Source: Flavipsychrobacter stenotrophus (GTDB taxonomy: Bacteria; Bacteroidota; Bacteroidia; Chitinophagales; Chitinophagaceae). From it: DNA of 64,000 nucleotides. A program made the position numbers and the translations under genes. The notes under the pieces were generated by a model that was not told where the DNA came from, made no database searches, and worked only from the letters and a program-made list of their open reading frames with translations. How positions within the stretch are numbered: the stretch's first letter is position 1; each line of letters starts with the position of its first letter. Shown here in pieces: positions 1-64,000 of the stretch. The stretch covers positions 1 to 64,000 of the forward strand of contig NZ_PPSL01000005.1 in the NCBI RefSeq assembly GCF_002954265.1. Reading direction: 5' to 3'.

Positions 1-127
1 CATTGCGAACAGGCTTAATGCCCAATGACAAACCTCAGTCTTGTTCTTTACCCCTTTTCTTCTGCAATGATTCAATACCTAAATTATCTCTATTTACTTG
101 CTATTGCAAACATAGGATGACCCAACT

Positions 128-252
128 CTTTTACTTTTTGTCATTGATGATGATTGCTGGCCTACCCGAATAACCCCTCGCAACGATCCGCTTCTTTTAC
201 TTCCTGTCATTGGATGATGATTGCTGGGCAACCGGAATAACTCCTCCCAATG
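128..252. repeat. Imperfect tandem duplication, period 66 bp, in the leading gap
   Basis: The segment from 128 (CTTTTACTTTTTGTCATTG) is repeated from 194 (CTTTTACTTCCTGTCATTGG), followed in both copies by ATGATGATTGCTGG and a diverging tail. The rest of 1-391 shows no gene I can support, only low-similarity, stop-rich sequence. Function unknown. Confidence 0.7.
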
Positions 253-391
253 ACGGCTTAGGGAGTATAAACGAATATGTCCGCGCGGATGTCACGGGTT
301 CAAGAGCCTCACCCTGACATTCGGGAGAGAACTGCAAGATGCCGGCAAATCTATGAAGAGGCAAAAGAAATAGTAAATAGATGTAGTTTTT

Positions 392-422
392 TTTGCGGTG
401 GATTTTAATTATCCTAAGTTTG
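392..422 (+). promoter_or_regulatory. Bacteroidota-type promoter for the SGNH/MBOAT pair
   Basis: TTTG at 392-395, a 19-bp spacer, and TAAGTTTG at 415-422 match the Bacteroidota sigma-factor consensus (TTTG-N19-TAnnTTTG) exactly. The -7 box lies 31 bp before the ATG at 453. Confidence 0.7.
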
Positions 423-452
423 GTGTCGGAATAAGTTTCCACAACATTTTTT

Positions 453-2354
453 ATGAATTATAATAAGAATGTAGTCGTATTCACGCTGGTGTTTACGATC
501 ATTCTCCTGGGGTACTCTGTACTGATCTCTATCTACCCTGCGTATTCTTTCGGCCTGGATAACTTAAGCATTGTAGCGGATGTAGTTAGGGTAAAAAGTG
601 TTGATTCTAGTGCCATACAACAGAAACAGGATTCGGTAAACAAGATAGCTACAACGGCTGTTGCTGATGCTCCAACAGGGCCTAAAGACATTAAAAAGTA
701 CCTGCTGTCTAAGACCATTACCTCTTTTTCTACCGACAATACCGTTGCTGCCCTACCGCAAACCATGCGCAAGCTATATGCCCTGAAACAAAGTAAAAAA
801 GGCAAGGTGCGCATAGCGTGGTTTGGGGATAGCTTTATAGAAGGCGACCAGCTCACCAAGACCTTCCGCAAGCAGATGCAGCAGTTTTTTGGTGGATATG
901 GCGTGGGGTTTGTGCCGGTTACATCGGTAACTGTTGATGGATTCAGAACCACCGTATCACAAAAGTGGACAGGTGACTGGATAGAAGAGAATTTTAAGAA
1001 TAAAGAACTGACCAGGCCACTATTCTTGTCCGGCCGCCTTTACTACACGGGCAATGGCTCAGTGACCATCAAAGATCATACGCTAGATAAGGATAGTACA
1101 CAAAGGCTTGAAAAAAGCCTTATTTGCGGTGCAGGCAGTGCGGCTATAACAGTGAACGGACAAGGCAGGCAATTTGCAGCACCTAAACGACTAAACAGGC
1201 TAATGCTGGATAGCTCTACTAACCATAGCATAACTCTTGGTGTACAAAATAATCAATTGCCCGTGTATGGTATATCACTGGAGCCGCAGAATGGTGTGGT
1301 GGTAGATAACTTTTCATTCAGGGGTATATCGGGAGAAGAACTTGGTAAGCTGGACACCAGCTTTATAAGGGCAGTACAGGAACAAAATCCTTATGACCTT
1401 GTGGTACTTGAGTATGGCGTGAATGTTTTGTACAGGCCCGATAATACCGACTTTGCCTGGCACAAAAGGAACATGATGAAGGTGCTGCAGAAGTTGCGCG
1501 CGGCATTCCCGAATACAGAGTTTCTTATAGTGAGTACCTCAGACAGAGGGTTCAGGTATGGTGAGGAGGCAAGATCGGCAGTGGGTATTGATAACCTGGT
1601 GAGAACACAGGCAGAGATGGCTTTTGATAATGGGATGGCCTTCTACAATATGTTTGCCAGTATGGGTGGAGCAGGCACCATTGTAAGGTGGGCTGACAGC
1701 GTTCCTACCTTGGCGGGGCATGACTATGTGCATCCTAATGGCAGAGGCGCAGAGATATTAGGCAACCTGTTCTTTACATCGTTCATGAACGATTATGAGA
1801 AAGCTAATAACCCGGCGGCACCTAAGGCGCAGCCTCAACCGGCCACAACACCAACCGTGGCACCTGTGGCGCAACCGACGGTTGGGACAGTTGCAGAAAA
1901 GGCAATAGCTAAACCAGCATTGAACCATTACACCAAAACCAACTATGGCAGTATAATTGACAAGCGTACCGGCATAGAGTGGATGGTAGCTGAGGATAAA
2001 GACTATACGTGGGATGAAGCACGCCAGTGGGCAGCGAACCTTACCAGCGGGGGTGGCCACTGGGCACTACCGACGATTAATCAGATCATCACCCTATACG
2101 ATACTACATCGACGGCAGGACAAGGATTTGTATACACCGATGGCAAAAACTATCCGGCTAAAATAAACAGCGTCTTTAGTAAAATAGGCCACGGCTCGTG
2201 GGTATGGTCGGCACAGGAAGTAGACTCGGTGAAGGCATACACAGTAAACCTGAACCTGAACAGGAGAATAAAATCATTAAAGAATAAGGCGAGTTACCCG
2301 ATAAGGGTATTTGCAGTAAAGAAGACCGACCCATTAAAGACCGACCCTCAATAA
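453..2354 (+). CDS. Membrane-anchored SGNH/GDSL-type hydrolase with C-terminal Lcl (DUF1566) domain
   Basis: The 633-residue protein starts with one hydrophobic segment (about residues 8-28), so it is probably membrane-anchored with an exported body. An SGNH-type domain follows: GDS at 125-127 (block I), a G-x-N in EYGVNVL near 321 (block III) and the D424-x-x-H427 dyad in DYVHPN (block V). After a Pro/Ala-rich linker (about 455-485) comes an Lcl/DUF1566 domain (about 500-625) with the WALP and WVWSA signatures. The MBOAT gene starts 5 bp downstream, so the two are surely co-transcribed. By analogy with AlgJ/PatB-type partners, the likely role is O-acetyl transfer to, or removal from, an extracellular polysaccharide; that is inference. 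The SGNH-Lcl fusion is uncommon. The start ATG is supported by the promoter just upstream. Confidence 0.8.
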   Translation: MNYNKNVVVFTLVFTIILLGYSVLISIYPAYSFGLDNLSIVADVVRVKSVDSSAIQQKQDSVNKIATTAVADAPTGPKDIKKYLLSKTITSFSTDNTVAALPQTMRKLYALKQSKKGKVRIAWFGDSFIEGDQLTKTFRKQMQQFFGGYGVGFVPVTSVTVDGFRTTVSQKWTGDWIEENFKNKELTRPLFLSGRLYYTGNGSVTIKDHTLDKDSTQRLEKSLICGAGSAAITVNGQGRQFAAPKRLNRLMLDSSTNHSITLGVQNNQLPVYGISLEPQNGVVVDNFSFRGISGEELGKLDTSFIRAVQEQNPYDLVVLEYGVNVLYRPDNTDFAWHKRNMMKVLQKLRAAFPNTEFLIVSTSDRGFRYGEEARSAVGIDNLVRTQAEMAFDNGMAFYNMFASMGGAGTIVRWADSVPTLAGHDYVHPNGRGAEILGNLFFTSFMNDYEKANNPAAPKAQPQPATTPTVAPVAQPTVGTVAEKAIAKPALNHYTKTNYGSIIDKRTGIEWMVAEDKDYTWDEARQWAANLTSGGGHWALPTINQIITLYDTTSTAGQGFVYTDGKNYPAKINSVFSKIGHGSWVWSAQEVDSVKAYTVNLNLNRRIKSLKNKASYPIRVFAVKKTDPLKTDPQ

Positions 2355-2359
2355 TAACC

Positions 2360-3871
2360 ATGTTTGAACTTGGAAAGGCACATATGCCAACATTAGACAC
2401 ACAGGCTTTTTTGCATCAATTCTTATATGATGCCAAGAACCCATTGCTGTTCAATAATGGCTTCTTTGTCTATTTCTTTGCTGTATTCATCAGCCTTTAC
2501 TTTATGTTCAGGAACTATAATACTGCCCGCAGTTTTATAGTAAGTATATTTTCATTGTACTTCTTTTACAAGGCCAGTGGCTGGTTTGTGGGGCTTGTGC
2601 TGCTATCGGCAGTGATAGACTACGCGCTTTCCAACCTTATCTATACCCGACAAAAGATAAGTAGCAAGAAGGCGCTGCTTGCGCTCAGTATTATCGGCAA
2701 CCTGGGCATGTTGTTCTACTTTAAGTATACCAACTTCTTCCTGGCGTTCAGTAATCAGTTCTTTGCTACAGGTATCAGTCCGCTAAATATATTGCTACCT
2801 GTAGGTATCTCTTTTTATACGTTTGAGAATATCAGTTATACTATTGATGTGTATAGAGGAGAGTTTGCGCCGGAGAAGAAATTTATCAATTACCTGTTGT
2901 TCCTGTCTTTCTTCCCTAAGCTGATGATGGGGCCAATAGTAAGGGCTAAGGATTTTATACCACAACTGCACAAGCCGTATGAGATCACCCAGTTTGATTT
3001 TGCCAAAGGGTTCTATCTAATAGTTTCAGGGTTGTTTAAGAAGTTGGTAATATCTGACTACCTGACGCTGAACCTGGTCAACTACATTTTTGATGACCCT
3101 GCGAGACATACGGGATTAGAGTGCCTTGTAGCCCTCTTTGCCTATGCCATAGTGATCTACTGCGACTTTAGTGGTTACAGCGATGTGGCCATAGGTATAG
3201 CGCGGTGGCTGGGCATTACAATACCTCCTAACTTCCTGTCTCCCTACCAGAGTAAGTCGATTACAGAGTTCTGGCGGAGGTGGCATATATCATTATCGAG
3301 CTGGCTGAAGGATTACCTGTACATCTTCTGGCTGGGGGGTAACCGCAAGGGCAAGTTCCGTACCTATATTCACCTGTTCATTACCATGCTGCTGGGCGGC
3401 TTCTGGCATGGGGCCAACTGGACATTTATTGTATGGGGAGCCATGCATGGCACTGCACTGGTCATACACAAGATATGGATGGAAATAGCGGACGGCTTTA
3501 TCAAACGGTTTGATACGAACTTCATTTACAACTTCTTTGCCCAACTGCTTACCTTCCTGTTCGTATGCTTTTGCTGGATCTTCTTTAAGGCTATTAATTT
3601 TAATATAGCCAAGGACATGATCCACCAGATCGTCTATAATTTTGACATTAATGTATGGAGGGAGTTCTTTGAGAACTACCACAATGTCATTTACTTGATG
3701 CTGCTGGGTTATGTGATCCACATGATACCCGACAACTTACCTGAGCGGATCATTCCGAGATTACAGAAAGCGCCGCTTGTGGCGTATATTGCAGTGTTTG
3801 TGGTATTTCTGTTTGTGTATGCGCAGTTCAAATCGAGCACACCGGTGATGCCTATTTATCTGCAGTTTTAA
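2360..3871 (+). CDS. MBOAT-family O-acyltransferase (AlgI/DltB type)
   Basis: The 503-residue polytopic membrane protein has the MBOAT hallmark FWHGANWTFIVWGAMHG (about residues 350-367) containing the catalytic-type histidine, and the upstream SITEFWRRWHISLSSWL block typical of AlgI. Length fits the family (450-520). MBOAT proteins move an acetyl group from a cytoplasmic donor across the membrane; a periplasmic SGNH partner usually completes transfer, which fits the adjacent upstream gene. A second ATG lies at codon 9. The pair probably O-acetylates an exopolysaccharide or other surface glycan; the substrate cannot be read from sequence. Confidence 0.9.
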   Translation: MFELGKAHMPTLDTQAFLHQFLYDAKNPLLFNNGFFVYFFAVFISLYFMFRNYNTARSFIVSIFSLYFFYKASGWFVGLVLLSAVIDYALSNLIYTRQKISSKKALLALSIIGNLGMLFYFKYTNFFLAFSNQFFATGISPLNILLPVGISFYTFENISYTIDVYRGEFAPEKKFINYLLFLSFFPKLMMGPIVRAKDFIPQLHKPYEITQFDFAKGFYLIVSGLFKKLVISDYLTLNLVNYIFDDPARHTGLECLVALFAYAIVIYCDFSGYSDVAIGIARWLGITIPPNFLSPYQSKSITEFWRRWHISLSSWLKDYLYIFWLGGNRKGKFRTYIHLFITMLLGGFWHGANWTFIVWGAMHGTALVIHKIWMEIADGFIKRFDTNFIYNFFAQLLTFLFVCFCWIFFKAINFNIAKDMIHQIVYNFDINVWREFFENYHNVIYLMLLGYVIHMIPDNLPERIIPRLQKAPLVAYIAVFVVFLFVYAQFKSSTPVMPIYLQF

Positions 3872-3884
3872 AACGCATTGTGCA

Positions 3885-4169
3885 ATGGACAAGCTAATAC
3901 GCTTCTGTTTTGATAATTGGTTGAGGCCGATATTGTTTTGTGCCATTGCGTTTCTATTGTACCTGAGAACGATATATCTGGGTTACAATACTGTTGCTAC
4001 ATTTTGCTTTATTCTTTTTGCTATAGGGTTTGCAGGTGCTTTCGGATCGGCTATCTACCAGTTTTTTAATGGCAGGTGGAAGGAAGGATTACTCACATTG
4101 CTGATACTAGTGGGTACTATTATAGGCGGGGTAATGGGGGTGTTGATATTTTTTATTGATAAGAGATAA
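3885..4169 (+). CDS. Small membrane protein, unknown
   Basis: A 94-residue protein with three predicted membrane segments (about 12-30, 34-58, 68-92) and a charged RW break between the second and third. It begins 13 bp after the MBOAT stop, so it may be the last gene of that operon. It shares the style of its N-terminus (R/K-F, W-x-RP) with the next gene at 4248, suggesting two related membrane proteins. I recognise no family. Confidence 0.6.
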   Translation: MDKLIRFCFDNWLRPILFCAIAFLLYLRTIYLGYNTVATFCFILFAIGFAGAFGSAIYQFFNGRWKEGLLTLLILVGTIIGGVMGVLIFFIDKR

Positions 4170-4247
4170 GAACCTGTCCTGATGTTTTCACCGATTCAAT
4201 AATTTTATACTTACGACTATTAAAACATAAGTACTCCGAGATACGCT

Positions 4248-4994
4248 ATGAAAAGGTTTTTCAATTACTTCTTTTACACCTGGAAGCGGCCGGCTAATTT
4301 CTTTGCGATTTCATTTATTTTTTATGTAGTCGGAGCTTTTTTTGAATCGCATGTTATTCAAAACATAGCAGGCACCACGTTTCTCGCAGGGTGCCTGGAG
4401 CTGGTTATATCAATTATCCATTACTTTTCCAAAGGGGATCGGAGATATGCAGTTTACAATATAGCAGTGGCGGGCGCAGGGTTTATTGCTTTTATCATTT
4501 TTTCTGTTTTTCTGTTTTTCTTCGATTTCATGGTGCCTACCGATTCCTTTGCTGATAAGCTGACCATACCCACAAATATCAAAATAGAAGATCCGGTTTC
4601 TATAGAATATGGTGACGGCCACCCGGACAGCATTACTACGAGAAAGATAACAAAAACAGATCTTCAACTCTACAATGCATTTCAACCTGGACTTTTTGAA
4701 TACGATGTATGGATAAGTAATATTGGTGACGGCACGGTCTATCTAAAAGCGTACGAAGTAACAGAGAATACGCCGTTGTCTGAATACAAACTGTTTAACC
4801 AAACTGTGATAGACGTGCACAACATGGCCGATACTTTTGTGAGATTCGGCACGAGCAGCACATTCACTATTTATGAAGGTGACTGGGGGAAACCCTATGC
4901 GGCAAGATTTGAGGTGTGGTTTATACCCGCAAACGGTGGGAACGAGCGAAAATTGATAGAAAAGAATTACAAGATAGAAGGATGGGAGCGATGA
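4248..4994 (+). CDS. Membrane protein with C-terminal extracytoplasmic domain, unknown
   Basis: The 248-residue protein has about three hydrophobic segments in the first 100 residues (around 15-32, 40-60 and 75-98), then a soluble beta-rich domain (100-248). The opening MKRFFNYFFYTWKRPANF resembles the start of the 94-residue neighbour at 3885, so the pair may come from a duplication of the membrane part. No family recognised. The 78-bp gap before it shows no clear terminator. Confidence 0.6.
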   Translation: MKRFFNYFFYTWKRPANFFAISFIFYVVGAFFESHVIQNIAGTTFLAGCLELVISIIHYFSKGDRRYAVYNIAVAGAGFIAFIIFSVFLFFFDFMVPTDSFADKLTIPTNIKIEDPVSIEYGDGHPDSITTRKITKTDLQLYNAFQPGLFEYDVWISNIGDGTVYLKAYEVTENTPLSEYKLFNQTVIDVHNMADTFVRFGTSSTFTIYEGDWGKPYAARFEVWFIPANGGNERKLIEKNYKIEGWER

Positions 4995-5049
4995 TATGCA
5001 GTCATATTCGCTATAATAATTTGCAGTTTTTTTACTAAAATTGTAAAGC

Positions 5050-5463
5050 ATGAAAACACATACTACCAACTGCATTAATACCTTTATTGCGATAGCCGAT
5101 GACTGCCCTATTGACTTTGGTGAGGTGCCGCCGGTAAAGGGAGATAAAAAATCGGCGGCCAATATACAGTATGATATGATCAGTAAGCATCCGTATGAGT
5201 TTACTTCTGATGATGTACTGTTCGGGGTATATGCAGAGAAGAATGATCTGCATGAAGATGAGCTAAAGACAGCCAGAGCAGCCTTTTTCTCTAAAGGCCA
5301 GCCATGTATGCGCGCATCGGCTCTTACAAAAAGATATGGATGGGGCGTACATAGTAATGAAGAAGGTAATATAGCATTAGTAGGAAGCGAGACACCGGAG
5401 TATAAGCGACTGAAAAACGACACCACACTGGGAGTAGTTAAGGCAATGAAATCGGCGAGGTAA
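5050..5463 (+). CDS. DUF6157 family protein
   Basis: The 137-residue soluble protein has the DUF6157 pattern: a start of the form TNCINTFIAIADDCP, then the GEVPP and P-x-E-FTSDDVLF blocks, and a C-terminal KGQPCMRASALTKRYGWG-like segment. Members are single-domain proteins widespread in Bacteroidota and Firmicutes with no known function. Length and both ends fit the family, so the ATG at 5050 is probably correct. It is followed after 11 bp by a tiny membrane-protein gene and may be co-transcribed with it. Confidence 0.75.
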   Translation: MKTHTTNCINTFIAIADDCPIDFGEVPPVKGDKKSAANIQYDMISKHPYEFTSDDVLFGVYAEKNDLHEDELKTARAAFFSKGQPCMRASALTKRYGWGVHSNEEGNIALVGSETPEYKRLKNDTTLGVVKAMKSAR

Positions 5464-5474
5464 ACTACCGGGCC

Positions 5475-5708
5475 ATGAAAAAAAATCCTTTTATTTGGTT
5501 TATTGTCTCGTTGCTCATATCGTGCATAGTTACAGTAGGGTTTTGGATCCTAGCGTTTCAGCTTGTTTGTTACATTGACCCTCCTTATCATGATGGACAT
5601 ATGGGCATGCCTATAGGCCAAGCTATATACAGCATGGCAATAACAGCTGTAGCATCGGTAGTTGTTCTTGTGGTAGTTTTCAAGAAAATGAAAAAGAAAT
5701 ACAGCTAA
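5475..5708 (+). CDS. Small two-pass membrane protein, unknown
   Basis: The 77-residue protein has two hydrophobic helices (about 6-30 and 48-69) around a short His/Gly/Pro-rich loop, and a lysine-rich tail, which suggests both ends face the cytoplasm. It lies 11 bp after the DUF6157 gene on the same strand. No family recognised. Confidence 0.5.
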   Translation: MKKNPFIWFIVSLLISCIVTVGFWILAFQLVCYIDPPYHDGHMGMPIGQAIYSMAITAVASVVVLVVVFKKMKKKYS

Positions 5709-5774
5709 ACAGTTCCCTATAAAGATACCGTAAGTAAGACAGTGAGCACAGGGCATTTCAGTATGTTATGCGAG

Positions 5775-8360
5775 TTACTTTCTGTGTGTTTTAGCCCAGA
5801 GTTTCTTTAGCATTTTTTCGAACTCCACTGCGAAGAAAATAATGGTAGATATGGCAATGCAAACCAACAGTTCCTTTATTGTCAGTGGTTGTGTGCGGAA
5901 TATCTTGTTGGCGAATGGCAGGTAGATGATGCCTAACTGGAGGATGAATGTGAGCAATATAGCACCTATTATTGGGAGGTTGGTAAAGAACCCTTTCCGG
6001 AAAATATATTCTTTGTCACTCCTTATGGCGAATACATGCCCCAACTGTGATAGCAGAATAACAGTGAATACCTCTGTTTGCCAGTGACCCGATTTTAGAT
6101 GAATAGAATAGGCCTGCGTAGCTAGAACGACCGCTGCCATGAGAATACCAACCCATATGATGTGATAGCCTATACCATCTGAAAACATACTCTCGCTTGT
6201 TGGGCGTGGCGGGCGTTGCATAATATTCTTTTCCGCCTTTTCACCGGCCAGCGCCAGGCCGGGCAATCCATCTGTGACGAGATTTATCCAAAGAATATGA
6301 ATGGGTAGTAAAGGCATGGGCAAACCTATCAAAGGGGCCGTAAAAATGATCAGTATCTCGGCGCTGTTACAAGCCATAATGTACTTGACAAACTTCCTGA
6401 TGTTATCATAAATGCGGCGACCTTCTTTTATGGCATTGACTATGGTGGCAAAATTATCATCGAGCAATATCATTGAAGCCGCCTCCTTGCTTACATCTGT
6501 GCCTGTAATGCCCATTGCTATGCCTATGTTGGCCGACTTGAGTGACGGGGCATCATTTGATCCATCGCCCGTCATTGCCACAAAGTGATTCTCTCGCTGC
6601 AATGCCTTTACAATAGTGAGCTTCTGCTCGGGCGATACCCTGCCGTAAACCCTTATGTGCTCCACTTTTGCATCCAACTCTTCTTCACTCATAGCTGCAA
6701 GTTCCTTACCGGTCACGGCAAGATCATCAGTGGCAAGTATTCCGAGCTCCCGTGCAATGGCAGAGGCTGTTTCAATATGATCACCGGTGATCATAACCGG
6801 CTTTATGCCGGCCTCCAGACATTCCTTTATTGCTTGCTTTGCTTCGGGGCGGGGCGGGTCTACCATGCCTACGAAACCTGAGAACACCATTTGCTGTTCT
6901 ACATCGTCCCATTTATCGGAGGATGGAACTTCTGTGAGTTTTCTCCAGGCATAGGCTAACACACGGATACCTTTCCCTGCCATTTCAGCAGCCTGGTCGT
7001 TGAGCTTTTTTTGTTCTGCTTCAGGAAGGTCTAGAATGGACGTAACAGCACCAGCACCACCCTTGGTGATGGCGATAAAGCCATCTTCAAACTTATGAAT
7101 GGTTGTCATCCGTTTGCGGTCGGCATCGAAGGGAAACTCCCGCTCGCGAGGGTATTCCTTTTGTATCTCTTCCAGTTTTCCGCCGGGGTGTTTTTCATCT
7201 ATATAGCTGGTCATGGCAATCTCGGTAGGATCACCGAGCCACTCCCCTTTTTCATTTTTTACTACATCCTGATTAAGCGCCATGGACCACTCCAGAAACG
7301 ATACATCGGCAGCAGGAGATGCTGGCAAACCCTCTGCTGGCTTTACCTCTACCACGTTCATTTTATTCTGGGTCAATGTTCCTGTTTTATCTGAACAAAT
7401 AAAAGTTACTGACCCAAGGGTTTCTACCGCATGTAGGTTTCTTACCACTACCTGCTTCTTCACCAATCTCTTGGCACCCACTGCAAGCGCAATAGTAACA
7501 AGCGCAGGCAGCGCCTCGGGAATGGCAGCTACCGCAAGTGAAATAGCGATCAGCAAGATATTCAAAGGAGCTTCCCCTCTTAACAACCCTACACCAAAAA
7601 GAACTATACACAGCGCTATGATGATGTATGATAGCTTCCTGCTGAAGTCGGTCATTTTGAGCTGTAGCGGTGTACTCACATTTTCCTCTTGCAGTAGCAC
7701 CGCTATCTTACCCACCTCGGTATTCATACCCGTTTCCACCACCACGCCGGTACCCCTTCCGTTAGTGATCTTTGTGCCCTTGTAGGCAATGTTCAGTCGC
7801 TCTGCTACAGGAATTCCTTCATCGGCAATAGGCTCTGTGGTTTTATCTACCGGAACAGACTCGCCAGTTAGCGACGACTCCTCTATACGCAGCGAGTGGA
7901 GCTCTATTAGCCGAATGTCGGCAGGCACTATCTGACCCGTCTCGAGCAAGACCAGATCACCGGGCACCAAATCCTGAGACGGAATTCTTTTGGTTTGTCC
8001 ATCGCGGGTAACATTTACCTCTGATACCGCTAATCTCTTAAGGGCTTCCATTGTTTGCTGCGCCCTGTACTCCTCTACGAAACCGATGATGGCATTGAGC
8101 AATACGATGACCAGAATAATTACGGTATCAACAAGATCGCCGGCAATGCCTGAAATAATAGCTGCCGCAACGAGTACGACAATCATGAAATTTTTGAACT
8201 GCTCGAAGAATATCTTCCAGGCGGACTTTTTCTTTTTCCCTTTTAACTTGTTGGGGCCATTTTTAGTAAGCGCAGCCGCAGCATTAGCAGAAGTAAGTCC
8301 GGCATCTGACGACGACAATTTTGAAAAAACGGATGCAATGTCTAATGTGTGCCAGTTCAT
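5775..8360 (-). CDS. P-type (IIA-like) calcium-translocating ATPase
   Basis: The 861-residue cation ATPase has an N-terminal cation-ATPase domain, TGES actuator motif (165-168), phosphorylation motif DKTGTLT with Asp324, KGG nucleotide-binding motif, and a hinge reading GDGSNDAPSLK instead of the usual GDGVNDAPALK. Ion-site residues of the Ca2+ subgroup are present: PEALP in M4 (281-285), N-x-x-E in M5 (NSAE) and N-x-x-x-D in M6 (NLVTD). The expected role is export of Ca2+ (or Mn2+) from the cytoplasm using ATP. It is a single gene, convergent with the small membrane protein at 5475. A bacterial Na+ or K+ ATPase is less likely given the M4-M6 residues. Confidence 0.9.
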   Translation of the reverse strand: MNWHTLDIASVFSKLSSSDAGLTSANAAAALTKNGPNKLKGKKKKSAWKIFFEQFKNFMIVVLVAAAIISGIAGDLVDTVIILVIVLLNAIIGFVEEYRAQQTMEALKRLAVSEVNVTRDGQTKRIPSQDLVPGDLVLLETGQIVPADIRLIELHSLRIEESSLTGESVPVDKTTEPIADEGIPVAERLNIAYKGTKITNGRGTGVVVETGMNTEVGKIAVLLQEENVSTPLQLKMTDFSRKLSYIIIALCIVLFGVGLLRGEAPLNILLIAISLAVAAIPEALPALVTIALAVGAKRLVKKQVVVRNLHAVETLGSVTFICSDKTGTLTQNKMNVVEVKPAEGLPASPAADVSFLEWSMALNQDVVKNEKGEWLGDPTEIAMTSYIDEKHPGGKLEEIQKEYPREREFPFDADRKRMTTIHKFEDGFIAITKGGAGAVTSILDLPEAEQKKLNDQAAEMAGKGIRVLAYAWRKLTEVPSSDKWDDVEQQMVFSGFVGMVDPPRPEAKQAIKECLEAGIKPVMITGDHIETASAIARELGILATDDLAVTGKELAAMSEEELDAKVEHIRVYGRVSPEQKLTIVKALQRENHFVAMTGDGSNDAPSLKSANIGIAMGITGTDVSKEAASMILLDDNFATIVNAIKEGRRIYDNIRKFVKYIMACNSAEILIIFTAPLIGLPMPLLPIHILWINLVTDGLPGLALAGEKAEKNIMQRPPRPTSESMFSDGIGYHIIWVGILMAAVVLATQAYSIHLKSGHWQTEVFTVILLSQLGHVFAIRSDKEYIFRKGFFTNLPIIGAILLTFILQLGIIYLPFANKIFRTQPLTIKELLVCIAISTIIFFAVEFEKMLKKLWAKTHRK

Positions 8361-8509
8361 TGAGTTATGTTGTGCAACACATGAAATATACCTGTAGCGT
8401 CAATGATATCTAAGCCCGTTTGGACGCGAACTAGAGATGACATTAAGATCAGTGGTGTGTTGGTGTTGAATTGCCGCAAAATCGTGCCACTGACAAGGCT
8501 TTATAAATT

Positions 8510-8548
8510 ATAACGGGGCAAACAGCTTACCGCTATTTACCCCGTTAT
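8510..8548 (-). terminator. Rho-independent-type hairpin after the dehydrogenase gene
   Basis: ATAACGGGGCAAA (8510-8522) pairs with TTTACCCCGTTAT (8536-8548) with one mismatch. It lies 25 bp past the stop of the minus-strand gene ending at 8574 and leads into an A/T-rich tract. The rest of the 8361-8573 gap holds nothing I can identify. Confidence 0.65.
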
Positions 8549-8573
8549 CGATTTAGATCATTCCTTGAATTAA

Positions 8574-9776
8574 TTAATAAGCGTAGTCGCTCAGGTACTC
8601 GTACTTTTTGGTGAGCTTACCATTTTCGCAGATGGTAGCACGACGAAGGATATCACTATCTCCCTTTAGTATCTCTGGAAGGATGTACTTTTCGAAGTGG
8701 GTACCGAAGTATTGCGATGCATCGCAAGGCAATTCATTAGGCAGGTTATCTACAGCCATTACATCAATAATATCATTGTTGTTGAGGAATGGTACGGTCT
8801 GTGAAAAATCAGTACGATCGATACCATAAACAGGATCGGCAATGGTAGAAGAACCGACGTTGATAGGTACAGAACCATCCACATCGCAGGTGATATCTGA
8901 AATCACTTTTATGCGCCAGTCGTTGCGTTTGATCTCTTCTTTCTCAAACAGGCGGGCAATGCGCTGTTCCCAATAGATACCATTCATGAGAATATCTGTC
9001 TGGTTGATGTAAGAAGAGAACAGGCACTTGTAAGCCTCAGGGTACGCGTGGAAATCATCGCGCAGGAAGATGTCGTTATCCTTACGGGCATATAGACCGG
9101 CACCCTTAAGGTGCGTAAATACAGGATACTCATACTGATGGGTGAGGAAGTCCAATGGTTCTACTGACTCAATATCGAGCTGAGTGAATACTTCCAACAC
9201 ACCTGCCGCCACCTTGCCGGAGCCCGTTACAACTATCTTCATATTCGGCAGCTTTATGTGTTCATAAGCTGCTATCAATTCTTTAAAGCTTCTTACTTCA
9301 TGGGCAGCAGGCAATTGGTACAAGCCAGTCTTCTTACCATAGGTAAGTAAGCCATTGTGCGCACCTACTATGCCTGCATAAAAACCAAAGCCCAGTATAC
9401 GCTGGTTATCGGCATGAGTGAGGCATTCGTAATCGATCATGCGGATGTTCTTTTCTATAAGCGCATGCATGAGTTTTTTGTTGTGTGGCTGCTTCTTCTT
9501 AGTATGGCTGAAGAAGAAGTAAGTCTTACCTGGGAGCAGGCTATCTACCGGCACTTCTTTAATTCCAAGTAGTATATCGCAGTCATTGAGGTTGTCATTC
9601 AGTTCTATTCCTTCGGCAGCATATTCGGCATCGGCAAAGCAACGGCGGGGAGATGGTTCTACAACAATTTGCACATCGGGGTAGTGAGCCAGTATATACG
9701 CGCATTGCTTGGGGGTAAAGGCAACGCGATCATCGGGTAAAGTCTTTCTTTCTCTTATTAGTCCTATACGGAGCAT
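8574..9776 (-). CDS. Saccharopine/alanine-dehydrogenase-like NAD(P)-dependent oxidoreductase
   Basis: The 400-residue protein opens with MLRIGLIRERKTLPDDRVAF, the typical start of the AlaDh/PNT N-terminal domain. A Rossmann-like NAD-binding domain follows around residues 190-290, with its VVTGSGKVAAGVLEV glycine motif. The overall layout resembles Bacteroidota saccharopine-dehydrogenase (lysine-forming) relatives; the actual substrate is unknown. An upstream start at 9830 exists, but the added 18 residues look unlike the family and the ATG at 9776 fits better. It is divergent from hscB with a 91-bp shared promoter region. Confidence 0.75.
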   Translation of the reverse strand: MLRIGLIRERKTLPDDRVAFTPKQCAYILAHYPDVQIVVEPSPRRCFADAEYAAEGIELNDNLNDCDILLGIKEVPVDSLLPGKTYFFFSHTKKKQPHNKKLMHALIEKNIRMIDYECLTHADNQRILGFGFYAGIVGAHNGLLTYGKKTGLYQLPAAHEVRSFKELIAAYEHIKLPNMKIVVTGSGKVAAGVLEVFTQLDIESVEPLDFLTHQYEYPVFTHLKGAGLYARKDNDIFLRDDFHAYPEAYKCLFSSYINQTDILMNGIYWEQRIARLFEKEEIKRNDWRIKVISDITCDVDGSVPINVGSSTIADPVYGIDRTDFSQTVPFLNNNDIIDVMAVDNLPNELPCDASQYFGTHFEKYILPEILKGDSDILRRATICENGKLTKKYEYLSDYAY

Positions 9777-9867
9777 CTTTAGTAATTTTGGGCGCAAAGA
9801 TAACGAATCCCTTACCCACAACCTTGACAAAGGTCATAAACATGCAGACAGGGGCAATAAAATAACA

Positions 9868-10425
9868 ATGGATAACTACTTCGAATTATATCAATTACCC
9901 GTTAGTTTTCACCCGGATGCAGCCAAAGTAAAAGCGAGGTTCTATGAGCTGAGCAGGCAGTATCACCCGGACAGGTTTACACAGGCCGGCAATACCCAAA
10001 TGCTGGAAGCACTGACCATGGCGGCACTGAATAATAAGGCCTACAAAACGCTATCTAACGCCGATGCTACAATGGCTTATGTGCTGAAAATGCACGACGT
10101 GCTGAAGGATGAGGAGAAATATAACCTGCCACCGGCCTTCCTGATGGAGATGATGGATATAAATGAGGCGGTGACAGAGTATGAGGAACTGCCCACGAAC
10201 ACTACCCTGCGCGAACAGCTGGAAAGCACGCTGGCAGAGCAGTTTGCCGACTGGAAGGCAGCTGCAGACAAGCTGACAACAACCTACAATAATGATACTC
10301 CTAACCAGGCCGAACTCTTGCAAATAAAAGATATGTATTTTCGGAAGAAATATTTATTGCGGATTCAGGAAAGAATTAATAAATTTGCATCCCGCAACGA
10401 CGCAGATAGTACGATAGGTACTTAG
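9868..10425 (+). CDS. hscB: Fe-S cluster assembly co-chaperone HscB
   Basis: The 185-residue protein has an N-terminal J domain (about 1-75) with the HPD motif in QYHPDRF, and a C-terminal helical HSCB domain (about 95-175). HscB delivers the scaffold IscU-type protein to the Hsp70 partner HscA for Fe-S cluster transfer. The start was chosen at MDNYFELYQL because HscB proteins start close to the J domain; the longer reading from 9709 would overlap the divergent gene. No isc genes are adjacent. The tRNA-Leu gene begins 18 bp after its stop. Confidence 0.85.
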   Translation: MDNYFELYQLPVSFHPDAAKVKARFYELSRQYHPDRFTQAGNTQMLEALTMAALNNKAYKTLSNADATMAYVLKMHDVLKDEEKYNLPPAFLMEMMDINEAVTEYEELPTNTTLREQLESTLAEQFADWKAAADKLTTTYNNDTPNQAELLQIKDMYFRKKYLLRIQERINKFASRNDADSTIGT

Positions 10426-10443
10426 CCCACTGCATCAAAGATT

Positions 10444-10527
10444 GCCCAGATGGCGGAATTGGTAGACGCGCTAGACTCAAAATCTGGTTATCGCAAGGTA
10501 GTGCAGGTTCGATTCCTGTTCTGGGCA
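10444..10527 (+). tRNA. tRNA-Leu (anticodon CAA)
   Basis: The acceptor stem GCCCAGA pairs with TCTGGGC at 10520-10526, with discriminator A at 10527 and no encoded CCA. The anticodon stem CTAGA/TCTGG encloses the loop CTCAAAA, giving anticodon CAA. It has a long variable arm, the class II layout of leucine tRNA, and T-arm GGTTCGATTCC. Its 3' half is the integration site for the two islands that follow and is duplicated at 45510-45564. Confidence 0.95.
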
Positions 10528-10528
10528 C
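10474..10528 (+). repeat. Attachment site att1 (tRNA 3' end, 55 bp)
   Basis: The 55 bp from the anticodon stem to the end of tRNA-Leu are identical to 45510-45564. This is the tRNA-side junction of island 1, where integration kept the tRNA intact. Confidence 0.9.
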
Positions 10529-10551
10529 ACAGTCTAACTGACTGAAATACA

Positions 10552-10582
10552 AAGAGTTGCATTCAATTGCAGCTCTTTTTTT
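10552..10582 (+). terminator. Terminator behind tRNA-Leu
   Basis: AAGAGTTGCA (10552-10561) pairs with TGCAGCTCTT (10568-10577), followed by a run of T. It lies just inside island 1, so the tRNA now uses an element-borne terminator. Confidence 0.8.
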
Positions 10583-10611
10583 ATGCCTATATTTTTTAGT
10601 GTTCAAACGTC

Positions 10612-10632
10612 TTGCACTATAATTTGCACTAT
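10612..10632 (+). repeat. Candidate integrase arm sites, left end of island 1
   Basis: TTGCACTAT occurs twice with period 12 (10612 and 10624), 84 bp inside att1. A similar TTGCATTG pair with the same period lies near the other end (45394-45413). Confidence 0.5.
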
Positions 10633-10718
10633 GACGCTTTGAAAGCCGCTACAGTAGCGATTCTTAATGTTTACCGATAATATGTTTAATGCCTGGCACA
10701 ACAATGATTTGCGAACAT

Positions 10719-10740
10719 GCGCGTCTACCAATTCCGCCAT
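10719..10740 (-). pseudogene. Inverted 5' fragment of a tRNA-Leu
   Basis: Read on the minus strand, these 22 bp are identical to 10450-10471, the D-arm and 5' anticodon-stem start of the target tRNA-Leu. The preceding bases (GCAGA, to 10745) look like a different acceptor stem. No matching 3' half follows, so it is a remnant. The rest of the 10529-10863 gap holds only the terminator and the TTGCACTAT pair. Confidence 0.7.
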
Positions 10741-10863
10741 TCTGCTTAAGAATTCATTTTCTTTATCGTTATAACAAATATATTAGAAAGCATTCAACCT
10801 TTCTGTTTATTTTACCGCCTATTATAGAGAAACCACATTGTAGAAAACATAAAAATTAGAATT

Positions 10864-11343
10864 ATGATTGTTCGAGTTGACCCAGCAGGACTATATCCGA
10901 TTGGAGGCACTATAGGTAAAGGAACGTGGAAGGACTATATTCATGGCAAGTGTACTCCGATAGCTATAGCGTTCGAGTATTATATGGAACACCTTAGGGT
11001 TAAACACTCACCTACTTCCGTGAGCAGGTTGGATTGCGTATTTGCGTTTGATAATGATGCAATTTCAACCGGTTATTCACTTGGTAACCCTACAAAGAGT
11101 GTATATGTTCTCGATGCTACCGGTCACACCTTAATAAGCCGACACAACTATGAAGTTATATCTTACTTGAGTACATCGTTTGCCGGTAATTACTTTGGGG
11201 CAATTTTAGAGGAAGAGCCATTGCTAATAAACTACTGGAACGGTACAGCCTCAACAGAATATATTACTTCGATGGGCAAGAAGCTCGATTACTCTAATGA
11301 GATATTAATCGACTCGGATGTGACGGTTGTAGAAATTAAGTAA
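10864..11343 (+). CDS. Hypothetical protein, possibly ADP-ribosyltransferase-like
   Basis: The 159-residue soluble protein contains the run SRLDCVFAFDN (about 54-64), then a YW-x-G motif near residue 121 and late acidic residues. This layout loosely recalls small ADP-ribosyltransferase-like folds (DUF2441 type), where an Arg and a FA block precede an aromatic motif; that assignment is a guess from pattern only. It is the first gene of island 1 and stands alone, with an A-rich leader before the ATG. No partner or antitoxin is next to it. Confidence 0.5.
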   Translation: MIVRVDPAGLYPIGGTIGKGTWKDYIHGKCTPIAIAFEYYMEHLRVKHSPTSVSRLDCVFAFDNDAISTGYSLGNPTKSVYVLDATGHTLISRHNYEVISYLSTSFAGNYFGAILEEEPLLINYWNGTASTEYITSMGKKLDYSNEILIDSDVTVVEIK

Positions 11344-11827
11344 CAATTTCCTTTGTGTCTTGAATTATGAAACGAATCTATTTTGTCATCGGTGAAGGCG
11401 GGGGTAGTAATCCACTTTGGTGAGATGTTTAACGGGCATTCGACAAGCCGGAAGACCAAATATTCGGTTGACTACCGGATTGGACGTTCCATTGTGGGCA
11501 TGGATGCTTTCAATGCAGGAGATGAATCCACCAATGAGTCCTAACGCTGTCCTTGCCAATATTACCTCACCAAGAGAAGCTGCGTTTGAATATTATTTGA
11601 TACCTCTTTGAATGAATGCGATGTACGGATACCAGTCTACCTAAGATTACATTGACTTATTGGGTCTTCACTGTACTATTATGGGAGTTGTTGTTTTAAG
11701 CCGCGGTGCAATGATCCCAGCACTGACATTGCCGGTACCGCAATTAGATATTGTTCATTCACATACAATACCCGCTAACGGGAATGCTCACAGAGTCCGA
11801 ACCGCTTGCGGATGGATGTAGTAACTA
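11344..11827. other. 484-bp gap, no supported gene
   Basis: A 64-codon open frame (11417-11611) lacks any family resemblance and reads like a shadow of decayed sequence. I see no convincing gene, RNA or terminator. The sequence is less A/T-rich than its surroundings and may be gene debris. Confidence 0.5.
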
Positions 11828-11841
11828 TATCAATATTGACA
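11828..11841 (-). promoter_or_regulatory. Dispersed palindrome, site 1 (TATCAATATTGACA)
   Basis: It directly abuts the TGA stop of the minus-strand PIN-like gene (11842). One mismatch to TGTCAATATTGACA. Confidence 0.65.
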
Positions 11842-12417
11842 TCAGTTCACCATCAATTTAATCCTCAGACATTCTTGATGGACCTCGCTGATATAAGGCG
11901 CCAACGGTCTGTTATTAGAAATGTGTTCTTGGAGAATCTGACTTAAGTCACTCTCATTTAAATGTTGATTAAACAGTAGCCATCCATATAAATGTGGTGT
12001 AGTTTGTACTCTACTGTTTCCTAAAATTTTCTTTGCAAATTTTCTTGCTTTTTGATCATCTGTAAGAAAAACCTGGTTGGTTCTTTTTGCAAATGCTATT
12101 GAAGAAAGCTCCCCCAATCCTAATTTTTTTCTATTCTGCATCAACTCGACTTCTTGTAAATCTGCTATACTTAAGTTAAAACTACTAACAGTTTGCTTAG
12201 TTAGAAGTGACTGCAGCTTATTAATAAGTACTTGCTCTTTTTCGTCAATACCTCTCCTCCTTTTAAATAAGCACTCATATTCGACAAACTTAGTTATCGA
12301 AAAAAAACACTTACTATTTAAAGTTGCCGCTAATAGAAGTGCTGAAGATATTACATTCCATAGTGAGCAACTATCTATGATATTTATTTTCTCAAATTCC
12401 CTTACGTCAATTTCCAT
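11842..12417 (-). CDS. PIN-domain-like protein (putative RNase toxin)
   Basis: The 191-residue protein starts with INIIDSCSLWNVIS, matching the first PIN strand with its catalytic Asp. It keeps a glutamate block (FVEYECL near 45) and the late acidic motif FLTDDQKARKFAKK (about 121-134), so the usual four-acid PIN site looks complete. PIN proteins cleave RNA and often act as toxins. Its ATG overlaps the stop of the upstream XRE/ImmA gene by 11 bp, so the two are translationally coupled. XRE-ImmA plus PIN-like pairs recur in defence islands; the peptidase partner would be the regulator or antitoxin. Family-level name unknown. Confidence 0.6.
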   Translation of the reverse strand: MEIDVREFEKINIIDSCSLWNVISSALLLAATLNSKCFFSITKFVEYECLFKRRRGIDEKEQVLINKLQSLLTKQTVSSFNLSIADLQEVELMQNRKKLGLGELSSIAFAKRTNQVFLTDDQKARKFAKKILGNSRVQTTPHLYGWLLFNQHLNESDLSQILQEHISNNRPLAPYISEVHQECLRIKLMVN

Positions 12418-13549
12418 AGTCCAGTTTTAAAGAAAACATTTCAAGAATTAATGGCAATTCAAATTCATTTGTAAGTAGCATCTCTGCAAATCTTCTTTCT
12501 GATATGTATCCTTTTGTATAACCTTCAAAGCACTTATTTATATAAAAAGAAGACAATCCTCTTTCCATTAATTTTCTTTTTGCTTCTTTAAGTTTACCAT
12601 CTGATAAAGCTAATTCCGGGTCTTCTTTTTGGTTTGAAGGGATTCTTATTTTTGAATAAGCTGTGTACTGAGTTTGATTAATAAATTTCGCTTCTTTTAG
12701 AGAAATCAAGAGTGGAAGAATATTAGTTTTAAATTGGAGTGCAAGCGTAGTAACAATTTCTTCCGTCCAAATAGAAACATTCAAATTCTTAATTGCTTCC
12801 TTGGGAATTAAAAAATTCGATGCAAAAGTATTTGCCCTGATTTCAATTAGATTATTATCCTTGCCGTCATTTAAAAAAGATATGTTGATTTCATTATCAG
12901 AGTCAAATACTGAATGCCCTATTTCATGAGCAATTGTGAAGTTCTGGCGAAAAACATCTTCATTATAATTTACAAGTACACATTTTCCCGCTGTAGGATG
13001 GTTGATAAATAATCCTGAAATATCCGAATTAGAAAGCCGTCTTCTGAATATGTGGATTCCAAGATTTCTCAGATCATAGTAAAGGTCTTTTATTATCGTA
13101 TTTGGCCTATATCCTAAGTGCGTTCTAAGTGCATTAGCACCTTGTTCTCCGTGTGCCTTGAAAAAAGTGCCGCTTGTGGTGAAATTGAACCTGTTAGGTT
13201 TAAAGCTAAGCTCGTCCCATAAAAATTGCTCGCTTTCACAGAGAAAAAGAAACTCTTGTATTGTCCACCTATCTTCTTTGGAGAAAGACTCTCCATGTTT
13301 GCGATATAAAATATCAATTTGTTCTGATGCTGAAAGCTTTTGATTACTGATGAAGAAAACATAATCCTGCTTGTAATAATCTGAAAATATCAATATTTCA
13401 TCTCCTGATGGTTCACTTTCACCTTTCTAATAATTTTCAATCCTTGACATGGATATCCCAGTGCCTTTTTCAACCTCATTTAGAGACAACTGCAGCTGTT
13501 CTCTACATCGATTTAGTTTTGCTCCGAGGGACTTAAGATCAAGAGACAT
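12407..13549 (-). pseudogene. XRE-HTH/ImmA-IrrE metallopeptidase, interrupted by an in-frame amber codon
   Basis: Read from the ATG at 13549, codons 1-40 give an XRE-type helix-turn-helix (GAKLNRCREQLQLSLNEVEK, then SMSRIEN). A TAG at 13427-13429 is codon 41. The same frame then continues with KGESEPSGDEILIF and a 330-residue ImmA/IrrE peptidase body containing the zinc motif AHEIGH (near 13-kb position 12925). Intact relatives read IENGK-x-EPSGDEIL, so the stop sits exactly in the conserved joint. A TTG at 13393 could restart translation of the peptidase alone. Such proteins cleave a repressor or act as antitoxin to the following gene. Alternatives are a sequencing error or a true split into HTH and peptidase. 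Confidence 0.75.
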
Positions 13550-13603
13550 ATTATAATATTAAACTAAAATTCGGAAAAATAAAATACATACCAAGAGATA
13601 TAC

Positions 13604-14425
13604 TTAGAATGGCAAATCATCTTTAGTCGATGTCACAGTCAAATCCTTATTCTTTCTTATTAGATACATTGCTATTGACGTAGAGAGGCCTACCATTAAT
13701 TCAGCTTCTTCAAAACTGGGCTCACCGTTTTCTTTTAGATGTCTTCCTTTTTCAGAAGAAAAGCCCCATATTTTTTCAATAATAATATCTATAGTTACAG
13801 GCACTATGTTTCTATTTTGTTTAATCAACGCCCCCAAGGTTTCATTCCTATTACCAACTATTTCTCGTGCTACTACTTCAAGACATGCAACACCATGTTG
13901 TATGGCACCTGTTATGTCGGGTATTGGTCTGCGGGACAAATCATTTATCGCTTCCTGAATTTCATTTTTCGCCGTATTCAATCCCGCGGTAACCATTATA
14001 TCTTCTGCTTTTCGCAAATCAGCTTCAAAAAATTCTTCGCCGCGATATGTAATTTGACCGTCTTCCAATTTCCACCCAATTCCATTTACTTTGAAATATT
14101 CATTTATCTCGTCTGTAAATCGGCTTTGATGGCGTCGTTCAATTTGATGATATAATGCTTCAATAATATCATAAATTTTAAACCAATCGCAATTATCAAT
14201 TAAATCTTGTATTTCATATCGTACATTATCATCACCCCAATTATTTTGTGTATCCGGTGCAACTCTTAATGTTTGGCAGATATAAAGTCGCACGGCTTTA
14301 GGAGTGTAACCATAAGCGTAGAGACTTTGAATAAGAAAACTTCGTAGCCCAGTAGGGGCATCCTCTCTCAAAATAATTTCTTTTTGTACAGAATTATATC
14401 CGTGTCTTTTCGAAAAGCTTTCCAT
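13604..14425 (-). CDS. AbiJ-like abortive-infection protein
   Basis: The 273-residue protein begins MESFSKRHGYNSVQ and has the AbiJ N-terminal domain pattern (REDAPTGLRSFL near 24-35). The C-terminal half matches the Abi-C/HEPN-like module: GAIQHGVACLEVVAREI, then IEKIWGFSSEKGRHLKENGE, with the R-x-x-x-H-like basic motif and an acid-rich helix after it. AbiJ-type proteins are phage-defence factors thought to act through HEPN RNase activity. The ATG at 14425 was preferred to a TTG at 14440. It lies between the broken XRE/ImmA module and a DUF559-like nuclease, all on the minus strand. Confidence 0.7.
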   Translation of the reverse strand: MESFSKRHGYNSVQKEIILREDAPTGLRSFLIQSLYAYGYTPKAVRLYICQTLRVAPDTQNNWGDDNVRYEIQDLIDNCDWFKIYDIIEALYHQIERRHQSRFTDEINEYFKVNGIGWKLEDGQITYRGEEFFEADLRKAEDIMVTAGLNTAKNEIQEAINDLSRRPIPDITGAIQHGVACLEVVAREIVGNRNETLGALIKQNRNIVPVTIDIIIEKIWGFSSEKGRHLKENGEPSFEEAELMVGLSTSIAMYLIRKNKDLTVTSTKDDLPF

Positions 14426-14509
14426 AATGATTTTTTTCAATTTAAATTTGATCTAAACCTATTTTCTTGACTCAAGAAACCTATTAAGATTTGATAAAAG
14501 CCCCATTAT

Positions 14510-15199
14510 TTAATTTTTTGCTTCAACCATTTTCCTGATGTCGCCAACCACTTTATCAATCGACTCTCTAACGTCTTTACCTGTGAAACGCATTACTACG
14601 AAACCCAGTTCCTGTAGCTTCCTATCTATTCCCCGATCTCTCTTAGCTTGTTCCTCGGTTCGCTCATGATAGCTATGTCCATCGGTATAAACGCATATCG
14701 GCCTTCTTCCATTGGGAAGATAGAAGTCAGGCTGGGTAAGCAGATCGGCATATTTTAAACGTAAATCTTTCTCTTCCGAATTATTGATGTGAGCTTTCTT
14801 GCCGAACCTATTTAATGGAAACTGTACTTCGAAATAAATATTACTTTCCAATAGTTTAGGGTATAATTTCCGTTCGAGTGGACTTTGTAATACCGTCAGG
14901 CAGGTCACACAGTTTTTCGATTGTTTAAAGTTACAACTGGAACATATTTCATCGGCTGTATTAGCCTTCTCGATGTGTGCCGCAGTAGCGGCTTCGATTC
15001 CCAACTTCTGATACCAGCTTATCGAATCGATAATTACAGATAGCTCTGTGCGAAATTTTATAAGGTCGTCCAATCCGCACTCGAAACACCTATCCCAGTT
15101 CTGGCCCTTTTCTCGAACTACAACTTGGAATCGTACAGCATCACCACGATACTGGTTTTCGTTAACCACCTTTATTATCTCTATAGGGACTTTACTCAT
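14510..15199 (-). CDS. DUF559/Vsr-like endonuclease-domain protein
   Basis: The 229-residue protein has a four-cysteine knuckle (C-x-x-C in CSSCNF and C-x-x-C in NCVTC, about 85-98). A C-terminal PD-(D/E)xK-like domain of the DUF559/MTES_1575 type follows, with PDFYLP (about 153-158), ICVYTDG and the R-x-x-D-R ending KLQELGFVVMRFTGKDV. These proteins act as small DNA endonucleases in repair or defence loci. The cysteines may bind zinc. It sits 85 bp upstream of the AbiJ-like gene and could be transcribed with it. Confidence 0.65.
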   Translation of the reverse strand: MSKVPIEIIKVVNENQYRGDAVRFQVVVREKGQNWDRCFECGLDDLIKFRTELSVIIDSISWYQKLGIEAATAAHIEKANTADEICSSCNFKQSKNCVTCLTVLQSPLERKLYPKLLESNIYFEVQFPLNRFGKKAHINNSEEKDLRLKYADLLTQPDFYLPNGRRPICVYTDGHSYHERTEEQAKRDRGIDRKLQELGFVVMRFTGKDVRESIDKVVGDIRKMVEAKN

Positions 15200-15329
15200 A
15201 ATCTTCTCATTATTGAACTTGCGATACGTCTATTGGACTCAAATATAATACACAGAGTTAATATTTATTCCGAAGTTTTGCATTTGCTTTGCGGGAATGC
15301 ATACACTACGATACTCCGCGTCTGTTATC

Positions 15330-15345
15330 TTCGGTTATAACCGAA
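15330..15345. promoter_or_regulatory. 16-bp perfect palindrome before a small gene
   Basis: TTCGGTTATAACCGAA reads the same on both strands and ends 6 bp before the ATG at 15352. It also lies in the divergent region upstream of the DUF559-like gene. It could be an operator for a dimeric regulator covering the ribosome-binding region. Confidence 0.5.
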
Positions 15346-15351
15346 AAGAAT

Positions 15352-15621
15352 ATGACCACTCACAAGATACCTACGAAGCAAGGACAGATTTGTAAGATAG
15401 TAAACCGACTTCCAGATGAAAACCTGGCAGAGACCTACCTTATCCTTGAAGACTTGGCTTCTTATTCGGACGATGCGACCATCTATGTCGTGAGTATTAC
15501 CGACCTTCAAAGAAATATATCTAATCCTACTGCCGCACCACGTAAAGCTGTTATGAAATCTAAACTGACCGTTGTTGCCGAAGACTTGACGAGCTATGTT
15601 GAATCCTGGAACAGGTCTTAG
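15352..15621 (+). CDS. Hypothetical small protein
   Basis: The 89-residue protein, starting MTTHKIPTKQGQICK, is soluble with a Thr/Ala/Lys-rich C-terminal half and no motif I recognise. The ATG at 15352 was chosen over one at 15289 because the longer form would run through the palindrome at 15330. Its 3' end overlaps the convergent gene at 15618 by 4 bp. Confidence 0.5.
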   Translation: MTTHKIPTKQGQICKIVNRLPDENLAETYLILEDLASYSDDATIYVVSITDLQRNISNPTAAPRKAVMKSKLTVVAEDLTSYVESWNRS

Positions 15622-15989
15622 TTGGTAGTTGTACCTAAGAACAAAATATTATACACAGTATATCCTTGTGAATTCTCACTCCCACTTATTTGAACTCCCT
15701 TTAACTTCTTGACTTGTAGAGGACGTAAATTCTTATCCTTGTAGTTAACAACAATGTCGAAGTCCAAGTCCAATACATCCCGAGATGATGTATTTACAAC
15801 CTCCTTATCAAAGTCATTAGACCCGTTGTTATCCAGTGCTATCCTACCATAGTAAGATATATTTCCATCCTTCATGACTTGGTATATCAGTTGTTTGATA
15901 CTGGCAAACTTCTTACCCCCATTGAGTGCTTCGATATTCACCCATTCATAATTACTGGTATCAAACGTTTCAATTATAGTTCTTCCCAT
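15618..15989 (-). CDS. Hypothetical protein
   Basis: The 123-residue protein is beta-rich, with conserved-looking blocks NYEWVNIEALNGGKKF and LDLDFDIVVNYKDKNLRPLQ. I recognise no family. It overlaps the convergent small gene tail to tail by 4 bp, which suggests both ends are real. The 250 bp upstream of it (15990-16237) contain one dispersed palindrome and no gene. Confidence 0.5.
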   Translation of the reverse strand: MGRTIIETFDTSNYEWVNIEALNGGKKFASIKQLIYQVMKDGNISYYGRIALDNNGSNDFDKEVVNTSSRDVLDLDFDIVVNYKDKNLRPLQVKKLKGVQISGSENSQGYTVYNILFLGTTTN

Positions 15990-16080
15990 ATAGTCCCTTT
16001 ACGGTAAATATAAACACACAATCCTATATATTCCAAGACTACAACATAAATAATCGAACCAACCATGTTCACTCCACGGA

Positions 16081-16094
16081 TGTCAGTATTGACA
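16081..16094. promoter_or_regulatory. Dispersed palindrome, site 2 (TGTCAGTATTGACA)
   Basis: One mismatch to the consensus. It lies 92 bp before the start of the gene at 15989 and 144 bp after the stop of the gene at 16238. Confidence 0.6.
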
Positions 16095-16237
16095 TGGAAC
16101 CGCCTTGCTCTGTGCTCTTACATGATTTGCATTCCGACTGAATTTCGAGTACCAGAAGCTCCGTTGTGTGAGTTCTGACACCAGTGCTGCTTGTTACTGT
16201 TCGACCATAAAGCCGTAAGCGAACAACGCACAACACT

Positions 16238-16603
16238 CTAATTTAAACTGGAAAGATCGTGATGCTCAAAATACAATATCAGATTGCCCGTTTTGTCGCT
16301 CACGATGTCTTGCACCCGAAGGAACCTTGTACCGTGCGTCACATAGAACGGCTTGTTTTTAGTGAGAAAATCAGCAATTGGTGAAATTGAACGTGTGTCA
16401 GACTCTTTCAAATACGTCCATGCTCCAATATAGAGATCGTACGCCGAGGAATGTCTATACATTAGTTTACCTATTACTTGCATCCCTCTTTCATTAATTA
16501 CATCGATCTTCAAATAGTCGAGTACAGAGCGAGGCTGGTATGGTCTTGGGCTTTTCAGATATTCTGCATATTCTTCGGCAGTGACAAATTCCGTCTTATA
16601 CAT
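16238..16603 (-). CDS. Hypothetical protein
   Basis: The 121-residue soluble protein begins MYKTEFVTAEEYAEYLKSPR. The late segment LTKNKPFYVTHGTRFLRVQD looks like a small alpha/beta fold, but no catalytic motif stands out. It is 70 bp from the GIY-YIG gene on the same strand and downstream of it, so the two may be one unit. No function can be offered. Confidence 0.5.
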   Translation of the reverse strand: MYKTEFVTAEEYAEYLKSPRPYQPRSVLDYLKIDVINERGMQVIGKLMYRHSSAYDLYIGAWTYLKESDTRSISPIADFLTKNKPFYVTHGTRFLRVQDIVSDKTGNLILYFEHHDLSSLN

Positions 16604-16673
16604 GACCTTTTTTTACCAAACTTACGAATTTGTAGTTTTCCTTTACAATTTCTAATATAAAGATCTTCACAAA

Positions 16674-17219
16674 TTATATCTTATAGAACAATGCGACTAC
16701 ATTAGTGTCTCCTGTAACAGCTAACGGTAGATTTGTAACGATGCCTCCCCTGCTGTTAGCGAGATTCTTTTTGCCTATTGACATAATGCATGCCTTTTCT
16801 GCTGCCTTTAGGTTTATCGTACTATCCACCGTGGCGGTCGAGAACATTAAGCTGTCAAGCATGAAATCAATGTGCGGTCGAAGTAATTCCCGGTCTCGTA
16901 TAAATGTAACCAGGCTATCTGGCAACATTGGTTGGTAAACCTTTCCAGTTAAGTAACCCCCTAACACCTTTTTATCTTTATGAGATACGAAATCGGAAAG
17001 TGAGTCTTTGTGATAGATAGTATAAGCCCCACTCAAAATTGCTGAAATGTGTTGCCCTAACCTATGCCGCATGTTTTCGGCGATTCCAACATAATAAGGG
17101 ACGAAGCCATCATTTATTTGAAAGCCCCATAAGTACACGCCTCGATGCCTACAAACTGATTTCCCTATTTGATCGTAAGGAGCCAAATCAGACCAATTTA
17201 ACACCAGTTGTGTACTCAT
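16674..17219 (-). CDS. GIY-YIG nuclease-domain protein
   Basis: The 181-residue protein carries the GIY-YIG signature as GVYLWG (27-32) and YYVGIA (42-47), spaced as in the family. The catalytic-region arginine follows in NMRHRLGQH, and the late Glu and Asn are present in AAEKACIMSIGKKNLANSRGG. The active site therefore looks complete. GIY-YIG enzymes cut DNA; stand-alone versions in islands serve repair, homing or defence. The 17220-17744 region separates it from a divergent HNH gene, so two small nucleases sit head to head. Confidence 0.7.
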   Translation of the reverse strand: MSTQLVLNWSDLAPYDQIGKSVCRHRGVYLWGFQINDGFVPYYVGIAENMRHRLGQHISAILSGAYTIYHKDSLSDFVSHKDKKVLGGYLTGKVYQPMLPDSLVTFIRDRELLRPHIDFMLDSLMFSTATVDSTINLKAAEKACIMSIGKKNLANSRGGIVTNLPLAVTGDTNVVALFYKI

Positions 17220-17744
17220 GTTTAAATTATTTATGCGCTTTACATGGAAATAAAAGTATGGATTATTATATAGAGCTTCTATAGCTCGAAATGGGAAAAT
17301 TCATATAGAAATTCCAATATGTTTTTCAGATGCTCTCGTTAACCTCCATAATTAGACTTTATAGTGCCGCACTCCTCCTATAACCGGAGTCAATATTGAA
17401 CCCGAAGAATAGCATAGAATGGCACAAAGTAAGAGTTGTTAGTAAAAAGACATGCTGCATCAACCCAGCTGAGCATGGCCTGGAGTGATCCAGGCATCGG
17501 ACCTGTCGGCTTGAGGGTTAATCATCATTTTCGACGTCAACAATGAGTGAAAATTTCTTTTTCAAATATTTTTATTTAGATGTCTTGCTAAAAGTCTACC
17601 TTGTAATTTTATAGTTGTTGAGTGTCAACGGATTAGAATTATTTAATAAAAATTATGAATCATTATCTACATTTTGATTAATTATGAAGCAATTATGAAT
17701 AATTATTTGTATATTATATACTCTTACTTTTGTCAAAAAAAACG
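17220..17744. other. 525-bp divergent regulatory region
   Basis: No gene is supported. It holds a degenerate dispersed palindrome (17388-17401), a small perfect hairpin GCCTGGA/TCCAGGC (17478-17495), and three direct repeats AATTATGAA at 17651, 17680 and 17691 before the HNH start. It presumably contains the promoters of both divergent nuclease genes. Confidence 0.5.
17388..17401. promoter_or_regulatory. Dispersed palindrome, site 3 (AGTCAATATTGAAC)
   Basis: The core TCAATATTGA is intact while the outer bases differ. It lies in the divergent GIY-YIG/HNH region. Confidence 0.45.
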
Positions 17745-18155
17745 ATGAACGAACAGTATATTAGTCAAGAAATCATTCGAGTATTGGGTCGCTACAATAG
17801 GACTAAACATTTTCCCGGCTTTGCAAATGCACATCAGCTTTCTACATGGTACGGAAATCAATTGCGTCTTCAGGAATGCAAGTGCCATTATTGTGAGACA
17901 TCAATTATAGACATAAAAAGATTGATTCAAAATGGATTATTAGCGACTCGTGCTGTCGGAGGTGGTGGTGCAAGAGGACCAGTACTTGAAATAGATAAGA
18001 AGAGTAATCATTTGGGTTACAATGAAGACAACTGTGTCCTGGCTTGCTATTACTGTAACAATGATAAAAGCTACATCTTTGGTACTGATGACTACAAACG
18101 TTTTTATGGTCCAGCGAGAAATGCACATTTCAGAGAATTGATCGGGCAACTATAG
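17745..18155 (+). CDS. HNH-type zinc-knuckle endonuclease
   Basis: The 136-residue protein has a C-x-x-C pair in CKCHYCE (about 46-52) and a second in ACYYCNN (about 105-111), flanking the HNH core GPVLEIDKKSN and the asparagine-rich NEDNCVLA. This is the treble-clef layout of HNH nucleases, though the usual first His is replaced by the EID block seen in some subgroups. The ATG at 17745 was preferred to a TTG at 17730. It could be a restriction or effector nuclease; no methylase is adjacent. Confidence 0.65.
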   Translation: MNEQYISQEIIRVLGRYNRTKHFPGFANAHQLSTWYGNQLRLQECKCHYCETSIIDIKRLIQNGLLATRAVGGGGARGPVLEIDKKSNHLGYNEDNCVLACYYCNNDKSYIFGTDDYKRFYGPARNAHFRELIGQL

Positions 18156-18243
18156 TGATATAGCGAGTTCTTTTATCTGCATTCGATAATGTATTACGGT
18201 AGCTGATCTTCAAATACACAGTATGTAAAATTTGCGCTGTTTA

Positions 18244-18257
18244 TGTCAATATTGACA
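18244..18257. promoter_or_regulatory. Dispersed palindrome, site 4 (TGTCAATATTGACA)
   Basis: A perfect 14-bp palindrome, 89 bp after the HNH stop and about 100 bp before the SIR2 gene. Confidence 0.7.
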
Positions 18258-18358
18258 ATTTCCGAGTTGGTAAATCGAAATACACTTCAAAGTAAGAAAC
18301 TGTCATATTTGAGCTTAACTTTACTATGATAAATAATAACTATTTACATAAAGACCCT

Positions 18359-19897
18359 ATGAACAAAATTGACATTATAGAGAAAATTGTTTCTGGTATT
18401 TCTGAATTCAAAATCATTCCTTTTTTTGGTGCAGGGATGAGTAAACCGTGTGGGGCACTTGACTGGCGAGGATTAGTTGAAACATTAAAATCGGAATTGT
18501 CAAATTGCGAAAATATTGATGATAATTTACTAATTGCGGAGCAGTATCAAATACAGTTTGGGAGAGATAAATTGATAGAGAAATTAAGAGATTTGTGTGC
18601 GTTGAAAATACGCACTTCAGATACGTATCAAAACCACCTTAAGATTCTGGCGATGAATCCCCCAATAATTTATACAACTAACTATGATAATGCTTTAGAA
18701 GAAGCTGCCGACTTAATATCAAAAAAATACCTAAAAATCGTTGGATTGAACGACATTGTCGCATCTCCTCATGGTTCAAATCAAATCATTAAATTTCACG
18801 GCGATTTTCAGGATGACCAAAGTATTGTTTTTACACGAAGTGATTATGACGAACGTTTAAAAATTGAAAGACATCCATTAGATGTACTCTTCCGTAGCCA
18901 TATTTTGGGAAAAAGTGTTTTGTTCTTAGGATATGGTTTTGGTGATGAAAACATTCAGTACATTTTTGAAAAACATAGTGAATTTTACGGAACAGACAAT
19001 CTACCGCCTTCCTACATTATCTCCTTTAGCCACAACAAAGTAAAGGAAGAAGAGTTAAAAAAGAAGAATGTGACAACTCTCGTATTATCATCGCCAGATG
19101 AACTAACATCATTAATAACTGAAATCAATTCTAAAGTTTTTGATAAAGGCAATGATTTTGATTTGACGTTTCTCAATCAAGATATTCACCGTGAAGTACT
19201 TTTGAATTTCGAGCTCGATAACTTGAAAAATTACATTAGCTCTACCAATCATACAGGCAAAGAAAAACATGACAAAATACGTCGAACATTAGAAATGAAG
19301 ATTTTGCCTAACGATGTAGAGCCCAATGTTGCAAAATTATTTATGGAATTCTTATCTGCTGATTATGAAACAGAAATAGTTGACGCCCTTGTCTTGGCAT
19401 TTGAACATGTATCATTTAGAAATTTCGAAAATATTATTTCTATTTCTTTCAAACTAATAGAATTGACAGAAAACCCACGATATGTTTTTAGTATGTCTAA
19501 CCCATTTTCATGGTTACTTGCGTTGATGAAAATAGAGATGAAATTATGTAAGGTTTTAGATGATGCAGCGGAGATAAGCAAATGGTATTGTTGTATTATT
19601 CTGGGTTACCTTGAAGGCCAAATTGCAGAAAAGAAAAGACTTGAATTTAATCAAGTTGATAGCCTTTTTATTGCTTTACAGACACATAATTATAACCAAC
19701 TTGATTTAGAAGACCGAGGCTTTACGAAAGAACAAATAGACGAGACAATTCAATTTTATATTGGACAGCACGGACAGATTTTACGCAACAGGCAACAGAT
19801 GGGTTCAGTGTCAAACGGCCCCAATATGTTCAGACGAAATTTAAAGAACATACAGAATCAATTAACTAATGGACTACCTAAAAATGTGATCGATTAG
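18359..19897 (+). CDS. SIR2-domain defence protein
   Basis: The 512-residue protein has an N-terminal SIR2-like NAD-binding domain (about 1-240) with FFGAGMS (G-A-G motif), TTNYDN and the histidine motif KFHGD. It also has LFRSHILGKSVLFLGYGFGD, typical of SIR2 proteins in phage-defence systems. The C-terminal half (240-512) is helical and unfamiliar; it may be the sensor. Defence SIR2 proteins usually destroy NAD+ on phage sensing. A start 11 codons upstream (18326) is possible. It heads a plus-strand run of four genes up to 21857, which may be one system. Confidence 0.75.
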   Translation: MNKIDIIEKIVSGISEFKIIPFFGAGMSKPCGALDWRGLVETLKSELSNCENIDDNLLIAEQYQIQFGRDKLIEKLRDLCALKIRTSDTYQNHLKILAMNPPIIYTTNYDNALEEAADLISKKYLKIVGLNDIVASPHGSNQIIKFHGDFQDDQSIVFTRSDYDERLKIERHPLDVLFRSHILGKSVLFLGYGFGDENIQYIFEKHSEFYGTDNLPPSYIISFSHNKVKEEELKKKNVTTLVLSSPDELTSLITEINSKVFDKGNDFDLTFLNQDIHREVLLNFELDNLKNYISSTNHTGKEKHDKIRRTLEMKILPNDVEPNVAKLFMEFLSADYETEIVDALVLAFEHVSFRNFENIISISFKLIELTENPRYVFSMSNPFSWLLALMKIEMKLCKVLDDAAEISKWYCCIILGYLEGQIAEKKRLEFNQVDSLFIALQTHNYNQLDLEDRGFTKEQIDETIQFYIGQHGQILRNRQQMGSVSNGPNMFRRNLKNIQNQLTNGLPKNVID

Positions 19898-19956
19898 AAT
19901 GCCTTTGATAACAAATTTTCCTTCAGTTAGATCCCTCATAATATATAAATAAGCAC

Positions 19957-20181
19957 ATGGTATATTTAGTGAACTCGCTCTACATATATTTAATTGGGGT
20001 GGTAATTGCATATTTTCTTTTGAAACTGCGATTGAATAAAAATCCCGAAAAATTTAAAGACGCACCATTTGGTGCAAATATCGAGCAAGTCAGTTCTGCG
20101 GGGGCACTCATGAGTTGGTTTATTATCTTTATTATCATTGGAATGCGGGTACGTATTTTTTTACTGAAAAATTTCAGATAA
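19957..20181 (+). CDS. Small membrane protein, unknown
   Basis: The 74-residue protein has two hydrophobic helices (about 3-23 and 47-67) and a short polar loop between them. It lies 59 bp after the SIR2 gene and 57 bp before the next likely start, so it is probably part of the same transcript. Tiny membrane proteins in defence operons can anchor or gate effectors, but no evidence goes beyond position. Confidence 0.5.
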   Translation: MVYLVNSLYIYLIGVVIAYFLLKLRLNKNPEKFKDAPFGANIEQVSSAGALMSWFIIFIIIGMRVRIFLLKNFR

Positions 20182-20238
20182 TAGAAATTGAATTATGCAA
20201 GGTTTAAGATTGTAGTTTTATGTCATAATGAGTCCTAC

Positions 20239-21018
20239 ATGTTTGAAAATGATAAAGCAGACCTTCAGCAAAAAATATCACAAGTAAAAGAGCATAAGAA
20301 AAAGCTTGAAGTTATAATTAGACCATTTCTTTCAGATAACCTTGGAAAGAAGCAAGTTACAGAGCTTTGCCATGTTGGTAAGTTCATAATGTCCTTAAGC
20401 GAGAATGCGCATATTGTAAAACATGCTGATAGCCCTGATTTTGTTATTTCCCACAACGGCGAATTGATAGGATTAGAGCACGAACAAGTATTGATTGCAG
20501 ATAAAGTAGAGAAGTATCGATCACTTAGGAAGCTGTTTGATGACGCTGCTAATGACTTTGAAGTGCAGTATCCTGAATACAAGCTATTGGCTAATTGCCG
20601 GTTGGTTGATGAAAACTACTCTTTCGCCAAAAAAGATAGTATTCAATTGAGAAGGTCAATTTGTGAATATATCTATGGGTTAGTAACAGAACAACCAATA
20701 GACAAGCCTTCATTTATTGAAGAGGTGAGAATAATGAAACACTCTCAAGTTGCATTTTGTTATAATGGCGGCGCTCACTACGTAAGTGAATTAGATAGCC
20801 CAACTTTAAATCGCGCAATCGCGAAGAAAGACGCTTTAATAGAATCATATAAAATGAATTCGGACCTTAAAGAACAATGGCTTTTAATTGTCACGGGCGG
20901 AGCTTCAAAAGATTCATTTGAGGTTAACGAAAACAAACTTGAAAATAATATAAGATCGAAATTTCATCGCGTTTATCTTCTTGATGACTTTAGTGCAAAA
21001 ATTCTACGGATTGTTTAG
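20239..21018 (+). CDS. Putative PD-(D/E)xK-like nuclease, unknown family
   Basis: The 259-residue protein has a helical start (MFENDKADLQQ), then SPDFVISHNGELIGLEHEQV (about 69-88). There an Asp at a strand end is followed by an E-x-E-type motif on the next strand, like the core of the PD-(D/E)xK fold. A later block QWLLIVTGG and a C-terminal YLLDDFSAKIL fit alpha/beta strands. The fold call is inference. A TTG start at 20188 would add 17 residues. It is third in the SIR2 gene run. Confidence 0.5.
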   Translation: MFENDKADLQQKISQVKEHKKKLEVIIRPFLSDNLGKKQVTELCHVGKFIMSLSENAHIVKHADSPDFVISHNGELIGLEHEQVLIADKVEKYRSLRKLFDDAANDFEVQYPEYKLLANCRLVDENYSFAKKDSIQLRRSICEYIYGLVTEQPIDKPSFIEEVRIMKHSQVAFCYNGGAHYVSELDSPTLNRAIAKKDALIESYKMNSDLKEQWLLIVTGGASKDSFEVNENKLENNIRSKFHRVYLLDDFSAKILRIV

Positions 21019-21086
21019 TTCAAATTATTCAAGTTGGACGTGGCTATTACTACCATAATAATTAAGACGTAAATACATTTGATAAA

Positions 21087-21857
21087 TTGAAAAGCTTAAA
21101 AGTAACTTTTGATAAAAATGTTTATGAGTTTGTTGTTGCCCCTGAAAAACAAGCGCTCATTTCCGACAATAAGAGAAATGTCTTTAGGAAAATAAATCAG
21201 CTTATCCATTCAGGCATGATTGAGCCGTTTATTTCTGAAACTATCCTAACTTATGAAGTTCTAACTAAAAAAATAAGACAGGAAATCCTGTCAAATAACA
21301 ACCCTATAATCGCGACAAGCAATGGGCCTTTCATAACAATTGGATCAAATCCTCAAATACACCCGGGCAATTCGATTCAGGATGATGTATTTTTACCCAT
21401 GGCGATCGACTCAGGTTTTAAAATTTTGCCTGATAGACGATTTGGGAAGCTTACTAATCCTGCCATAAAACCAGAATGGTATTATTTGCCGGATGAAGAC
21501 TTTTTTGCTGGTACGGAAAGATTTTCCAAAGTAATTAATGAGATAGATAAATTGGATGTGGGTTATAAAGCATTTCAAATCGAATTAGGACTTTTAGAAA
21601 ATTCTAATTTAAAACCGCACGAAGCAATTCAACAATATAAAGGAAGTCCAAAAAAATTAAGCGCTTTAATTAGTGAAAGAAGCGACGGAGATTCGCTGGC
21701 ACTCCACATTTCAAATCAGTTAGATTTTTTCTGCACATACGACAAAGGAATAAGCGCGAAAAAATCCGTTTTCAATGAAAAAATTATAGTTCAGCTCAAG
21801 GACAAATTTTCCTTTTTAAAAGGCACACCGGAAGAATTGATAGATTTGTTTGGATAG
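21087..21857 (+). CDS. Putative PIN-like nuclease, unknown family
   Basis: The 256-residue protein opens with VTFDKNVYEFVV, where the Asp ends the first strand. It has an acidic helix ETILTYEVL and a late block RSDGDSLALHISNQLDFFCTYDKG, in which two acids and a T-x-D-like motif could complete a PIN-type active site. The start is TTG, with no better ATG nearby. It is last in the SIR2 run, 68 bp after the putative nuclease. The convergent OLD gene begins 106 bp away. Function is unproven. Confidence 0.5.
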   Translation: MKSLKVTFDKNVYEFVVAPEKQALISDNKRNVFRKINQLIHSGMIEPFISETILTYEVLTKKIRQEILSNNNPIIATSNGPFITIGSNPQIHPGNSIQDDVFLPMAIDSGFKILPDRRFGKLTNPAIKPEWYYLPDEDFFAGTERFSKVINEIDKLDVGYKAFQIELGLLENSNLKPHEAIQQYKGSPKKLSALISERSDGDSLALHISNQLDFFCTYDKGISAKKSVFNEKIIVQLKDKFSFLKGTPEELIDLFG

Positions 21858-21963
21858 ATTTGCTTAGCTTAAGATTGAGTCTATCTTGACAATTTTTAAA
21901 TCGCTTTTCTGAGCAGCAATAGCAGTTCCTTGTTTATTTTGTCGTTACGATAAGAGGGTATGA

Positions 21964-23586
21964 TTATTTAATACTCTTATTCAGTTTTGTATTAATAGAC
22001 TTCAATACCTTGATAACTTCTGCTGCCGACTGCTTAAATTCAGCTAATGCATCCTCTCGATTACTTAGTGCCCACAACATGACTTCTTTAACAAGTACTC
22101 CTTTTGCATCCTGTTTTTTTAATCCATGGGGCATTTTGAGTACGGCTTGAACTTTTTCTTGAAATCGTTCTGGGTAATATTCTTCAAAATTATCCTTTAC
22201 AAAGGTGGAGAAGTGTTCTGTCGGCCAAGTTTTAAAGGCGCTCTGCAATTTGCTAATACACTCCTTGCCAGCACTATCTCCATCAGCAATCACCCAAGCC
22301 TTTTTATAGTACATTGGACTGGTGTGAATGAATACAAATAGTCTATTGAAATCATGAACTCTGACTTCAAGATCTTGTACCCCTTTTGCAGCTATTGTTT
22401 TTATTTTTCCGTAAAGTTCTGGTACAAAATTGGGAATCAGGAAATCACGAATAACATATTCTGCGGATGATTCTTCTAATATTAAGTAGGACTGGTGCAA
22501 CTCAAAATCAAAAAAATCGTAGCCCAATTTACTAAGAATATCCAATCTGGTTTCCGGCTTATTATCGACCTCTTTTACTGTGGTAGTTGGTACATTTTCA
22601 TTGATTCCATCAATCTTCGTTTCTGCTTTCCAATCGAAAAAGAAAATTTTGCTCTTTGGAGCTGCGCCTAAATATTTTAAAACGATGCTGGAATGTGTGG
22701 AAATGACAAACTGATTACTGCTTGCCTTTTCAATAATTAAATCAAGCAATTTTTTTAGTGCCTTTGGGTGTATATCGTTCTCTAATTCTTCAACTAAAAA
22801 AAGCTTGTTGTTTTCCGTAAGTAGAATAACAATGAAGCCTACTATATTAGCTACCCCATCGCCCATTGAACGAATTGGAATCATTGACGAATTGACAGAA
22901 TACATTCCAGGCTCATTTCCATTCGCGCTCTCTGTTGGAATCACACCGACTCTGAAACCAAGAATATCTTCGCATAGCTTGTTGTACCTATCACTATTTC
23001 TACTTGAAATAATTTTGATGATTTTTGCAGACAAATTTCTTAGAGTGTCAGAGACTTTAAATGTCTGATCTCTACCGGTATTAGTATCATAGTACTCTGT
23101 TTTTCTTTTTGAAAGAAACGGATAAATAAAATTGTTTAAATTTTCATTATCTGAAAATCGGGGAAAATCAGAAATATTCTCCTTAAAATCAGACTCCTTC
23201 TGAAACTCCACACGATCGCCCTTAACTCTTTTGACTTTATCTTGGGAATTGTAAAATAGATTTTCCTCAACTCCATTAACGCTATATATACCCCACATTA
23301 TTGTAAAACTGGTACCAGTTCTATTCAACTTATCGCTTTTTGAATAAAGTACTGTCTTTTCAATTTCCGACACATCAACAATACTAATGTAAGTTTTCGC
23401 ATAAGTGGCAGATGTTCTAATATCATACTTATCGAAGGATCGATTTTGAAGATTATATAACGCCTTTATAACTGTTGATTTCCCAGAGTTATTAGCCCCT
23501 GTTATAAGGTTTATGTTCTCCGACAGTTCAAGAAGGGTATTTTCGTGACTTTTTACATTTATCAATTCAAGCGATTTTATTTTCAT
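21964..23586 (-). CDS. OLD-family ATP-dependent endonuclease
   Basis: The 540-residue protein has an N-terminal ABC/SMC-like ATPase with Walker A GANNSGKST (about 29-37) and Walker B/D-loop LFLVEELENDIHP, plus the STHS His switch. A C-terminal TOPRIM domain contains LEESSAE and VIADGDSAG. This is the class 1 OLD layout, as in P2 Old; length is normal. OLD nucleases cut DNA and act in phage exclusion, alone or with UvrD-like GajB helicase in Gabija. No helicase is adjacent, so a stand-alone OLD is likely. The ATG at 23586 is preferred to a TTG two codons earlier. Confidence 0.85.
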   Translation of the reverse strand: MKIKSLELINVKSHENTLLELSENINLITGANNSGKSTVIKALYNLQNRSFDKYDIRTSATYAKTYISIVDVSEIEKTVLYSKSDKLNRTGTSFTIMWGIYSVNGVEENLFYNSQDKVKRVKGDRVEFQKESDFKENISDFPRFSDNENLNNFIYPFLSKRKTEYYDTNTGRDQTFKVSDTLRNLSAKIIKIISSRNSDRYNKLCEDILGFRVGVIPTESANGNEPGMYSVNSSMIPIRSMGDGVANIVGFIVILLTENNKLFLVEELENDIHPKALKKLLDLIIEKASSNQFVISTHSSIVLKYLGAAPKSKIFFFDWKAETKIDGINENVPTTTVKEVDNKPETRLDILSKLGYDFFDFELHQSYLILEESSAEYVIRDFLIPNFVPELYGKIKTIAAKGVQDLEVRVHDFNRLFVFIHTSPMYYKKAWVIADGDSAGKECISKLQSAFKTWPTEHFSTFVKDNFEEYYPERFQEKVQAVLKMPHGLKKQDAKGVLVKEVMLWALSNREDALAEFKQSAAEVIKVLKSINTKLNKSIK

Positions 23587-23650
23587 AGCCAATTCTTATT
23601 TCAGCTAAATGTACATAACAACATCTTGAAATACTAACTGTTGCAGTGCA

Positions 23651-23664
23651 TATCAATATTGACA
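23651..23664 (-). promoter_or_regulatory. Dispersed palindrome, site 5 (TATCAATATTGACA)
   Basis: It lies 3 bp past the TAG stop of the VirE-like gene (23668) and 64 bp upstream of the OLD gene. Confidence 0.65.
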
Positions 23665-23667
23665 ATT

Positions 23668-25173
23668 CTAATCTGCCTCGTTTGATGCTAAGCAATAGTG
23701 TATACTGTCAACTTTGTCAAGAATTTGAGTATCCAAAACTCTACCGTTAGCTATTTCTACATCGTCATCAATGTCGCATTCAAATTCAATGTCGTTGGAA
23801 CCAACTATAGGAATGTAAGTTATCTCCATCGTTTTATTTTTGTATTTAACAATCGCATCAAGATCTATTTGTTCTTCTTTCCAGTATTTCTTTATCGTCC
23901 TTATGCCAATTTTCTTACAGCCTTTCCTTGCAGCAACAATCTCTATCAAATCATGAACCTCTTGCTGTGTAGGTTTCTTAGAAAGTGCAAAGCGTAAACA
24001 ATCGGAGAAAGGATTAATAATATTATGCTTTGCACTTTTCGATTTAAATATTTCTAATAGTTCCTTAGCAATAGTTATAGCCTCTATAGTCTTATTCCTT
24101 TTATACAAACTTGCCATTTCAATTGCCAATGATCTTCTTTGAGAAGGTGAAATTGTCTTTTCTTTGCAATGAAAGATTTTAGTTCTTGTAACAGGATAGA
24201 TTTCGCCAGTATTTTTAATGCCATTATAAATGAAATTGAAATGTCCTTGTAGGTCTCTGAAAGTTGCTTCTGTTACAGTTTTATTTTTATTCAACCATTT
24301 TATGTAGTTAAAGATATATGCCGGATCAACATCTGGATTCATATAATAGAGATTGTGAATTATTTGAGCAAAAACTGCGTGTTTCTTTCCATCGGGTATC
24401 TTATAAGCAGGTGGCAAAAAAACATGACAGTAGTCAACAGGTCTCATGTCGAATATCCTATTCTTCACTTCAACTTCTGTTTTGAACTTTAGTTTTTTTA
24501 TCACTTCTGTGATAGGAATACGTTCATACTGAGAAAGTGCATTCTGTAAACAATCGGAAGAAGAAGTAATAATATTATGCTTTGCACTTTTTTCAAGATT
24601 CTTTTCTTTTGTAAGAATATACTGTTCCGGTATTTCTATTATGGCAGAAGGATTATAATAACAATCAGGATCGTATGATATGTACCAGGCATTGGACTTA
24701 CTTTTCGTTTGAGGATCTAAATTTAAATCAGTGAAAATATATTCGCAGATATATCGCCTTATACTATCGAAATTGTCAGCAGTAATCTCATTTTCAACTT
24801 TTGTAAAGAAAGACAAACCTTGTCCTGAGCAAGACAAACATATCATTGATATGAAATCCCTATACTTCTCTATGATTTTGCTTTTCAAATTCAATGCATC
24901 GCCCTCTTTATCTATGTCGAAGTACATGTAACCGCTGAACTCTTTTATACTGGCATCATCACGATAGGTTACAGTGCAGCATGGTGTGATATTTGGCAGA
25001 AATCTCTTTAGCTTGACTTTGTTTGCTGTATATTTAGGATGTGTTGCATCAAGTGCTCTTATGGCCTTTATTGCTGGTGTGTCATTGACCTTGATAAGTT
25101 TTACAAGTCTTTCAATACTTATCTTCCTGTTTGGATTGCAGTCTCTAATCCCTTTTTCAAAATAACTGTACAT
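23668..25173 (-). CDS. VirE-N/BT4734-like protein carrying two in-frame palindromic inserts
   Basis: The 501-residue protein has the BT4734/VirE N-terminal domain (about 25-190): AIRALDATHPKYTANKVKLK, LPNITPCCTVTYRDD, YMYFDIDKEGD and the CSGQGLSFFTKV loop. Such proteins accompany primase/helicase genes in Bacteroidota mobile elements. The middle and C-terminal parts are unfamiliar. Two near-identical 19-residue runs (SAKHNIITSSSDCLQNALS at about 195 and SAKHNIINPFSDCLRFALS at about 379) come from the 57-bp palindromic elements at 24534 and 23982. The ATG at 25173 is preferred to an upstream TTG/ATG because the domain starts near it and a hairpin precedes it. Confidence 0.75.
   Translation of the reverse strand: MYSYFEKGIRDCNPNRKISIERLVKLIKVNDTPAIKAIRALDATHPKYTANKVKLKRFLPNITPCCTVTYRDDASIKEFSGYMYFDIDKEGDALNLKSKIIEKYRDFISMICLSCSGQGLSFFTKVENEITADNFDSIRRYICEYIFTDLNLDPQTKSKSNAWYISYDPDCYYNPSAIIEIPEQYILTKEKNLEKSAKHNIITSSSDCLQNALSQYERIPITEVIKKLKFKTEVEVKNRIFDMRPVDYCHVFLPPAYKIPDGKKHAVFAQIIHNLYYMNPDVDPAYIFNYIKWLNKNKTVTEATFRDLQGHFNFIYNGIKNTGEIYPVTRTKIFHCKEKTISPSQRRSLAIEMASLYKRNKTIEAITIAKELLEIFKSKSAKHNIINPFSDCLRFALSKKPTQQEVHDLIEIVAARKGCKKIGIRTIKKYWKEEQIDLDAIVKYKNKTMEITYIPIVGSNDIEFECDIDDDVEIANGRVLDTQILDKVDSIHYCLASNEAD
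23982..24038 (-). repeat. 57-bp palindromic element, copy A (in frame in CDS)
   Basis: Outer arms AAAGTGCAAAGCGTAA and TTATGCTTTGCACTTT are inverted repeats with one mismatch. It encodes 19 residues of the VirE-like protein in the same phase as copy B. Confidence 0.85.
24534..24590 (-). repeat. 57-bp palindromic element, copy B (in frame in CDS)
   Basis: Same length and phase as copy A. The left arm has diverged (AAAGTGCATTCTGTAA); the core ACAATCGGA and the right arm TTATGCTTTGCACTTT are kept. Confidence 0.85.
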
Positions 25174-25185
25174 TATAAAATAAAA

Positions 25186-25221
25186 AAACCGGACGAAGGC
25201 TGGAAGACACTTGTCCGGTTT
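25186..25221 (-). promoter_or_regulatory. Terminator-shaped hairpin in the 5' leader of the VirE-like gene
   Basis: AAACCGGAC pairs with GTCCGGTTT (25213-25221). On the minus strand it is followed by a T-rich run and then the ATG at 25173. An intrinsic terminator this close to a start suggests attenuation or protection from read-through. Confidence 0.55.
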
Positions 25222-25403
25222 GGTTTTGAAACCAATATCGTTAAAATAGACTGACACCTTCCAGAGCAATCAGCTATCATACTTTACATACTGTTGTTTC
25301 AAACAATTGTAAACTATAAAGCGATATTACAGGCAACCTTCAACTCCGAGAAGTGATTTGAGATAAATACTTTCGTTCCCCAATAAGCGATACATAGTAC
25401 GTA

Positions 25404-25430
25404 TTGACATTTACCATTCAGTTATATTTG
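25404..25430 (+). promoter_or_regulatory. Promoter of the FtsK-like gene, with an overlapping palindrome half-site
   Basis: TATATTTG at 25423-25430 matches the -7 box. TTG at 25404 with a 16-bp spacer gives a short -33. The -33 TATTGACA is also a half-site of the dispersed palindrome, so a regulator binding it could block this promoter. The CDS starts at 25457. Confidence 0.5.
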
Positions 25431-25456
25431 TGAATAAATATTAAACTATAAAAAGC

Positions 25457-27190
25457 ATGTTTAGTTGGTTAAAGAGAAAACCAAAGCAAGTCGACGAATT
25501 AAAAAAGGACAAACAACCTAATTTGAATTCATCCGAGAAATCAAATGATCTATCGGTTTATATCGAAGATGGCAAAGCAATAGCTGAACGGATAACCGAA
25601 ACCATAAATGCACCAACAATTATTGGGAGTGATATTTCGGGCATAATGAATGATACATTACAGCATATAGATGTCCAAATACAACTGGCAGTAAGCACCA
25701 TAATTCAGACCACTGTGTTAGAAGATTATGTCTACCCTGCTGTAACTCTTCTTAATGAGCAGCCTGAAACAGTTAGAGATATTGATCTGGCGGCACTTGA
25801 AGAAAATAAATCGAATCTCGTTACAGCTTTAAACAGTTTTGGTGTAAACATTCAGAGTATCGCGGCTACGGTAGGACCAACAGAAACGTTATTTGAAATT
25901 GTCCCAGCAGTTGGAGTAAGAATTGCTAAGATTGTTAACTTAAAAGAAGACATTTCTCTAACATTAAATGCTCCTGGTATCAGCATCATAGCTCCCATCC
26001 CAGGCAAGGGAACAATTGGTATTAGCATACCAAACAAAGTAAGACAAACGGTTTACATCCGCTCATTGATAGAAACAGAATTGTCAAGTTCAGACAATAT
26101 GGAGCTACCCATTTCTTTGGGTAAGAGGTCTGACAATACTGATTATATAGCTGATCTTACTGCATTGCCTCATCTGTTGGTTGCAGGTGCAACAGGACAA
26201 GGTAAGTCGGTCGGAATAAACGCAATTATTGTATCTCTGCTTTACAGGAAGCATCCGTCAGAGCTAAAGTTTGTAATGATAGATACGAAACAAGTAGAAC
26301 TTGTCGCTTATGAACCCATTGCCAACTACTTCCTTGCCAAGTTGCCAACAGGCAAATCTGCGATAGTAACTGACGCAACAAAAGCTATCGATACGCTTGG
26401 TGCACTTTGCCTTGAAATGGATAACCGGTATGAGTTACTCAAAGATGCGAGTGTGCGTAATATCAAGGATTATCATAGGAAGGCCGAGAACGATAGTCGT
26501 GATTATAGACACAAGGACCTACCTTACATTGTCCTTATCATAGAAGAGTTTGCAGATTTAATGATTAGGTCAGGTAGAGAGGTTGAAATGCCGTTGACAA
26601 GATTAGCACAAACTGGACGTGTTGTAGGTATTCATTTAATTATTTCTACACAACATCCGTCATCAGATGTTATAACAGCCAATTTAAAGGCTAATTTCCT
26701 GGGTCGTATATCTTTCAAGGTGACTTCTAAAATCAATTCACGAACAATTCTTGATGTTAACGGTGCTGAAACACTTCTGGGAAATGGCGATATGCTGATT
26801 GCAATAAATAATGAGGTACAACGTATTCAATGTGCTTATATAAGCAATGCAGAAGTGGACAAGGTGGTCGAATCCATTGCAAATCAACAAGGGTATCCTA
26901 CCGCATATTTGCTTCCCGAAACTGACACTTCAGGTTGGAACGATGCAACCATTAATTTACGTTATCGAGATAAGATGTTCAATGACTGTGCACGTCTGGT
27001 TGTACAAATGCAATCAGGTTCTACTTCCAATATACAACGACGCTTTAACCTTGGCTATAACAAAGCGGGACGAATTATGGACCAACTTGAAGCAGCTGGC
27101 ATCGTTGGACCAGCCTACGGTAGCAACCCTCGTGAAGTATACTATAAAACCGAACTTGAAATAGAAAGCTTTCTACAGTCATTGAAATGA
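25457..27190 (+). CDS. Soluble FtsK/SpoIIIE-like DNA translocase
   Basis: The 577-residue protein has the FtsK motor: Walker A GATGQGKS (about 245), the MIDTKQVELVAYE block and Walker B VLIIEEFADLM (about 360), then LAQTGRVVGIHLIISTQHPS. A C-terminal winged-helix gamma-type domain (about 500-565; SNIQRRFNLGYNKAGRIMDQ) normally reads KOPS and contacts XerD. It lacks the N-terminal membrane helices of chromosomal FtsK and begins with the basic MFSWLKRKPKQ. Island-encoded soluble FtsK proteins may aid element transfer, dimer resolution or defence. It is monocistronic with its own promoter. Confidence 0.85.
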   Translation: MFSWLKRKPKQVDELKKDKQPNLNSSEKSNDLSVYIEDGKAIAERITETINAPTIIGSDISGIMNDTLQHIDVQIQLAVSTIIQTTVLEDYVYPAVTLLNEQPETVRDIDLAALEENKSNLVTALNSFGVNIQSIAATVGPTETLFEIVPAVGVRIAKIVNLKEDISLTLNAPGISIIAPIPGKGTIGISIPNKVRQTVYIRSLIETELSSSDNMELPISLGKRSDNTDYIADLTALPHLLVAGATGQGKSVGINAIIVSLLYRKHPSELKFVMIDTKQVELVAYEPIANYFLAKLPTGKSAIVTDATKAIDTLGALCLEMDNRYELLKDASVRNIKDYHRKAENDSRDYRHKDLPYIVLIIEEFADLMIRSGREVEMPLTRLAQTGRVVGIHLIISTQHPSSDVITANLKANFLGRISFKVTSKINSRTILDVNGAETLLGNGDMLIAINNEVQRIQCAYISNAEVDKVVESIANQQGYPTAYLLPETDTSGWNDATINLRYRDKMFNDCARLVVQMQSGSTSNIQRRFNLGYNKAGRIMDQLEAAGIVGPAYGSNPREVYYKTELEIESFLQSLK

Positions 27191-27231
27191 AATCAATATG
27201 CTATATCAAAGAAGAAAGTTTGATAAAGCAA

Positions 27232-27245
27232 TATCAATATTGACA
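27232..27245. promoter_or_regulatory. Dispersed palindrome, site 6 (TATCAATATTGACA)
   Basis: It is 41 bp after the FtsK-like stop, in the convergent gap before the HNH gene at 27409. The gap holds nothing else. Confidence 0.65.
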
Positions 27246-27408
27246 TCACGGAATGACTATTAGGTATCAAAGTGAAACTCTATCATTAAGGTGGCGAACA
27301 TTTATATTAAGAATGAATCGGCAAGCTTAGCAAGTCTCAGAATATGTATTGATACAGTCAGCGCAGTTCGTTAGACCAATTGAAATTGTGGAAAGGAATG
27401 CTGAAATG

Positions 27409-28476
27409 TTAGTTAGGCCAATATCCTAAAATGGAAGCCATAACAAGTTCTGTAAGACCATATTCTCTACGGTTCTGCCAATCACATATAAGGGATATAT
27501 CCTCAAAAGGCTCATTAAAATCGATGGTCAATTGAATAAGAGCTGCGATTTGATTGTACAATATCACCTTCGCTAATAGCACATCTTTTCTCTTTGTAAT
27601 AAAAACCAAGTGAGCGTCCTTCGGAAAGTTTATATCGCTTGATTCAAACGGCTTTGCCCCTTCAAAATCATAATTCGCAAATCCAGACGTACTATTATTG
27701 ACAATCCAATTTCTCAGAGGGTCAAATCGGTCGTTCATTACAAAGTCTCGTCCCATCTTTAATGCAAGAAAATTAAAGGCAATCTTCGCAAAAATTCTTA
27801 AATGGGATAGGTCTATGAAACTTTTCTGTTGAAAGCTTAATTCTCCTGTGTTTGAATGCACTGGATTATCAGAAGGTATTGTTTGCCCAATTTTTTTGAT
27901 AATTTCAGAATTCAAAACGAAGTTGCTATGGGTATTTAACGCAAGAAAAGCATTGAAATTCTCTTCAACTTTGTCTTGAATGGCAAAGATGATAGTATCT
28001 GCATCGAGTTCATTTGTTTTAATGATTTTTATTCTTAGTCCTTCGGGTATGCTGCATAGGATGCGATATTTTTCCGCTTCTAATAAAAAATCACCATAAA
28101 CTTGAGGCGTAAATGAAAAGCTGCATGAACCACTTCTAAGATTTATCCGAGCCTGAGGAATTTCTACTGTCAATTTTTGCTGAATATATCCTAATAACAC
28201 ATCCGAGTTATGTTCAACTCTCTTAATAACATAAATCCTTGACTTAGTAGCTTTGCTATTGGAAAGGCTTCCCTTTTTGCCTGGTCCGTAAAATTGGCGA
28301 ATTGTCCCAATGAATGAGTCCCTTATAAACTCTTGCTCTAACTTAGATATTTCATTATTGAATCTGTCACTAACATACCCTATAGACAAAGCAACTCTAC
28401 CTCCTAACGCTTGTGGAAACACATGTTCTTCACTGTTATACACCAAGTCAACAACACCTTTTAAATATATGCACAT
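27409..28476 (-). CDS. HNH-like endonuclease (HNH_5 type N-terminus)
   Basis: The 355-residue protein starts MCIYLKG and has SEEHVFPQALGG (about 15-26), the EH-x-x-P-x-x-LGG core of HNH_5-type nucleases. The usual second Cys of the first knuckle is missing (C-I-Y-L instead of C-x-x-C), so zinc binding may be altered. The large rest (50-355) is an unrecognised domain. It is transcribed alone. It may be a restriction-type effector of the island; no partner is evident. Confidence 0.6.
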   Translation of the reverse strand: MCIYLKGVVDLVYNSEEHVFPQALGGRVALSIGYVSDRFNNEISKLEQEFIRDSFIGTIRQFYGPGKKGSLSNSKATKSRIYVIKRVEHNSDVLLGYIQQKLTVEIPQARINLRSGSCSFSFTPQVYGDFLLEAEKYRILCSIPEGLRIKIIKTNELDADTIIFAIQDKVEENFNAFLALNTHSNFVLNSEIIKKIGQTIPSDNPVHSNTGELSFQQKSFIDLSHLRIFAKIAFNFLALKMGRDFVMNDRFDPLRNWIVNNSTSGFANYDFEGAKPFESSDINFPKDAHLVFITKRKDVLLAKVILYNQIAALIQLTIDFNEPFEDISLICDWQNRREYGLTELVMASILGYWPN

Positions 28477-28622
28477 AGGATAAAGGTAAAGTATAAACGT
28501 AAAGCATTACTGTAATGTGATTAACTATAGGAGAAAGCTAAAGTCATGCTAAGACCCATTAACTTGTTTTCCGTTGTCGTAGTTACCTGTTACCCTTGCT
28601 ACATAAAAACAAACGAAATTTT

Positions 28623-29306
28623 ATGGAAGCAAACGAACAAGTACTCGCGTTCATCAAGAACAACCCAAACACAAACAAGGTAGCCATCAGTGACGCAACT
28701 GGAATCAAAGGGTTACCTCTCTTCAACATTTTAAAGAAGTTGCAAACCGAGCAGCAGATAACCTCTCAGGGTGAAGGACCAGATATGACCTTCTCTGCTG
28801 TTGTCGAAGAAACACCTGCGGGTGACAATGAAACTCCTGTGGTAATCGAACCAATAGTTCCTATCGTAACTCCTTCTACAGAAGAAACTGCCGACAAGCA
28901 GAATGTTACTGAAGACAAGGCTCCACTTGAAGAAAAGAAGGAAGAACCGGTAGCCAAGGTAACGTCAACAAGAAACAAGGACAAGTATATCTTCAATGCC
29001 GAAGAGTATGGCAAGGGTCCTTTAGTAAGAACCGTTGTTGCACAATACATGATTGACCACCCATCAACAACATTCAAGCAACTCAAGGAAAAATTTCCTG
29101 ATACCCTCATGAAGCGCTTCGGGGTGTTTGAAGAAATGGCAAAGGCTAAGGAACTGAGTGGAACAAGAGATCGGTATTTCTTCAAAAGTGAACATTTGAT
29201 AAAGACAGCCGATAAGAAGACGCTCTCGGTATGCTCGCAGTGGACAGCGGGTCTAATCGGTCCGTTTCTGGATGTCGCTCGCAAGCTTGGCTACGACATT
29301 TCGTAA
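28623..29306 (+). CDS. Winged-helix-like protein with acidic linker, unknown
   Basis: The 227-residue protein has an N-terminal segment resembling a winged helix (VLAFIKNNPNTNKVAISDAT). A Pro/Glu/Thr-rich acidic linker follows (about 60-115), then a second domain (KYIFNAEEYGKGPLVRTVVA to about 220) containing another helix-turn-helix-like stretch. Such an architecture fits a DNA-binding or scaffold protein. The ATG at 28623 was chosen because the reading before it has no similarity to anything and the start MEANEQVLAFI suits the domain. A strong terminator follows the stop. Confidence 0.5.
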   Translation: MEANEQVLAFIKNNPNTNKVAISDATGIKGLPLFNILKKLQTEQQITSQGEGPDMTFSAVVEETPAGDNETPVVIEPIVPIVTPSTEETADKQNVTEDKAPLEEKKEEPVAKVTSTRNKDKYIFNAEEYGKGPLVRTVVAQYMIDHPSTTFKQLKEKFPDTLMKRFGVFEEMAKAKELSGTRDRYFFKSEHLIKTADKKTLSVCSQWTAGLIGPFLDVARKLGYDIS

Positions 29307-29329
29307 GTACAATCCTCATTTGTAAATTG

Positions 29330-29363
29330 AATGGACATCAGAAATGGTGTCCATTTTTATTTT
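29330..29363 (+). terminator. Rho-independent terminator after the winged-helix gene
   Basis: AATGGACAT (29330-29338) pairs with GTGTCCATT (29347-29355), then TTTATTTT. Confidence 0.8.
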
Positions 29364-29489
29364 GCGCTGAAGTCAAAAAACGTCTTGCTATTCTTGACCA
29401 AATCATTTGCCTTAAGCGTTTATATCTACTTGCTGCTTAGAGTCAAAAAACAAACTCAGAATTGCGCCAGATGAACATTGGTAAACTTG

Positions 29490-29744
29490 TTACTTCTGCA
29501 CGCTTTCTTTTTTAAAATCAAAGAAATCTTTCGGCTCAACTCCCAACGTTGATGCAAACAGAAATACGAAACTAATACTTGCTCCTATTTCACCTCTTTC
29601 AATCCTTCCTATTTGTGATAATGCCAAGTCAGTTGAATATGCAAGTGATTCCTGTGTGACACCCTTTTCAAGACGTAGTTCCCTCAGCCTTTTACCAAAA
29701 GCTTTCAGTCCTTCTTCGTCCTTATAATTCGGCTTACGTCCCAC
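29490..29744 (-). CDS. XRE-family helix-turn-helix regulator
   Basis: The 84-residue protein is a single HTH_3 domain: FGKRLRELRLEKGVTQESLA, then DLALSQIGRIERGEIGASIS (recognition helix), with the tail FLFASTLGVEPKDFFDF. Length is typical for Bacteroidota minimal XRE regulators (70-90). It stands alone, divergent from the exported-protein gene at 29832. It is a candidate to bind the palindromes scattered over the island; nothing in sequence proves the pairing. Confidence 0.85.
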   Translation of the reverse strand: MGRKPNYKDEEGLKAFGKRLRELRLEKGVTQESLAYSTDLALSQIGRIERGEIGASISFVFLFASTLGVEPKDFFDFKKESVQK

Positions 29745-29831
29745 ATGTCAAAGTGATACATAACAGCCCGAATAAATTAACGCACATTTGCTCTATTTGT
29801 GATTTTATCGGCTATCTTGCTTAAAAAAATC

Positions 29832-30671
29832 ATGAAGACTAAATCAATTAAGCTATCACTGGCGATTATGGGAATGGCAATTTTATCGTCCCAAGCAGTA
29901 AGTGCTCAGAGTGTGGAAGAGCAAATGAACAGGATGTATGGCACAACTGTTACCGCACGAACAAACAATAGCTCAACTCCAAAAGCTACCGGACCAAAAA
30001 ATGCGCCAGGCAATATGATTTCTGAAAAGCAGATTTATTGGTTTTACCTCAAAAACCAGCATAGGGATATTGCTACCAAGAAATTTGTAAAGTTCAGTAC
30101 TAATGATACCAATGAAGTAGTATCAGATTACCTCAAGAACATTTACCGCATAGATTTAGCTACCTATAACGAATTTGAAAGGAGAAGGATCCTTGCTAAA
30201 ACTAAAGACGAGATAAACGCAGGAATTGCTACGCTTAACTATCTAACTGAATATACAAAGTCTGTACTTGTTGAAAGCATTGGAGAATACAGCTTTACTA
30301 ACCATACCCTCAAGTTTGAATTACGTAACAATAGGTCATTCCTTCACAAATTCAACGGCCTTGATTTTATCGCTGTCAACATTCCTGCTGTAATATCCCA
30401 CATGTATGTTAACCTCAATGAAGCAGATGCAGAAAAAGTGGTAACAAGACTTAGAGGTCAAGACATCGGAAGGAATGTTGCAGGAGTAAAATACATTAAG
30501 ATATTGCCTATTGCCATAGAAGGTAAAAAGACCAAATATCTACTGGCAACCGAATCAAAAACAGCCTTCTATTACATGGAGTGGGAAGACGGAAGCTGGA
30601 ATTATGGCGATAAGATCGGCGAGAGCGAATGGAGTTCGGAAGACGAATTCCCACACCCAGAAATGCAGTAA
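29832..30671 (+). CDS. Exported protein, unknown
   Basis: The 279-residue protein has a Sec signal peptide (MKTKSIKLSLAIMGMAILSS, cleavage near SAQ-S at about 25) and a soluble body. It is mixed alpha/beta with many charged residues, and ends in an acidic tail. A start at 29799 would spoil the signal peptide, so 29832 was taken. It is followed after 35 bp by a lipoprotein gene, and both end at a shared terminator. No family recognised. Confidence 0.6.
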   Translation: MKTKSIKLSLAIMGMAILSSQAVSAQSVEEQMNRMYGTTVTARTNNSSTPKATGPKNAPGNMISEKQIYWFYLKNQHRDIATKKFVKFSTNDTNEVVSDYLKNIYRIDLATYNEFERRRILAKTKDEINAGIATLNYLTEYTKSVLVESIGEYSFTNHTLKFELRNNRSFLHKFNGLDFIAVNIPAVISHMYVNLNEADAEKVVTRLRGQDIGRNVAGVKYIKILPIAIEGKKTKYLLATESKTAFYYMEWEDGSWNYGDKIGESEWSSEDEFPHPEMQ

Positions 30672-30706
30672 ACAAAATCAATTTAGAAACTATTAAAACT
30701 AACAAA

Positions 30707-30991
30707 ATGAAAAAACTATTAATTGTAGTGGCAGTATTATTGGCGTCTTGTCATTCAGGAGCGTCAAGTGATAAGATAGAAAAGTCTTTAAAAGTAGGAT
30801 TTAAGGAAAGGACAGGTTTTGAAGCTGAAGAGGTACATCTTGTAAAGACATCAGAATATAAATTTGAAGGTTACGTTGTTTACAACTTGTATGGAAACCA
30901 TCTTCGAAAGAACGTCTATGTTCAAGTCGACATGGATCATCCCGACCAATTTATGTGGAATTATAATGGTGACCTATTTCACGGCAACTAA
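30707..30991 (+). CDS. Small lipoprotein
   Basis: The 94-residue protein begins MKKLLIVVAVLLASCHSG, a lipoprotein signal peptide with lipobox LLAS-C (Cys15). The mature part is short, beta-rich and of unknown role. It is second in a two-gene unit with the exported protein at 29832. A start at 30629 would lose the signal peptide. Confidence 0.65.
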   Translation: MKKLLIVVAVLLASCHSGASSDKIEKSLKVGFKERTGFEAEEVHLVKTSEYKFEGYVVYNLYGNHLRKNVYVQVDMDHPDQFMWNYNGDLFHGN

Positions 30992-31017
30992 AATTCCATC
31001 TATCTGAATAAATAAGT

Positions 31018-31047
31018 AAGGACATCAAAGCGATGTCCTTTTCTTTT
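31018..31047 (+). terminator. Rho-independent terminator after the lipoprotein gene
   Basis: AAGGACATC (31018-31026) pairs with GATGTCCTT (31032-31040), followed by TTCTTTT. Confidence 0.85.
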
Positions 31048-31188
31048 CATCAATTTCTTATCAGTGGTTTTTAGATTATAGAGATATAAACCCTCTCCCA
31101 AGAAACTCAGCATGAACCAATGTATCGTGCACATACAATTGCCCTTTACAGCCTAAAAGAAAATATAGCATAAATCTCTGCCAGCTTA

Positions 31189-31425
31189 TCACAACATTGG
31201 CCGGCTTATTGTTTCATCTGCAAATAATTCCATCAATTGGATCAAAGTATCAACATCTTCAATGACTGTGTCAAAATCGGTACTCAATCCTGCATTCTGA
31301 AAGCGTAGATAATCGAAGAACACTTTCCTCAGGCTTCTGCTTATCCTCAATGAATCATGGTCTTTATTGAAACTGTTCAGCTTCTCCATCAACTTGTCAG
31401 ACAGTACCATTTCTTGATTGGGCAT
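31189..31425 (-). CDS. Hypothetical helical protein
   Basis: The 78-residue, mostly helical protein is acidic at the C-terminus (VIEDVDTLIQLMELF). It has no motif I recognise. It is alone and divergent from the DUF6876 gene, with a 134-bp gap. The helical, charged composition would suit a small partner or accessory protein. Confidence 0.45.
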   Translation of the reverse strand: MPNQEMVLSDKLMEKLNSFNKDHDSLRISRSLRKVFFDYLRFQNAGLSTDFDTVIEDVDTLIQLMELFADETISRPML

Positions 31426-31559
31426 TGAATAAACATTTGTCTGAAATTATGCGCGCAATGCAACATGGGCGCCATGTTTGCTTAAGTTTAGCACCCATCA
31501 TAACAGCGGGGAAAGGAAACGCTGCTATACTGCATCATAATTCAGAACACGGATAAATT

Positions 31560-31895
31560 ATGAATGCAAACGATTCACTCAGGGAGCATACCTGCTCAGA
31601 CGAATACTACAAATACAACTTCGGCCTTGTAATAACTTCTGGCTCTAAGGCACTCGCGGACAAGTTCAGTTGTTATTGGTTCTTAGACATCATTGCTTCT
31701 TATCAAGGACAGTTGAAGAATGACGAGTTCCAAGTATGGACATTGAAAAGGACTGGTGCAAAAGCAATTGTTACGTGCACCGATGGCAATGACAATGTCC
31801 TCAAGAAGCAGCGCATACCTTGGACAGACTTCGAAGCAGATGAAGCGACAGTATGGGTTGAATTCGGAACAGCTCTTTTACCGAGCGAACATTGA
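31560..31895 (+). CDS. DUF6876 family protein
   Basis: The 111-residue protein matches the DUF6876 pattern: a YYKYNFGLVITSG start, SKALADKFSCYWFLDIIAS, FQVWTLKR, then IPWTDFEADEATVWVEFGT and the end LLPSEH. This family is common on Bacteroidota and other mobile elements and has no known function. It is followed by two small genes (31918 and 32144), probably as one operon. Confidence 0.75.
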   Translation: MNANDSLREHTCSDEYYKYNFGLVITSGSKALADKFSCYWFLDIIASYQGQLKNDEFQVWTLKRTGAKAIVTCTDGNDNVLKKQRIPWTDFEADEATVWVEFGTALLPSEH

Positions 31896-31917
31896 TTAAC
31901 TCTAAAACAGAAAGACA

Positions 31918-32157
31918 ATGTCAACGAAAGATTATAACGACTATCAGGCAGTGGCAGCACTTGGGCTACTGCCAGACAACGAGAATCCACTCTTTTTATT
32001 CAACTCAACATCAAAAGAATTGTTGCTTGATATTGTCAATGGTAGATTAGATCCTGTTCAAATGGCAAGACTTGAACTAATGAACAGAGGACTTGATACT
32101 GAAACTGGAAACTGGATTGGCTGGCCTAAAAAATCAATGGAAGATGTGTTCAAGTGA
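31918..32157 (+). CDS. Hypothetical small protein
   Basis: The 79-residue protein, with the run GRLDPVQMARLELMNRGLD, looks helical and recalls short ICE-borne proteins of unknown role. It lies 22 bp after the DUF6876 gene and overlaps the start of the next gene by 14 bp, so the three are one transcription unit. Confidence 0.55.
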   Translation: MSTKDYNDYQAVAALGLLPDNENPLFLFNSTSKELLLDIVNGRLDPVQMARLELMNRGLDTETGNWIGWPKKSMEDVFK

Positions 32158-32332
32158 AAACGATAAATCGAAGATGCATCCCTTGATGCAGATTGCCTTG
32201 ATTCTTGTAGCGATATACTACTTCTTCAAACTGATGGAAATGGCATACCATTGGTATAAGAATGCAAGCAAACTACAGAAGAGAATTGTCTGGTTGACGA
32301 TTGTAGTTCTATTCATCATGTCGCGCTTTTAG
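32144..32332 (+). CDS. Small membrane protein, unknown
   Basis: The 62-residue protein (from MCSSEND; an internal start at 32174 is possible) has two hydrophobic segments (about 14-30 and 44-60) with a lysine-rich loop. It overlaps the previous gene by 14 bp, suggesting coupled translation. Function unknown. Confidence 0.5.
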   Translation: MCSSENDKSKMHPLMQIALILVAIYYFFKLMEMAYHWYKNASKLQKRIVWLTIVVLFIMSRF

Positions 32333-32533
32333 AAAGTGGTCGGGGGATTGGATGACTATAGCAATATCTCTCACTCGTGGGCTGCAATGATAAATATATA
32401 TTGACAACAAGACCACAACAGCCATTCATAGCGATTAGGTCTTCAACATCACAACGAAACCAATTCAGAGTATAAACGGCAAGCAATCACTAATAAGGTC
32501 GAAATTTGAAAAGTATGTGAACGGCCATAAATA

Positions 32534-32558
32534 GAAAATCCTGCCAATTACAGCAGGA
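32534..32558 (-). terminator. Terminator after the gene at 32581
   Basis: TCCTGC and GCAGGA (32539-32558) form a short hairpin, followed on the minus strand by TTTT. Nearby, 32393-32406 holds a palindrome half-site (ATATTGACA). Confidence 0.55.
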
Positions 32559-32580
32559 CATCTATTCAACGGAACACACC

Positions 32581-33057
32581 TCATTTTGCTCTTACGCAAT
32601 TCTCTTTTAGAAAATCCCTTTCAACAATGAATGTTGCAATGAATTGACGACCGTTTTCTATTAGACGGATGCTGCGTTTATAATTGCCTTCCTTTAAAAG
32701 TTGATTTACCAAAGAAGATTTCAGATAAGACGTATCCTTTTCATTTGGTAAAATAATCCTGAAATAGTCTGCATTGTTAGCAGTTGCTGGAAAAGGATAT
32801 GTTACTCCAACAACTTGCCTCAGAAATTCAACTTCAAACATTGATGTGTAAGCTGGTTCTAATTTCTTAGATGCTGATTTCAGTTCATGTACACCATGAT
32901 CTGACTTAGCCTCAAATCTTAGTGGCTTCTTTGAATCTAAAGAGTATGGGTCAAACCGTCTTTCTTGTTCTTCAAATTCTGTATCCCTGATTAGTTTATT
33001 AATGAGGTCTTTTATGACTTCGTCTTTGATATGCTGAGGTGTGTATTCCTGTTCCAT
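32581..33057 (-). CDS. Hypothetical protein
   Basis: The 158-residue soluble protein opens with the acidic helical MEQEYTPQHIKDEVIKDLIN, followed by a beta-rich half ending IATFIVERDFLKEN. No family recognised. Its ATG is preceded by the A-rich leader typical of this island. Upstream lie palindromic element copy C and a dispersed palindrome. Confidence 0.5.
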   Translation of the reverse strand: MEQEYTPQHIKDEVIKDLINKLIRDTEFEEQERRFDPYSLDSKKPLRFEAKSDHGVHELKSASKKLEPAYTSMFEVEFLRQVVGVTYPFPATANNADYFRIILPNEKDTSYLKSSLVNQLLKEGNYKRSIRLIENGRQFIATFIVERDFLKENCVRAK

Positions 33058-33096
33058 TACCTTTTAATTTTAAATAGTCCACAATAGGAAACATAA

Positions 33097-33153
33097 AAAG
33101 TGCAAAGCATAAACAATCGGAAAGAGATATAATTATATTACGGTTTGCACTTT
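33097..33153 (-). repeat. 57-bp palindromic element, copy C (intergenic)
   Basis: Arms AAAGTGCAAAGCATAA and TTACGGTTTGCACTTT with the ACAATCGGA core. The minus-strand phase used in copies A and B is still open and would encode SANRNIIISLSDCLCFAL, although it is not in a gene here. Confidence 0.85.
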
Positions 33154-33159
33154 TTCAAT

Positions 33160-33173
33160 TATCAATATTGACA
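33160..33173 (-). promoter_or_regulatory. Dispersed palindrome, site 7 (TATCAATATTGACA)
   Basis: It lies 7 bp past the stop of the methyltransferase gene (33181) and 6 bp from palindromic element copy C. Confidence 0.65.
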
Positions 33174-33180
33174 TTAATTG

Positions 33181-34119
33181 CTAACAGTTATACAAAGCAG
33201 ATTTCATTAGAATCTCATAATGTATATGTTTCATAATGGCTTCAGCAAATTGCGGCATCACCATATTGCCGAGTGCATCTCTTGTACGTGCACTACCCCA
33301 AGTAGAGAAGTCATAATTTGTCATGTCCGTCAATATAAGACGTTCTTGAATTGTTAGCTTTTGCCAACGATCGTTCTTATATATTTCTTCACTGTCACCG
33401 CCAGTCATGGTACCGAATACTTTCGTAATACCATCTTGCGGCCGCTGCTTAAATTGTCCGGATCGGTAAAATTCGGCACCAACTGTAGCAAAAGCTGATT
33501 GCTTAGAGAAATCAACCGGTTGAAGTAGAGGAAAAGAAGGCTTTACTTTTAGATCTTTTCTAACACCAATAATTGTCACTCGGTCTCTGGATTGAAAAGC
33601 ACCAAAGTTTTCAGCATTTAACACTCTGATGTCCCAATCATAGCCTGTCATTTTATTCATTTTGCTATACACCATGTCTCGGAATGGACGCATCTCGTCA
33701 CTCATAAATCTTGGGACTTGCTCGATAAAAACAGTTTTTGGTTGCGCTTCTTCGACAATTCGAAGCATTTCAAACATGAGCATGTTAAGAGGATGAAATA
33801 CGCTTCGATTGCTGCTAAGTGAAGTCATACCAAAACATGGTGGTCCACCAACAAGACAATCAATGTCCCCTTTGTTTATAGTAATGCCGATATTTCTCAA
33901 CTCTCTTTGAATGTCAGCAAATACAAGGTCGCACACATCTGCTGTGTAGAATGTTTCCATGTCTGCGGCTGTCATATTCTTATGGTTTGCTTCAAATAAT
34001 TCACGAACATCTTTTTCAATGTCTGTAGAGAATGGCGTGTAGAAATCGGCGCGTTGTGCGCCGATCTCTATACCACGTAAGTTTGAAAATAGTCCGATTG
34101 CTATTGGCTTTTTGTTCAT
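33181..34119 (-). CDS. DNA (cytosine-5)-methyltransferase
   Basis: The 312-residue enzyme has the catalytic loop GGPPCFG with nucleophile Cys95 (motif IV), an ENV-like motif as FIEQVP (about 135-140, motif VI) and the NFGAFQSRDRVTIIG block (motif VIII). Motif I is unusual: GLFSNLRGIEIG instead of F-x-G-x-GG. The C-terminal end LGNMVMPQFAEAI fits motif X. It methylates cytosine in a short site; the target cannot be read. No restriction enzyme is adjacent, so it is an orphan or anti-restriction methylase. The ParB-like gene lies just upstream. Confidence 0.85.
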   Translation of the reverse strand: MNKKPIAIGLFSNLRGIEIGAQRADFYTPFSTDIEKDVRELFEANHKNMTAADMETFYTADVCDLVFADIQRELRNIGITINKGDIDCLVGGPPCFGMTSLSSNRSVFHPLNMLMFEMLRIVEEAQPKTVFIEQVPRFMSDEMRPFRDMVYSKMNKMTGYDWDIRVLNAENFGAFQSRDRVTIIGVRKDLKVKPSFPLLQPVDFSKQSAFATVGAEFYRSGQFKQRPQDGITKVFGTMTGGDSEEIYKNDRWQKLTIQERLILTDMTNYDFSTWGSARTRDALGNMVMPQFAEAIMKHIHYEILMKSALYNC

Positions 34120-34182
34120 AATATGTTTTTTGATTTTGGTTGTTTTAAAAATGATTGAGAATAAACGATTTTTTGGCAGTTA

Positions 34183-35073
34183 TTAAGCGGCTTTTCTAAT
34201 TACCAATTCGATGTTATATAGATTACCTGCAGCATCCAACCTATGAAATTCTGCACCGCCTTCAAATGCTTCTTTCCTGGAAGTATATGCCACTTCGATT
34301 TCTTTACCGAACAACTGACAAAGAGCAGCTGATCCCTCTATGATTACATCTACAGTTTTACCGCTGGCGTATCTAATTTGTATAGACTCCATTGCCTCAC
34401 ATTCAACCATATTACGCTCGCCGGCATAATTATTCTTCGGAGCTTTGCTGGCGGTTGGAGCTGGAGGGACATCGTTGCCGGGAGTTTCGCAAGGAAGTGA
34501 TGGTGGGTTATTCTCCTCCTTGATGGCTTTTAGCGCTTCTGTATAAGACATTTCATCTTTGTCGATCATACCAAGAAACTCTGGATGATACTTATAGATT
34601 TTCTGGTAACCATTCACCATGCCATAACTGTAACCTATGAGCTTTCCGATCTTTGCATCAGTACTATCACCAGGAACATCACAAGCCCAAGTTATGCCAG
34701 TTTCATTTTTTGTCAAGTAATCACGGTAATCGATAATCAAATTAGCCAGCGCTTTTTTAGTCAACCTTTTTCTGACGTTCATCAATGAAACAACCTGTGG
34801 TATCTCATCGTCCAAAAGATTTTCAATTGTAGTTACTTCAATCTCCTTGATCTTAGCAGCTTTGGCTACCTGAACGAACTCCCAATTGCAGAGTACAACT
34901 CCAGTTGCGGTTATTACAACACCTTTGAGGTGTTCTGTCAGTCCGAATCTTCCTAACTGGTCGATTTCAAATTCAGACGGCTTGTCGATTCCGTACCTCT
35001 TAAGCATTGCGGCTTGTTTCAATTGATTAACTGGCATCATCTTTACGTTGATCGTGTAGTTTGTCTTTTTCAT
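34183..35073 (-). CDS. ParB/Srx-like protein
   Basis: The 296-residue protein has an N-terminal ParB-like fold (about 10-90: MMPVNQLKQAA, then a domain resembling the ParB nuclease/clamp fold, GVVITATGVVLCNWE, IKEIEVTTIENLLDDE). A helical middle part (about 95-190) could hold a HTH (KIGKLIGYSYGMVNGYQKIY). A Pro-rich linker and a C-terminal beta domain follow. ParB-like proteins bind palindromic centromere or operator sites. It is upstream of the methylase gene (64-bp gap). It is a candidate binder of the TGTCAATATTGACA sites; no ParA is present. Confidence 0.6.
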   Translation of the reverse strand: MKKTNYTINVKMMPVNQLKQAAMLKRYGIDKPSEFEIDQLGRFGLTEHLKGVVITATGVVLCNWEFVQVAKAAKIKEIEVTTIENLLDDEIPQVVSLMNVRKRLTKKALANLIIDYRDYLTKNETGITWACDVPGDSTDAKIGKLIGYSYGMVNGYQKIYKYHPEFLGMIDKDEMSYTEALKAIKEENNPPSLPCETPGNDVPPAPTASKAPKNNYAGERNMVECEAMESIQIRYASGKTVDVIIEGSAALCQLFGKEIEVAYTSRKEAFEGGAEFHRLDAAGNLYNIELVIRKAA

Positions 35074-35213
35074 TTTTTTTGGTTTTAAATTGTTTATGGA
35101 TTTGGTTAATTGATGACTTTTTTAAGTTTTAGAAATGGCTACGCCTAATCGGTTCGCATTCTCTTTTTGGAACCGTGAGTTTTATTGAATAAATCGCTTA
35201 TGATAATTACTTA

Positions 35214-35675
35214 CTAAGCAGCAATCGGAGTATAATATGATTGCAGTGCAGGGAAGATGTTGGACAACGTGGTCACTAAATGAGTATTGTTAGCAACAGA
35301 TAATCTCTTAAGGATTTCCTTAGCTTTTTGCGCAGCTTCTGTAATTGTTATTGAAACAACTGCTTTAATTGTAGTCAATATTCTCTTAGCAGCATTTTGT
35401 TTTGACTGTATTGGCAGCGCAACAAAATTTTCAGACACCTTATAGTATATAACTACCATGAACTGACCAACAACAGGCTTTCCAATCGCTCTTACCTTTG
35501 ATTTGAACCATGTATTTTTATTACACAATACACAAGCTTCAACAACATCAATATTGACAATGTCCAGTCCCTGCTCGATAGCAAGTACTTCTTGGGTAGA
35601 CTTGATTCTGTTGGCAATCTTCTCATTGAAGAAACCCTTAATAATTTTGATCGTGGTCATTTTCTCGTTCATCAT
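35214..35675 (-). CDS. Hypothetical protein
   Basis: The 153-residue protein is alpha/beta, with a short CVLCNKNTW segment (a possible metal knuckle with one C-x-x-C) and a helical C-terminus. No family recognised. A second ATG (codon 5 or 6) is possible. It lies upstream of the ParB-like gene with a 140-bp gap. Its coding sequence contains one dispersed palindrome. Confidence 0.45.
   Translation of the reverse strand: MMNEKMTTIKIIKGFFNEKIANRIKSTQEVLAIEQGLDIVNIDVVEACVLCNKNTWFKSKVRAIGKPVVGQFMVVIYYKVSENFVALPIQSKQNAAKRILTTIKAVVSITITEAAQKAKEILKRLSVANNTHLVTTLSNIFPALQSYYTPIAA
35546..35559. promoter_or_regulatory. Dispersed palindrome, site 8 (CATCAATATTGACA)
   Basis: This is the only good copy inside a coding sequence (gene at 35214). 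Confidence 0.5.
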
Positions 35676-35864
35676 TTTTGTTTTTTTTCAAAGTTATTTT
35701 CAGTTGTTCCCTACTTGCTTATTTTAACCTCCCGGTGCTTTTCACCTTCAGAAAAGATTGGTAATTGCTTTCGGCGAAGATAATTTCAGTTGTTGCCCAC
35801 TTGCTTAGTTTAACCTCCTGCGCCTTTCCAGGCATTTAACTTACTTTGTGAACAAATAGCCACT

Positions 35865-36656
35865 ATGGAAAACACCCGGGAGTATATAATGCTTAAAAAT
35901 TTAGATAGCTATAAATGGGATGAACAGTTTAGATGTTTAAAGTGCGGTAACAAGACTTATATAAAAGGAGATGAGCCCTTTTCAAGAAGATGCAGTAACA
36001 GCAAATGCAAAAGGGACGTAAGCTTGAAAAAATATACGGCTTTTGAAGGTGTGCGTTTTCCAATAGAGAAAGCTATTGGTATATTAGAGTACATTATTGA
36101 CCACTCCTATTTTGATCCAGACGAGAAGATGATTCCATTCGGCGAAAGACGGCGGTTTGGTTACGAGCTTGTATCTATGTACGACCTTATTAAAATAAGT
36201 AAACAAAATAACTGGACACCAGGAAGAATAGACGAGGAACTGCAAGCAGTCTTGAATCAAAATAGACCTTCAATTGGTAAGCTGGCTAAAGAATTCGAAG
36301 TAGAAGAAAACACCGTCCTCAAATTCCTTGAAAAAGTCAGCAATAGAATACCAAATAGAATAATGAATCAAACGATAGATCCACTTTACAAGTTGATTGA
36401 GTGCGTGAATTATAAAGAAATCACTGAATTAGATTTGTTACTACGTATTGTAATGGTTCCTTTGGTTGGAGAATGGAAGTTTGGATTGAGAGAGATTGAT
36501 GGTAAATGGTATACCGTTGATGGTGACAGTAAGTCTGCAGAACCATGGTCTGTATTTGAAGCGAAATATTCAGAACGCGAAAAAGACTATTTTTCAATCG
36601 GTGAGGAAATCAAATATGGTAGTGACGAATGGTATGAGCTATTTAAAGAGAACTAA
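35865..36656 (+). CDS. Zinc-ribbon protein resembling an ISXO2/IS1595 N-terminus, unknown function
   Basis: The 263-residue protein has a four-cysteine zinc ribbon (FRCLKCGNKTYIKG and RRCSNSKCKRDVS, about 22-50), followed by KKYTAFEGVRFPIEKAIGIL. This resembles the zinc-ribbon of IS1595/ISXO2 transposases. The rest, up to SDEWYELFKEN, lacks any DDE-type catalytic block I can see, so it is not a full transposase. A helical middle (about 110-160) might be another HTH. It may be a domesticated DNA-binding protein. The 20-bp palindrome at 36674 follows its stop. Confidence 0.5.
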   Translation: MENTREYIMLKNLDSYKWDEQFRCLKCGNKTYIKGDEPFSRRCSNSKCKRDVSLKKYTAFEGVRFPIEKAIGILEYIIDHSYFDPDEKMIPFGERRRFGYELVSMYDLIKISKQNNWTPGRIDEELQAVLNQNRPSIGKLAKEFEVEENTVLKFLEKVSNRIPNRIMNQTIDPLYKLIECVNYKEITELDLLLRIVMVPLVGEWKFGLREIDGKWYTVDGDSKSAEPWSVFEAKYSEREKDYFSIGEEIKYGSDEWYELFKEN

Positions 36657-36673
36657 AGCTTATAATGGAGTGA

Positions 36674-36693
36674 GAATATCAATATTGATATTC
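36674..36693. promoter_or_regulatory. Dispersed palindrome, site 9 (20-bp perfect form)
   Basis: GAATATCAATATTGATATTC is a perfect 20-bp palindrome containing the core CAATATTG. It lies 17 bp after the zinc-ribbon gene and about 77 bp upstream of integrase 1. Confidence 0.65.
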
Positions 36694-36769
36694 TGTCTTA
36701 GCAACTCTAACATAGCTTTAGCGCGGTAATACAGACGTTGGATTCCCTTATGGTGCATCTTCGATAGGT

Positions 36770-38014
36770 ATGAAAGCGAAGAGCTACAGCATCAATATTC
36801 ATTTCGATAAACGCTATCCGAAAGCAGGCACAGACCTTTGTCCAATACAGTTAGCAGTAAACATATCTGGATTGCAGTTTAAGGTGGGTCTAAAGCTCTA
36901 TGCTAATAAAGCGGACTACGACAAGGCATGTAATAGTAAAGGTGGCAGTGAAGAAATAAAAGAACTCAGGAGACAAATAACTGAGTACACGACCAAGGCG
37001 GAAACTATATTGGATAGATTACCGAAACCAACAAGGGAAGTTTTTCAAAGATTGTTCAAAAGTGAAACTGATTTATTTGCATCGCAGAAGAATGAGATTA
37101 CTTTCTTGTTTGAAGAATACATTGCCCATGTAAAAAGCGAGGACAGGATAAAGACGGCACAGAATTTGGCGGGGTCTCTGAAGTCGTTCAAAAAGTATAA
37201 AAGCAAAATCTATTTTGAAGACATCAACGAACAGTGGCTTAAAGGTTACAAAGCTTTCATGACTAAAGCGGGCAACTCTGCCACTACTGCTCAAATATAT
37301 TTACGCAACCTTAGAACGATATTCAACATCGCTATCAAGCAGGGATACATTTCAGAGAAGCACTACCCGTTCAAAACATTTACAATTGGAACATCTGCAA
37401 AGAGCAAGTCAGTATTGTATGCAGAGGATTTAAAGAAGCTATGGGACTATGAAGGAACAACGTTAAGGGAGCGCCGGTCGTTAGATTATTTTTGGATGTG
37501 CTTTTTTTCTAACGGCTTTAATTATAAAGATTGTTGTTACCTAAAGTTCAAAAACATCAAAGGCGATACGCTGTCATTCGTTAGAGAGAAGACCAAGAAC
37601 ACCAACACTGTAGCCGACAAGCAAATCAACGTCTATATCAACGACAAAATGAGGAGCATCATTGATACATGGGGCAACCAACCTGGTAATCCTGAAGACT
37701 ATATCTTCCCTATACTCAATGGTAAGACAACGGCAGCAGACAAAGAAGTAAGACGAAATAAAATGCAGAAGCAGATAAATGCAAACCTGAAAGCGATAGG
37801 TAAAAAATTGGGTATCCAAGAAAAAGTAATCCTCAATGTAGCGCGCCATTCTTTTGCCACGACACTTAAGGTAAATGGCACACCAATAGCATTTATCTCT
37901 GAGGCGATGGGCCACTCAAATGTCACCACAACAAATTTCTATTTAAAGAGCCTACCTACTGAGAAGGCAAGAGAAATGTCTGATTCGCTTTTAAGTTTCA
38001 ACGACCCTAAGTAG
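36770..38014 (+). CDS. Tyrosine recombinase (integrase 1 of island 1)
   Basis: The 414-residue protein has an N-terminal arm/SAM-like core-binding region (about 95-200) and a catalytic domain. ARHSFATTLKVNG (H-x-x-R box), GHSNVTT and the nucleophile Tyr in NFYLKSLP are present. The first catalytic Arg box, normally TGLR-x-x-D, reads FSNGFNYKDCCYLKF here, as in many Bacteroidota integrases in which an R follows later (FVREKT). Its close paralogue is the gene at 42453 (the block GTSxKSKxVLY is shared). The gene is 7.5 kb from the nearer att site, so it may be a resident relic of an earlier integration. The upstream palindrome may regulate it. Confidence 0.85.
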   Translation: MKAKSYSINIHFDKRYPKAGTDLCPIQLAVNISGLQFKVGLKLYANKADYDKACNSKGGSEEIKELRRQITEYTTKAETILDRLPKPTREVFQRLFKSETDLFASQKNEITFLFEEYIAHVKSEDRIKTAQNLAGSLKSFKKYKSKIYFEDINEQWLKGYKAFMTKAGNSATTAQIYLRNLRTIFNIAIKQGYISEKHYPFKTFTIGTSAKSKSVLYAEDLKKLWDYEGTTLRERRSLDYFWMCFFSNGFNYKDCCYLKFKNIKGDTLSFVREKTKNTNTVADKQINVYINDKMRSIIDTWGNQPGNPEDYIFPILNGKTTAADKEVRRNKMQKQINANLKAIGKKLGIQEKVILNVARHSFATTLKVNGTPIAFISEAMGHSNVTTTNFYLKSLPTEKAREMSDSLLSFNDPK

Positions 38015-38044
38015 CAATTAATAATATAGAGGATAGCAAGCCTT

Positions 38045-38073
38045 TAGCATGGTGTAATAGCCGTGCTATTTTC
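38045..38073 (+). terminator. Terminator after integrase 1
   Basis: TAGCATGG (38045-38052) pairs with CCGTGCTA (38061-38068), followed by TTTTC. Confidence 0.7.
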
Positions 38074-38105
38074 ATTTGATGCATCTTCGGATAAAGGAAA
38101 AGAAA

Positions 38106-38378
38106 ATGATACAACAAATCAATACAGTAGATGACGTAAAGATATTCTTCAATGAGCTATTGGCTGAAGGTGTAAACTTTCATCCAGACGATCCGATGGA
38201 GACATATCAGCATAGAGATACTGGCAAATCGTTTTATAACGACCAGGAGACGTTCGTTCGCAACAATTTACTGGCTCAAGCCTTTGATGTTTGTGAAACT
38301 GAAGACGCAGACATCTATGAATTATGTATTGACATTTTTATGAAGGACTTTTATATCGCGTTTCAGCTCGAATTGTAA
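38106..38378 (+). CDS. Hypothetical protein
   Basis: The 90-residue acidic helical protein starts MIQQINTVDDVKIFFNELL and carries GVNFHPDDPMETYQH. Small proteins of this look are common near Bacteroidota integrases. The ATG at 38106 was preferred to one at 38076. It is separated from integrase 1 by a terminator, so it has its own promoter. Confidence 0.5.
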   Translation: MIQQINTVDDVKIFFNELLAEGVNFHPDDPMETYQHRDTGKSFYNDQETFVRNNLLAQAFDVCETEDADIYELCIDIFMKDFYIAFQLEL

Positions 38379-38447
38379 AAATTTTGCCTCAAAATGTTTG
38401 GTTAAGTTACATTTGACTGAATACTGTCTCTTCCAAAAATTAAAAAC

Positions 38448-39304
38448 ATGAAGCAACACTTTGTGCCTAAAACCTACCTAAAACATTTTTCTAAGAAAGG
38501 TAATGGATTGGGGCTGCATGTACTTTACAATCACCAACACGATAACAAGATTCGAAAAAAGGATTTCGGAGACTCAATGTTTACGGGAGATAACTTCTAT
38601 GATAGTTCCGAATATTTGAATCCTAAAGAGTTAGAGTTAATTTTCGGGAAGGTGTATGAGCCTAAATACAATGGCATTATAGATGCTATATGTAAAGAAG
38701 AAGATATTACTGACAGACAAACAAAAGCCGATATTTTGGAGTGGGTTTTCTTTCTGAAAGCCAGAAGCGTTTCATGGCGAGACAAAGCGAGATTAGAGTT
38801 GAAAGCGAGTGGCGTCGAATTGGACTTTGATTGTGAAGCCGTAAGAGAAGAACACTTAAGTGTTTTTACCGACAGCAGTAGACTTAAAAAAAAATCAGTC
38901 ATTACGTTGAAATGTATACATCTAAAAGATGGACAATCCTTAAGAGTCCTAAGGATTTGTTTTGGTTAACCTCTGACAACCCTGGGTTCAGTATTAATTT
39001 AGATGGCTACGATAATAGGGTCGAAGAAGTAATACCCAATCCCTATTGTACAGATCTCGGACATGACACAATCCTATACTTCCCTTTAACTAAAAATTAC
39101 TGTTTAGAGATCGGTCCCTTTTTAAAAGAGGATGACGTAAACTTAAACAGCTTTAATATTCCTGTCACATTTATGTCTGCCCCCGAATTAGAGTTTAGAT
39201 TTATTAATCTCTGGACGTATTTAGCTCAACAAAAATTTGTTGTATCGTGCGATGCTGAAGGCCTGAAGTTGTTTGCGAAATTGATGACCAATCCATCAAA
39301 ATAA
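38448..39304 (+). pseudogene. DUF4238 family protein, frameshifted at a poly-A run
   Basis: The opening MKQHFVPKTYLKHFSKKGNG is the DUF4238 start (KQHyVP-x-x-YL-x-x-F). The first frame runs to 38969. The family's later block (WTILKSPKDLFWLTSDNPGF) lies in another frame that runs to 39304. The switch is at nine A (38886-38894): dropping or slipping one base joins SRLKKK to ISHYVEMYTSKRW and gives a protein of about 285 residues, normal for the family. It could be a sequencing error, a true pseudogene, slippage-dependent expression or phase variation. DUF4238 proteins occur in defence islands; their activity is unknown. Confidence 0.75.
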
Positions 39305-39312
39305 TACGACCA

Positions 39313-39567
39313 TCATTTTTTGTTTAAAAACGACGAGTATTTCTTCAGTGCAGTTCTATATTTTATTAAAGTATTTTCTGGTCTTCCTGGAATGACTTTA
39401 GAGTTGATCTTTTCTAAGGCACTTTCTAAACCCGGTTTAAGAAGGTTATCAATAGAAGCACCCAATGCCTTTTCAAGAGATTTCAAATACGAAGCATAAC
39501 TTCCTATGCTTTTTCCATGTACTCTATTATGAGGCAACCATTCTTTAAACGATTCTTCGTGGTTCAT
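39313..39567 (-). CDS. Hypothetical protein, possible core-binding (SAM-like) domain
   Basis: The 84-residue helical protein includes KSIGSYASYLKSLEKALG and PGRPENTLIKYRTALKKYSS, a pattern like the core-binding domain of tyrosine recombinases but with no catalytic domain. It may be a fragment or a small standalone DNA-binding protein. It is convergent with the DUF4238 gene (8-bp gap). The 39568-39954 gap beyond it holds one perfect dispersed palindrome and nothing else I can support. Confidence 0.45.
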   Translation of the reverse strand: MNHEESFKEWLPHNRVHGKSIGSYASYLKSLEKALGASIDNLLKPGLESALEKINSKVIPGRPENTLIKYRTALKKYSSFLNKK

Positions 39568-39799
39568 ACCTTTTATTTGAGAATAAATGTATAGACTATG
39601 TACAGGAAATCCTAATCAGCGGGAGGTTAGTTTATTTATTCTGATAGGGCGTATAGATGCTCGTCTGTTTCAGGTTGGCTTTTTCATTTCGTATAACTTG
39701 GTTATATTCGTCAGAGCTCGTTAAACATACAAAATAAATTTACAATACTTCTTAATCAGGAAGAGCAAAAAAGAGCATTTACTGCAACATTCAATGCAA

Positions 39800-39813
39800 T
39801 GTCAATATTGACA
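39800..39813. promoter_or_regulatory. Dispersed palindrome, site 10 (TGTCAATATTGACA)
   Basis: A perfect copy, 142 bp upstream of the DUF3883 gene start. Confidence 0.7.
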
Positions 39814-39954
39814 CCAACTGACAAAAGTCGAAAGCCTTGCCCACCTTGCTTAGCGTCCTCCCTTTAAAGTAGGTAGGGTACCTGATTATAAATCAAGTGC
39901 CCCAGCTTGGATGCTATATTTATAAGTGTTTTCTTTATGTCTCAAACTTAACCT

Positions 39955-41135
39955 ATGGACATAAATATACTTAGGCAAATCATCGGAGCCTACAAAAATG
40001 ATTTCGCTCGGATCAGTAATGAAGAAATTTATAAGTGGCAAGCCGCACACACATATAAAAAAAATGGGACATTAACAGCCGTGATTTTTCTAACATGCTT
40101 CACGATGCTTTAGATGGAACCCTAAACCTGATGTCCTCAACTAACTACTACCCTCGAAGAATGATAAACACATACGCAGGACTTGAGCCGATTCTTGTGA
40201 GGGATGCTTTCATCCGGTTGTTCGATGAGGACAGAGATTTAATATCTCGAATGAAAATATTTCAACAGGATATTAGGGTTATACATGATTTACACATCAC
40301 TGATGATCGCGTGCCATACCAAGACGATCGTGCGGTGATGGTTTATTTGGCTTTGGAATACCCCGAGCGATACTACTTTTACAAATTCACAATGTTCAAG
40401 GATTTTGTAGAGCAGGTAGCATACCCATACCGTCCCAAGCCTGGTAGCTCTGAAAATATACTTCACTTTTTGAATGTATGTAACATAGTCCTTGGCGAAA
40501 TCGAAAACGATGATGAATTGATAAACATGCATCTCAATCGCCTGGGCTCTACTGAATATCCAGATAATCATTTGCATATCTTGGCGCAGGATGTTATCTA
40601 TGCCGCAGTACAACATCTTTTGGTACCCAACAGGGGCGTGACATTACCAGTAAATGTTACTGTTAATGCTGGGGAGTATGTCGCCACCAATATCGAACCA
40701 TCCTTACAGGGGGCGTTTATAAATCATATACAGAATGCGGAGAGAAACAAACGTATCGGTGACTTGGGTGAACTGTTTGTTATGGAATGGGAAGAGAAAA
40801 GACTTCGTGGTGTCGGTGTAATGAATCCTCGAGTAACACACGACTCGAAAAATATCGGGGATGGTTTAGGTTATGATATTTCGTCTTATTCTGACGATAG
40901 GCTTGTTCGATACATTGAGGTGAAGACAACAACAGGTAATATAACTCAACCCTTTTTCATTACAGCAAGTGAGTTAAAAAAGAGTCAAGAAGATACGAGG
41001 CGGTTCTATCTTTATCGTGTATACAACTACAACCCCGAAACAAAGGCAGGTGAAGTCTGGATTATACAGGGAGAGCTCACCCAATATTGTGTTAGCCCAA
41101 GCGTATATGAGGTTAAACTTAAGCAGGTTGTATAA
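39955..41135 (+). pseudogene. DUF3883-domain protein, frameshifted near its start by a poly-A run
   Basis: From the ATG at 39955, the frame reads an alpha-helical start with NEEIYKWQAAHTY. At eight A (40057-40064) the frame is lost; one base fewer continues as WDINSRDFSNMLHDALD in the main frame, open from 40095 to 41135. The C-terminal DUF3883 domain has GDLGELFVMEWE (about 230), DGLGYDI and YIEVKTTTG. The D-x-E-x-K residues fit a PD-(D/E)xK nuclease-like fold. DUF3883 proteins occur in restriction and defence loci. As with the DUF4238 gene, the frameshift could be sequencing error, decay or slippage; a shorter product from 40095 is possible. Confidence 0.75.
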
Positions 41136-41212
41136 TTACCCAGTAGGCATTCTACCCATTATGTATATTTGCTTGATCCAATTCATATGTTATTATAAAA
41201 TCCCTTAAGCTG

Positions 41213-41220
41213 TATCTTTG
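41213..41220 (+). promoter_or_regulatory. Bacteroidota -7 promoter box before the gene at 41245
   Basis: TATCTTTG matches TAnnTTTG and lies 24 bp before the ATG. A clear -33 TTTG is not seen. Confidence 0.45.
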
Positions 41221-41244
41221 TAGCAAATTAAAATCGATATTGTA

Positions 41245-42093
41245 ATGAGACAACCGACGGACCTGTGCTTATTGTGTAAAATACGACCAGCAACTAAAAC
41301 AAATTCCCATATTTTATCAAGGTTTATTTCCACGGCCTTTTTAGAAGGGGCTGGAGCACGGAAGGGTTTTTCATTAGACAGTGATACTATATTAAAACAA
41401 GAAGGGGATCAAGTAGTTTTAGGCAGGACTAAAACGATACAAGACTCACCTAAGGAAAATTATATACTCTGTCCGGAGTGCGAAACATACCTGGGCGTTG
41501 TGGAGAGCTTATCAAGAGATACGTTTATTACATGGAGGGACAAGGTTGCTTTAAATGAATTCTCCCTAATTACCGTTATTCCTGGAGAACTTAAAGTGTT
41601 AGAGTGCACAAGTTCAAATCCCCGCATTATAAGGTTATTTGCTTACTCACTATTTTGGAGAGCCAGCATTTCATCCTTAGATTTATTTGCCGAATATTCT
41701 TTGCCTTGTGATATAGAAGAAGAACTTCGGAGTACTTTACATAAATATGAAGGTGATAGGCTTGGGTTCTTAGCTAAGATCGCCGCTGATCCTAACTTTT
41801 CAGATTATCCTTACGGAGTAGTAACTTCCGAAGTTTTCAATAATGGGGATGCGAACTTTCTCATGGCAATCCCTCACAATGCGTTGGGTTTTAGCACACT
41901 CCTTATAGATCGGTTTGCCTTTATGTTATACCAAAGTCTCCAGGTAAACGATGCGGCGATGCAAGGTCCATTTAATAACAGGACATTGGGTGATTGTAAA
42001 ATGATGGTCGTGCCGGAAACGGTTTGGAAAATGCTCTTTAATGAGGCACCTGCAAGAGTTCTGCTTGATATTTCTAAGAATAATATAAAATAA
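41245..42093 (+). CDS. Cysteine-motif protein, HNH-like start, unknown
   Basis: The 282-residue protein starts with CLLCKIRPATKTNSHILSRF: one C-x-x-C and the SH-I-L-x-R-F block resemble the opening of HNH-associated proteins. A second C-x-x-C (LCPECETYL) lies near residue 76, so a zinc knuckle is plausible. The remaining 200 residues (mostly helical) match nothing I recognise. The next gene starts 13 bp downstream, so they form an operon. Confidence 0.5.
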   Translation: MRQPTDLCLLCKIRPATKTNSHILSRFISTAFLEGAGARKGFSLDSDTILKQEGDQVVLGRTKTIQDSPKENYILCPECETYLGVVESLSRDTFITWRDKVALNEFSLITVIPGELKVLECTSSNPRIIRLFAYSLFWRASISSLDLFAEYSLPCDIEEELRSTLHKYEGDRLGFLAKIAADPNFSDYPYGVVTSEVFNNGDANFLMAIPHNALGFSTLLIDRFAFMLYQSLQVNDAAMQGPFNNRTLGDCKMMVVPETVWKMLFNEAPARVLLDISKNNIK

Positions 42094-42106
42094 CATCACA
42101 TCAACT

Positions 42107-42328
42107 ATGACTATTTACGCAGACTTGGATTATGAAACACCTCCCGCTTCACGCGCTTTTGGTACATTCACTGTTATTGGTCTAAAGGAAGACGATCCCA
42201 TTGATGGGTTGGACGTAACCCACCGTGTGGTTATAGGTAGTTTTTATCAGAGTTTGGAAGCTTTAAGGCGAGAGCTGGATTTATCTTATGGAATGCCTAT
42301 TCCTCCCATTGCGGTGGAAGAAGTGTGA
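42107..42328 (+). CDS. Small hypothetical protein
   Basis: The 73-residue protein opens MTIYADLDYETPPASRAFGT and looks like a small beta domain. No family recognised with confidence. It is second in the operon starting at 41245 and may be a partner of that protein. Confidence 0.5.
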   Translation: MTIYADLDYETPPASRAFGTFTVIGLKEDDPIDGLDVTHRVVIGSFYQSLEALRRELDLSYGMPIPPIAVEEV

Positions 42329-42429
42329 GTAAACACCCCCAATGCGGTCTGTTAGATATTATTCAGTTGAAATTTGTTTATCAAGTTACACTGAAACAAG
42401 GTCTTGCGTAACTCAAAGTAAAATCGAAA

Positions 42430-42443
42430 TGTCAATATTGACA
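42430..42443. promoter_or_regulatory. Dispersed palindrome, site 11 (TGTCAATATTGACA)
   Basis: A perfect copy, 9 bp past the stop of integrase 2 (42453). Confidence 0.7.
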
Positions 42444-42452
42444 TAGGGAATA

Positions 42453-43694
42453 CTATTCGAAGGTCAGCAATGACTCAGAAATCCTCTTGTACTGGGCATC
42501 CGGCAGGGTCTTCATATAGTGGGCTGTAACGGCACTACTACTATGTCCAAGAGCATCACTTATAAAAGAAGTCGGTGTTCCATCAATTTTTAACCTGGTT
42601 GCGAATGAATGCCTCGCAAGGTTCAAAGTCAAATTCATTTGAAGACCGATTGCTTTTCCTATCGGCCTCATATCTCTATTAAGATTGCGCGCAAGTATAT
42701 CTTTAGCCTTCTTGCGTTCTATGTCGCTGTTGGTGCCTCTAAACGCAGGAAAGATATAATCCTTCGTTGTTAGACTACCCCATTTCTCAATGATACGCTT
42801 TGCTTCAGGATGTAGATAGACCATGATTTCTTTTGTTTCAGAATTGGTCTTTGAAGTCTTTGATCTCACAAATGTTATCATATCTCCTTTGATCTGAGTG
42901 CCCTTTATGCTCAACGCATCTTTTATATTCATTCCATTACAGAGATATAGAAATATGAAGTAGTCTCTCGACCTGGTTTCACCATAAGATTTTGGTTCAT
43001 ATTCCATTAGTGCCTTCAATTGTTCAGGATAAAGAACATCTTTTGACTTCGATGACGTACCGATTGAATAGTCTTTAAAAGGATACAGACCTTGTGAGAT
43101 ATAACCTTCCTTTATTGCTCTATTGTAGATGTGCCTTAGGCTTCTCATATGAATTTGAGCAGTTGCGTTTGAATTGCCTTTATTGATCCACCACGCACGA
43201 AATGCTTTAAGATACTCAACTGTTATATCTTCTAAATAGAAGTTCTTTTTGAAGCGTTTAAACACTGATAAGGCCTGTTCATAGAAGCTTATGCTGCCTG
43301 CCCTATCTTCTTCAGTCAATTCGTCAATTTTCTGCTGAAACAATATCCCTAAATCAGTCTTACCTGAAACCTTTAATGCAGTTTCCGACTTGAATAAATT
43401 GGTGAACATCTTCTTATCAGTATTAGGAAATTGATTAAGAATTTCCTTTGCCTTTTTAAGATAACCATCAATACTATCTTTTAATAATTTGGCTTCTTTG
43501 GGAATAGTTCCTTTGCCTGTCATTGCTTTATTAAAGAGATCAGGTGTTGCGTACAGCTTTAATCCAATCCTGAATTGAGAACCTTTTAAAACAATTGAAA
43601 TCTTGACCGGCAGCAGGTCACTATCTGCCATCGGAGTTCTTGCGTCAAGAAAAGGATAGACGCTACCTGTCTTTGTATTTTTTGAATTTGCCAT
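42453..43694 (-). CDS. Tyrosine recombinase (integrase 2 of island 1)
   Basis: The 413-residue protein is a paralogue of integrase 1. The arm region has LYATPDLFNKAMTG, and the core/catalytic part has GTSSKSKDVLYPEQLK, LCNGMNIKDALSIKG, NLARHSFATRLKIDG (H-x-x-R), GHSSSAVTAHYMKTLP (H and Tyr). The Arg of box I again is not in the canonical place. It is 1.8 kb from the right att site and is the more likely active integrase of island 1. The ATG at 43694 is preferred to a TTG-type start further up. Confidence 0.85.
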   Translation of the reverse strand: MANSKNTKTGSVYPFLDARTPMADSDLLPVKISIVLKGSQFRIGLKLYATPDLFNKAMTGKGTIPKEAKLLKDSIDGYLKKAKEILNQFPNTDKKMFTNLFKSETALKVSGKTDLGILFQQKIDELTEEDRAGSISFYEQALSVFKRFKKNFYLEDITVEYLKAFRAWWINKGNSNATAQIHMRSLRHIYNRAIKEGYISQGLYPFKDYSIGTSSKSKDVLYPEQLKALMEYEPKSYGETRSRDYFIFLYLCNGMNIKDALSIKGTQIKGDMITFVRSKTSKTNSETKEIMVYLHPEAKRIIEKWGSLTTKDYIFPAFRGTNSDIERKKAKDILARNLNRDMRPIGKAIGLQMNLTLNLARHSFATRLKIDGTPTSFISDALGHSSSAVTAHYMKTLPDAQYKRISESLLTFE

Positions 43695-43860
43695 TGCGAT
43701 AATTGTATATCGCAAGTGTAGCAGACTATGGCGAAAATAGTAGTCTGGTTCTCAATTTTTGCAGAACTCCAGCAATTTAATCATAGTAACGATCTATATT
43801 TTCAGGATTTATCGCATATCGATTAAGCAACCAAACATCTATATTTGACAAAAATAAAAC

Positions 43861-45375
43861 ATGGAACTTTTTACTGGGAAAATATCAGGCAAACAACTTG
43901 AAGACTTCTTTACTAACGCTATAGAACATCAAAAGCAAAATATCAATAATGCAATTCAGGAATTTGAAATGCCTCAACTGTTTAATAATTGGCGTATTTT
44001 GATTCGATCAATAGACGAAATAATCAATATCCCCTATGAATTAAAAAGTGCTGAAGAAACAGGCCATTTTTTAGAACTTGATTTTGATCTTCTGGAAACT
44101 GATAACATTAATAGGTTAAATTCCGAATTAGGAATAATTAGAGAACGATTTGGTATTCAAGTAGCAGAGCGATTAGAAAAATTGTGTATGATGAGCTTCT
44201 TAATTCATGAGGAATATCAACATAATGGTTTTTACAAGTTTCTCGGCAATGTTAACCTATCAAATGCTATAAATGCAATTCTTTTTTTTCAATCGAGACG
44301 ATTGTATTACGTGGCAATTCAATCGCTTATTCCAAAAATATCGCAGGGAAAAAAAAGAATACAATACAGTGAACTTTTAAATCATTTTCAACCAATTATT
44401 GACAGTAATATGGTAGGAATAACATCCTCCTACCAATATTTACTTCAAAACGAATCGTTAACTGATTTCGAAATGACTTCTGACGGACTGATGGCAGGAG
44501 GGAATTTCGCATACACACACTTAGAAGGCTTTTTTACTGAACCAGAACGACTCTCATTATTGGACCAATTAGAACTTAGACCTGATATTGTTGTAATAAA
44601 AAAGCAACTTCCAAAATCTGATAAATTGATTTTTTCCTTTAGTGAGGTGGCTAATACAATGTTATTATTTGAAGGAGCATTCGACAAGTATCAGATTGAT
44701 CAAAGAAAAGAGTTTATCGAATTAAACTCTTTTTTCCTCGAAGTCGGAGTGTATATTATCGATGATTTCGATATTGTTATTCCAAGAGATGATTTTAATA
44801 TCATTGCAACAAAGTATCCCAAATTTGAGCTATCTGTTAACTCTTCAGATTATTTTGCAGTCTTAAATAGCTTTGCACCTTTTCAAGAAGCTGCTGATAA
44901 TTACCATTCAACTATTGTATTTCTTGCAAGATTTGCCTACAGAACTCTATCATTATGTTTATTAAAAAACAAAACATTTCAGATCAATTCAGGGTTTATT
45001 TTCGAACATAAAATATCTGAAATTCTTACAAAAAATGGATTTAATGTCCTGCCTATCAAAAGAATAAAGCGAAAGGAATTTGATTTGATAACCACCAAAA
45101 ACGGGAAAGTTTATAATTTTCAATGCAAGAATAATTTTTTAGATATTACAAAAGTGGGAATGAATTATAAAAAGATTGGACGGCTTATTAAACTCCTCTG
45201 CACATCCTATGAAAAAGCATTGGTAAAGGAGGCTGGAAGAGAAACGCTAATCAAAGAAGCAACAGGAATAAATGACATAGAACATTTCGTCGTTTCAAGA
45301 TTCCCTGTTATTACTCGAAATCAGAAAATAATTAATTTCAATGATCTGGAAAATAGATTGATAATCGGACTATAA
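43861..45375 (+). CDS. Large protein with C-terminal PD-(D/E)xK-like nuclease domain
   Basis: The 504-residue protein has a long helical N-terminal part (about 1-360), no signal and no membrane segment. The C-terminal part contains GFIFEHKISEILTKNGFNVL and EFDLITTKNGKVYNFQCKNN (about 400-425). That gives an Asp followed by Q-x-K after a strand, a PD-(D/E)xK-type active site found in Mrr-like nucleases. The N-terminal part is unknown and could sense phage or DNA. It stands alone at the right end of island 1, 135 bp from att2, a typical place for recently gained defence cargo. Confidence 0.6.
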   Translation: MELFTGKISGKQLEDFFTNAIEHQKQNINNAIQEFEMPQLFNNWRILIRSIDEIINIPYELKSAEETGHFLELDFDLLETDNINRLNSELGIIRERFGIQVAERLEKLCMMSFLIHEEYQHNGFYKFLGNVNLSNAINAILFFQSRRLYYVAIQSLIPKISQGKKRIQYSELLNHFQPIIDSNMVGITSSYQYLLQNESLTDFEMTSDGLMAGGNFAYTHLEGFFTEPERLSLLDQLELRPDIVVIKKQLPKSDKLIFSFSEVANTMLLFEGAFDKYQIDQRKEFIELNSFFLEVGVYIIDDFDIVIPRDDFNIIATKYPKFELSVNSSDYFAVLNSFAPFQEAADNYHSTIVFLARFAYRTLSLCLLKNKTFQINSGFIFEHKISEILTKNGFNVLPIKRIKRKEFDLITTKNGKVYNFQCKNNFLDITKVGMNYKKIGRLIKLLCTSYEKALVKEAGRETLIKEATGINDIEHFVVSRFPVITRNQKIINFNDLENRLIIGL

Positions 45376-45393
45376 TAATCTGGCGCCAAAAAA

Positions 45394-45413
45394 TTGCATT
45401 GTATTTTGCATTG
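45394..45413 (+). repeat. Candidate integrase arm sites, right end of island 1
   Basis: TTGCATTG at 45394 and at 45406 (period 12), about 97 bp inside att2, in the same orientation as the TTGCACTAT pair at 10612-10632. Confidence 0.5.
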
Positions 45414-45509
45414 AACTACTGTATCACTTAAGGCTCAAAAACATACATTTTATACTGTTGCTCAATACAATAGTTGCTTTTAAAGGTCAATAGGATGACT
45501 TCCAAGCGC

Positions 45510-45564
45510 GACTCAAAATCTGGTTATCGCAAGGTAGTGCAGGTTCGATTCCTGTTCTGGGCAC
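45510..45564 (+). repeat. Attachment site att2 (tRNA-Leu 3' copy, 55 bp)
   Basis: Identical to 10474-10528. It lies between island 1 and island 2, lacks the tRNA 5' half and is not a functional tRNA. Confidence 0.9.
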
Positions 45565-45580
45565 CTAAATCACAAGTAAG

Positions 45581-45617
45581 AACCTCATACCTGACAAGGG
45601 TTTGAGGTTTTTCTTTT
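45581..45617 (+). terminator. Terminator behind att2
   Basis: AACCTCA (from 45581) pairs with TGAGGTT (to about 45609), followed by TTTCTTTTT. It occupies the same place relative to the tRNA end as the hairpin at 10552. Confidence 0.65.
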
Positions 45618-45624
45618 TGTATTT

Positions 45625-45641
45625 GGGACGGATATGGGACG
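45625..45641 (+). repeat. Candidate integrase arm sites, left end of island 2
   Basis: GGGACG at 45625 and 45636 (period 11), 61 bp inside att2. It differs from the TTGCA pairs of island 1. Confidence 0.45.
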
Positions 45642-45697
45642 CCTTTCAAGCAAATAAAAGAAAACAACTTAAGGGTTGATGATAATACGGAGGAAAA

Positions 45698-45729
45698 ATT
45701 TGGGTTTCCTTTTGGAAACGGAAACCCAA
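45698..45729 (-). terminator. Perfect 11-bp hairpin, minus-strand terminator-like
   Basis: TTTGGGTTTCC and GGAAACCCAAA (45719-45729). On the minus strand a short T run follows. The rest of the 45642-46086 region (445 bp) holds the direct repeat at 45741 and A/T-rich sequence before the array; no gene is supported. Confidence 0.55.
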
Positions 45730-45740
45730 ATAAAATAAAT

Positions 45741-45790
45741 TTCTTTTCAGGGGACTTTTACCTTTGGAGAGTGACCGTCTCAAAAGAAAC
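45741..45790 (+). repeat. Direct repeat shared with 51009-51062
   Basis: TTTTCAGGGGACTTT and, about 30 bp later, CCGTCTCAAAAGAAA occur in both places, with imperfect sequence between. One copy lies behind att2 and one behind att3. Confidence 0.65.
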
Positions 45791-46086
45791 CGGCATAAAA
45801 AGCAGTATTGTGCACATACTACAAATCTTGAATAGCCGGAAAGAAAATACAACATAACTCTCTTTTCCAATGACCTCTATTGCAAATAAGAGCAACGAGC
45901 AGAAGGCAGGAATATATCATTGATTTCACCTTAAGAACTGTCCTAATTAGGTATTCTTCGAACTAGAAATCTACCTATTAGAACCCAGCATTTAGGATTT
46001 CTTAAAGCTAATATCCAATGAAAACCAATGTGGAGTTATTTTTATTTTAGCAGGATAGATTAAAGAAGAAACACTTTTAATCTCTT

Positions 46087-47438
46087 TCACTGATTTGCTT
46101 TCAACATTTAGTACTTTCAAGGTCTTAGACATCCATCAACAATAAGAACCCCGTTAGGATTGGTTGTGATTTGCTTTCAACATTTAGTACTTTCAAGGTC
46201 TTAGACATCTAGTGGTGATCACTTATGTAGGTCTTACCTCTTGTGATTTGCTTTCAACATTTAGTACTTTCAAGGTCTTAGACATCTCAACCGTGAAGAC
46301 GTAGACAACGATAACTGTTGTGATTTGCTTTCAACATTTAGTACTTTCAAGGTCTTAGACATCTAATTAAAAATTGATGCATTAGCGAACTATGTTGTGA
46401 TTTGCTTTCAACATTTAGTACTTTCAAGGTCTTAGACATCATAGATATTGCCAGGCACTAATAAACATTGGTTGTGATTTGCTTTCAACATTTAGTACTT
46501 TCAAGGTCTTAGACATCCCTGAACGCCAGCACCCCTATCGAAAAGCTGTTGTGATTTGCTTTCAACATTTAGTACTTTCAAGGTCTTAGACATCCTTAAC
46601 GACGCTATAGAGGCAACAGAATCTGTTGTGATTTGCTTTCAACATTTAGTACTTTCAAGGTCTTAGACATCGAAGATAAGAACGCTCTGGCCCATGTAGC
46701 GTTGTGATTTGCTTTCAACATTTAGTACTTTCAAGGTCTTAGACATCCCTGAACGCCAGCACCCCTATCGAAAAGCTGTTGTGATTTGCTTTCAACATTT
46801 AGTACTTTCAAGGTCTTAGACATCTTTGTGCTCAATCTGGCACTTAATGCAGCCGGTTGTGATTTGCTTTCAACATTTAGTACTTTCAAGGTCTTAGACA
46901 TCGCATACCCTATGTTTATAAGGTCGCAATCTGTTGTGATTTGCTTTCAACATTTAGTACTTTCAAGGTCTTAGACATCAGATAATGACTACCTCAAAGC
47001 GCCGGCACGTTGTGATTTGCTTTCAACATTTAGTACTTTCAAGGTCTTAGACATCATAGAACTGCTGCCCAGTCATTGCCACATGTTGTGATTTGCTTTC
47101 AACATTTAGTACTTTCAAGGTCTTAGACATCTTTTTCGACTAAGCCCGGCACAACTCCGGGGTTGTGATTTGCTTTCAACATTTAGTACTTTCAAGGTCT
47201 TAGACATCTCATGATCGCTTTATTTTATCTGTGAACCTGTTGTGATTTGCTTTCAACATTTAGTACTTTCAAGGTCTTAGACATCATGGTTCGGCTATTA
47301 CATCAGCACACCAGTGTTGTGATTTGCTTTCAACATTTAGTACTTTCAAGGTCTTAGACATCCTTAATGAGCAGGTAGCGAACGGTAAACTGTTGTGATT
47401 TGCTTTCAACATTTAGTACTTTCAAGGTCTTAGACATC
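46087..47438 (+). CRISPR. CRISPR array, 18 repeats of 47 bp, type II-C-like, no cas genes
   Basis: The repeat starts GTTGTGATTTGCTTTCAA and ends GGTCTTAGACATC, with 17 spacers of 29-31 bp. The first 18 bases match the start of Bacteroidota type II-C (Cas9) repeats as I remember them. Repeat starts: 46087, 46163, 46240, 46317, 46394, 46471, 46548, 46625, 46701, 46778, 46856, 46933, 47009, 47085, 47162, 47239, 47316, 47392. The first repeat has TCAC instead of GTTG at its 5' end and repeat 3 has C at base 1. Spacers 6 (46518-46547) and 9 (46748-46777) are identical. No cas genes or anti-repeat were seen in this window. Orientation follows the II-C repeat form and is inference. Confidence 0.95.
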
Positions 47439-48313
47439 CTTAATGTAGATTCATCGTCAAGATTTGATAACTCTTCGTATAGCCAAACAAGTAGTTCTCC
47501 TCGCAATGTCATCATTTCTTGATGCTTGCTTCTATTGGGGTCAAAGACGTCTTTGAAAGTCCTATCAGACTGGATTCTGAAGAACAGAAACTGGCTAAAT
47601 AGTCCATTTTCGATATCGGGAATTAATTTCTTGAGTTGATTTTCCGTGCTACTAAGTAAAATTGTTAAGCAGGGTCTTTGGATTACAATTGTTCCACTCG
47701 TTTTTCTGCTCATGCTAAGGGTTTCATGCTCGAATGCAACTCTAAGGAGGTCGGAAAAGTTTCCATGTTCTGATTTATTCGCGGCTGATACAGTATCAGT
47801 CTCAGTTTCAACTATTATTCCTCTGGAGTGATTTTCTAACAGTATTTTGTAAAAATTGCTCTTGGTATTGTTTGCGGGTATGATCAACATTGCCTCAGTC
47901 TTGTCAACGTCGTTTATTTCTTGTTTGACTCTGTTTCTTTCAGTCATTTCCCTTTGAATTGGCATTATCAATTCCTTGCACGCTGTTAGGCCTCCCTTTC
48001 CGGAGCCGAATGGCCCTATAATGTATCCATAAAGGTTTGCTTCGTACCTCTTACCTGCGTATTTGGTATAGTAGCCGGGCAAAACTCCGCTGATTAGGAC
48101 AATCGAACTGAATAGAGCCATTGCTTTTTCCTGCTCCGTCTCATGTTCATCAGGAATGGGTTTAAGAATGTCGGGCAATATCTTGTATATCACCGTCGGA
48201 AATTTTGAGCCTTCTTCCATCAGTAAGTCCTCTACTGCGAAATCGTTCATCGATTTCATTTTACCTATATTTACTTGATCTTTATTCGACTTTACTTTGT
48301 TTCTTGTTGTCAT
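47439..48313 (-). pseudogene. DUF3987-family protein, truncated by the CRISPR array
   Basis: The gene (ATG at 48313) encodes a DUF3987 ATPase-like domain: ANLYGYIIGPFGSGKGG (Walker-like P-loop), IIVETETDTVSAAN, and SMSRKTSGTIVIQRPCLTIL. DUF3987 proteins are replication/primase-helicase associated and common on Bacteroidota mobile elements, usually 450-700 residues. Here native similarity stops near residue 290. The last codons run straight into the last CRISPR repeat (RMSKTLKVLNVESKSQ) and stop at 47354. The array or a deletion event therefore removed the C-terminal half. The excisionase-like gene lies 73 bp upstream in the same direction. Confidence 0.8.
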
Positions 48314-48386
48314 TTCAATTGATTCTGTTGTTAAGAATATTACCATAGTGGTCGTATAGCAGCCACTATGGCAGTCGTTTGGTTGA

Positions 48387-48668
48387 TTACCTATGTTTTA
48401 AAGTGATTAGCGCTTTCTCGAGTATTTTGTCTCTAGTTGGCACCTGATTTTGCATAGCCCATCGAGTCACCTGATGGCGTTCGAAGAAAAGGGTCTTCCC
48501 CTGAATCTTGCTGTGAGGGATGATACGTTGATGTGTCCATTTGTAGATGCAGCTTTTGCTGACACCTAGGTAACATGCTACTTCATCGACTGACAGTAGT
48601 CGCTTTGAAGTCCTCATCTGAAAGAGCATCTCTTGAATTGTTGCTGTTAAGTTTTCAATTTTTGTCAT
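48387..48668 (-). CDS. Excisionase-like helix-turn-helix protein
   Basis: The 93-residue protein has the HTH_17/excisionase pattern: LLSVDEVACYLGVSKSCIYK followed by WTHQRIIPHSKIQGKTLFF (wing). In Bacteroidota elements such proteins sit between the integrase and DUF3987 genes and act in excision or regulation, exactly as here. The start MTKIENLTATIQE and A-rich leader look right. It lies 33 bp after the integrase gene, so both are on one transcript. Confidence 0.8.
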   Translation of the reverse strand: MTKIENLTATIQEMLFQMRTSKRLLSVDEVACYLGVSKSCIYKWTHQRIIPHSKIQGKTLFFERHQVTRWAMQNQVPTRDKILEKALITLKHR

Positions 48669-48701
48669 GTTGCTTTGTTTTTTTGGTTTTGAAAGAAAAT
48701 T

Positions 48702-49760
48702 TTAAAATGTGAATGATGGCAGTTTTTGAATTGCCTGTTGTTTTAATGAATCGCTGATTCTGACATAGCGCTGACTCGTTGAAATATTAGTGTGACCTAA
48801 CAGCTTGCTGGCGATAGAAATGTCAATACCCTGTGCAATCATTTCTGTTCCATAGGAATGACGAGCACAGTGGAATGTTATGTGTTTTTCTATTCCTGCA
48901 TCACGTGTCCAGTTCCTGATAATTTTCAAAGCACCGGTATGTGAAGGGAGTTTGAAAATCAAACTTTCTGAGTTGCCTTTTTCTCCTAACAAACACAGAG
49001 CATCATTATTTAGAGGTATCGTGACCCGGCTCTGCGTTTTGGATTGTATTATGCTGACAGATTTTGATTGAATGTTTTTCCAAAGCAATTGCTTAATGTC
49101 TACCCACCTGAGGCCAGTGGTTAAGGCAAATAAGAACGCTCGTCGTACATTGTCATTTCCGCAAAATGTGTCATATAGTCTTCTTATCTCTTCAGTTGTC
49201 AAAACCTCCTTTACGATGTATGAATACTGTTTCACACGAATCCTCCTAGTTGGATTATTCCTAAATAACAGTTCTTCTGTTGCTGCATCAATAATTTGCT
49301 TTAGCTTACTGAAATAATTATGAGCACTTTCTCCTTTAAGTTCGTTTTCGAGTGATTTGGCAAACCTTTGCATTGCAATCTCTGTCATTTCAAATGCTGG
49401 TATTTTATCCTTGCCAAAGAATGTCTTGAGTCTATTTAACACACCCCAGTATTTTCTCTTGTCTTTTACAGCATGTTGGTTGATGAAGTTGACTGCGTAT
49501 GCAATGAAGTCTTCGGTAATACGGTAATCTTCCTGGAGCATGTACTCCCCATTCAGCATCCTTTTAGTTTCCTCATTGGCAATCTTCCTTGCGATTATCA
49601 TTTTCTCCTTCTTTTCTTCTCGCTCCTCAAATGTTGACGGATTGGTTTTGAATTGAAGTTTCAATGATGTTTTTATTCTGACGCCGTCAATTGTGCGAAT
49701 CAGGATTAAGCTTGTTTTGCCTGTCGCCTTGCTCTTTTCTTCATAAATTTTCGCTGTCAT
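48702..49760 (-). CDS. Tyrosine recombinase (integrase of island 2)
   Basis: The 352-residue protein has an N-terminal arm-like domain, a core-binding domain (about 70-160) and a full catalytic set: TTGLRWVDIKQLL (Arg), HCARHSYGTEM (H-x-x-R), LLGHTNISTSQRY (His and Tyr). It looks intact and active, unlike the rest of island 2. It is the first gene of the integrase-HTH-DUF3987 run. It differs in type from the two island-1 integrases, which fits the different arm-site repeats. Confidence 0.9.
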   Translation of the reverse strand: MTAKIYEEKSKATGKTSLILIRTIDGVRIKTSLKLQFKTNPSTFEEREEKKEKMIIARKIANEETKRMLNGEYMLQEDYRITEDFIAYAVNFINQHAVKDKRKYWGVLNRLKTFFGKDKIPAFEMTEIAMQRFAKSLENELKGESAHNYFSKLKQIIDAATEELLFRNNPTRRIRVKQYSYIVKEVLTTEEIRRLYDTFCGNDNVRRAFLFALTTGLRWVDIKQLLWKNIQSKSVSIIQSKTQSRVTIPLNNDALCLLGEKGNSESLIFKLPSHTGALKIIRNWTRDAGIEKHITFHCARHSYGTEMIAQGIDISIASKLLGHTNISTSQRYVRISDSLKQQAIQKLPSFTF

Positions 49761-50154
49761 TTTATGTCATTTTATTTTTTAATGTATTTTTACCCTTCCT
49801 GTATTTGTACGTCCGTCGATTTTTAACCAGTTTGCTGATAACTTCTGTTTTCGTCCTTGTTGATTTCCATTTTTGAATACTTTGGTCTCGTGTTATCCAA
49901 GTGCATAATGCTCTCCCTATAGTAAACTTCGCTGTAGTAACGCAGTTTGCATAAAAAAGAGCTACTTATTAAATAAATTTCTAAAGCTAAGTTCCAAATA
50001 ATTTTATAAAATATTACCTTTCAATTACTTAAATATATTATACATAGTTATTTGATTGGTCGAAAGAAAAATCGGGAGTTTTAAAAAGGCATCAATTCAT
50101 TTCAGCCTTCCCCAAAAACCGATACGTTCATTTTACTTTTTGTATATTTGACAT
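49761..50154. other. 394-bp gap, no gene
   Basis: A/T-rich. It holds the integrase promoter region and a TATATTTG box (50143-50150) 5 bp before the IS3 OrfA ATG. I see nothing else. Confidence 0.5.
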
Positions 50155-50409
50155 ATGAAACAAGAGCTAACTCCTGAAGCTATTTTTGAAATTATTTCAA
50201 AACAGGACTTTGATCAATCTACTGGGATTGAGAAAACTCAGTACTATGAATTGATTAATACTTATAGAGGTATGAAACTCAGTCAACTTCGTACAATGAG
50301 AGATTTGGAGACTGAGAATGAGAAACTTAAACAGAAAAACAAGGAATTGTCAAGAGTGGAAACCGCAATCGAAGACCTAAAAAAAAATTCCAACTCTAAG
50401 AAGAAATGA
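50155..50409 (+). CDS. IS3-type transposase OrfA-like protein
   Basis: The 84-residue protein has a helical HTH-like N-terminus and a C-terminal leucine-rich coiled coil (LETENEKLKQKNKEL), the layout of IS3-family OrfA. The run AAAAAAAAATTCC near its 3' end resembles a slippery site for making the OrfAB fusion. OrfB follows in the +1 frame but is truncated. It is a remnant, and the transposition function is lost. Confidence 0.6.
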   Translation: MKQELTPEAIFEIISKQDFDQSTGIEKTQYYELINTYRGMKLSQLRTMRDLETENEKLKQKNKELSRVETAIEDLKKNSNSKKK

Positions 50410-50410
50410 T

Positions 50411-50704
50411 ACTTCATGGTTTAAAATAGCACTTATAGATTTCCTTAAAAATGACTGCAAAGTTAGTTTAAGGTTGGCCTGTAGAATTGTTGGTTTCAGC
50501 ACTTCATCTTATTACTACGAACGGGGCACAAGGTCTGGGGAGGTTATTGATAAATTAGATGAGTTGATTCAATTGCATCCAAATTGGGGAATTGATAGCT
50601 GCTATGAAGAAATTCGGAAGCAGGGACTAAAATGGAACAGGAAAAAAGTTCTAAATAATTACAGATACTTTAGATTAAATGTGAACAATCGAAATGATAG
50701 GTGA
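50411..50704 (+). pseudogene. IS3-type transposase OrfB, truncated N-terminal fragment
   Basis: The frame encodes SLRLACRIVGFSTSSYYY and LIQLHPNWGIDSCYEEIRKQ, the HTH_21 start of IS3 OrfB. It stops after about 98 codons; full OrfB is about 280 residues, and the DDE catalytic core is missing. The decay point is 126 bp before the att3 repeat, so island 2 was damaged at its right end. Confidence 0.7.
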
Positions 50705-50710
50705 AAATGC

Positions 50711-50732
50711 CGGACGTTTTTCGGACGTTTTT
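50711..50732 (+). repeat. Candidate integrase arm sites, right end of island 2
   Basis: CGGACGTTTTT at 50711 and at 50722 (period 11), 98 bp inside att3, echoing the GGGACG pair (period 11) at 45625. Confidence 0.5.
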
Positions 50733-50829
50733 CAGAAGTGAAAGGAAAAATGAACATGGTATGAGTGGGTTGAAAACCATGTAAATATTGACTTCTATCA
50801 TTTTTTATAGTTAGATTATCTCGGTTAAT

Positions 50830-50846
50830 ATTCCTGTTCTGGGCAC
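50830..50846 (+). repeat. Attachment site att3 (17 bp of tRNA 3' end)
   Basis: ATTCCTGTTCTGGGCAC equals the last 17 bp of att1 and att2. It is the outer boundary of island 2 with the chromosome. The gap 50705-51340 holds this site, the arm pair, a degenerate palindrome (50780-50793), a terminator and a direct repeat; no gene. Confidence 0.75.
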
Positions 50847-50912
50847 ATTCCGCTGATTATCAGCATATTACATGGGAGATTGACTAAGTGATTAGACCTT
50901 CTTCAAACAACT

Positions 50913-50962
50913 AAAGTACCAAGTATTTGCAAGCAACTTGCAAGCTTGGTACTTTCTTTTTT
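50913..50962 (+). terminator. Strong terminator behind att3 (probable original tRNA terminator)
   Basis: AAAGTACCAAG (50913-50923) pairs with CTTGGTACTTT (50945-50955), with an inner GCAAG/CTTGC stem, followed by C and TTTTTT. As the outermost of three it is likely the chromosomal tRNA-Leu terminator. Confidence 0.85.
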
Positions 50963-51008
50963 ATGGCAATGTTACCTCTATCAACCATTGACAGGTTGTA
51001 AGTCATTT

Positions 51009-51062
51009 CGTTTTCAGGGGACTTTAAGATTTTTGAGAGGTAGTCCGTCTCAAAAGAAATCT
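51009..51062 (+). repeat. Direct repeat shared with 45741-45790
   Basis: TTTTCAGGGGACTTT and CCGTCTCAAAAGAAA recur as in the earlier copy, behind the att3 terminator. Confidence 0.65.
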
Positions 51063-51313
51063 GTTAGTCAGTCGCTTCTTTGCCATACATTTTAAGCGTC
51101 CGACTGACAGCATGTAAATATAACAAATATTTCAATTACCCTAAACAACTCAGGGCATTCCACCCGGCAATGAGTGCAAGTGCTTAGTACAAAGCACACC
51201 CACTATATCAGCAAACTGGCATACCCCTTCGGCGATAGGCCTGTTTGCTGGTTTAAATATTGGGAAGAGGGTATGGGTTAAGCCATGGTAAAGTTCTTAC
51301 ATTAGTTTTCACT

Positions 51314-51321
51314 TATCTTTG
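51314..51321 (+). promoter_or_regulatory. Bacteroidota -7 promoter box before the lipoprotein gene
   Basis: TATCTTTG lies 19 bp before the ATG at 51341. The -33 element is not clear. Confidence 0.45.
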
Positions 51322-51340
51322 TTACCTAAAAACTATAGCT

Positions 51341-51853
51341 ATGAATAGATATATTCTGCTGGCCACGGGCCTTATGATTACTGTATTTTCCATATGCTCT
51401 TGCTCAAAAAAGAACGACGCCCCCACTTCTCTAACAGGCGATACTATTTATTCCAGTGAATATCTTAACCTTCAACTCGGGAGTGTTTATTATTCTCTGA
51501 AAGACTATAAAACATCAAAACATCCAGGCATTAGCATGTACTGTCAGGACCATGCATTGTTCACCCCTGCGACCTTTCAAATTTCCGAATCGGATGGGGA
51601 AAAGGTTTCTGGTGTTGATATGGTTTCTATCAGGTTTTTTGAGATGCCCTCGACGGTTTATAGAGTGGATTCAACTTCTAATTTGTGTATAATAACTGGC
51701 TCCCTCGGGTACGCACATCCCACCGGTATTGTTAACCTTACTCACAACGACAGTAGCTATATCGAAGGTAGCATAGATGGTATCATTACCAAACAAAGCC
51801 ATTTTGATTCTGTGATAACATTTAGAGCTACTTTTAAATTATATAAGTATTAG
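51341..51853 (+). CDS. Lipoprotein, unknown
   Basis: The 170-residue protein has a lipoprotein signal (MNRYILLATGLMITVFSICS, lipobox Cys at about 21), followed by a short polar spacer with lysines. The mature body is beta-rich, ending in ITFRATFKLYKY. It resembles small uncharacterised Bacteroidota lipoproteins. The ATG at 51341 keeps the signal peptide intact, while the longer frame from 51260 would bury it. First gene of the right backbone. Confidence 0.65.
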   Translation: MNRYILLATGLMITVFSICSCSKKNDAPTSLTGDTIYSSEYLNLQLGSVYYSLKDYKTSKHPGISMYCQDHALFTPATFQISESDGEKVSGVDMVSIRFFEMPSTVYRVDSTSNLCIITGSLGYAHPTGIVNLTHNDSSYIEGSIDGIITKQSHFDSVITFRATFKLYKY

Positions 51854-51978
51854 GGATTTAGTAAACACAAATCATAAAAAGAAATAAAAGGTGGAAGGCA
51901 ATTGATTTTGAAAAAAGATGGTGATTTCTATGTTATGAGTTTCCTTACCACTCATGAATATTCAATCAAATAAATTAA

Positions 51979-52428
51979 CTATTTAATTGTGAACGTGCAC
52001 GTTTTGTTGTTCTCGTCCAAGTTGTTCTTGCGAAATAGTTTTACCCATTTTTGCCTACTAATGGCATAGCCATTTGTGTTATTGCAATATTCATCTAAAG
52101 AATCTGCATTAATAGCAAAGGCCTTTTCATAATTAAATAATTTTGTAGTCATTGTAATGCTTTCACCTGGTAGAATTATTTGGGGGAAAAGATGCTGATC
52201 GTGTGTTCCAGAACAATAATATCTCACCGCAAAATCAATTTCACAAGGATCACAGTCATACGATTCACCAACAAAATATTTGTTACTAGAATTATTAACA
52301 AATGTAACGTTTAGATCACCCACTGGATGAAATACACAAGATGATGCCCAAATACTAAAAAAAGTAATCAAAACACTATTTACAAAAAATTTGCTAACGC
52401 TTTTTGGGCGGCTCAAATGCAATATCAT
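51979..52428 (-). CDS. Lipoprotein-like exported protein, unknown
   Basis: The 149-residue protein has a hydrophobic N-terminal segment (about 14-30) ending in a lipobox-like WASSC. The mature part contains a four-cysteine set (YDCDPCE, YYCSG, YCNN), possibly disulfide-bonded outside the cytoplasm. It is beta-rich with no known family. It is alone on the minus strand. Confidence 0.55.
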   Translation of the reverse strand: MILHLSRPKSVSKFFVNSVLITFFSIWASSCVFHPVGDLNVTFVNNSSNKYFVGESYDCDPCEIDFAVRYYCSGTHDQHLFPQIILPGESITMTTKLFNYEKAFAINADSLDEYCNNTNGYAISRQKWVKLFRKNNLDENNKTCTFTIK

Positions 52429-52564
52429 AGTACTACTTTAATAACATCACGTCCCCTCTCTGTCAAATACGCATGATTACTTACCAACAGATTATCATGC
52501 CGTTTCCCAAGCTCATGCACCCTGCTTTACCCTCATGCCTACTGTAGATTTCTAATCGGCGTCC

Positions 52565-53854
52565 CTACTTCCCCTCCTCCTTCTTCTCGGGCAATGGGCC
52601 TTTCTGTACTTTGCCTTCTGTCCATTTGCCTTTGGCTTTTTCTTCGTAGTTGCCCATGCGGGTCTTACTTTTCAGAAGGGTATCTTTGGTTAGCTTAAAG
52701 TACATTTCACAGCGGCTGCAATAGAGGAGCACATAGGTGCCTGTCTCTTCTATGGTAGTCAACGTATATCGCGGATAGCCGCCATACACATTGTATTCAA
52801 ACCAAAAGCCGTCGTTGAACCGGATAAAGTAGCCGTCTCTTTCGTCAGACTGGTAGGCAAATACGTTTATGTCTGCCGCCATTACTTCCATCAGGCTCAG
52901 GCCATCTTCGCAGCTTATCCAGTTGCCGTTGTATATCTTGTTGTTAATGTCGTTGCGGCTATTGCCCCAGTAAGATTCATCTTCTGTAAGCCTTACATAT
53001 ACCGTTCGGGTAGGATCAAAAAGTACCACTTCATCGGGCGATTCCTGCACCAGCTGATACTTAAACCTTACCACGCGGTCTTTTATCCTTACCTCCTCCC
53101 AATCGTTACCACCCGCAGGACGGTAGATAGAATGATAGTTCTCGTCGGTAGGCTTCAGATAAAAGGCGAACGCCATGTTCTTATGTATGTCTTTACCCGT
53201 CTTTACTACCTTTTCAGACACATTGTGTTTTACCCAGTGGCCGGTATAATTCTCTATAAATCCTTTAGGGCTGTTGGCGGCATTGTAGTAAACACCTGCG
53301 GCAGATACCTGCATGTAATACCCACCTCTGTTGTTAGACAGCAACAAGTAATCCTCTTTCTTCTCCGCTACAGAATAGGTATTCAGCAGTATGCCATCGT
53401 CATAAGTATACTCCAGCCACTTGTTATCTTTACCCGTAGTAAAAAAGCCACGGCACTCCTTCTTCTCATAAAAAAACACCTGCTGTTTGGCTTTTATATA
53501 GTGTTCTGCAGGCTTGCCATTGCAGTCTTCGCTCCAGTAGCCATCATGCACCTTTTGGGTTATATTGTCTTTGCTCTCCCCGCTAAAATATTGCGTTGCT
53601 GTAAGGCGCACATACTGCTTTCTTTCTTCGTCATACAGTGTTACCTCATTTCCTTGCTCGCTCACCATTTTATAGTGGTAGCGCGGCCGGTTCTTTAGGG
53701 CATACATCTCTTCCCACTTACCATCTCCCTTAGTGATCAGGTAGTCGTAAAGGCCATTTTTCTGATCATAATAAAAGATAAACGCACGCTTTCCTTTGGC
53801 GGAGGCGGCCAGTGAGATCATGCATAGTAACAGGCAGGCGAGTATATTCTTCAT
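52565..53854 (-). CDS. Exported four-repeat protein, unknown
   Basis: The 429-residue protein has a Sec signal peptide (MKNILACLLLCMISLAASA). Four tandem copies of a roughly 95-residue unit follow. Each contains a YDQ/YLKP-like turn, a W-x-E or W-x-x-Y motif, and Y-x-R/K-LT (for example VRLTATQYF, VRLTEDESY, FKLTKDTLL). The repeats look like small beta domains that may bind a surface ligand. The ATG at 53854 keeps the signal peptide, while the frame from 53992 would not. No family recognised. Confidence 0.65.
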   Translation of the reverse strand: MKNILACLLLCMISLAASAKGKRAFIFYYDQKNGLYDYLITKGDGKWEEMYALKNRPRYHYKMVSEQGNEVTLYDEERKQYVRLTATQYFSGESKDNITQKVHDGYWSEDCNGKPAEHYIKAKQQVFFYEKKECRGFFTTGKDNKWLEYTYDDGILLNTYSVAEKKEDYLLLSNNRGGYYMQVSAAGVYYNAANSPKGFIENYTGHWVKHNVSEKVVKTGKDIHKNMAFAFYLKPTDENYHSIYRPAGGNDWEEVRIKDRVVRFKYQLVQESPDEVVLFDPTRTVYVRLTEDESYWGNSRNDINNKIYNGNWISCEDGLSLMEVMAADINVFAYQSDERDGYFIRFNDGFWFEYNVYGGYPRYTLTTIEETGTYVLLYCSRCEMYFKLTKDTLLKSKTRMGNYEEKAKGKWTEGKVQKGPLPEKKEEGK

Positions 53855-53935
53855 TGCAAGTGGTTTGGAAGTGTGTAAGATAATGAAAAGACGCAATTTA
53901 AGATATATGTAATTGTATGTGCGCCAAAATATGCG

Positions 53936-53968
53936 TTTGTTGATGCTCCGATCTAAAACATATATTTG
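53936..53968 (+). promoter_or_regulatory. Promoter of the LamG/T9SS gene
   Basis: TTTG at 53936-53939 and TATATTTG at 53961-53968 with a 21-bp spacer. The CDS begins 61 bp downstream at 54029. Confidence 0.6.
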
Positions 53969-54028
53969 CAAAAAATTCTGACATAAAAACAATCAGACAG
54001 ACTTAAAAAATTACAAACCATTACTATA

Positions 54029-55273
54029 ATGAAAAAACTGATCACTACTACCCTATCTGTACTAGCTATTGCTATGAGCGCCCGCGCACAAGTTGCGGCT
54101 TACGTACCAACCAACGGTTTAAAAGCCTGGTATCCATTCAATGCTACTACCAACGACCAGAGCGGCATGGGTAACCACCTAGCAGGATCTGTAAACTATG
54201 TGTCCGACAGATTCAGCGTTGCCGGCACCGCAATAAGTGAGTTTACACCATCAGCACCACTTAGCTGTAGGGCACCTAATTTCATCTTCGGTTATGACTC
54301 GGCCTTTACCACGGCTGTATGGGTCAATTTTTATGGCGCAAGTGGAACGGGTGGACTGGTCATGAAGCATGGCATCACTACAGCACTGGCATCTGACTTT
54401 GTGTGGCAGATGGCCGGCACAGCGGGCGGCAATCCAACTTTTGCAGCCAGCGTTACAACTCCGTGGATATTTGATACCTATTCATCTGCTTTACCAATGA
54501 ATAGCTGGCAACATTTAGTTGCAGTATATAACATTGGAGCGATGAAGCTTTATCTAAACGGCGTATTGGTTGCAACACAAACCCTGGCGGCATCGCCTTC
54601 GGCCACCAGTAACCAGCAACCTTTCTGGATAGGTTATGACCAGTGGAATAATACTGTGATGGATAGCACAACTCTTGACGACATTGGGGTGTGGAATCGT
54701 GCATTGGCAGATTGCGAAATAGCAAAATTGTACTTCTCGACTACAACCCTTATCACAAGCGCGTCGGCAAACGACACAGTGCTTGCCGGCGGAACTGCAC
54801 ATTACAGCATAGCCGACACCGGTGGATCTGCTACGTACCAATGGCAGCAAGATGCAGGCACAGGCTTTGCCAACCTCACTAACAGCGGACCGTACAGCGG
54901 GGTGACAACAAAAAATCTGTCCATAAGCCCTGTAACACCGGCTATGCATAACTACCAATACAGGTGTTTAAGAAATGGCGCTCCTTGCTCCGATACATCT
55001 GCCGCTGCAAGGCTTGTTGTGAACACAGTGGGGATCAGCAACATTGACGGGAAAAATAGGGTTGAAATATATCCAAACCCTGCGCAAAATCAAATCACTG
55101 TAAGCACTGCTACGCCAATTACTTCTTTGATAATATTTGATATTGTAGGTCAAACAGTACTTGAGCAACATGACCTATCAAAAACTATAGACATTGATAT
55201 TTCAAGATTTACTACCGGAGTGTATTTCATAAAAGTGGATGGCATCTATGCCGGGAAATTTCTGAAAGAGTAG
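54029..55273 (+). CDS. LamG-domain protein with T9SS type A sorting domain
   Basis: The 414-residue protein has a signal peptide (MKKLITTTLSVLAIAMSARA) and a LamG/concanavalin-like domain (about 28-235; GLKAWYPFNATTNDQSGMGN, then WQHLVAVYNIGAMKLYLNG and LDDIGVWNRALADCE). An Ig-like segment (about 250-330) and a T9SS C-terminal domain (VEIYPNPAQNQITVS to GVYFIKVDG, about 345-412) follow. It is exported through the Sec and type IX systems to the cell surface or medium. It may bind or process a glycan; LamG alone does not say which. Terminator at 55308. Confidence 0.85.
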   Translation: MKKLITTTLSVLAIAMSARAQVAAYVPTNGLKAWYPFNATTNDQSGMGNHLAGSVNYVSDRFSVAGTAISEFTPSAPLSCRAPNFIFGYDSAFTTAVWVNFYGASGTGGLVMKHGITTALASDFVWQMAGTAGGNPTFAASVTTPWIFDTYSSALPMNSWQHLVAVYNIGAMKLYLNGVLVATQTLAASPSATSNQQPFWIGYDQWNNTVMDSTTLDDIGVWNRALADCEIAKLYFSTTTLITSASANDTVLAGGTAHYSIADTGGSATYQWQQDAGTGFANLTNSGPYSGVTTKNLSISPVTPAMHNYQYRCLRNGAPCSDTSAAARLVVNTVGISNIDGKNRVEIYPNPAQNQITVSTATPITSLIIFDIVGQTVLEQHDLSKTIDIDISRFTTGVYFIKVDGIYAGKFLKE

Positions 55274-55307
55274 TACAAGAGTAAATGAGTATGTAAAGAT
55301 TAACAAA

Positions 55308-55342
55308 AGCGGTGCAACAGAGCGAAGAGCGGTTGCACCGCT
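55308..55342. terminator. Convergent terminator between LamG and GNAT genes
   Basis: AGCGGTGCAAC (55308-55318) pairs with GTTGCACCGCT (55332-55342). It could serve both strands. Confidence 0.7.
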
Positions 55343-55353
55343 CTTCTAATTGA

Positions 55354-55836
55354 TCACGTATCTAACCTATAAATAAACTCCTCAATCTCCATTTGCCGGG
55401 CGTTGGCAAAACCATGGTCTGTGCCGATTTTTACAAATCCGCACTTTTCGAGCAACTTCTGTGAACCATAATTATCAAAGGCTACACGGCCATGTATGGG
55501 TCGGGCATTTTCGATTTTCAGAAACTCCTGAAGCGCGGTTGTTGCAATGCCCTGTCCCCAATATTTTTTATCGATCCAGTAGGTGATCTCTGTATCGCCA
55601 AACATTATGAACTTAGCAATGCTACCTACTATTTCATTATCAACTTTTATCGTCTGTGTATTATTGGTAGGATCAAGCAAGAACTTACTGTATTTTTCAA
55701 TGTAGGCCTCTTTGGCATGTGAGTCTTTGGCAGTAAAGGCAGCCAGGTAATTCGCTTCATTATCCAACTGAAATTGAAATAGAGTATACAGGTCGTCTTT
55801 AACTGTTTTCGTTAGTTTCAGTGCTTTGTTTGTCAT
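55354..55836 (-). CDS. GNAT-family N-acetyltransferase
   Basis: The 160-residue protein has the acetyl-CoA-binding motif A as WGQGIATTALQEFL (about 92-105) and the later GRVAFDNYGSQKLLEKCGF block typical of RimJ/RimL-type GNATs. Substrate cannot be told. The ATG at 55836 was chosen over an upstream TTG. It lies in the same direction as the YihY gene (56-bp gap) but is probably separate. Confidence 0.85.
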   Translation of the reverse strand: MTNKALKLTKTVKDDLYTLFQFQLDNEANYLAAFTAKDSHAKEAYIEKYSKFLLDPTNNTQTIKVDNEIVGSIAKFIMFGDTEITYWIDKKYWGQGIATTALQEFLKIENARPIHGRVAFDNYGSQKLLEKCGFVKIGTDHGFANARQMEIEEFIYRLDT

Positions 55837-55892
55837 GGCCAATGTGCTTTTAAATAGTATGGAGATACCCCAATAAAAATACTACATTCTAT

Positions 55893-56843
55893 TTAAACCG
55901 ATTGGCTATAAACCGGTGTATCCGGCATTTTATCGTGCTGAACAGGAAGGTCATTTTTGGTGATGTGAAATCCGGAAGCATGTGGCAGAGGAATGATGCC
56001 GCCACTGTAATGTTCTGCCCACACCCTGGTGAATGCAGCACCATAATAGAGAATGAGTGCAGTATAGAATACAAAAAGCAAAATCAACACAAGCGAGCCC
56101 GAACCGCCATAGATCTCTTTAATATTGCCCGACAGTCCCCAGGAAAGAATGTACTTACCTACACTGAAGAGTACACCGGCAACAATTGCCCCAACTACGC
56201 TACTACGCAATTTAGGTCTGCCATCGGGTAAAAACCGCAGCAGCACAAAAAACCATGTACTCACCACTACCAATGCTACAACAGGATTAAGTAAACCATG
56301 AGCATACATACCCAACCTTGGAGACAGCTCTGAAAGATAAGGTCCAAAGTAGGCCTGCACCAGTTCTATAGCCATAACAGCAAGGAACAATACCCCGGTA
56401 AACAGAATGAACCCTATTGCCTTAAGCCGAGACAAAAGAATGGAGAGTATGTGCCGCTTTTTATTGACCCGTATACGCCATAGTTGATTAACAGAGTCTT
56501 TGATGACCATGAATAGTGTAGTGGCAACAAAAAGAAGGAAAATAAAAACAAGCACAGTTGCAAAGGGTTGGAGATGAAAACTACGTACTGCCTTGATCAC
56601 CGAGAGGATCTGCTCACGACCATCGTTGCCCAACACGTTACCCACCTTGCCCAGTATCTGCCGGCCTACTGCGCGCCTGTCAAAGAACAAACCTAATGCC
56701 CTTACAATGATCATGAGCATGGGCGGCAATGCGAACGTGGTAAAGAAGGCTGTAGCACCCGCCATACGCAACGGATCATTGGCCGCCAGCAACTTGCCGG
56801 ACTCTTTAAAGACAGAAAATAAATTCAATAGTTTTTCGCGCAT
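55893..56843 (-). CDS. YihY/virulence-factor BrkB family membrane protein
   Basis: The 316-residue inner-membrane protein has about six helices and the family block RPDGRPKLRSSVVGAIVAGVL-like segment (FLPDGRPKLR near 210), and GKYILSWGLSG. BrkB/YihY proteins were once taken for RNase BN; the role is unsettled, possibly transport. Length is typical (280-330). The start MREKLLNLFSVFKE lacks a signal peptide, as expected. Confidence 0.9.
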   Translation of the reverse strand: MREKLLNLFSVFKESGKLLAANDPLRMAGATAFFTTFALPPMLMIIVRALGLFFDRRAVGRQILGKVGNVLGNDGREQILSVIKAVRSFHLQPFATVLVFIFLLFVATTLFMVIKDSVNQLWRIRVNKKRHILSILLSRLKAIGFILFTGVLFLAVMAIELVQAYFGPYLSELSPRLGMYAHGLLNPVVALVVVSTWFFVLLRFLPDGRPKLRSSVVGAIVAGVLFSVGKYILSWGLSGNIKEIYGGSGSLVLILLFVFYTALILYYGAAFTRVWAEHYSGGIIPLPHASGFHITKNDLPVQHDKMPDTPVYSQSV

Positions 56844-56962
56844 GGTGTTCAGTCGAAGTACTGGTATTATCTCAACAATAAGAGGAGCCTTTATGTATCG
56901 ATTAAGGCAAATATCCCGCAGCGGGAAAACCGGTGCGGGATACTACAGGGAAGCTTTATCGA

Positions 56963-57634
56963 TTATTTCTTTGCTTCAAGATCTAACTTGATGTTCACTG
57001 TTTCAGAAATGAACTTATCACCCAACGTTTTGTCATTACCATAAGCCATTTGCCACTGACGGCGATCAATATTAAAATTGCCCTTGGCTTTGAGCGTGTT
57101 CTCGTCGAGATCTATTTTGGCAGGGAAGGTTACGTTCTTGGTATCCCCCTTTAAAGTAAGATTGCCGCTGACACTAAAATTGGCACCCGCAACTATCGAC
57201 GTATCTTTTCCATCACCGGCGTAGGCCTCAACTTTTGTGATCACGAATTTTGCAGTGCCAAACTTTGCTGCATCAAAGAAATCACCGCTCAGCAGGTGTG
57301 GCCTCAGCTTAGACTGAAACATTGCTTCCTTTTGCTCCATTTCCATAGAGTTGATATTGATAACGAACTCACCACCTGAAACCCGATTACCGTCTACGGC
57401 TACAATGCCCGAAGACAGATGAAAATTACCGGGGTGATTTTTCCCTATACCATAACCAATAAATTTCACACGAGAACTGCCGGTATCTACAACAAAAGAC
57501 TGGCCAGTGGCGGTAGAACCGGGCTTTTGCGCGTCTGTTATAGCTGCATTATCGCCCTTAGGCGCATTTGAACAGGCTGTGAATGAAAGCGTTGCCGCTA
57601 AAACAGCCGGCAATAAGAAGATGTGTTTGTGCAT
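56963..57634 (-). CDS. YceI-family lipoprotein
   Basis: The 223-residue protein has a lipoprotein signal (MHKHIFLLPAVLAATLSFTA, then C) and a YceI/lipocalin-like domain (about 45-222): DTGSSRVKFIGYGIGKNHPG, LSGDFFDAAKFGTAKFVITK, VSGNLTLKGDTKNVTFPAKI. YceI proteins bind isoprenoids or related lipids in the periplasm and are often upregulated under stress. The ATG at 57634 keeps the lipobox in frame. Confidence 0.9.
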   Translation of the reverse strand: MHKHIFLLPAVLAATLSFTACSNAPKGDNAAITDAQKPGSTATGQSFVVDTGSSRVKFIGYGIGKNHPGNFHLSSGIVAVDGNRVSGGEFVININSMEMEQKEAMFQSKLRPHLLSGDFFDAAKFGTAKFVITKVEAYAGDGKDTSIVAGANFSVSGNLTLKGDTKNVTFPAKIDLDENTLKAKGNFNIDRRQWQMAYGNDKTLGDKFISETVNIKLDLEAKK

Positions 57635-57719
57635 AACCAAGCGTTTTTAATGTAGTGCATATAAAAACCGTGCACATAACCGAAGAAGACTGAGATTTTG
57701 TTCAACCAAACAGCAAAAA

Positions 57720-58079
57720 CTACTCATTCTTTTTCTTGTAGGTCAAAAAAGTCATGATCAAGCCCAGTTCTTCTGCTGTCACCGTAGTCTCAGGGATACT
57801 GCTTTCGTGTTTGGGATTCTTAACCCGTAGCTCATAACCGATCAATTGGTCCTGAGAAAAATCGGGAATGACAGATCGCTTACCTGCTGGCGTGTTGTGG
57901 CATCCCGAGCAGTTGATGTCATACAAGGCAAGCCCCTTATCGCATTGCTTAATGTACTCTTGTTTTACCGCATCGGGCATGTTAGCCGGAAACTCATACC
58001 TTACCTTACTTCTCTGCCCAGCATAAGCAATGCACGTGATCATTGCCATAAGGAATAAAATAATTTTCTTGCTCATCAT
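57720..58079 (-). CDS. Monohaem cytochrome c
   Basis: The 119-residue protein has a signal peptide (MSKKIILFLMAMITCIAYA) and one haem-binding motif C-x-x-C-H (INCSGCHN, about 56-60) with a late methionine for axial ligation. It begins 5 bp after the stop of the peroxidase gene, so the two form an operon, and this cytochrome is the likely electron donor. Two ATG codons start the frame (58079 and 58076). Confidence 0.85.
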   Translation of the reverse strand: MMSKKIILFLMAMITCIAYAGQRSKVRYEFPANMPDAVKQEYIKQCDKGLALYDINCSGCHNTPAGKRSVIPDFSQDQLIGYELRVKNPKHESSIPETTVTAEELGLIMTFLTYKKKNE

Positions 58080-58084
58080 AATTG

Positions 58085-60007
58085 CTAGTATATGCCCCCA
58101 ACTTTCCTGCTGTTCAATGCTTTGACCCTGGATTTAGGCAATGATACCGGGGCGATCTCCGTTGGTATTTCTTCATTGAGTGAATTGATAAATGCGATAA
58201 GGTCTTTTTTCTCCACGGGAGTAAGCTTTAGCGAATCTGCAGAAAGGGTTTGATTAGCCACATTCAATCCATGCCCGTTACCACCGCCGCCATCATAAAA
58301 ATCAATAACCTGTTCCATTGTCGTAAAGACACCATTGTGCATGTAAGGCATTGTATGGGCAGAATTCCTGACAGTACCGGTCCTGAATGCATTCATTGTT
58401 TCCTTGGCTGGATTCATTACATATCTACCTTTGTCCTTGCTCAAACTGAGATAGGATATGGTCTCAGGGACACCTATCACTTCAAATTCAGAACCAACAT
58501 AAGGTGGTTTAACGCCATTGAATTGCGGCACGAAATGACAAGTAGCACACTGAGCTTTACCCATGAAGAGATTGAAACCCGATTGTATGGACTGAGATAC
58601 ATTTCGGGCTTTATTCATCGCTCCATCAAAAGGGGCAGACTGCCTGCTAAACTGACTATAATACCAGGTTATTGCTGACACAATATGATCGTAAGTGATC
58701 TCTTTTTCAGCCGGTGTGTACGTTAGCAATTTGCAGAAAATATGGCTGTATTGTTTGCAACTCAGCACCTTCCTCAACACTTCTTTTTCACTACATCCCA
58801 TTTCGTCAGGATTACTAATAACAGCTTTTGTCTGGTCCTGCAGATTACTATGTTTTCCATCAAGCATTACGAGGTGATTGTAGCTGGAATTGAGCAACGT
58901 AGGAGAATTGCGTGCAAGGCGATCTACCCTATTGTAATGAAGCGAAGTAGCAAAGGCAGTATCGGTAAAAAACTGACCAGGTTTATGACAGGATGCGCAA
59001 GTACGCATGTTATTGCCAGAGAGTATAGGGTCGTGGAAAAGCAATTTGCCAACCTGCTCAATCTCCGCCAGCACACTGTCATTGGTCACCCGTATAAAAA
59101 CCCCTTTTGAATTTTGTCCGGGGTACAAATTTTTGTCGAATACCGAAACCGCATTTTTGTTCAATGAATAGTCGACGAGACTATGACTTACTACATGATA
59201 CCTGGCTATCAGCTGCTGGTTGATGATAAAGAGCGGGTTGACGTAATCCCTGATAAACTTGAAATGATCGAAGTGGTTGATATCATGGGGCTGAGTATTT
59301 ACAAATTCATTCATCCGGCCATATAGGCTCAAGTAATCTGCCGTTATCGGTGTAGCAGGAAAGCTTGCATTGAATGCTGTATATATATTCCTGTTTGCCG
59401 ACAGCATGATCCGCAATTCGGGGATGACAAGTGTCGGATCCGGACATTCAAAACCTGTGGTGTATATAGCGGCCAGATTCAGCAGCCACAACCTGTTACA
59501 CAAATAAAAATGATGATAAGTCTGTAATTCCCCTGTTATAGAATTTGCTGAATAAACTGAAGTTGCTGACAGAGATGATTGTATCAATGAAAGCAAAGAA
59601 TCCTTTACCGGCTTTTCTTCATCAAGATATAATGTCGCCAGCGTAAGCCCTGTACCCTCCCGTTTATACGGCTTCTCAAATTTCTCAAATACTTCAGTTT
59701 CCCACTCTACAGGCAATGGTCCGTTAATTCTTCTATACGCTTGCGGTTCAAGGTAGCGAAGCCATATATCCGCAGCCTTCATAGCATTCCTGGCATCTTC
59801 TATTTTGTTTCTTACTTCCCTTTTGCCATTTTCTGAGTTGATGTCTGATGCGCCAATGCCGGCAATTAATTGTTTTTGTGTAACCTGCACCTGAGCAATA
59901 GCAGAATTGTAGGCAGACAAATAATCTGCGCTCCCATTATCCTTAAATGAGATCAGCAAACTAGCCGCCAGAGCCAGGCATATGGTAACAAGATAACATT
60001 TTATCAT
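58085..60007 (-). CDS. Di-haem cytochrome-c peroxidase (MauG/CcpA family) with N-terminal helical extension
   Basis: The 640-residue protein has a signal peptide, a roughly 230-residue helical N-terminal extension (imelysin-like in style), and a C-terminal di-haem peroxidase module. Haem motifs are CASCHKPG (about 336) and CATCHFVP (about 488). It reduces hydrogen peroxide in the periplasm using cytochrome c. Classical CcpA proteins are about 320-350 residues, so the N-terminal extension is unusual but known in Bacteroidota relatives. The following cytochrome gene is co-transcribed. Confidence 0.85.
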   Translation of the reverse strand: MIKCYLVTICLALAASLLISFKDNGSADYLSAYNSAIAQVQVTQKQLIAGIGASDINSENGKREVRNKIEDARNAMKAADIWLRYLEPQAYRRINGPLPVEWETEVFEKFEKPYKREGTGLTLATLYLDEEKPVKDSLLSLIQSSLSATSVYSANSITGELQTYHHFYLCNRLWLLNLAAIYTTGFECPDPTLVIPELRIMLSANRNIYTAFNASFPATPITADYLSLYGRMNEFVNTQPHDINHFDHFKFIRDYVNPLFIINQQLIARYHVVSHSLVDYSLNKNAVSVFDKNLYPGQNSKGVFIRVTNDSVLAEIEQVGKLLFHDPILSGNNMRTCASCHKPGQFFTDTAFATSLHYNRVDRLARNSPTLLNSSYNHLVMLDGKHSNLQDQTKAVISNPDEMGCSEKEVLRKVLSCKQYSHIFCKLLTYTPAEKEITYDHIVSAITWYYSQFSRQSAPFDGAMNKARNVSQSIQSGFNLFMGKAQCATCHFVPQFNGVKPPYVGSEFEVIGVPETISYLSLSKDKGRYVMNPAKETMNAFRTGTVRNSAHTMPYMHNGVFTTMEQVIDFYDGGGGNGHGLNVANQTLSADSLKLTPVEKKDLIAFINSLNEEIPTEIAPVSLPKSRVKALNSRKVGGIY

Positions 60008-60119
60008 GACGATCGATTCCGCCTAACGGCGTAGCAGAGCAAATGTATTTGTGGTACTTTGCTTTAACCTTAAGCCGGCATTAAGCCAGTGTTAAGTAAT
60101 ATCATACGTCACAAAAATA

Positions 60120-60150
60120 AAGACCCAATGAACTTTGTTCATTGGGTCTT
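60120..60150 (-). terminator. Terminator of the large T9SS protein gene
   Basis: AAGACCCAATGAAC (60120-60133) pairs perfectly with GTTCATTGGGTCTT (60137-60150), and the minus strand continues with a T-rich tract. It is 38 bp past the stop at 60189. Confidence 0.9.
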
Positions 60151-60188
60151 CGCAATATTTTGAAACAGTTTGTTTCGCAGGAATTGAA

Positions 60189-63100
60189 TTAGTGCATTAC
60201 AACCATTTTAAGATTGGTTGTATTAACACCATCAGACACTCTGACAAAGTAAATGCCATTCTGGAGAGCAGATGTGTTAACTGTAACTATCTGCTCACCC
60301 GCACTTAGGCGATTATTGATAGCAGGCAGAACTTCTTTACCCTGCACATCCACAACAGTTATAGTTACCTCAGTTTCATCCTTAAGCGCTACTGCTATCG
60401 CTGCTTCATCTCTTGCAGGGTTAGGATAAACTCTAAGTGAAGTACCTCCATTTACAGACGTTATACCAGCAGGTGTTAAACCATTTCCTCCCAACGCAAA
60501 ATCATAAGTTGCTTCATCAGCATCGGTATTGGCAATGCTGATTATAGCATTGCGCGTAGCCGTAGCCATTGGCTGGAATTGTACAACAATTGGTTGATTG
60601 CCATTGGCAGGAATGGTGACAGGGAATACAGGAGCACCATACAAAGTAAACTCACTTGCATTAATACCGGCAAAGGTAATAGCTGAAATAGAAAGTGGCC
60701 CCGCACCGGTATTCTGTATCACAAAATTTTGTGTTCTTGTAGTGCCTACCTGCACATTACCAAAGTCGGTATTGTTAGCCACACCCGGGGTTACGTCACC
60801 TGCAAAAATGGTAGTTGAGTTACCCTGTACATTGATCTCCGGCGTGCCGGTACCTGCACCCTGTATTGCAAACGAGTAGTTAGTTTCATCAGCATCATTG
60901 GTATTAATTCCTATTGCCGCGGATCTGATACCGGTAGCAGAAGGTGTAAACCTTACAGTCACTGTAAATGAATCGGCCATTGCTACAGCAATGGGGAAAG
61001 ATGGCGCACCTACCACAGTAAAGTCGGTTGCTGACACCCCTGTGAAGTTAATGCCGGCTACTGAAAGTGTACCATAACCAAGGTTTTGTATTACAAATGT
61101 CCTTGTATTATTGCTACCCAGTGCTACAGCACCGAAGTCGGTATTATTGGCTGTTCCCGGTGTAAGATCACCATTGATGATATTGACACTATTACCTGTA
61201 ACGTTTACTTCCGGCGAATCAATACCATTACCTGCTACTGCAAAATCATAATGACTCTCATCTATATCGCTGTTTACAATATTGATGGTTGCAGTTCTGC
61301 TACCACCCGCAAGCGGAGCAAAACGTATGTTGATACTCTGTGAGTCATTAGCGGCCAATGTGAGCGGGAATGTTGGCGCACCAATCAATGTGTATTCACT
61401 AGCATTAACACCTGTAATGTTGATACCTGATACCGATAAAGCCCCTGCACCTGTGTTCTTTATTACAAAGGTCTTGTTCTGTGTGCTACCTGTGTATACG
61501 CTACCAAAGTTGGTATTGTTAGATGCTGCGGTCACAATACTACCATCAGCAATGTTCACTCCATTACCTTTCACAGCCACTTCAGGTGCTGCATTAAAGG
61601 TAGCAGGGTTATAGTACGCCAGCAATTGGCCGCCTTCTACTACTTCTCCTGAAATTGCATAGTGTGCCTGGTCAACAGTAAGGAACATACCAGGACCCAG
61701 TATGCGTTCTGCATCTATTATACCGGATGCTTCTTCATCTATAGTCAGGAAGTTAGCACCACCTGTCTGGAAACGTGTTGTATCATGTGCACCAACCTGC
61801 ACCAAAGCATCAGTAGCAATTGTATACTGCCACACCTTACCCACATGTGCATTAGATCCTACGTCTTCAACCAACAGTATATGTCCGTAGTTGTCTATGG
61901 TAAGATTATCCAGCATCTTCTGGCCTTCTGTACCATCAAGTACAGCTGTTATAGTACCACCCAGTGCAGGCTTTGTAGCATCTGTAAAACGTAATCTCCA
62001 CAAGCGACTTGGACTTGTGAATGAGTTGGTTGTTGCAAAGTAAAAATCATTAGGGCTACTTGGATCCCATGCGCCATCTTCAGGACGAAGGAAGGTTGTA
62101 ACACCTGCAGTATTACTCGCATTGTTCAATGCAGTACCTGTCATGTTGTGTACATCGCCCATATCCGTCAAAGTAAACGCAGTGTTTGGCGCAGGAACGC
62201 TGCTACTTGTTTCTGAGAGAAGACCAGACACTGTAACACCAAACAACTTACCATTGTTCAAACCTGCTTTATCAATGTCAGTTCCGGCATTAGTTTTGTT
62301 ACCAACATAAACATATACTTGTCCGGGCGTTGCATCATCCATACCTATTACCACAGTTGTGTCACTAGCTATAGCGCTGGCTACAGAATTCTCCCATGAG
62401 AACTTGCCCAGATAAGGCAGTTCATAACTTTTACCTGCATCAGCACCAGTTGCAATATGACCAAACGCACGACCTTCATTGCCCGCTTCTTCGCCATTCA
62501 TAAATATGCGCTGCTGAGTACCCTTACCCGTAGCCGCATTGTAGAAAGCGGTTACCGCTGGCAGGTCTCCGGAGCAGAACCTATTCAATGCCGCAGAGGT
62601 AGATGGGAATGAAGAATTATAGGCTACATAACTTGAGGTAGCGGTATTCCACAAATTGATGTTCTGAATGAGATCGGCACCACTTACAACAGCTAATGTA
62701 GACTTATTGATCACCCATTTAGAAACGAAAGAACCAATAGAACCGTGTGCACGCGCTACACCTGCTGTATTACCAAATTCATGGTTCATCAACAGGGTAA
62801 ACGTACCATCATTATTATCGAACAAACCTGAACCATCAGGCGTACCGCACATCTTGTAACCACCTACCACATCGGTCGCAGTAAGTATGGATGTAAAGCG
62901 TGCATCGGCTACTGTAGGAACAAGGTAAGGTGTTTGTGAAGAACTTGGCCCTGTAACACCTACAGACAACAGAATTGTTGAAGGCTGAAAATTAACCAGC
63001 TTATTCGCACCCTGCAGACTATATTTAACTACATGACTAAGGTTGGTAGTCGCCGTAGCAATGCCATTTTCAGGCAATGAAACCTGCCCGTAGTCATTGT

Positions 63101-64000
63101 CGTTAGCAACAGCTATTGTACTGTCATTAATGATTGACAGGCCTTCTGCCTTTTCCAGCAATGGATTCCAGCCGTTAGCAAGAAGGTCTATAAATAAAGT
63201 CTTCTTTACCGGGATGATACCGTTAGCCGCAAGTCCTGCAGAATCTAGGAGCGCCTCAAGTGTAAGACCGCCATATAAACCTGACGTAACTGTTGATGCA
63301 GTGCTGATATTGATCTTGTATATTCTTTTGATATCAGTAGTGCCCCTCAACGCTGCTTCCATTACCAGGAAGGTAGTATCGTTGATAGCAGCCATATCGC
63401 CAATCTTCCAATCTCTGAGGCGGATCTGGTTAGCACCTGACGCACCGATGATACCATCATTTAGATAAGCAAACATTCTCGTGGCATTAGTTGCCGGATC
63501 TATTTCCAGTACCCTGTGCACTCGTGAATTTTCACCTACTGTCTTTGTTGGATAAAGTATCGGGCTTTGAATGATCGCATAGATCTTTCCATTGGGCGCT
63601 ATAGAAATACCCTCAAAACCACGGTTGTTTTTTCTGTATTTATATACAGTATCTATTGCCACATCAATTGGCTGAGGACCTGCAAGAGCAGCATAAGGCG
63701 TAAACCTTTTCAACACAACACCATTAGGACTCATCTTCCAGATTGTAGGACCACCTTCCTCACATACCCAGAAGTTGCCATCCCTATCTACAACAATACC
63801 CTCCGCATCAATACCCCACACATCCTTTGCTGCGATCTTAGCAGCATAGTTGGTACAGTCCAACACAGTATCTGTTGACGCCTGCTCTGTTGCAGTACTA
63901 CCAAACCCTGTAGGATTAAGCAAACCGGTTGCGGTTGTGCCGTCGGGGCGCTTCATAGTTATGGTCTGCAAGATCTGCACAGAGTCTCCATTCACACGTA
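60189..64000 (-). CDS. Large secreted protein: phytase-like, PhoX-like, choice-of-anchor D and T9SS domains (5' end outside the window)
   Basis: The reading frame is open to the window edge, so the start and signal peptide lie beyond 64000. Order: an esterase-like phytase domain (about 1-330 of the visible part, with EGIVVDRDGNFWVCEEGGP), a DUF839/PhoX-like region (about 330-790, with LLMNHEFGNTAGVARAHGS), three choice-of-anchor D Ig-like repeats of about 118 residues (from about 815; each with an NFG or DFG turn and R-x-A-x-I-x-I), and a C-terminal T9SS sorting domain (SLRVYPNPARDEA to VSDGVNTTNLKM). It is probably a cell-surface or secreted phosphatase-type enzyme. The fusion of two hydrolase modules is notable. 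Confidence 0.85.
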   Translation of the reverse strand, partial: RVNGDSVQILQTITMKRPDGTTATGLLNPTGFGSTATEQASTDTVLDCTNYAAKIAAKDVWGIDAEGIVVDRDGNFWVCEEGGPTIWKMSPNGVVLKRFTPYAALAGPQPIDVAIDTVYKYRKNNRGFEGISIAPNGKIYAIIQSPILYPTKTVGENSRVHRVLEIDPATNATRMFAYLNDGIIGASGANQIRLRDWKIGDMAAINDTTFLVMEAALRGTTDIKRIYKINISTASTVTSGLYGGLTLEALLDSAGLAANGIIPVKKTLFIDLLANGWNPLLEKAEGLSIINDSTIAVANDNDYGQVSLPENGIATATTNLSHVVKYSLQGANKLVNFQPSTILLSVGVTGPSSSQTPYLVPTVADARFTSILTATDVVGGYKMCGTPDGSGLFDNNDGTFTLLMNHEFGNTAGVARAHGSIGSFVSKWVINKSTLAVVSGADLIQNINLWNTATSSYVAYNSSFPSTSAALNRFCSGDLPAVTAFYNAATGKGTQQRIFMNGEEAGNEGRAFGHIATGADAGKSYELPYLGKFSWENSVASAIASDTTVVIGMDDATPGQVYVYVGNKTNAGTDIDKAGLNNGKLFGVTVSGLLSETSSSVPAPNTAFTLTDMGDVHNMTGTALNNASNTAGVTTFLRPEDGAWDPSSPNDFYFATTNSFTSPSRLWRLRFTDATKPALGGTITAVLDGTEGQKMLDNLTIDNYGHILLVEDVGSNAHVGKVWQYTIATDALVQVGAHDTTRFQTGGANFLTIDEEASGIIDAERILGPGMFLTVDQAHYAISGEVVEGGQLLAYYNPATFNAAPEVAVKGNGVNIADGSIVTAASNNTNFGSVYTGSTQNKTFVIKNTGAGALSVSGINITGVNASEYTLIGAPTFPLTLAANDSQSINIRFAPLAGGSRTATINIVNSDIDESHYDFAVAGNGIDSPEVNVTGNSVNIINGDLTPGTANNTDFGAVALGSNNTRTFVIQNLGYGTLSVAGINFTGVSATDFTVVGAPSFPIAVAMADSFTVTVRFTPSATGIRSAAIGINTNDADETNYSFAIQGAGTGTPEINVQGNSTTIFAGDVTPGVANNTDFGNVQVGTTRTQNFVIQNTGAGPLSISAITFAGINASEFTLYGAPVFPVTIPANGNQPIVVQFQPMATATRNAIISIANTDADEATYDFALGGNGLTPAGITSVNGGTSLRVYPNPARDEAAIAVALKDETEVTITVVDVQGKEVLPAINNRLSAGEQIVTVNTSALQNGIYFVRVSDGVNTTNLKMVVMH

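Follow-up and report, generated by a model that had tools for sequence, protein, structure and literature searches.

A type II-C CRISPR array without cas genes between tRNA-Leu copies in Flavipsychrobacter stenotrophus, a probable remnant of a CRISPR-bearing integrative element

CRISPR arrays that stand alone are known as remnants of decaying systems (PMC8616872, PMC9071438), and in E. coli such orphan arrays hold anti-cas spacers (Almendros 2016, cited through PMC8616872). CRISPR loci are also found on mobile DNA. In Vibrio, CRISPR-Cas systems lie on integrase-bearing tRNA islands, including a type II-B system at tRNA-Met and a type III-A system at tRNA-Leu (PMC6360697), and phages and other mobile elements carry mini-arrays of one or two spacers, with repeats identical to those of the host and targets mostly in related viruses (PMC11656645). 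Within the Bacteroidota, the leader of the type II-C locus CRISPR1 of Riemerella anatipestifer lies on the stretch that separates cas2 from the array, and a 16-nt anti-repeat is described in the same paper (PMC5006608); type II-C arrays are reported to gain spacers at their 3' end (PMC12638026). A literature search, which is a weak test, found no published type II-C locus on a tRNA integrative element in Bacteroidota.

The locus described here lies in the first 64 kb of contig C21 of the F. stenotrophus draft genome, the whole of which stretch (64,000 nucleotides) is referred to as the window. The CRISPR array occupies positions 46087-47438 on the plus strand and consists of 18 repeats of 47 nt at a spacing of 76-78 nt. 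The consensus is matched exactly by 16 of the 18 repeats, the first differing from it in its first 4 nt and the third in 1 nt, and the 17 spacers, 16 of them distinct, measure 29-31 nt. Its direct repeats are nearly identical and regular in length, with spacers of similar length in between, which identifies it as a CRISPR array, and the 18 repeats and 16 distinct spacers reported in an earlier note on this DNA were recovered at the very same coordinates. Spacers 6 (46518-46547) and 9 (46748-46777) are identical; because the spacers between and beside both differ, this is no simple segment duplication.

Concerning the subtype, which the earlier note had given as type II-C-like, the most informative relative is a genome of the same genus (G199, contig L055), where a cas9 that is partial at the contig edge, cas1, cas2 and an array follow one another in this order (Pfam RuvC_III, HNH_4, Cas1 and Cas2). 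Type II-C loci lack csn2 and cas4, and no further frame of at least 100 aa lies between this partial cas9 and the array, and the sequence upstream of cas9 falls off the contig. The G199 repeat is identical to that of the window at 44 of 47 positions, including the whole of the first 19 nt, and judged by this kinship the array is of type II-C and belongs to the same repeat family, as the note had proposed. Among the 11 genomes of the genus, the present one included, a Cas9 match was found in G199 alone. Two of the others that lack such a match retain traces of repeats, with two degenerate repeats kept in G198 and a contig ending in a repeat in G196. Since G199 keeps the locus while these two keep repeat relics without Cas9, the II-C system appears native to this genus, with frequent loss. 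The relics in G198 and G196 also hint, by their sequence surroundings, at a shared old CRISPR location. They are found at L056 9216-9339 (G198:C3) and at the end of L057 (G196:C405), near a gene that looks the same by eye and that we take to be a putative tRNA nucleotidyltransferase.

At the family level, repeat-like DNA is present in 43 of 195 genomes, again counting this one. Wider stretches were read around the better repeat-like loci only, and 16 of these had readable cas genes; a locus at a contig start in G050, with no cas gene visible, is kept apart from the 16. An exact copy of the repeat was not found in genome_contigs, a collection from which records of this or near-identical genomes are possibly left out, and the first 37 nt with two ambiguous bases gave no match in genome_contigs or viral_contigs, where near-identical records may likewise be left out.

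Several parts that a functional type II-C system requires were not found here: cas9 and cas1 in the genome, cas2 beside the array, and a leader at its cas2-proximal end. None of the 20 window proteins scanned with Pfam matches a cas family, and tblastn with Cas9, Cas1 and Cas2 of relatives against the window and 19 kb around a solo repeat (see below) gave nothing better than E 0.36, the cas2 of G199 reaching E 0.55 at best within the window; the earlier statement that the 64 kb hold no cas genes is thus borne out. Over the whole genome the Cas1 profile (PF01867) has no match, with matches in 9 of 14 control genomes, and a two-row Cas9 profile has none either, while being positive in G199 at E 2.8e-17 and in all six array-bearing relatives to which it was applied, including the two that had supplied its rows. 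The profiles TIGR01865 and PF18541 were likewise negative here, which adds little since no control genome passed their cut-off, and a tracrRNA motif built from two family members found nothing here and no true match in G199, so that it is a weak test. The genome search that the earlier note had recommended for cas9, cas1, cas2 and a tracrRNA is in this way answered genome-wide for Cas1 and Cas9, and for cas2 over the window and the 19 kb just named. A complete II-C locus with the same repeat beyond the window, from which the note allowed that the array might merely have been split, was sought in the draft genome and not found. As far as the draft shows, the array is an orphan across the whole genome.

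The apparent loss could be a product of assembly, the cas operon being present in the cell and unassembled, or the junction at the array misjoined. The 5.43-Mb draft is in 21 contigs, repeats are hard to assemble and parts of the sequence are given as N. However, completeness is 98.85%, the array lies some 46 kb inside a 408-kb contig, and the gene joined to it (see below) holds no repeat copy that could cause a misjoin, and we regard an artefact as very improbable.

The only other place in the genome where the repeat was found is the single solo copy at C21:240198-240244 (L009 9199-9245), 40 of 47 positions identical, which directly follows an open frame of 1485 aa. Its flank bears a weak likeness to the G199 leader, with a score that 13 of 2906 control windows reach (0 of 500 when letters alone are shuffled). 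On this likeness it may be what is left of a second, older II-C locus. A role as tracrRNA was considered and rejected, as its identity spans most of the repeat, beyond an anti-repeat, and no terminator follows by eye.

The orientation of the array can be read from its relatives. Wherever cas genes could be read (16 family loci), the array runs towards cas2, which lies 92-148 nt from the last repeat in 15 of them (987 nt in G103, the exception), and the sequence past the last repeat usually closes, by eye, with a terminator hairpin. Scored against the G199 leader, the corresponding sequences of L035, L031 and L030 reach 99, 78 and 56, all above the 2906 control windows (maximum 44), whereas L029 and L032, with 38 and 35, stay within the control range. 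The sequence after the last repeat of the window array scores only 16, and no leader was recognised there. A degenerate first repeat at the cas-distal end, as in the window array, occurs in two of five family arrays scanned (L030 and L032); of the remaining three, L029 has single changes on the cas-distal side, L031 a worn repeat in mid-array and L035 none. Since the polarity of the relatives, the worn repeat and the leader scores agree with each other and with the literature, the left end of the window array, with its degenerate repeat, is most likely the natural old, cas-distal end, and the right, or acquisition, end has most likely lost leader, terminator and cas genes.

At this right end a DUF3987 gene on the minus strand (47439-48346) abuts the last repeat (junction 47438/47439), being cut after 302 codons where it runs into the repeat. 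Of 13 relative loci, 12 were compared, and in these the open frames of this gene measure 451-846 aa from stop to stop; similarity extends to residue 292-299 of the 302 in six of the 12, nearly to the junction, and ends at 266-268 in the other six. That the array had been inserted into the gene was considered as well and rejected, because the missing 3' part is not found on the other side of the array.

The integration site is a tRNA-Leu (CAA) gene at 10444-10528 on the plus strand. Its 3' part, att1 (10474-10528), is repeated with 55 of 55 bp identical as att2 (45510-45564, plus strand), and a 17-nt exact copy of its 3' end, att3, lies at 50830-50846, also on the plus strand. A 23-nt pattern allowing up to 3 mismatches misses att3, which is real but shorter; by rough arithmetic, a given 17-mer is expected in 64 kb less than once in 100,000. 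The first two copies bound a 35-kb island (10529-45564), of which att2 forms the right end, and att2 is also the left end of a separate 5.3-kb interval, reaching to att3, in which the array is located. The earlier note had placed the array between att2 and att3 of an integrase-bearing tRNA-Leu element, and both its position and the adjoining integrase hold, with the correction that the array is not within the large island. Further right, on the same strand as the DUF3987 gene, are a gene for an HTH_17 protein (48387-48668, from the Pfam scan), presumably with an excisionase-like role, and a tyrosine integrase (48702-49760) of 352 aa with Phage_integrase and SAM-like domains and an arm domain just under the Pfam cut-off. 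Both are open frames. A weak transposase-like frame (50155-50409, plus strand; HTH_Tnp_1 match below the Pfam cut-off) is a possible insertion-sequence remnant. The interval hence shows the features of a tRNA-targeted integrative element, namely an integrase and tRNA 3' copies of 55 bp and 17 nt.

The neighbouring tRNA-Leu island (10529-45564) carries two integrases and, among 10 proteins scanned with PADLOC, matches to PDC-S32 (13604-14440), SIR2/ThsA (18326-19897), an AAA ATPase like NsnB/AriA/GajA (21964-23592) and a NO VEIN C-terminal domain (40095-41135), and on these matches may be a defence island. It also holds three copies of a 63-nt repeat (23977-24039, 24529-24591 and 33092-33154), which are 83-86% alike to the first, whose ends are complementary (AAAGTGCAAAGC...GCTTTGCACTTT).

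The stretch between att2 and the array (45565-45927) may be an arm of the element or chromosomal flank, and it bears on the main alternative, in which the II-C locus was a chromosomal neighbour of tRNA-Leu and the adjacent integrative element later rearranged and deleted its cas genes, the array itself never having moved with the element. These 360 bp share 81% identity with what immediately follows tRNA-Leu in a genus relative (G089), where there is no array. Because G089 keeps them and the 4.5 kb read there contain no second copy of the att site, they may belong to the chromosomal flank, in which case the array may be a resident of the chromosome. The stretch past att3 is also weakly like the G089 flank (scoring 107, with shuffles reaching 71 at most). 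Yet a G089-type flank is shared by none of the six other genus loci with a readable tRNA junction, which speaks against a common native flank, and the position of att3, right of the array, counts against a resident locus as well. In G201 another sequence comes after tRNA-Leu, and the G201 contig that carries the right flank stops at window position 52692. A dispersed non-coding motif (TTTTCAGGGGACTTT...CCGTCTCAAAAGAAA) is seen at 45733-45862 and 51000-51060, about 155-170 nt past att2 and att3; it is found after tRNA-Leu in G089 too, with further copies on contig C13, in G200 and in G202.

Integrases are also rare near II-C loci in the family, which again favours a chromosomal origin: in 14 of the 16 loci none was detected in the stretch read (tblastn with four integrases, E 1e-6; 3.8-42 kb each). 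One of the two others, in G169, has an integrase match near the II-C locus and no tRNA in the 20 kb read. The other, in G093, is the one locus of the 16 shown within a tRNA element, and shows that a II-C locus can ride on such an element. Here a tRNA-Arg gene is followed, 11.7 kb away, by a 54-bp copy (96%) of its end, the element spanning 4802-16572 of L032 (G093:C10:48001-64900). Between the two copies lie a VapE/BT4734-like primase, an HTH_17 gene, an RteC-like gene (below cut-off), the array, cas2, cas1, cas9 and a tyrosine integrase, the array on the plus strand and cas2, cas1, cas9 and integrase on the minus strand, up to the att copy. This order of array, cas genes and integrase is the one expected, by analogy, for the window element before loss. 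The two are only partly collinear, however, a point for the chromosomal alternative: in G093 the primase, VapE-like and not DUF3987, and the HTH_17 gene lie between tRNA and array, whereas the window has its DUF3987 and HTH_17 genes between array and integrase. Taking both sides together, we consider a chromosomal relic possible and on the whole unlikely.

We therefore favour, as the probable though by no means certain explanation, that the array was orphaned when a CRISPR-bearing tRNA-Leu integrative element lost cas2, cas1 and cas9. A small element with integrase, HTH_17 and DUF3987 genes would once have carried the whole II-C set of array, leader, cas2, cas1 and cas9 and would have entered at tRNA-Leu, the array travelling with it. 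An internal deletion, possibly a single event, would then have removed leader, cas2, cas1, cas9 and probably the tracrRNA, so that the array's acquisition end came to abut codon 302 of the DUF3987 gene. The remaining bank of guides would be silent, as it could neither grow, for want of a leader and Cas1, nor cut, since there is no Cas9 to load the guides. As 16 of the 18 repeats are identical, the sequence suggests little time for decay since the loss, which would then be recent, although gene conversion among repeats would look alike. The guides would become usable again only if the cell gained, or the element entered, a Cas9 system with a matching repeat. Of the three roles considered beforehand for this array, the stranded leftover is hence the one that best suits the lack of Cas1 and Cas9, the missing leader and the cut DUF3987 gene, whereas the assembled genome of this host, in which no Cas9 was found, offers none for use in trans.

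To see what the guides recognise, the spacers were compared with several collections. Phage records gave nothing at the level of a spacer (best E 0.4), and plasmid records one array-like match at 74% and two 22-nt matches at E 5. The 16 distinct spacers were also joined and searched against 394 family genomes, at most two candidates per genome being scored; 270 genomes matched at E up to 1, the own array among them, and the three best matches off the array (E 0.0018-0.0027) span artificial joins, about one match of this class being expected by chance over the 394 genomes. The closest whole-spacer matches among the fetched loci are four: spacers 4 and 14 match at 25 of 30 positions (G243 and G274), spacer 10 matches at 25 of 31, in frame, a dnaB-like helicase gene of G196 and by this likeness may point to a helicase gene of phage or host, and spacer 17 matches a phage-contig gene at 23 of 29. 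In 0.40 Mb scanned of the present genome there is no dnaB-like gene and, off the array, no spacer match within 8 mismatches. A search of IMG/VR with pieces of seven spacers, out of the 16 distinct ones, returned two matches of 19 nt, about chance level if that collection holds some tens of billions of bases, and one of the two does not extend across the spacer. Anti-cas spacers were rejected, as none of the 16 beats the best shuffled spacer in any of seven cas stretches (G199 and six relatives, some partial). We thus note these whole-spacer matches and claim none of them, there being no convincing protospacer for any spacer searched; the expectation that the spacers target phages of the host or rival islands found no backing in phages, plasmids, the 394 family genomes or, for 7 of 16 spacers, IMG/VR, and the role proposed in competition between elements is left with neither a credible target nor an anti-cas spacer.

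These results bear on a further reading, in which the integrase moves a cas-less II-C array between hosts and arms, for instance against phages or rival elements, only those whose Cas9 and tracrRNA fit it. Its repeats are nearly perfect, its integrase and HTH_17 frames are open, and the 19 nt that begin the repeat, including the part that pairs with the tracrRNA, equal those of G199, with whose kind of Cas9 the guides might fit. Were it true, G199-like strains of the genus would be the hosts armed and G093-type elements the complete form. But no Cas9 was found in the host, neither the repeat nor, with two ambiguous bases, its first 37 nt turned up as an exact copy in the genome or viral collections (a single 74% array-like match among plasmids and none among phages), convincing targets are lacking, and the missing leader and cut DUF3987 gene point to damage and not design. 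Such a mobile library of guides is accordingly hard to credit.

Compared with described systems, the locus is close in make-up to CRISPR1 of Riemerella anatipestifer, sharing the 47-nt repeat and, through its relatives, cas9-cas1-cas2 beside the array, a leader between cas2 and array and new spacers on the cas2 side (PMC5006608); it differs from it in having no cas gene, no leader and no recognised tracrRNA. With orphan remnant arrays (PMC8616872, PMC9071438) it shares a genome without cas genes and a related genome that still has the system, whereas its repeats are barely eroded and its boundary with a mobile-element gene is sharp. As in the orphan arrays of E. coli (PMC8616872), cas genes are lost and the array is kept, here with no anti-cas spacer found against the seven cas stretches. 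Like the Vibrio loci (PMC6360697), it lies on an island beside a tRNA gene, though those islands carry cas genes and belong to other subtypes and another phylum. With mini-arrays (PMC11656645) it has in common an array on a mobile element without effector genes, but it holds 17 spacers and has no host system found and no known targets. Orphan arrays and island-borne CRISPR loci are both already published, and the window array gives no new mechanism. It looks, rather, like a fresh fossil of CRISPR loss, with the leader gone, the spacers intact and the breakpoint beside the last repeat, inside a mobile-element gene. Together with the tRNA-Arg locus of G093 it suggests one route to such arrays, by which a whole Cas9 system arrives on an integrative element and then loses its cas genes.
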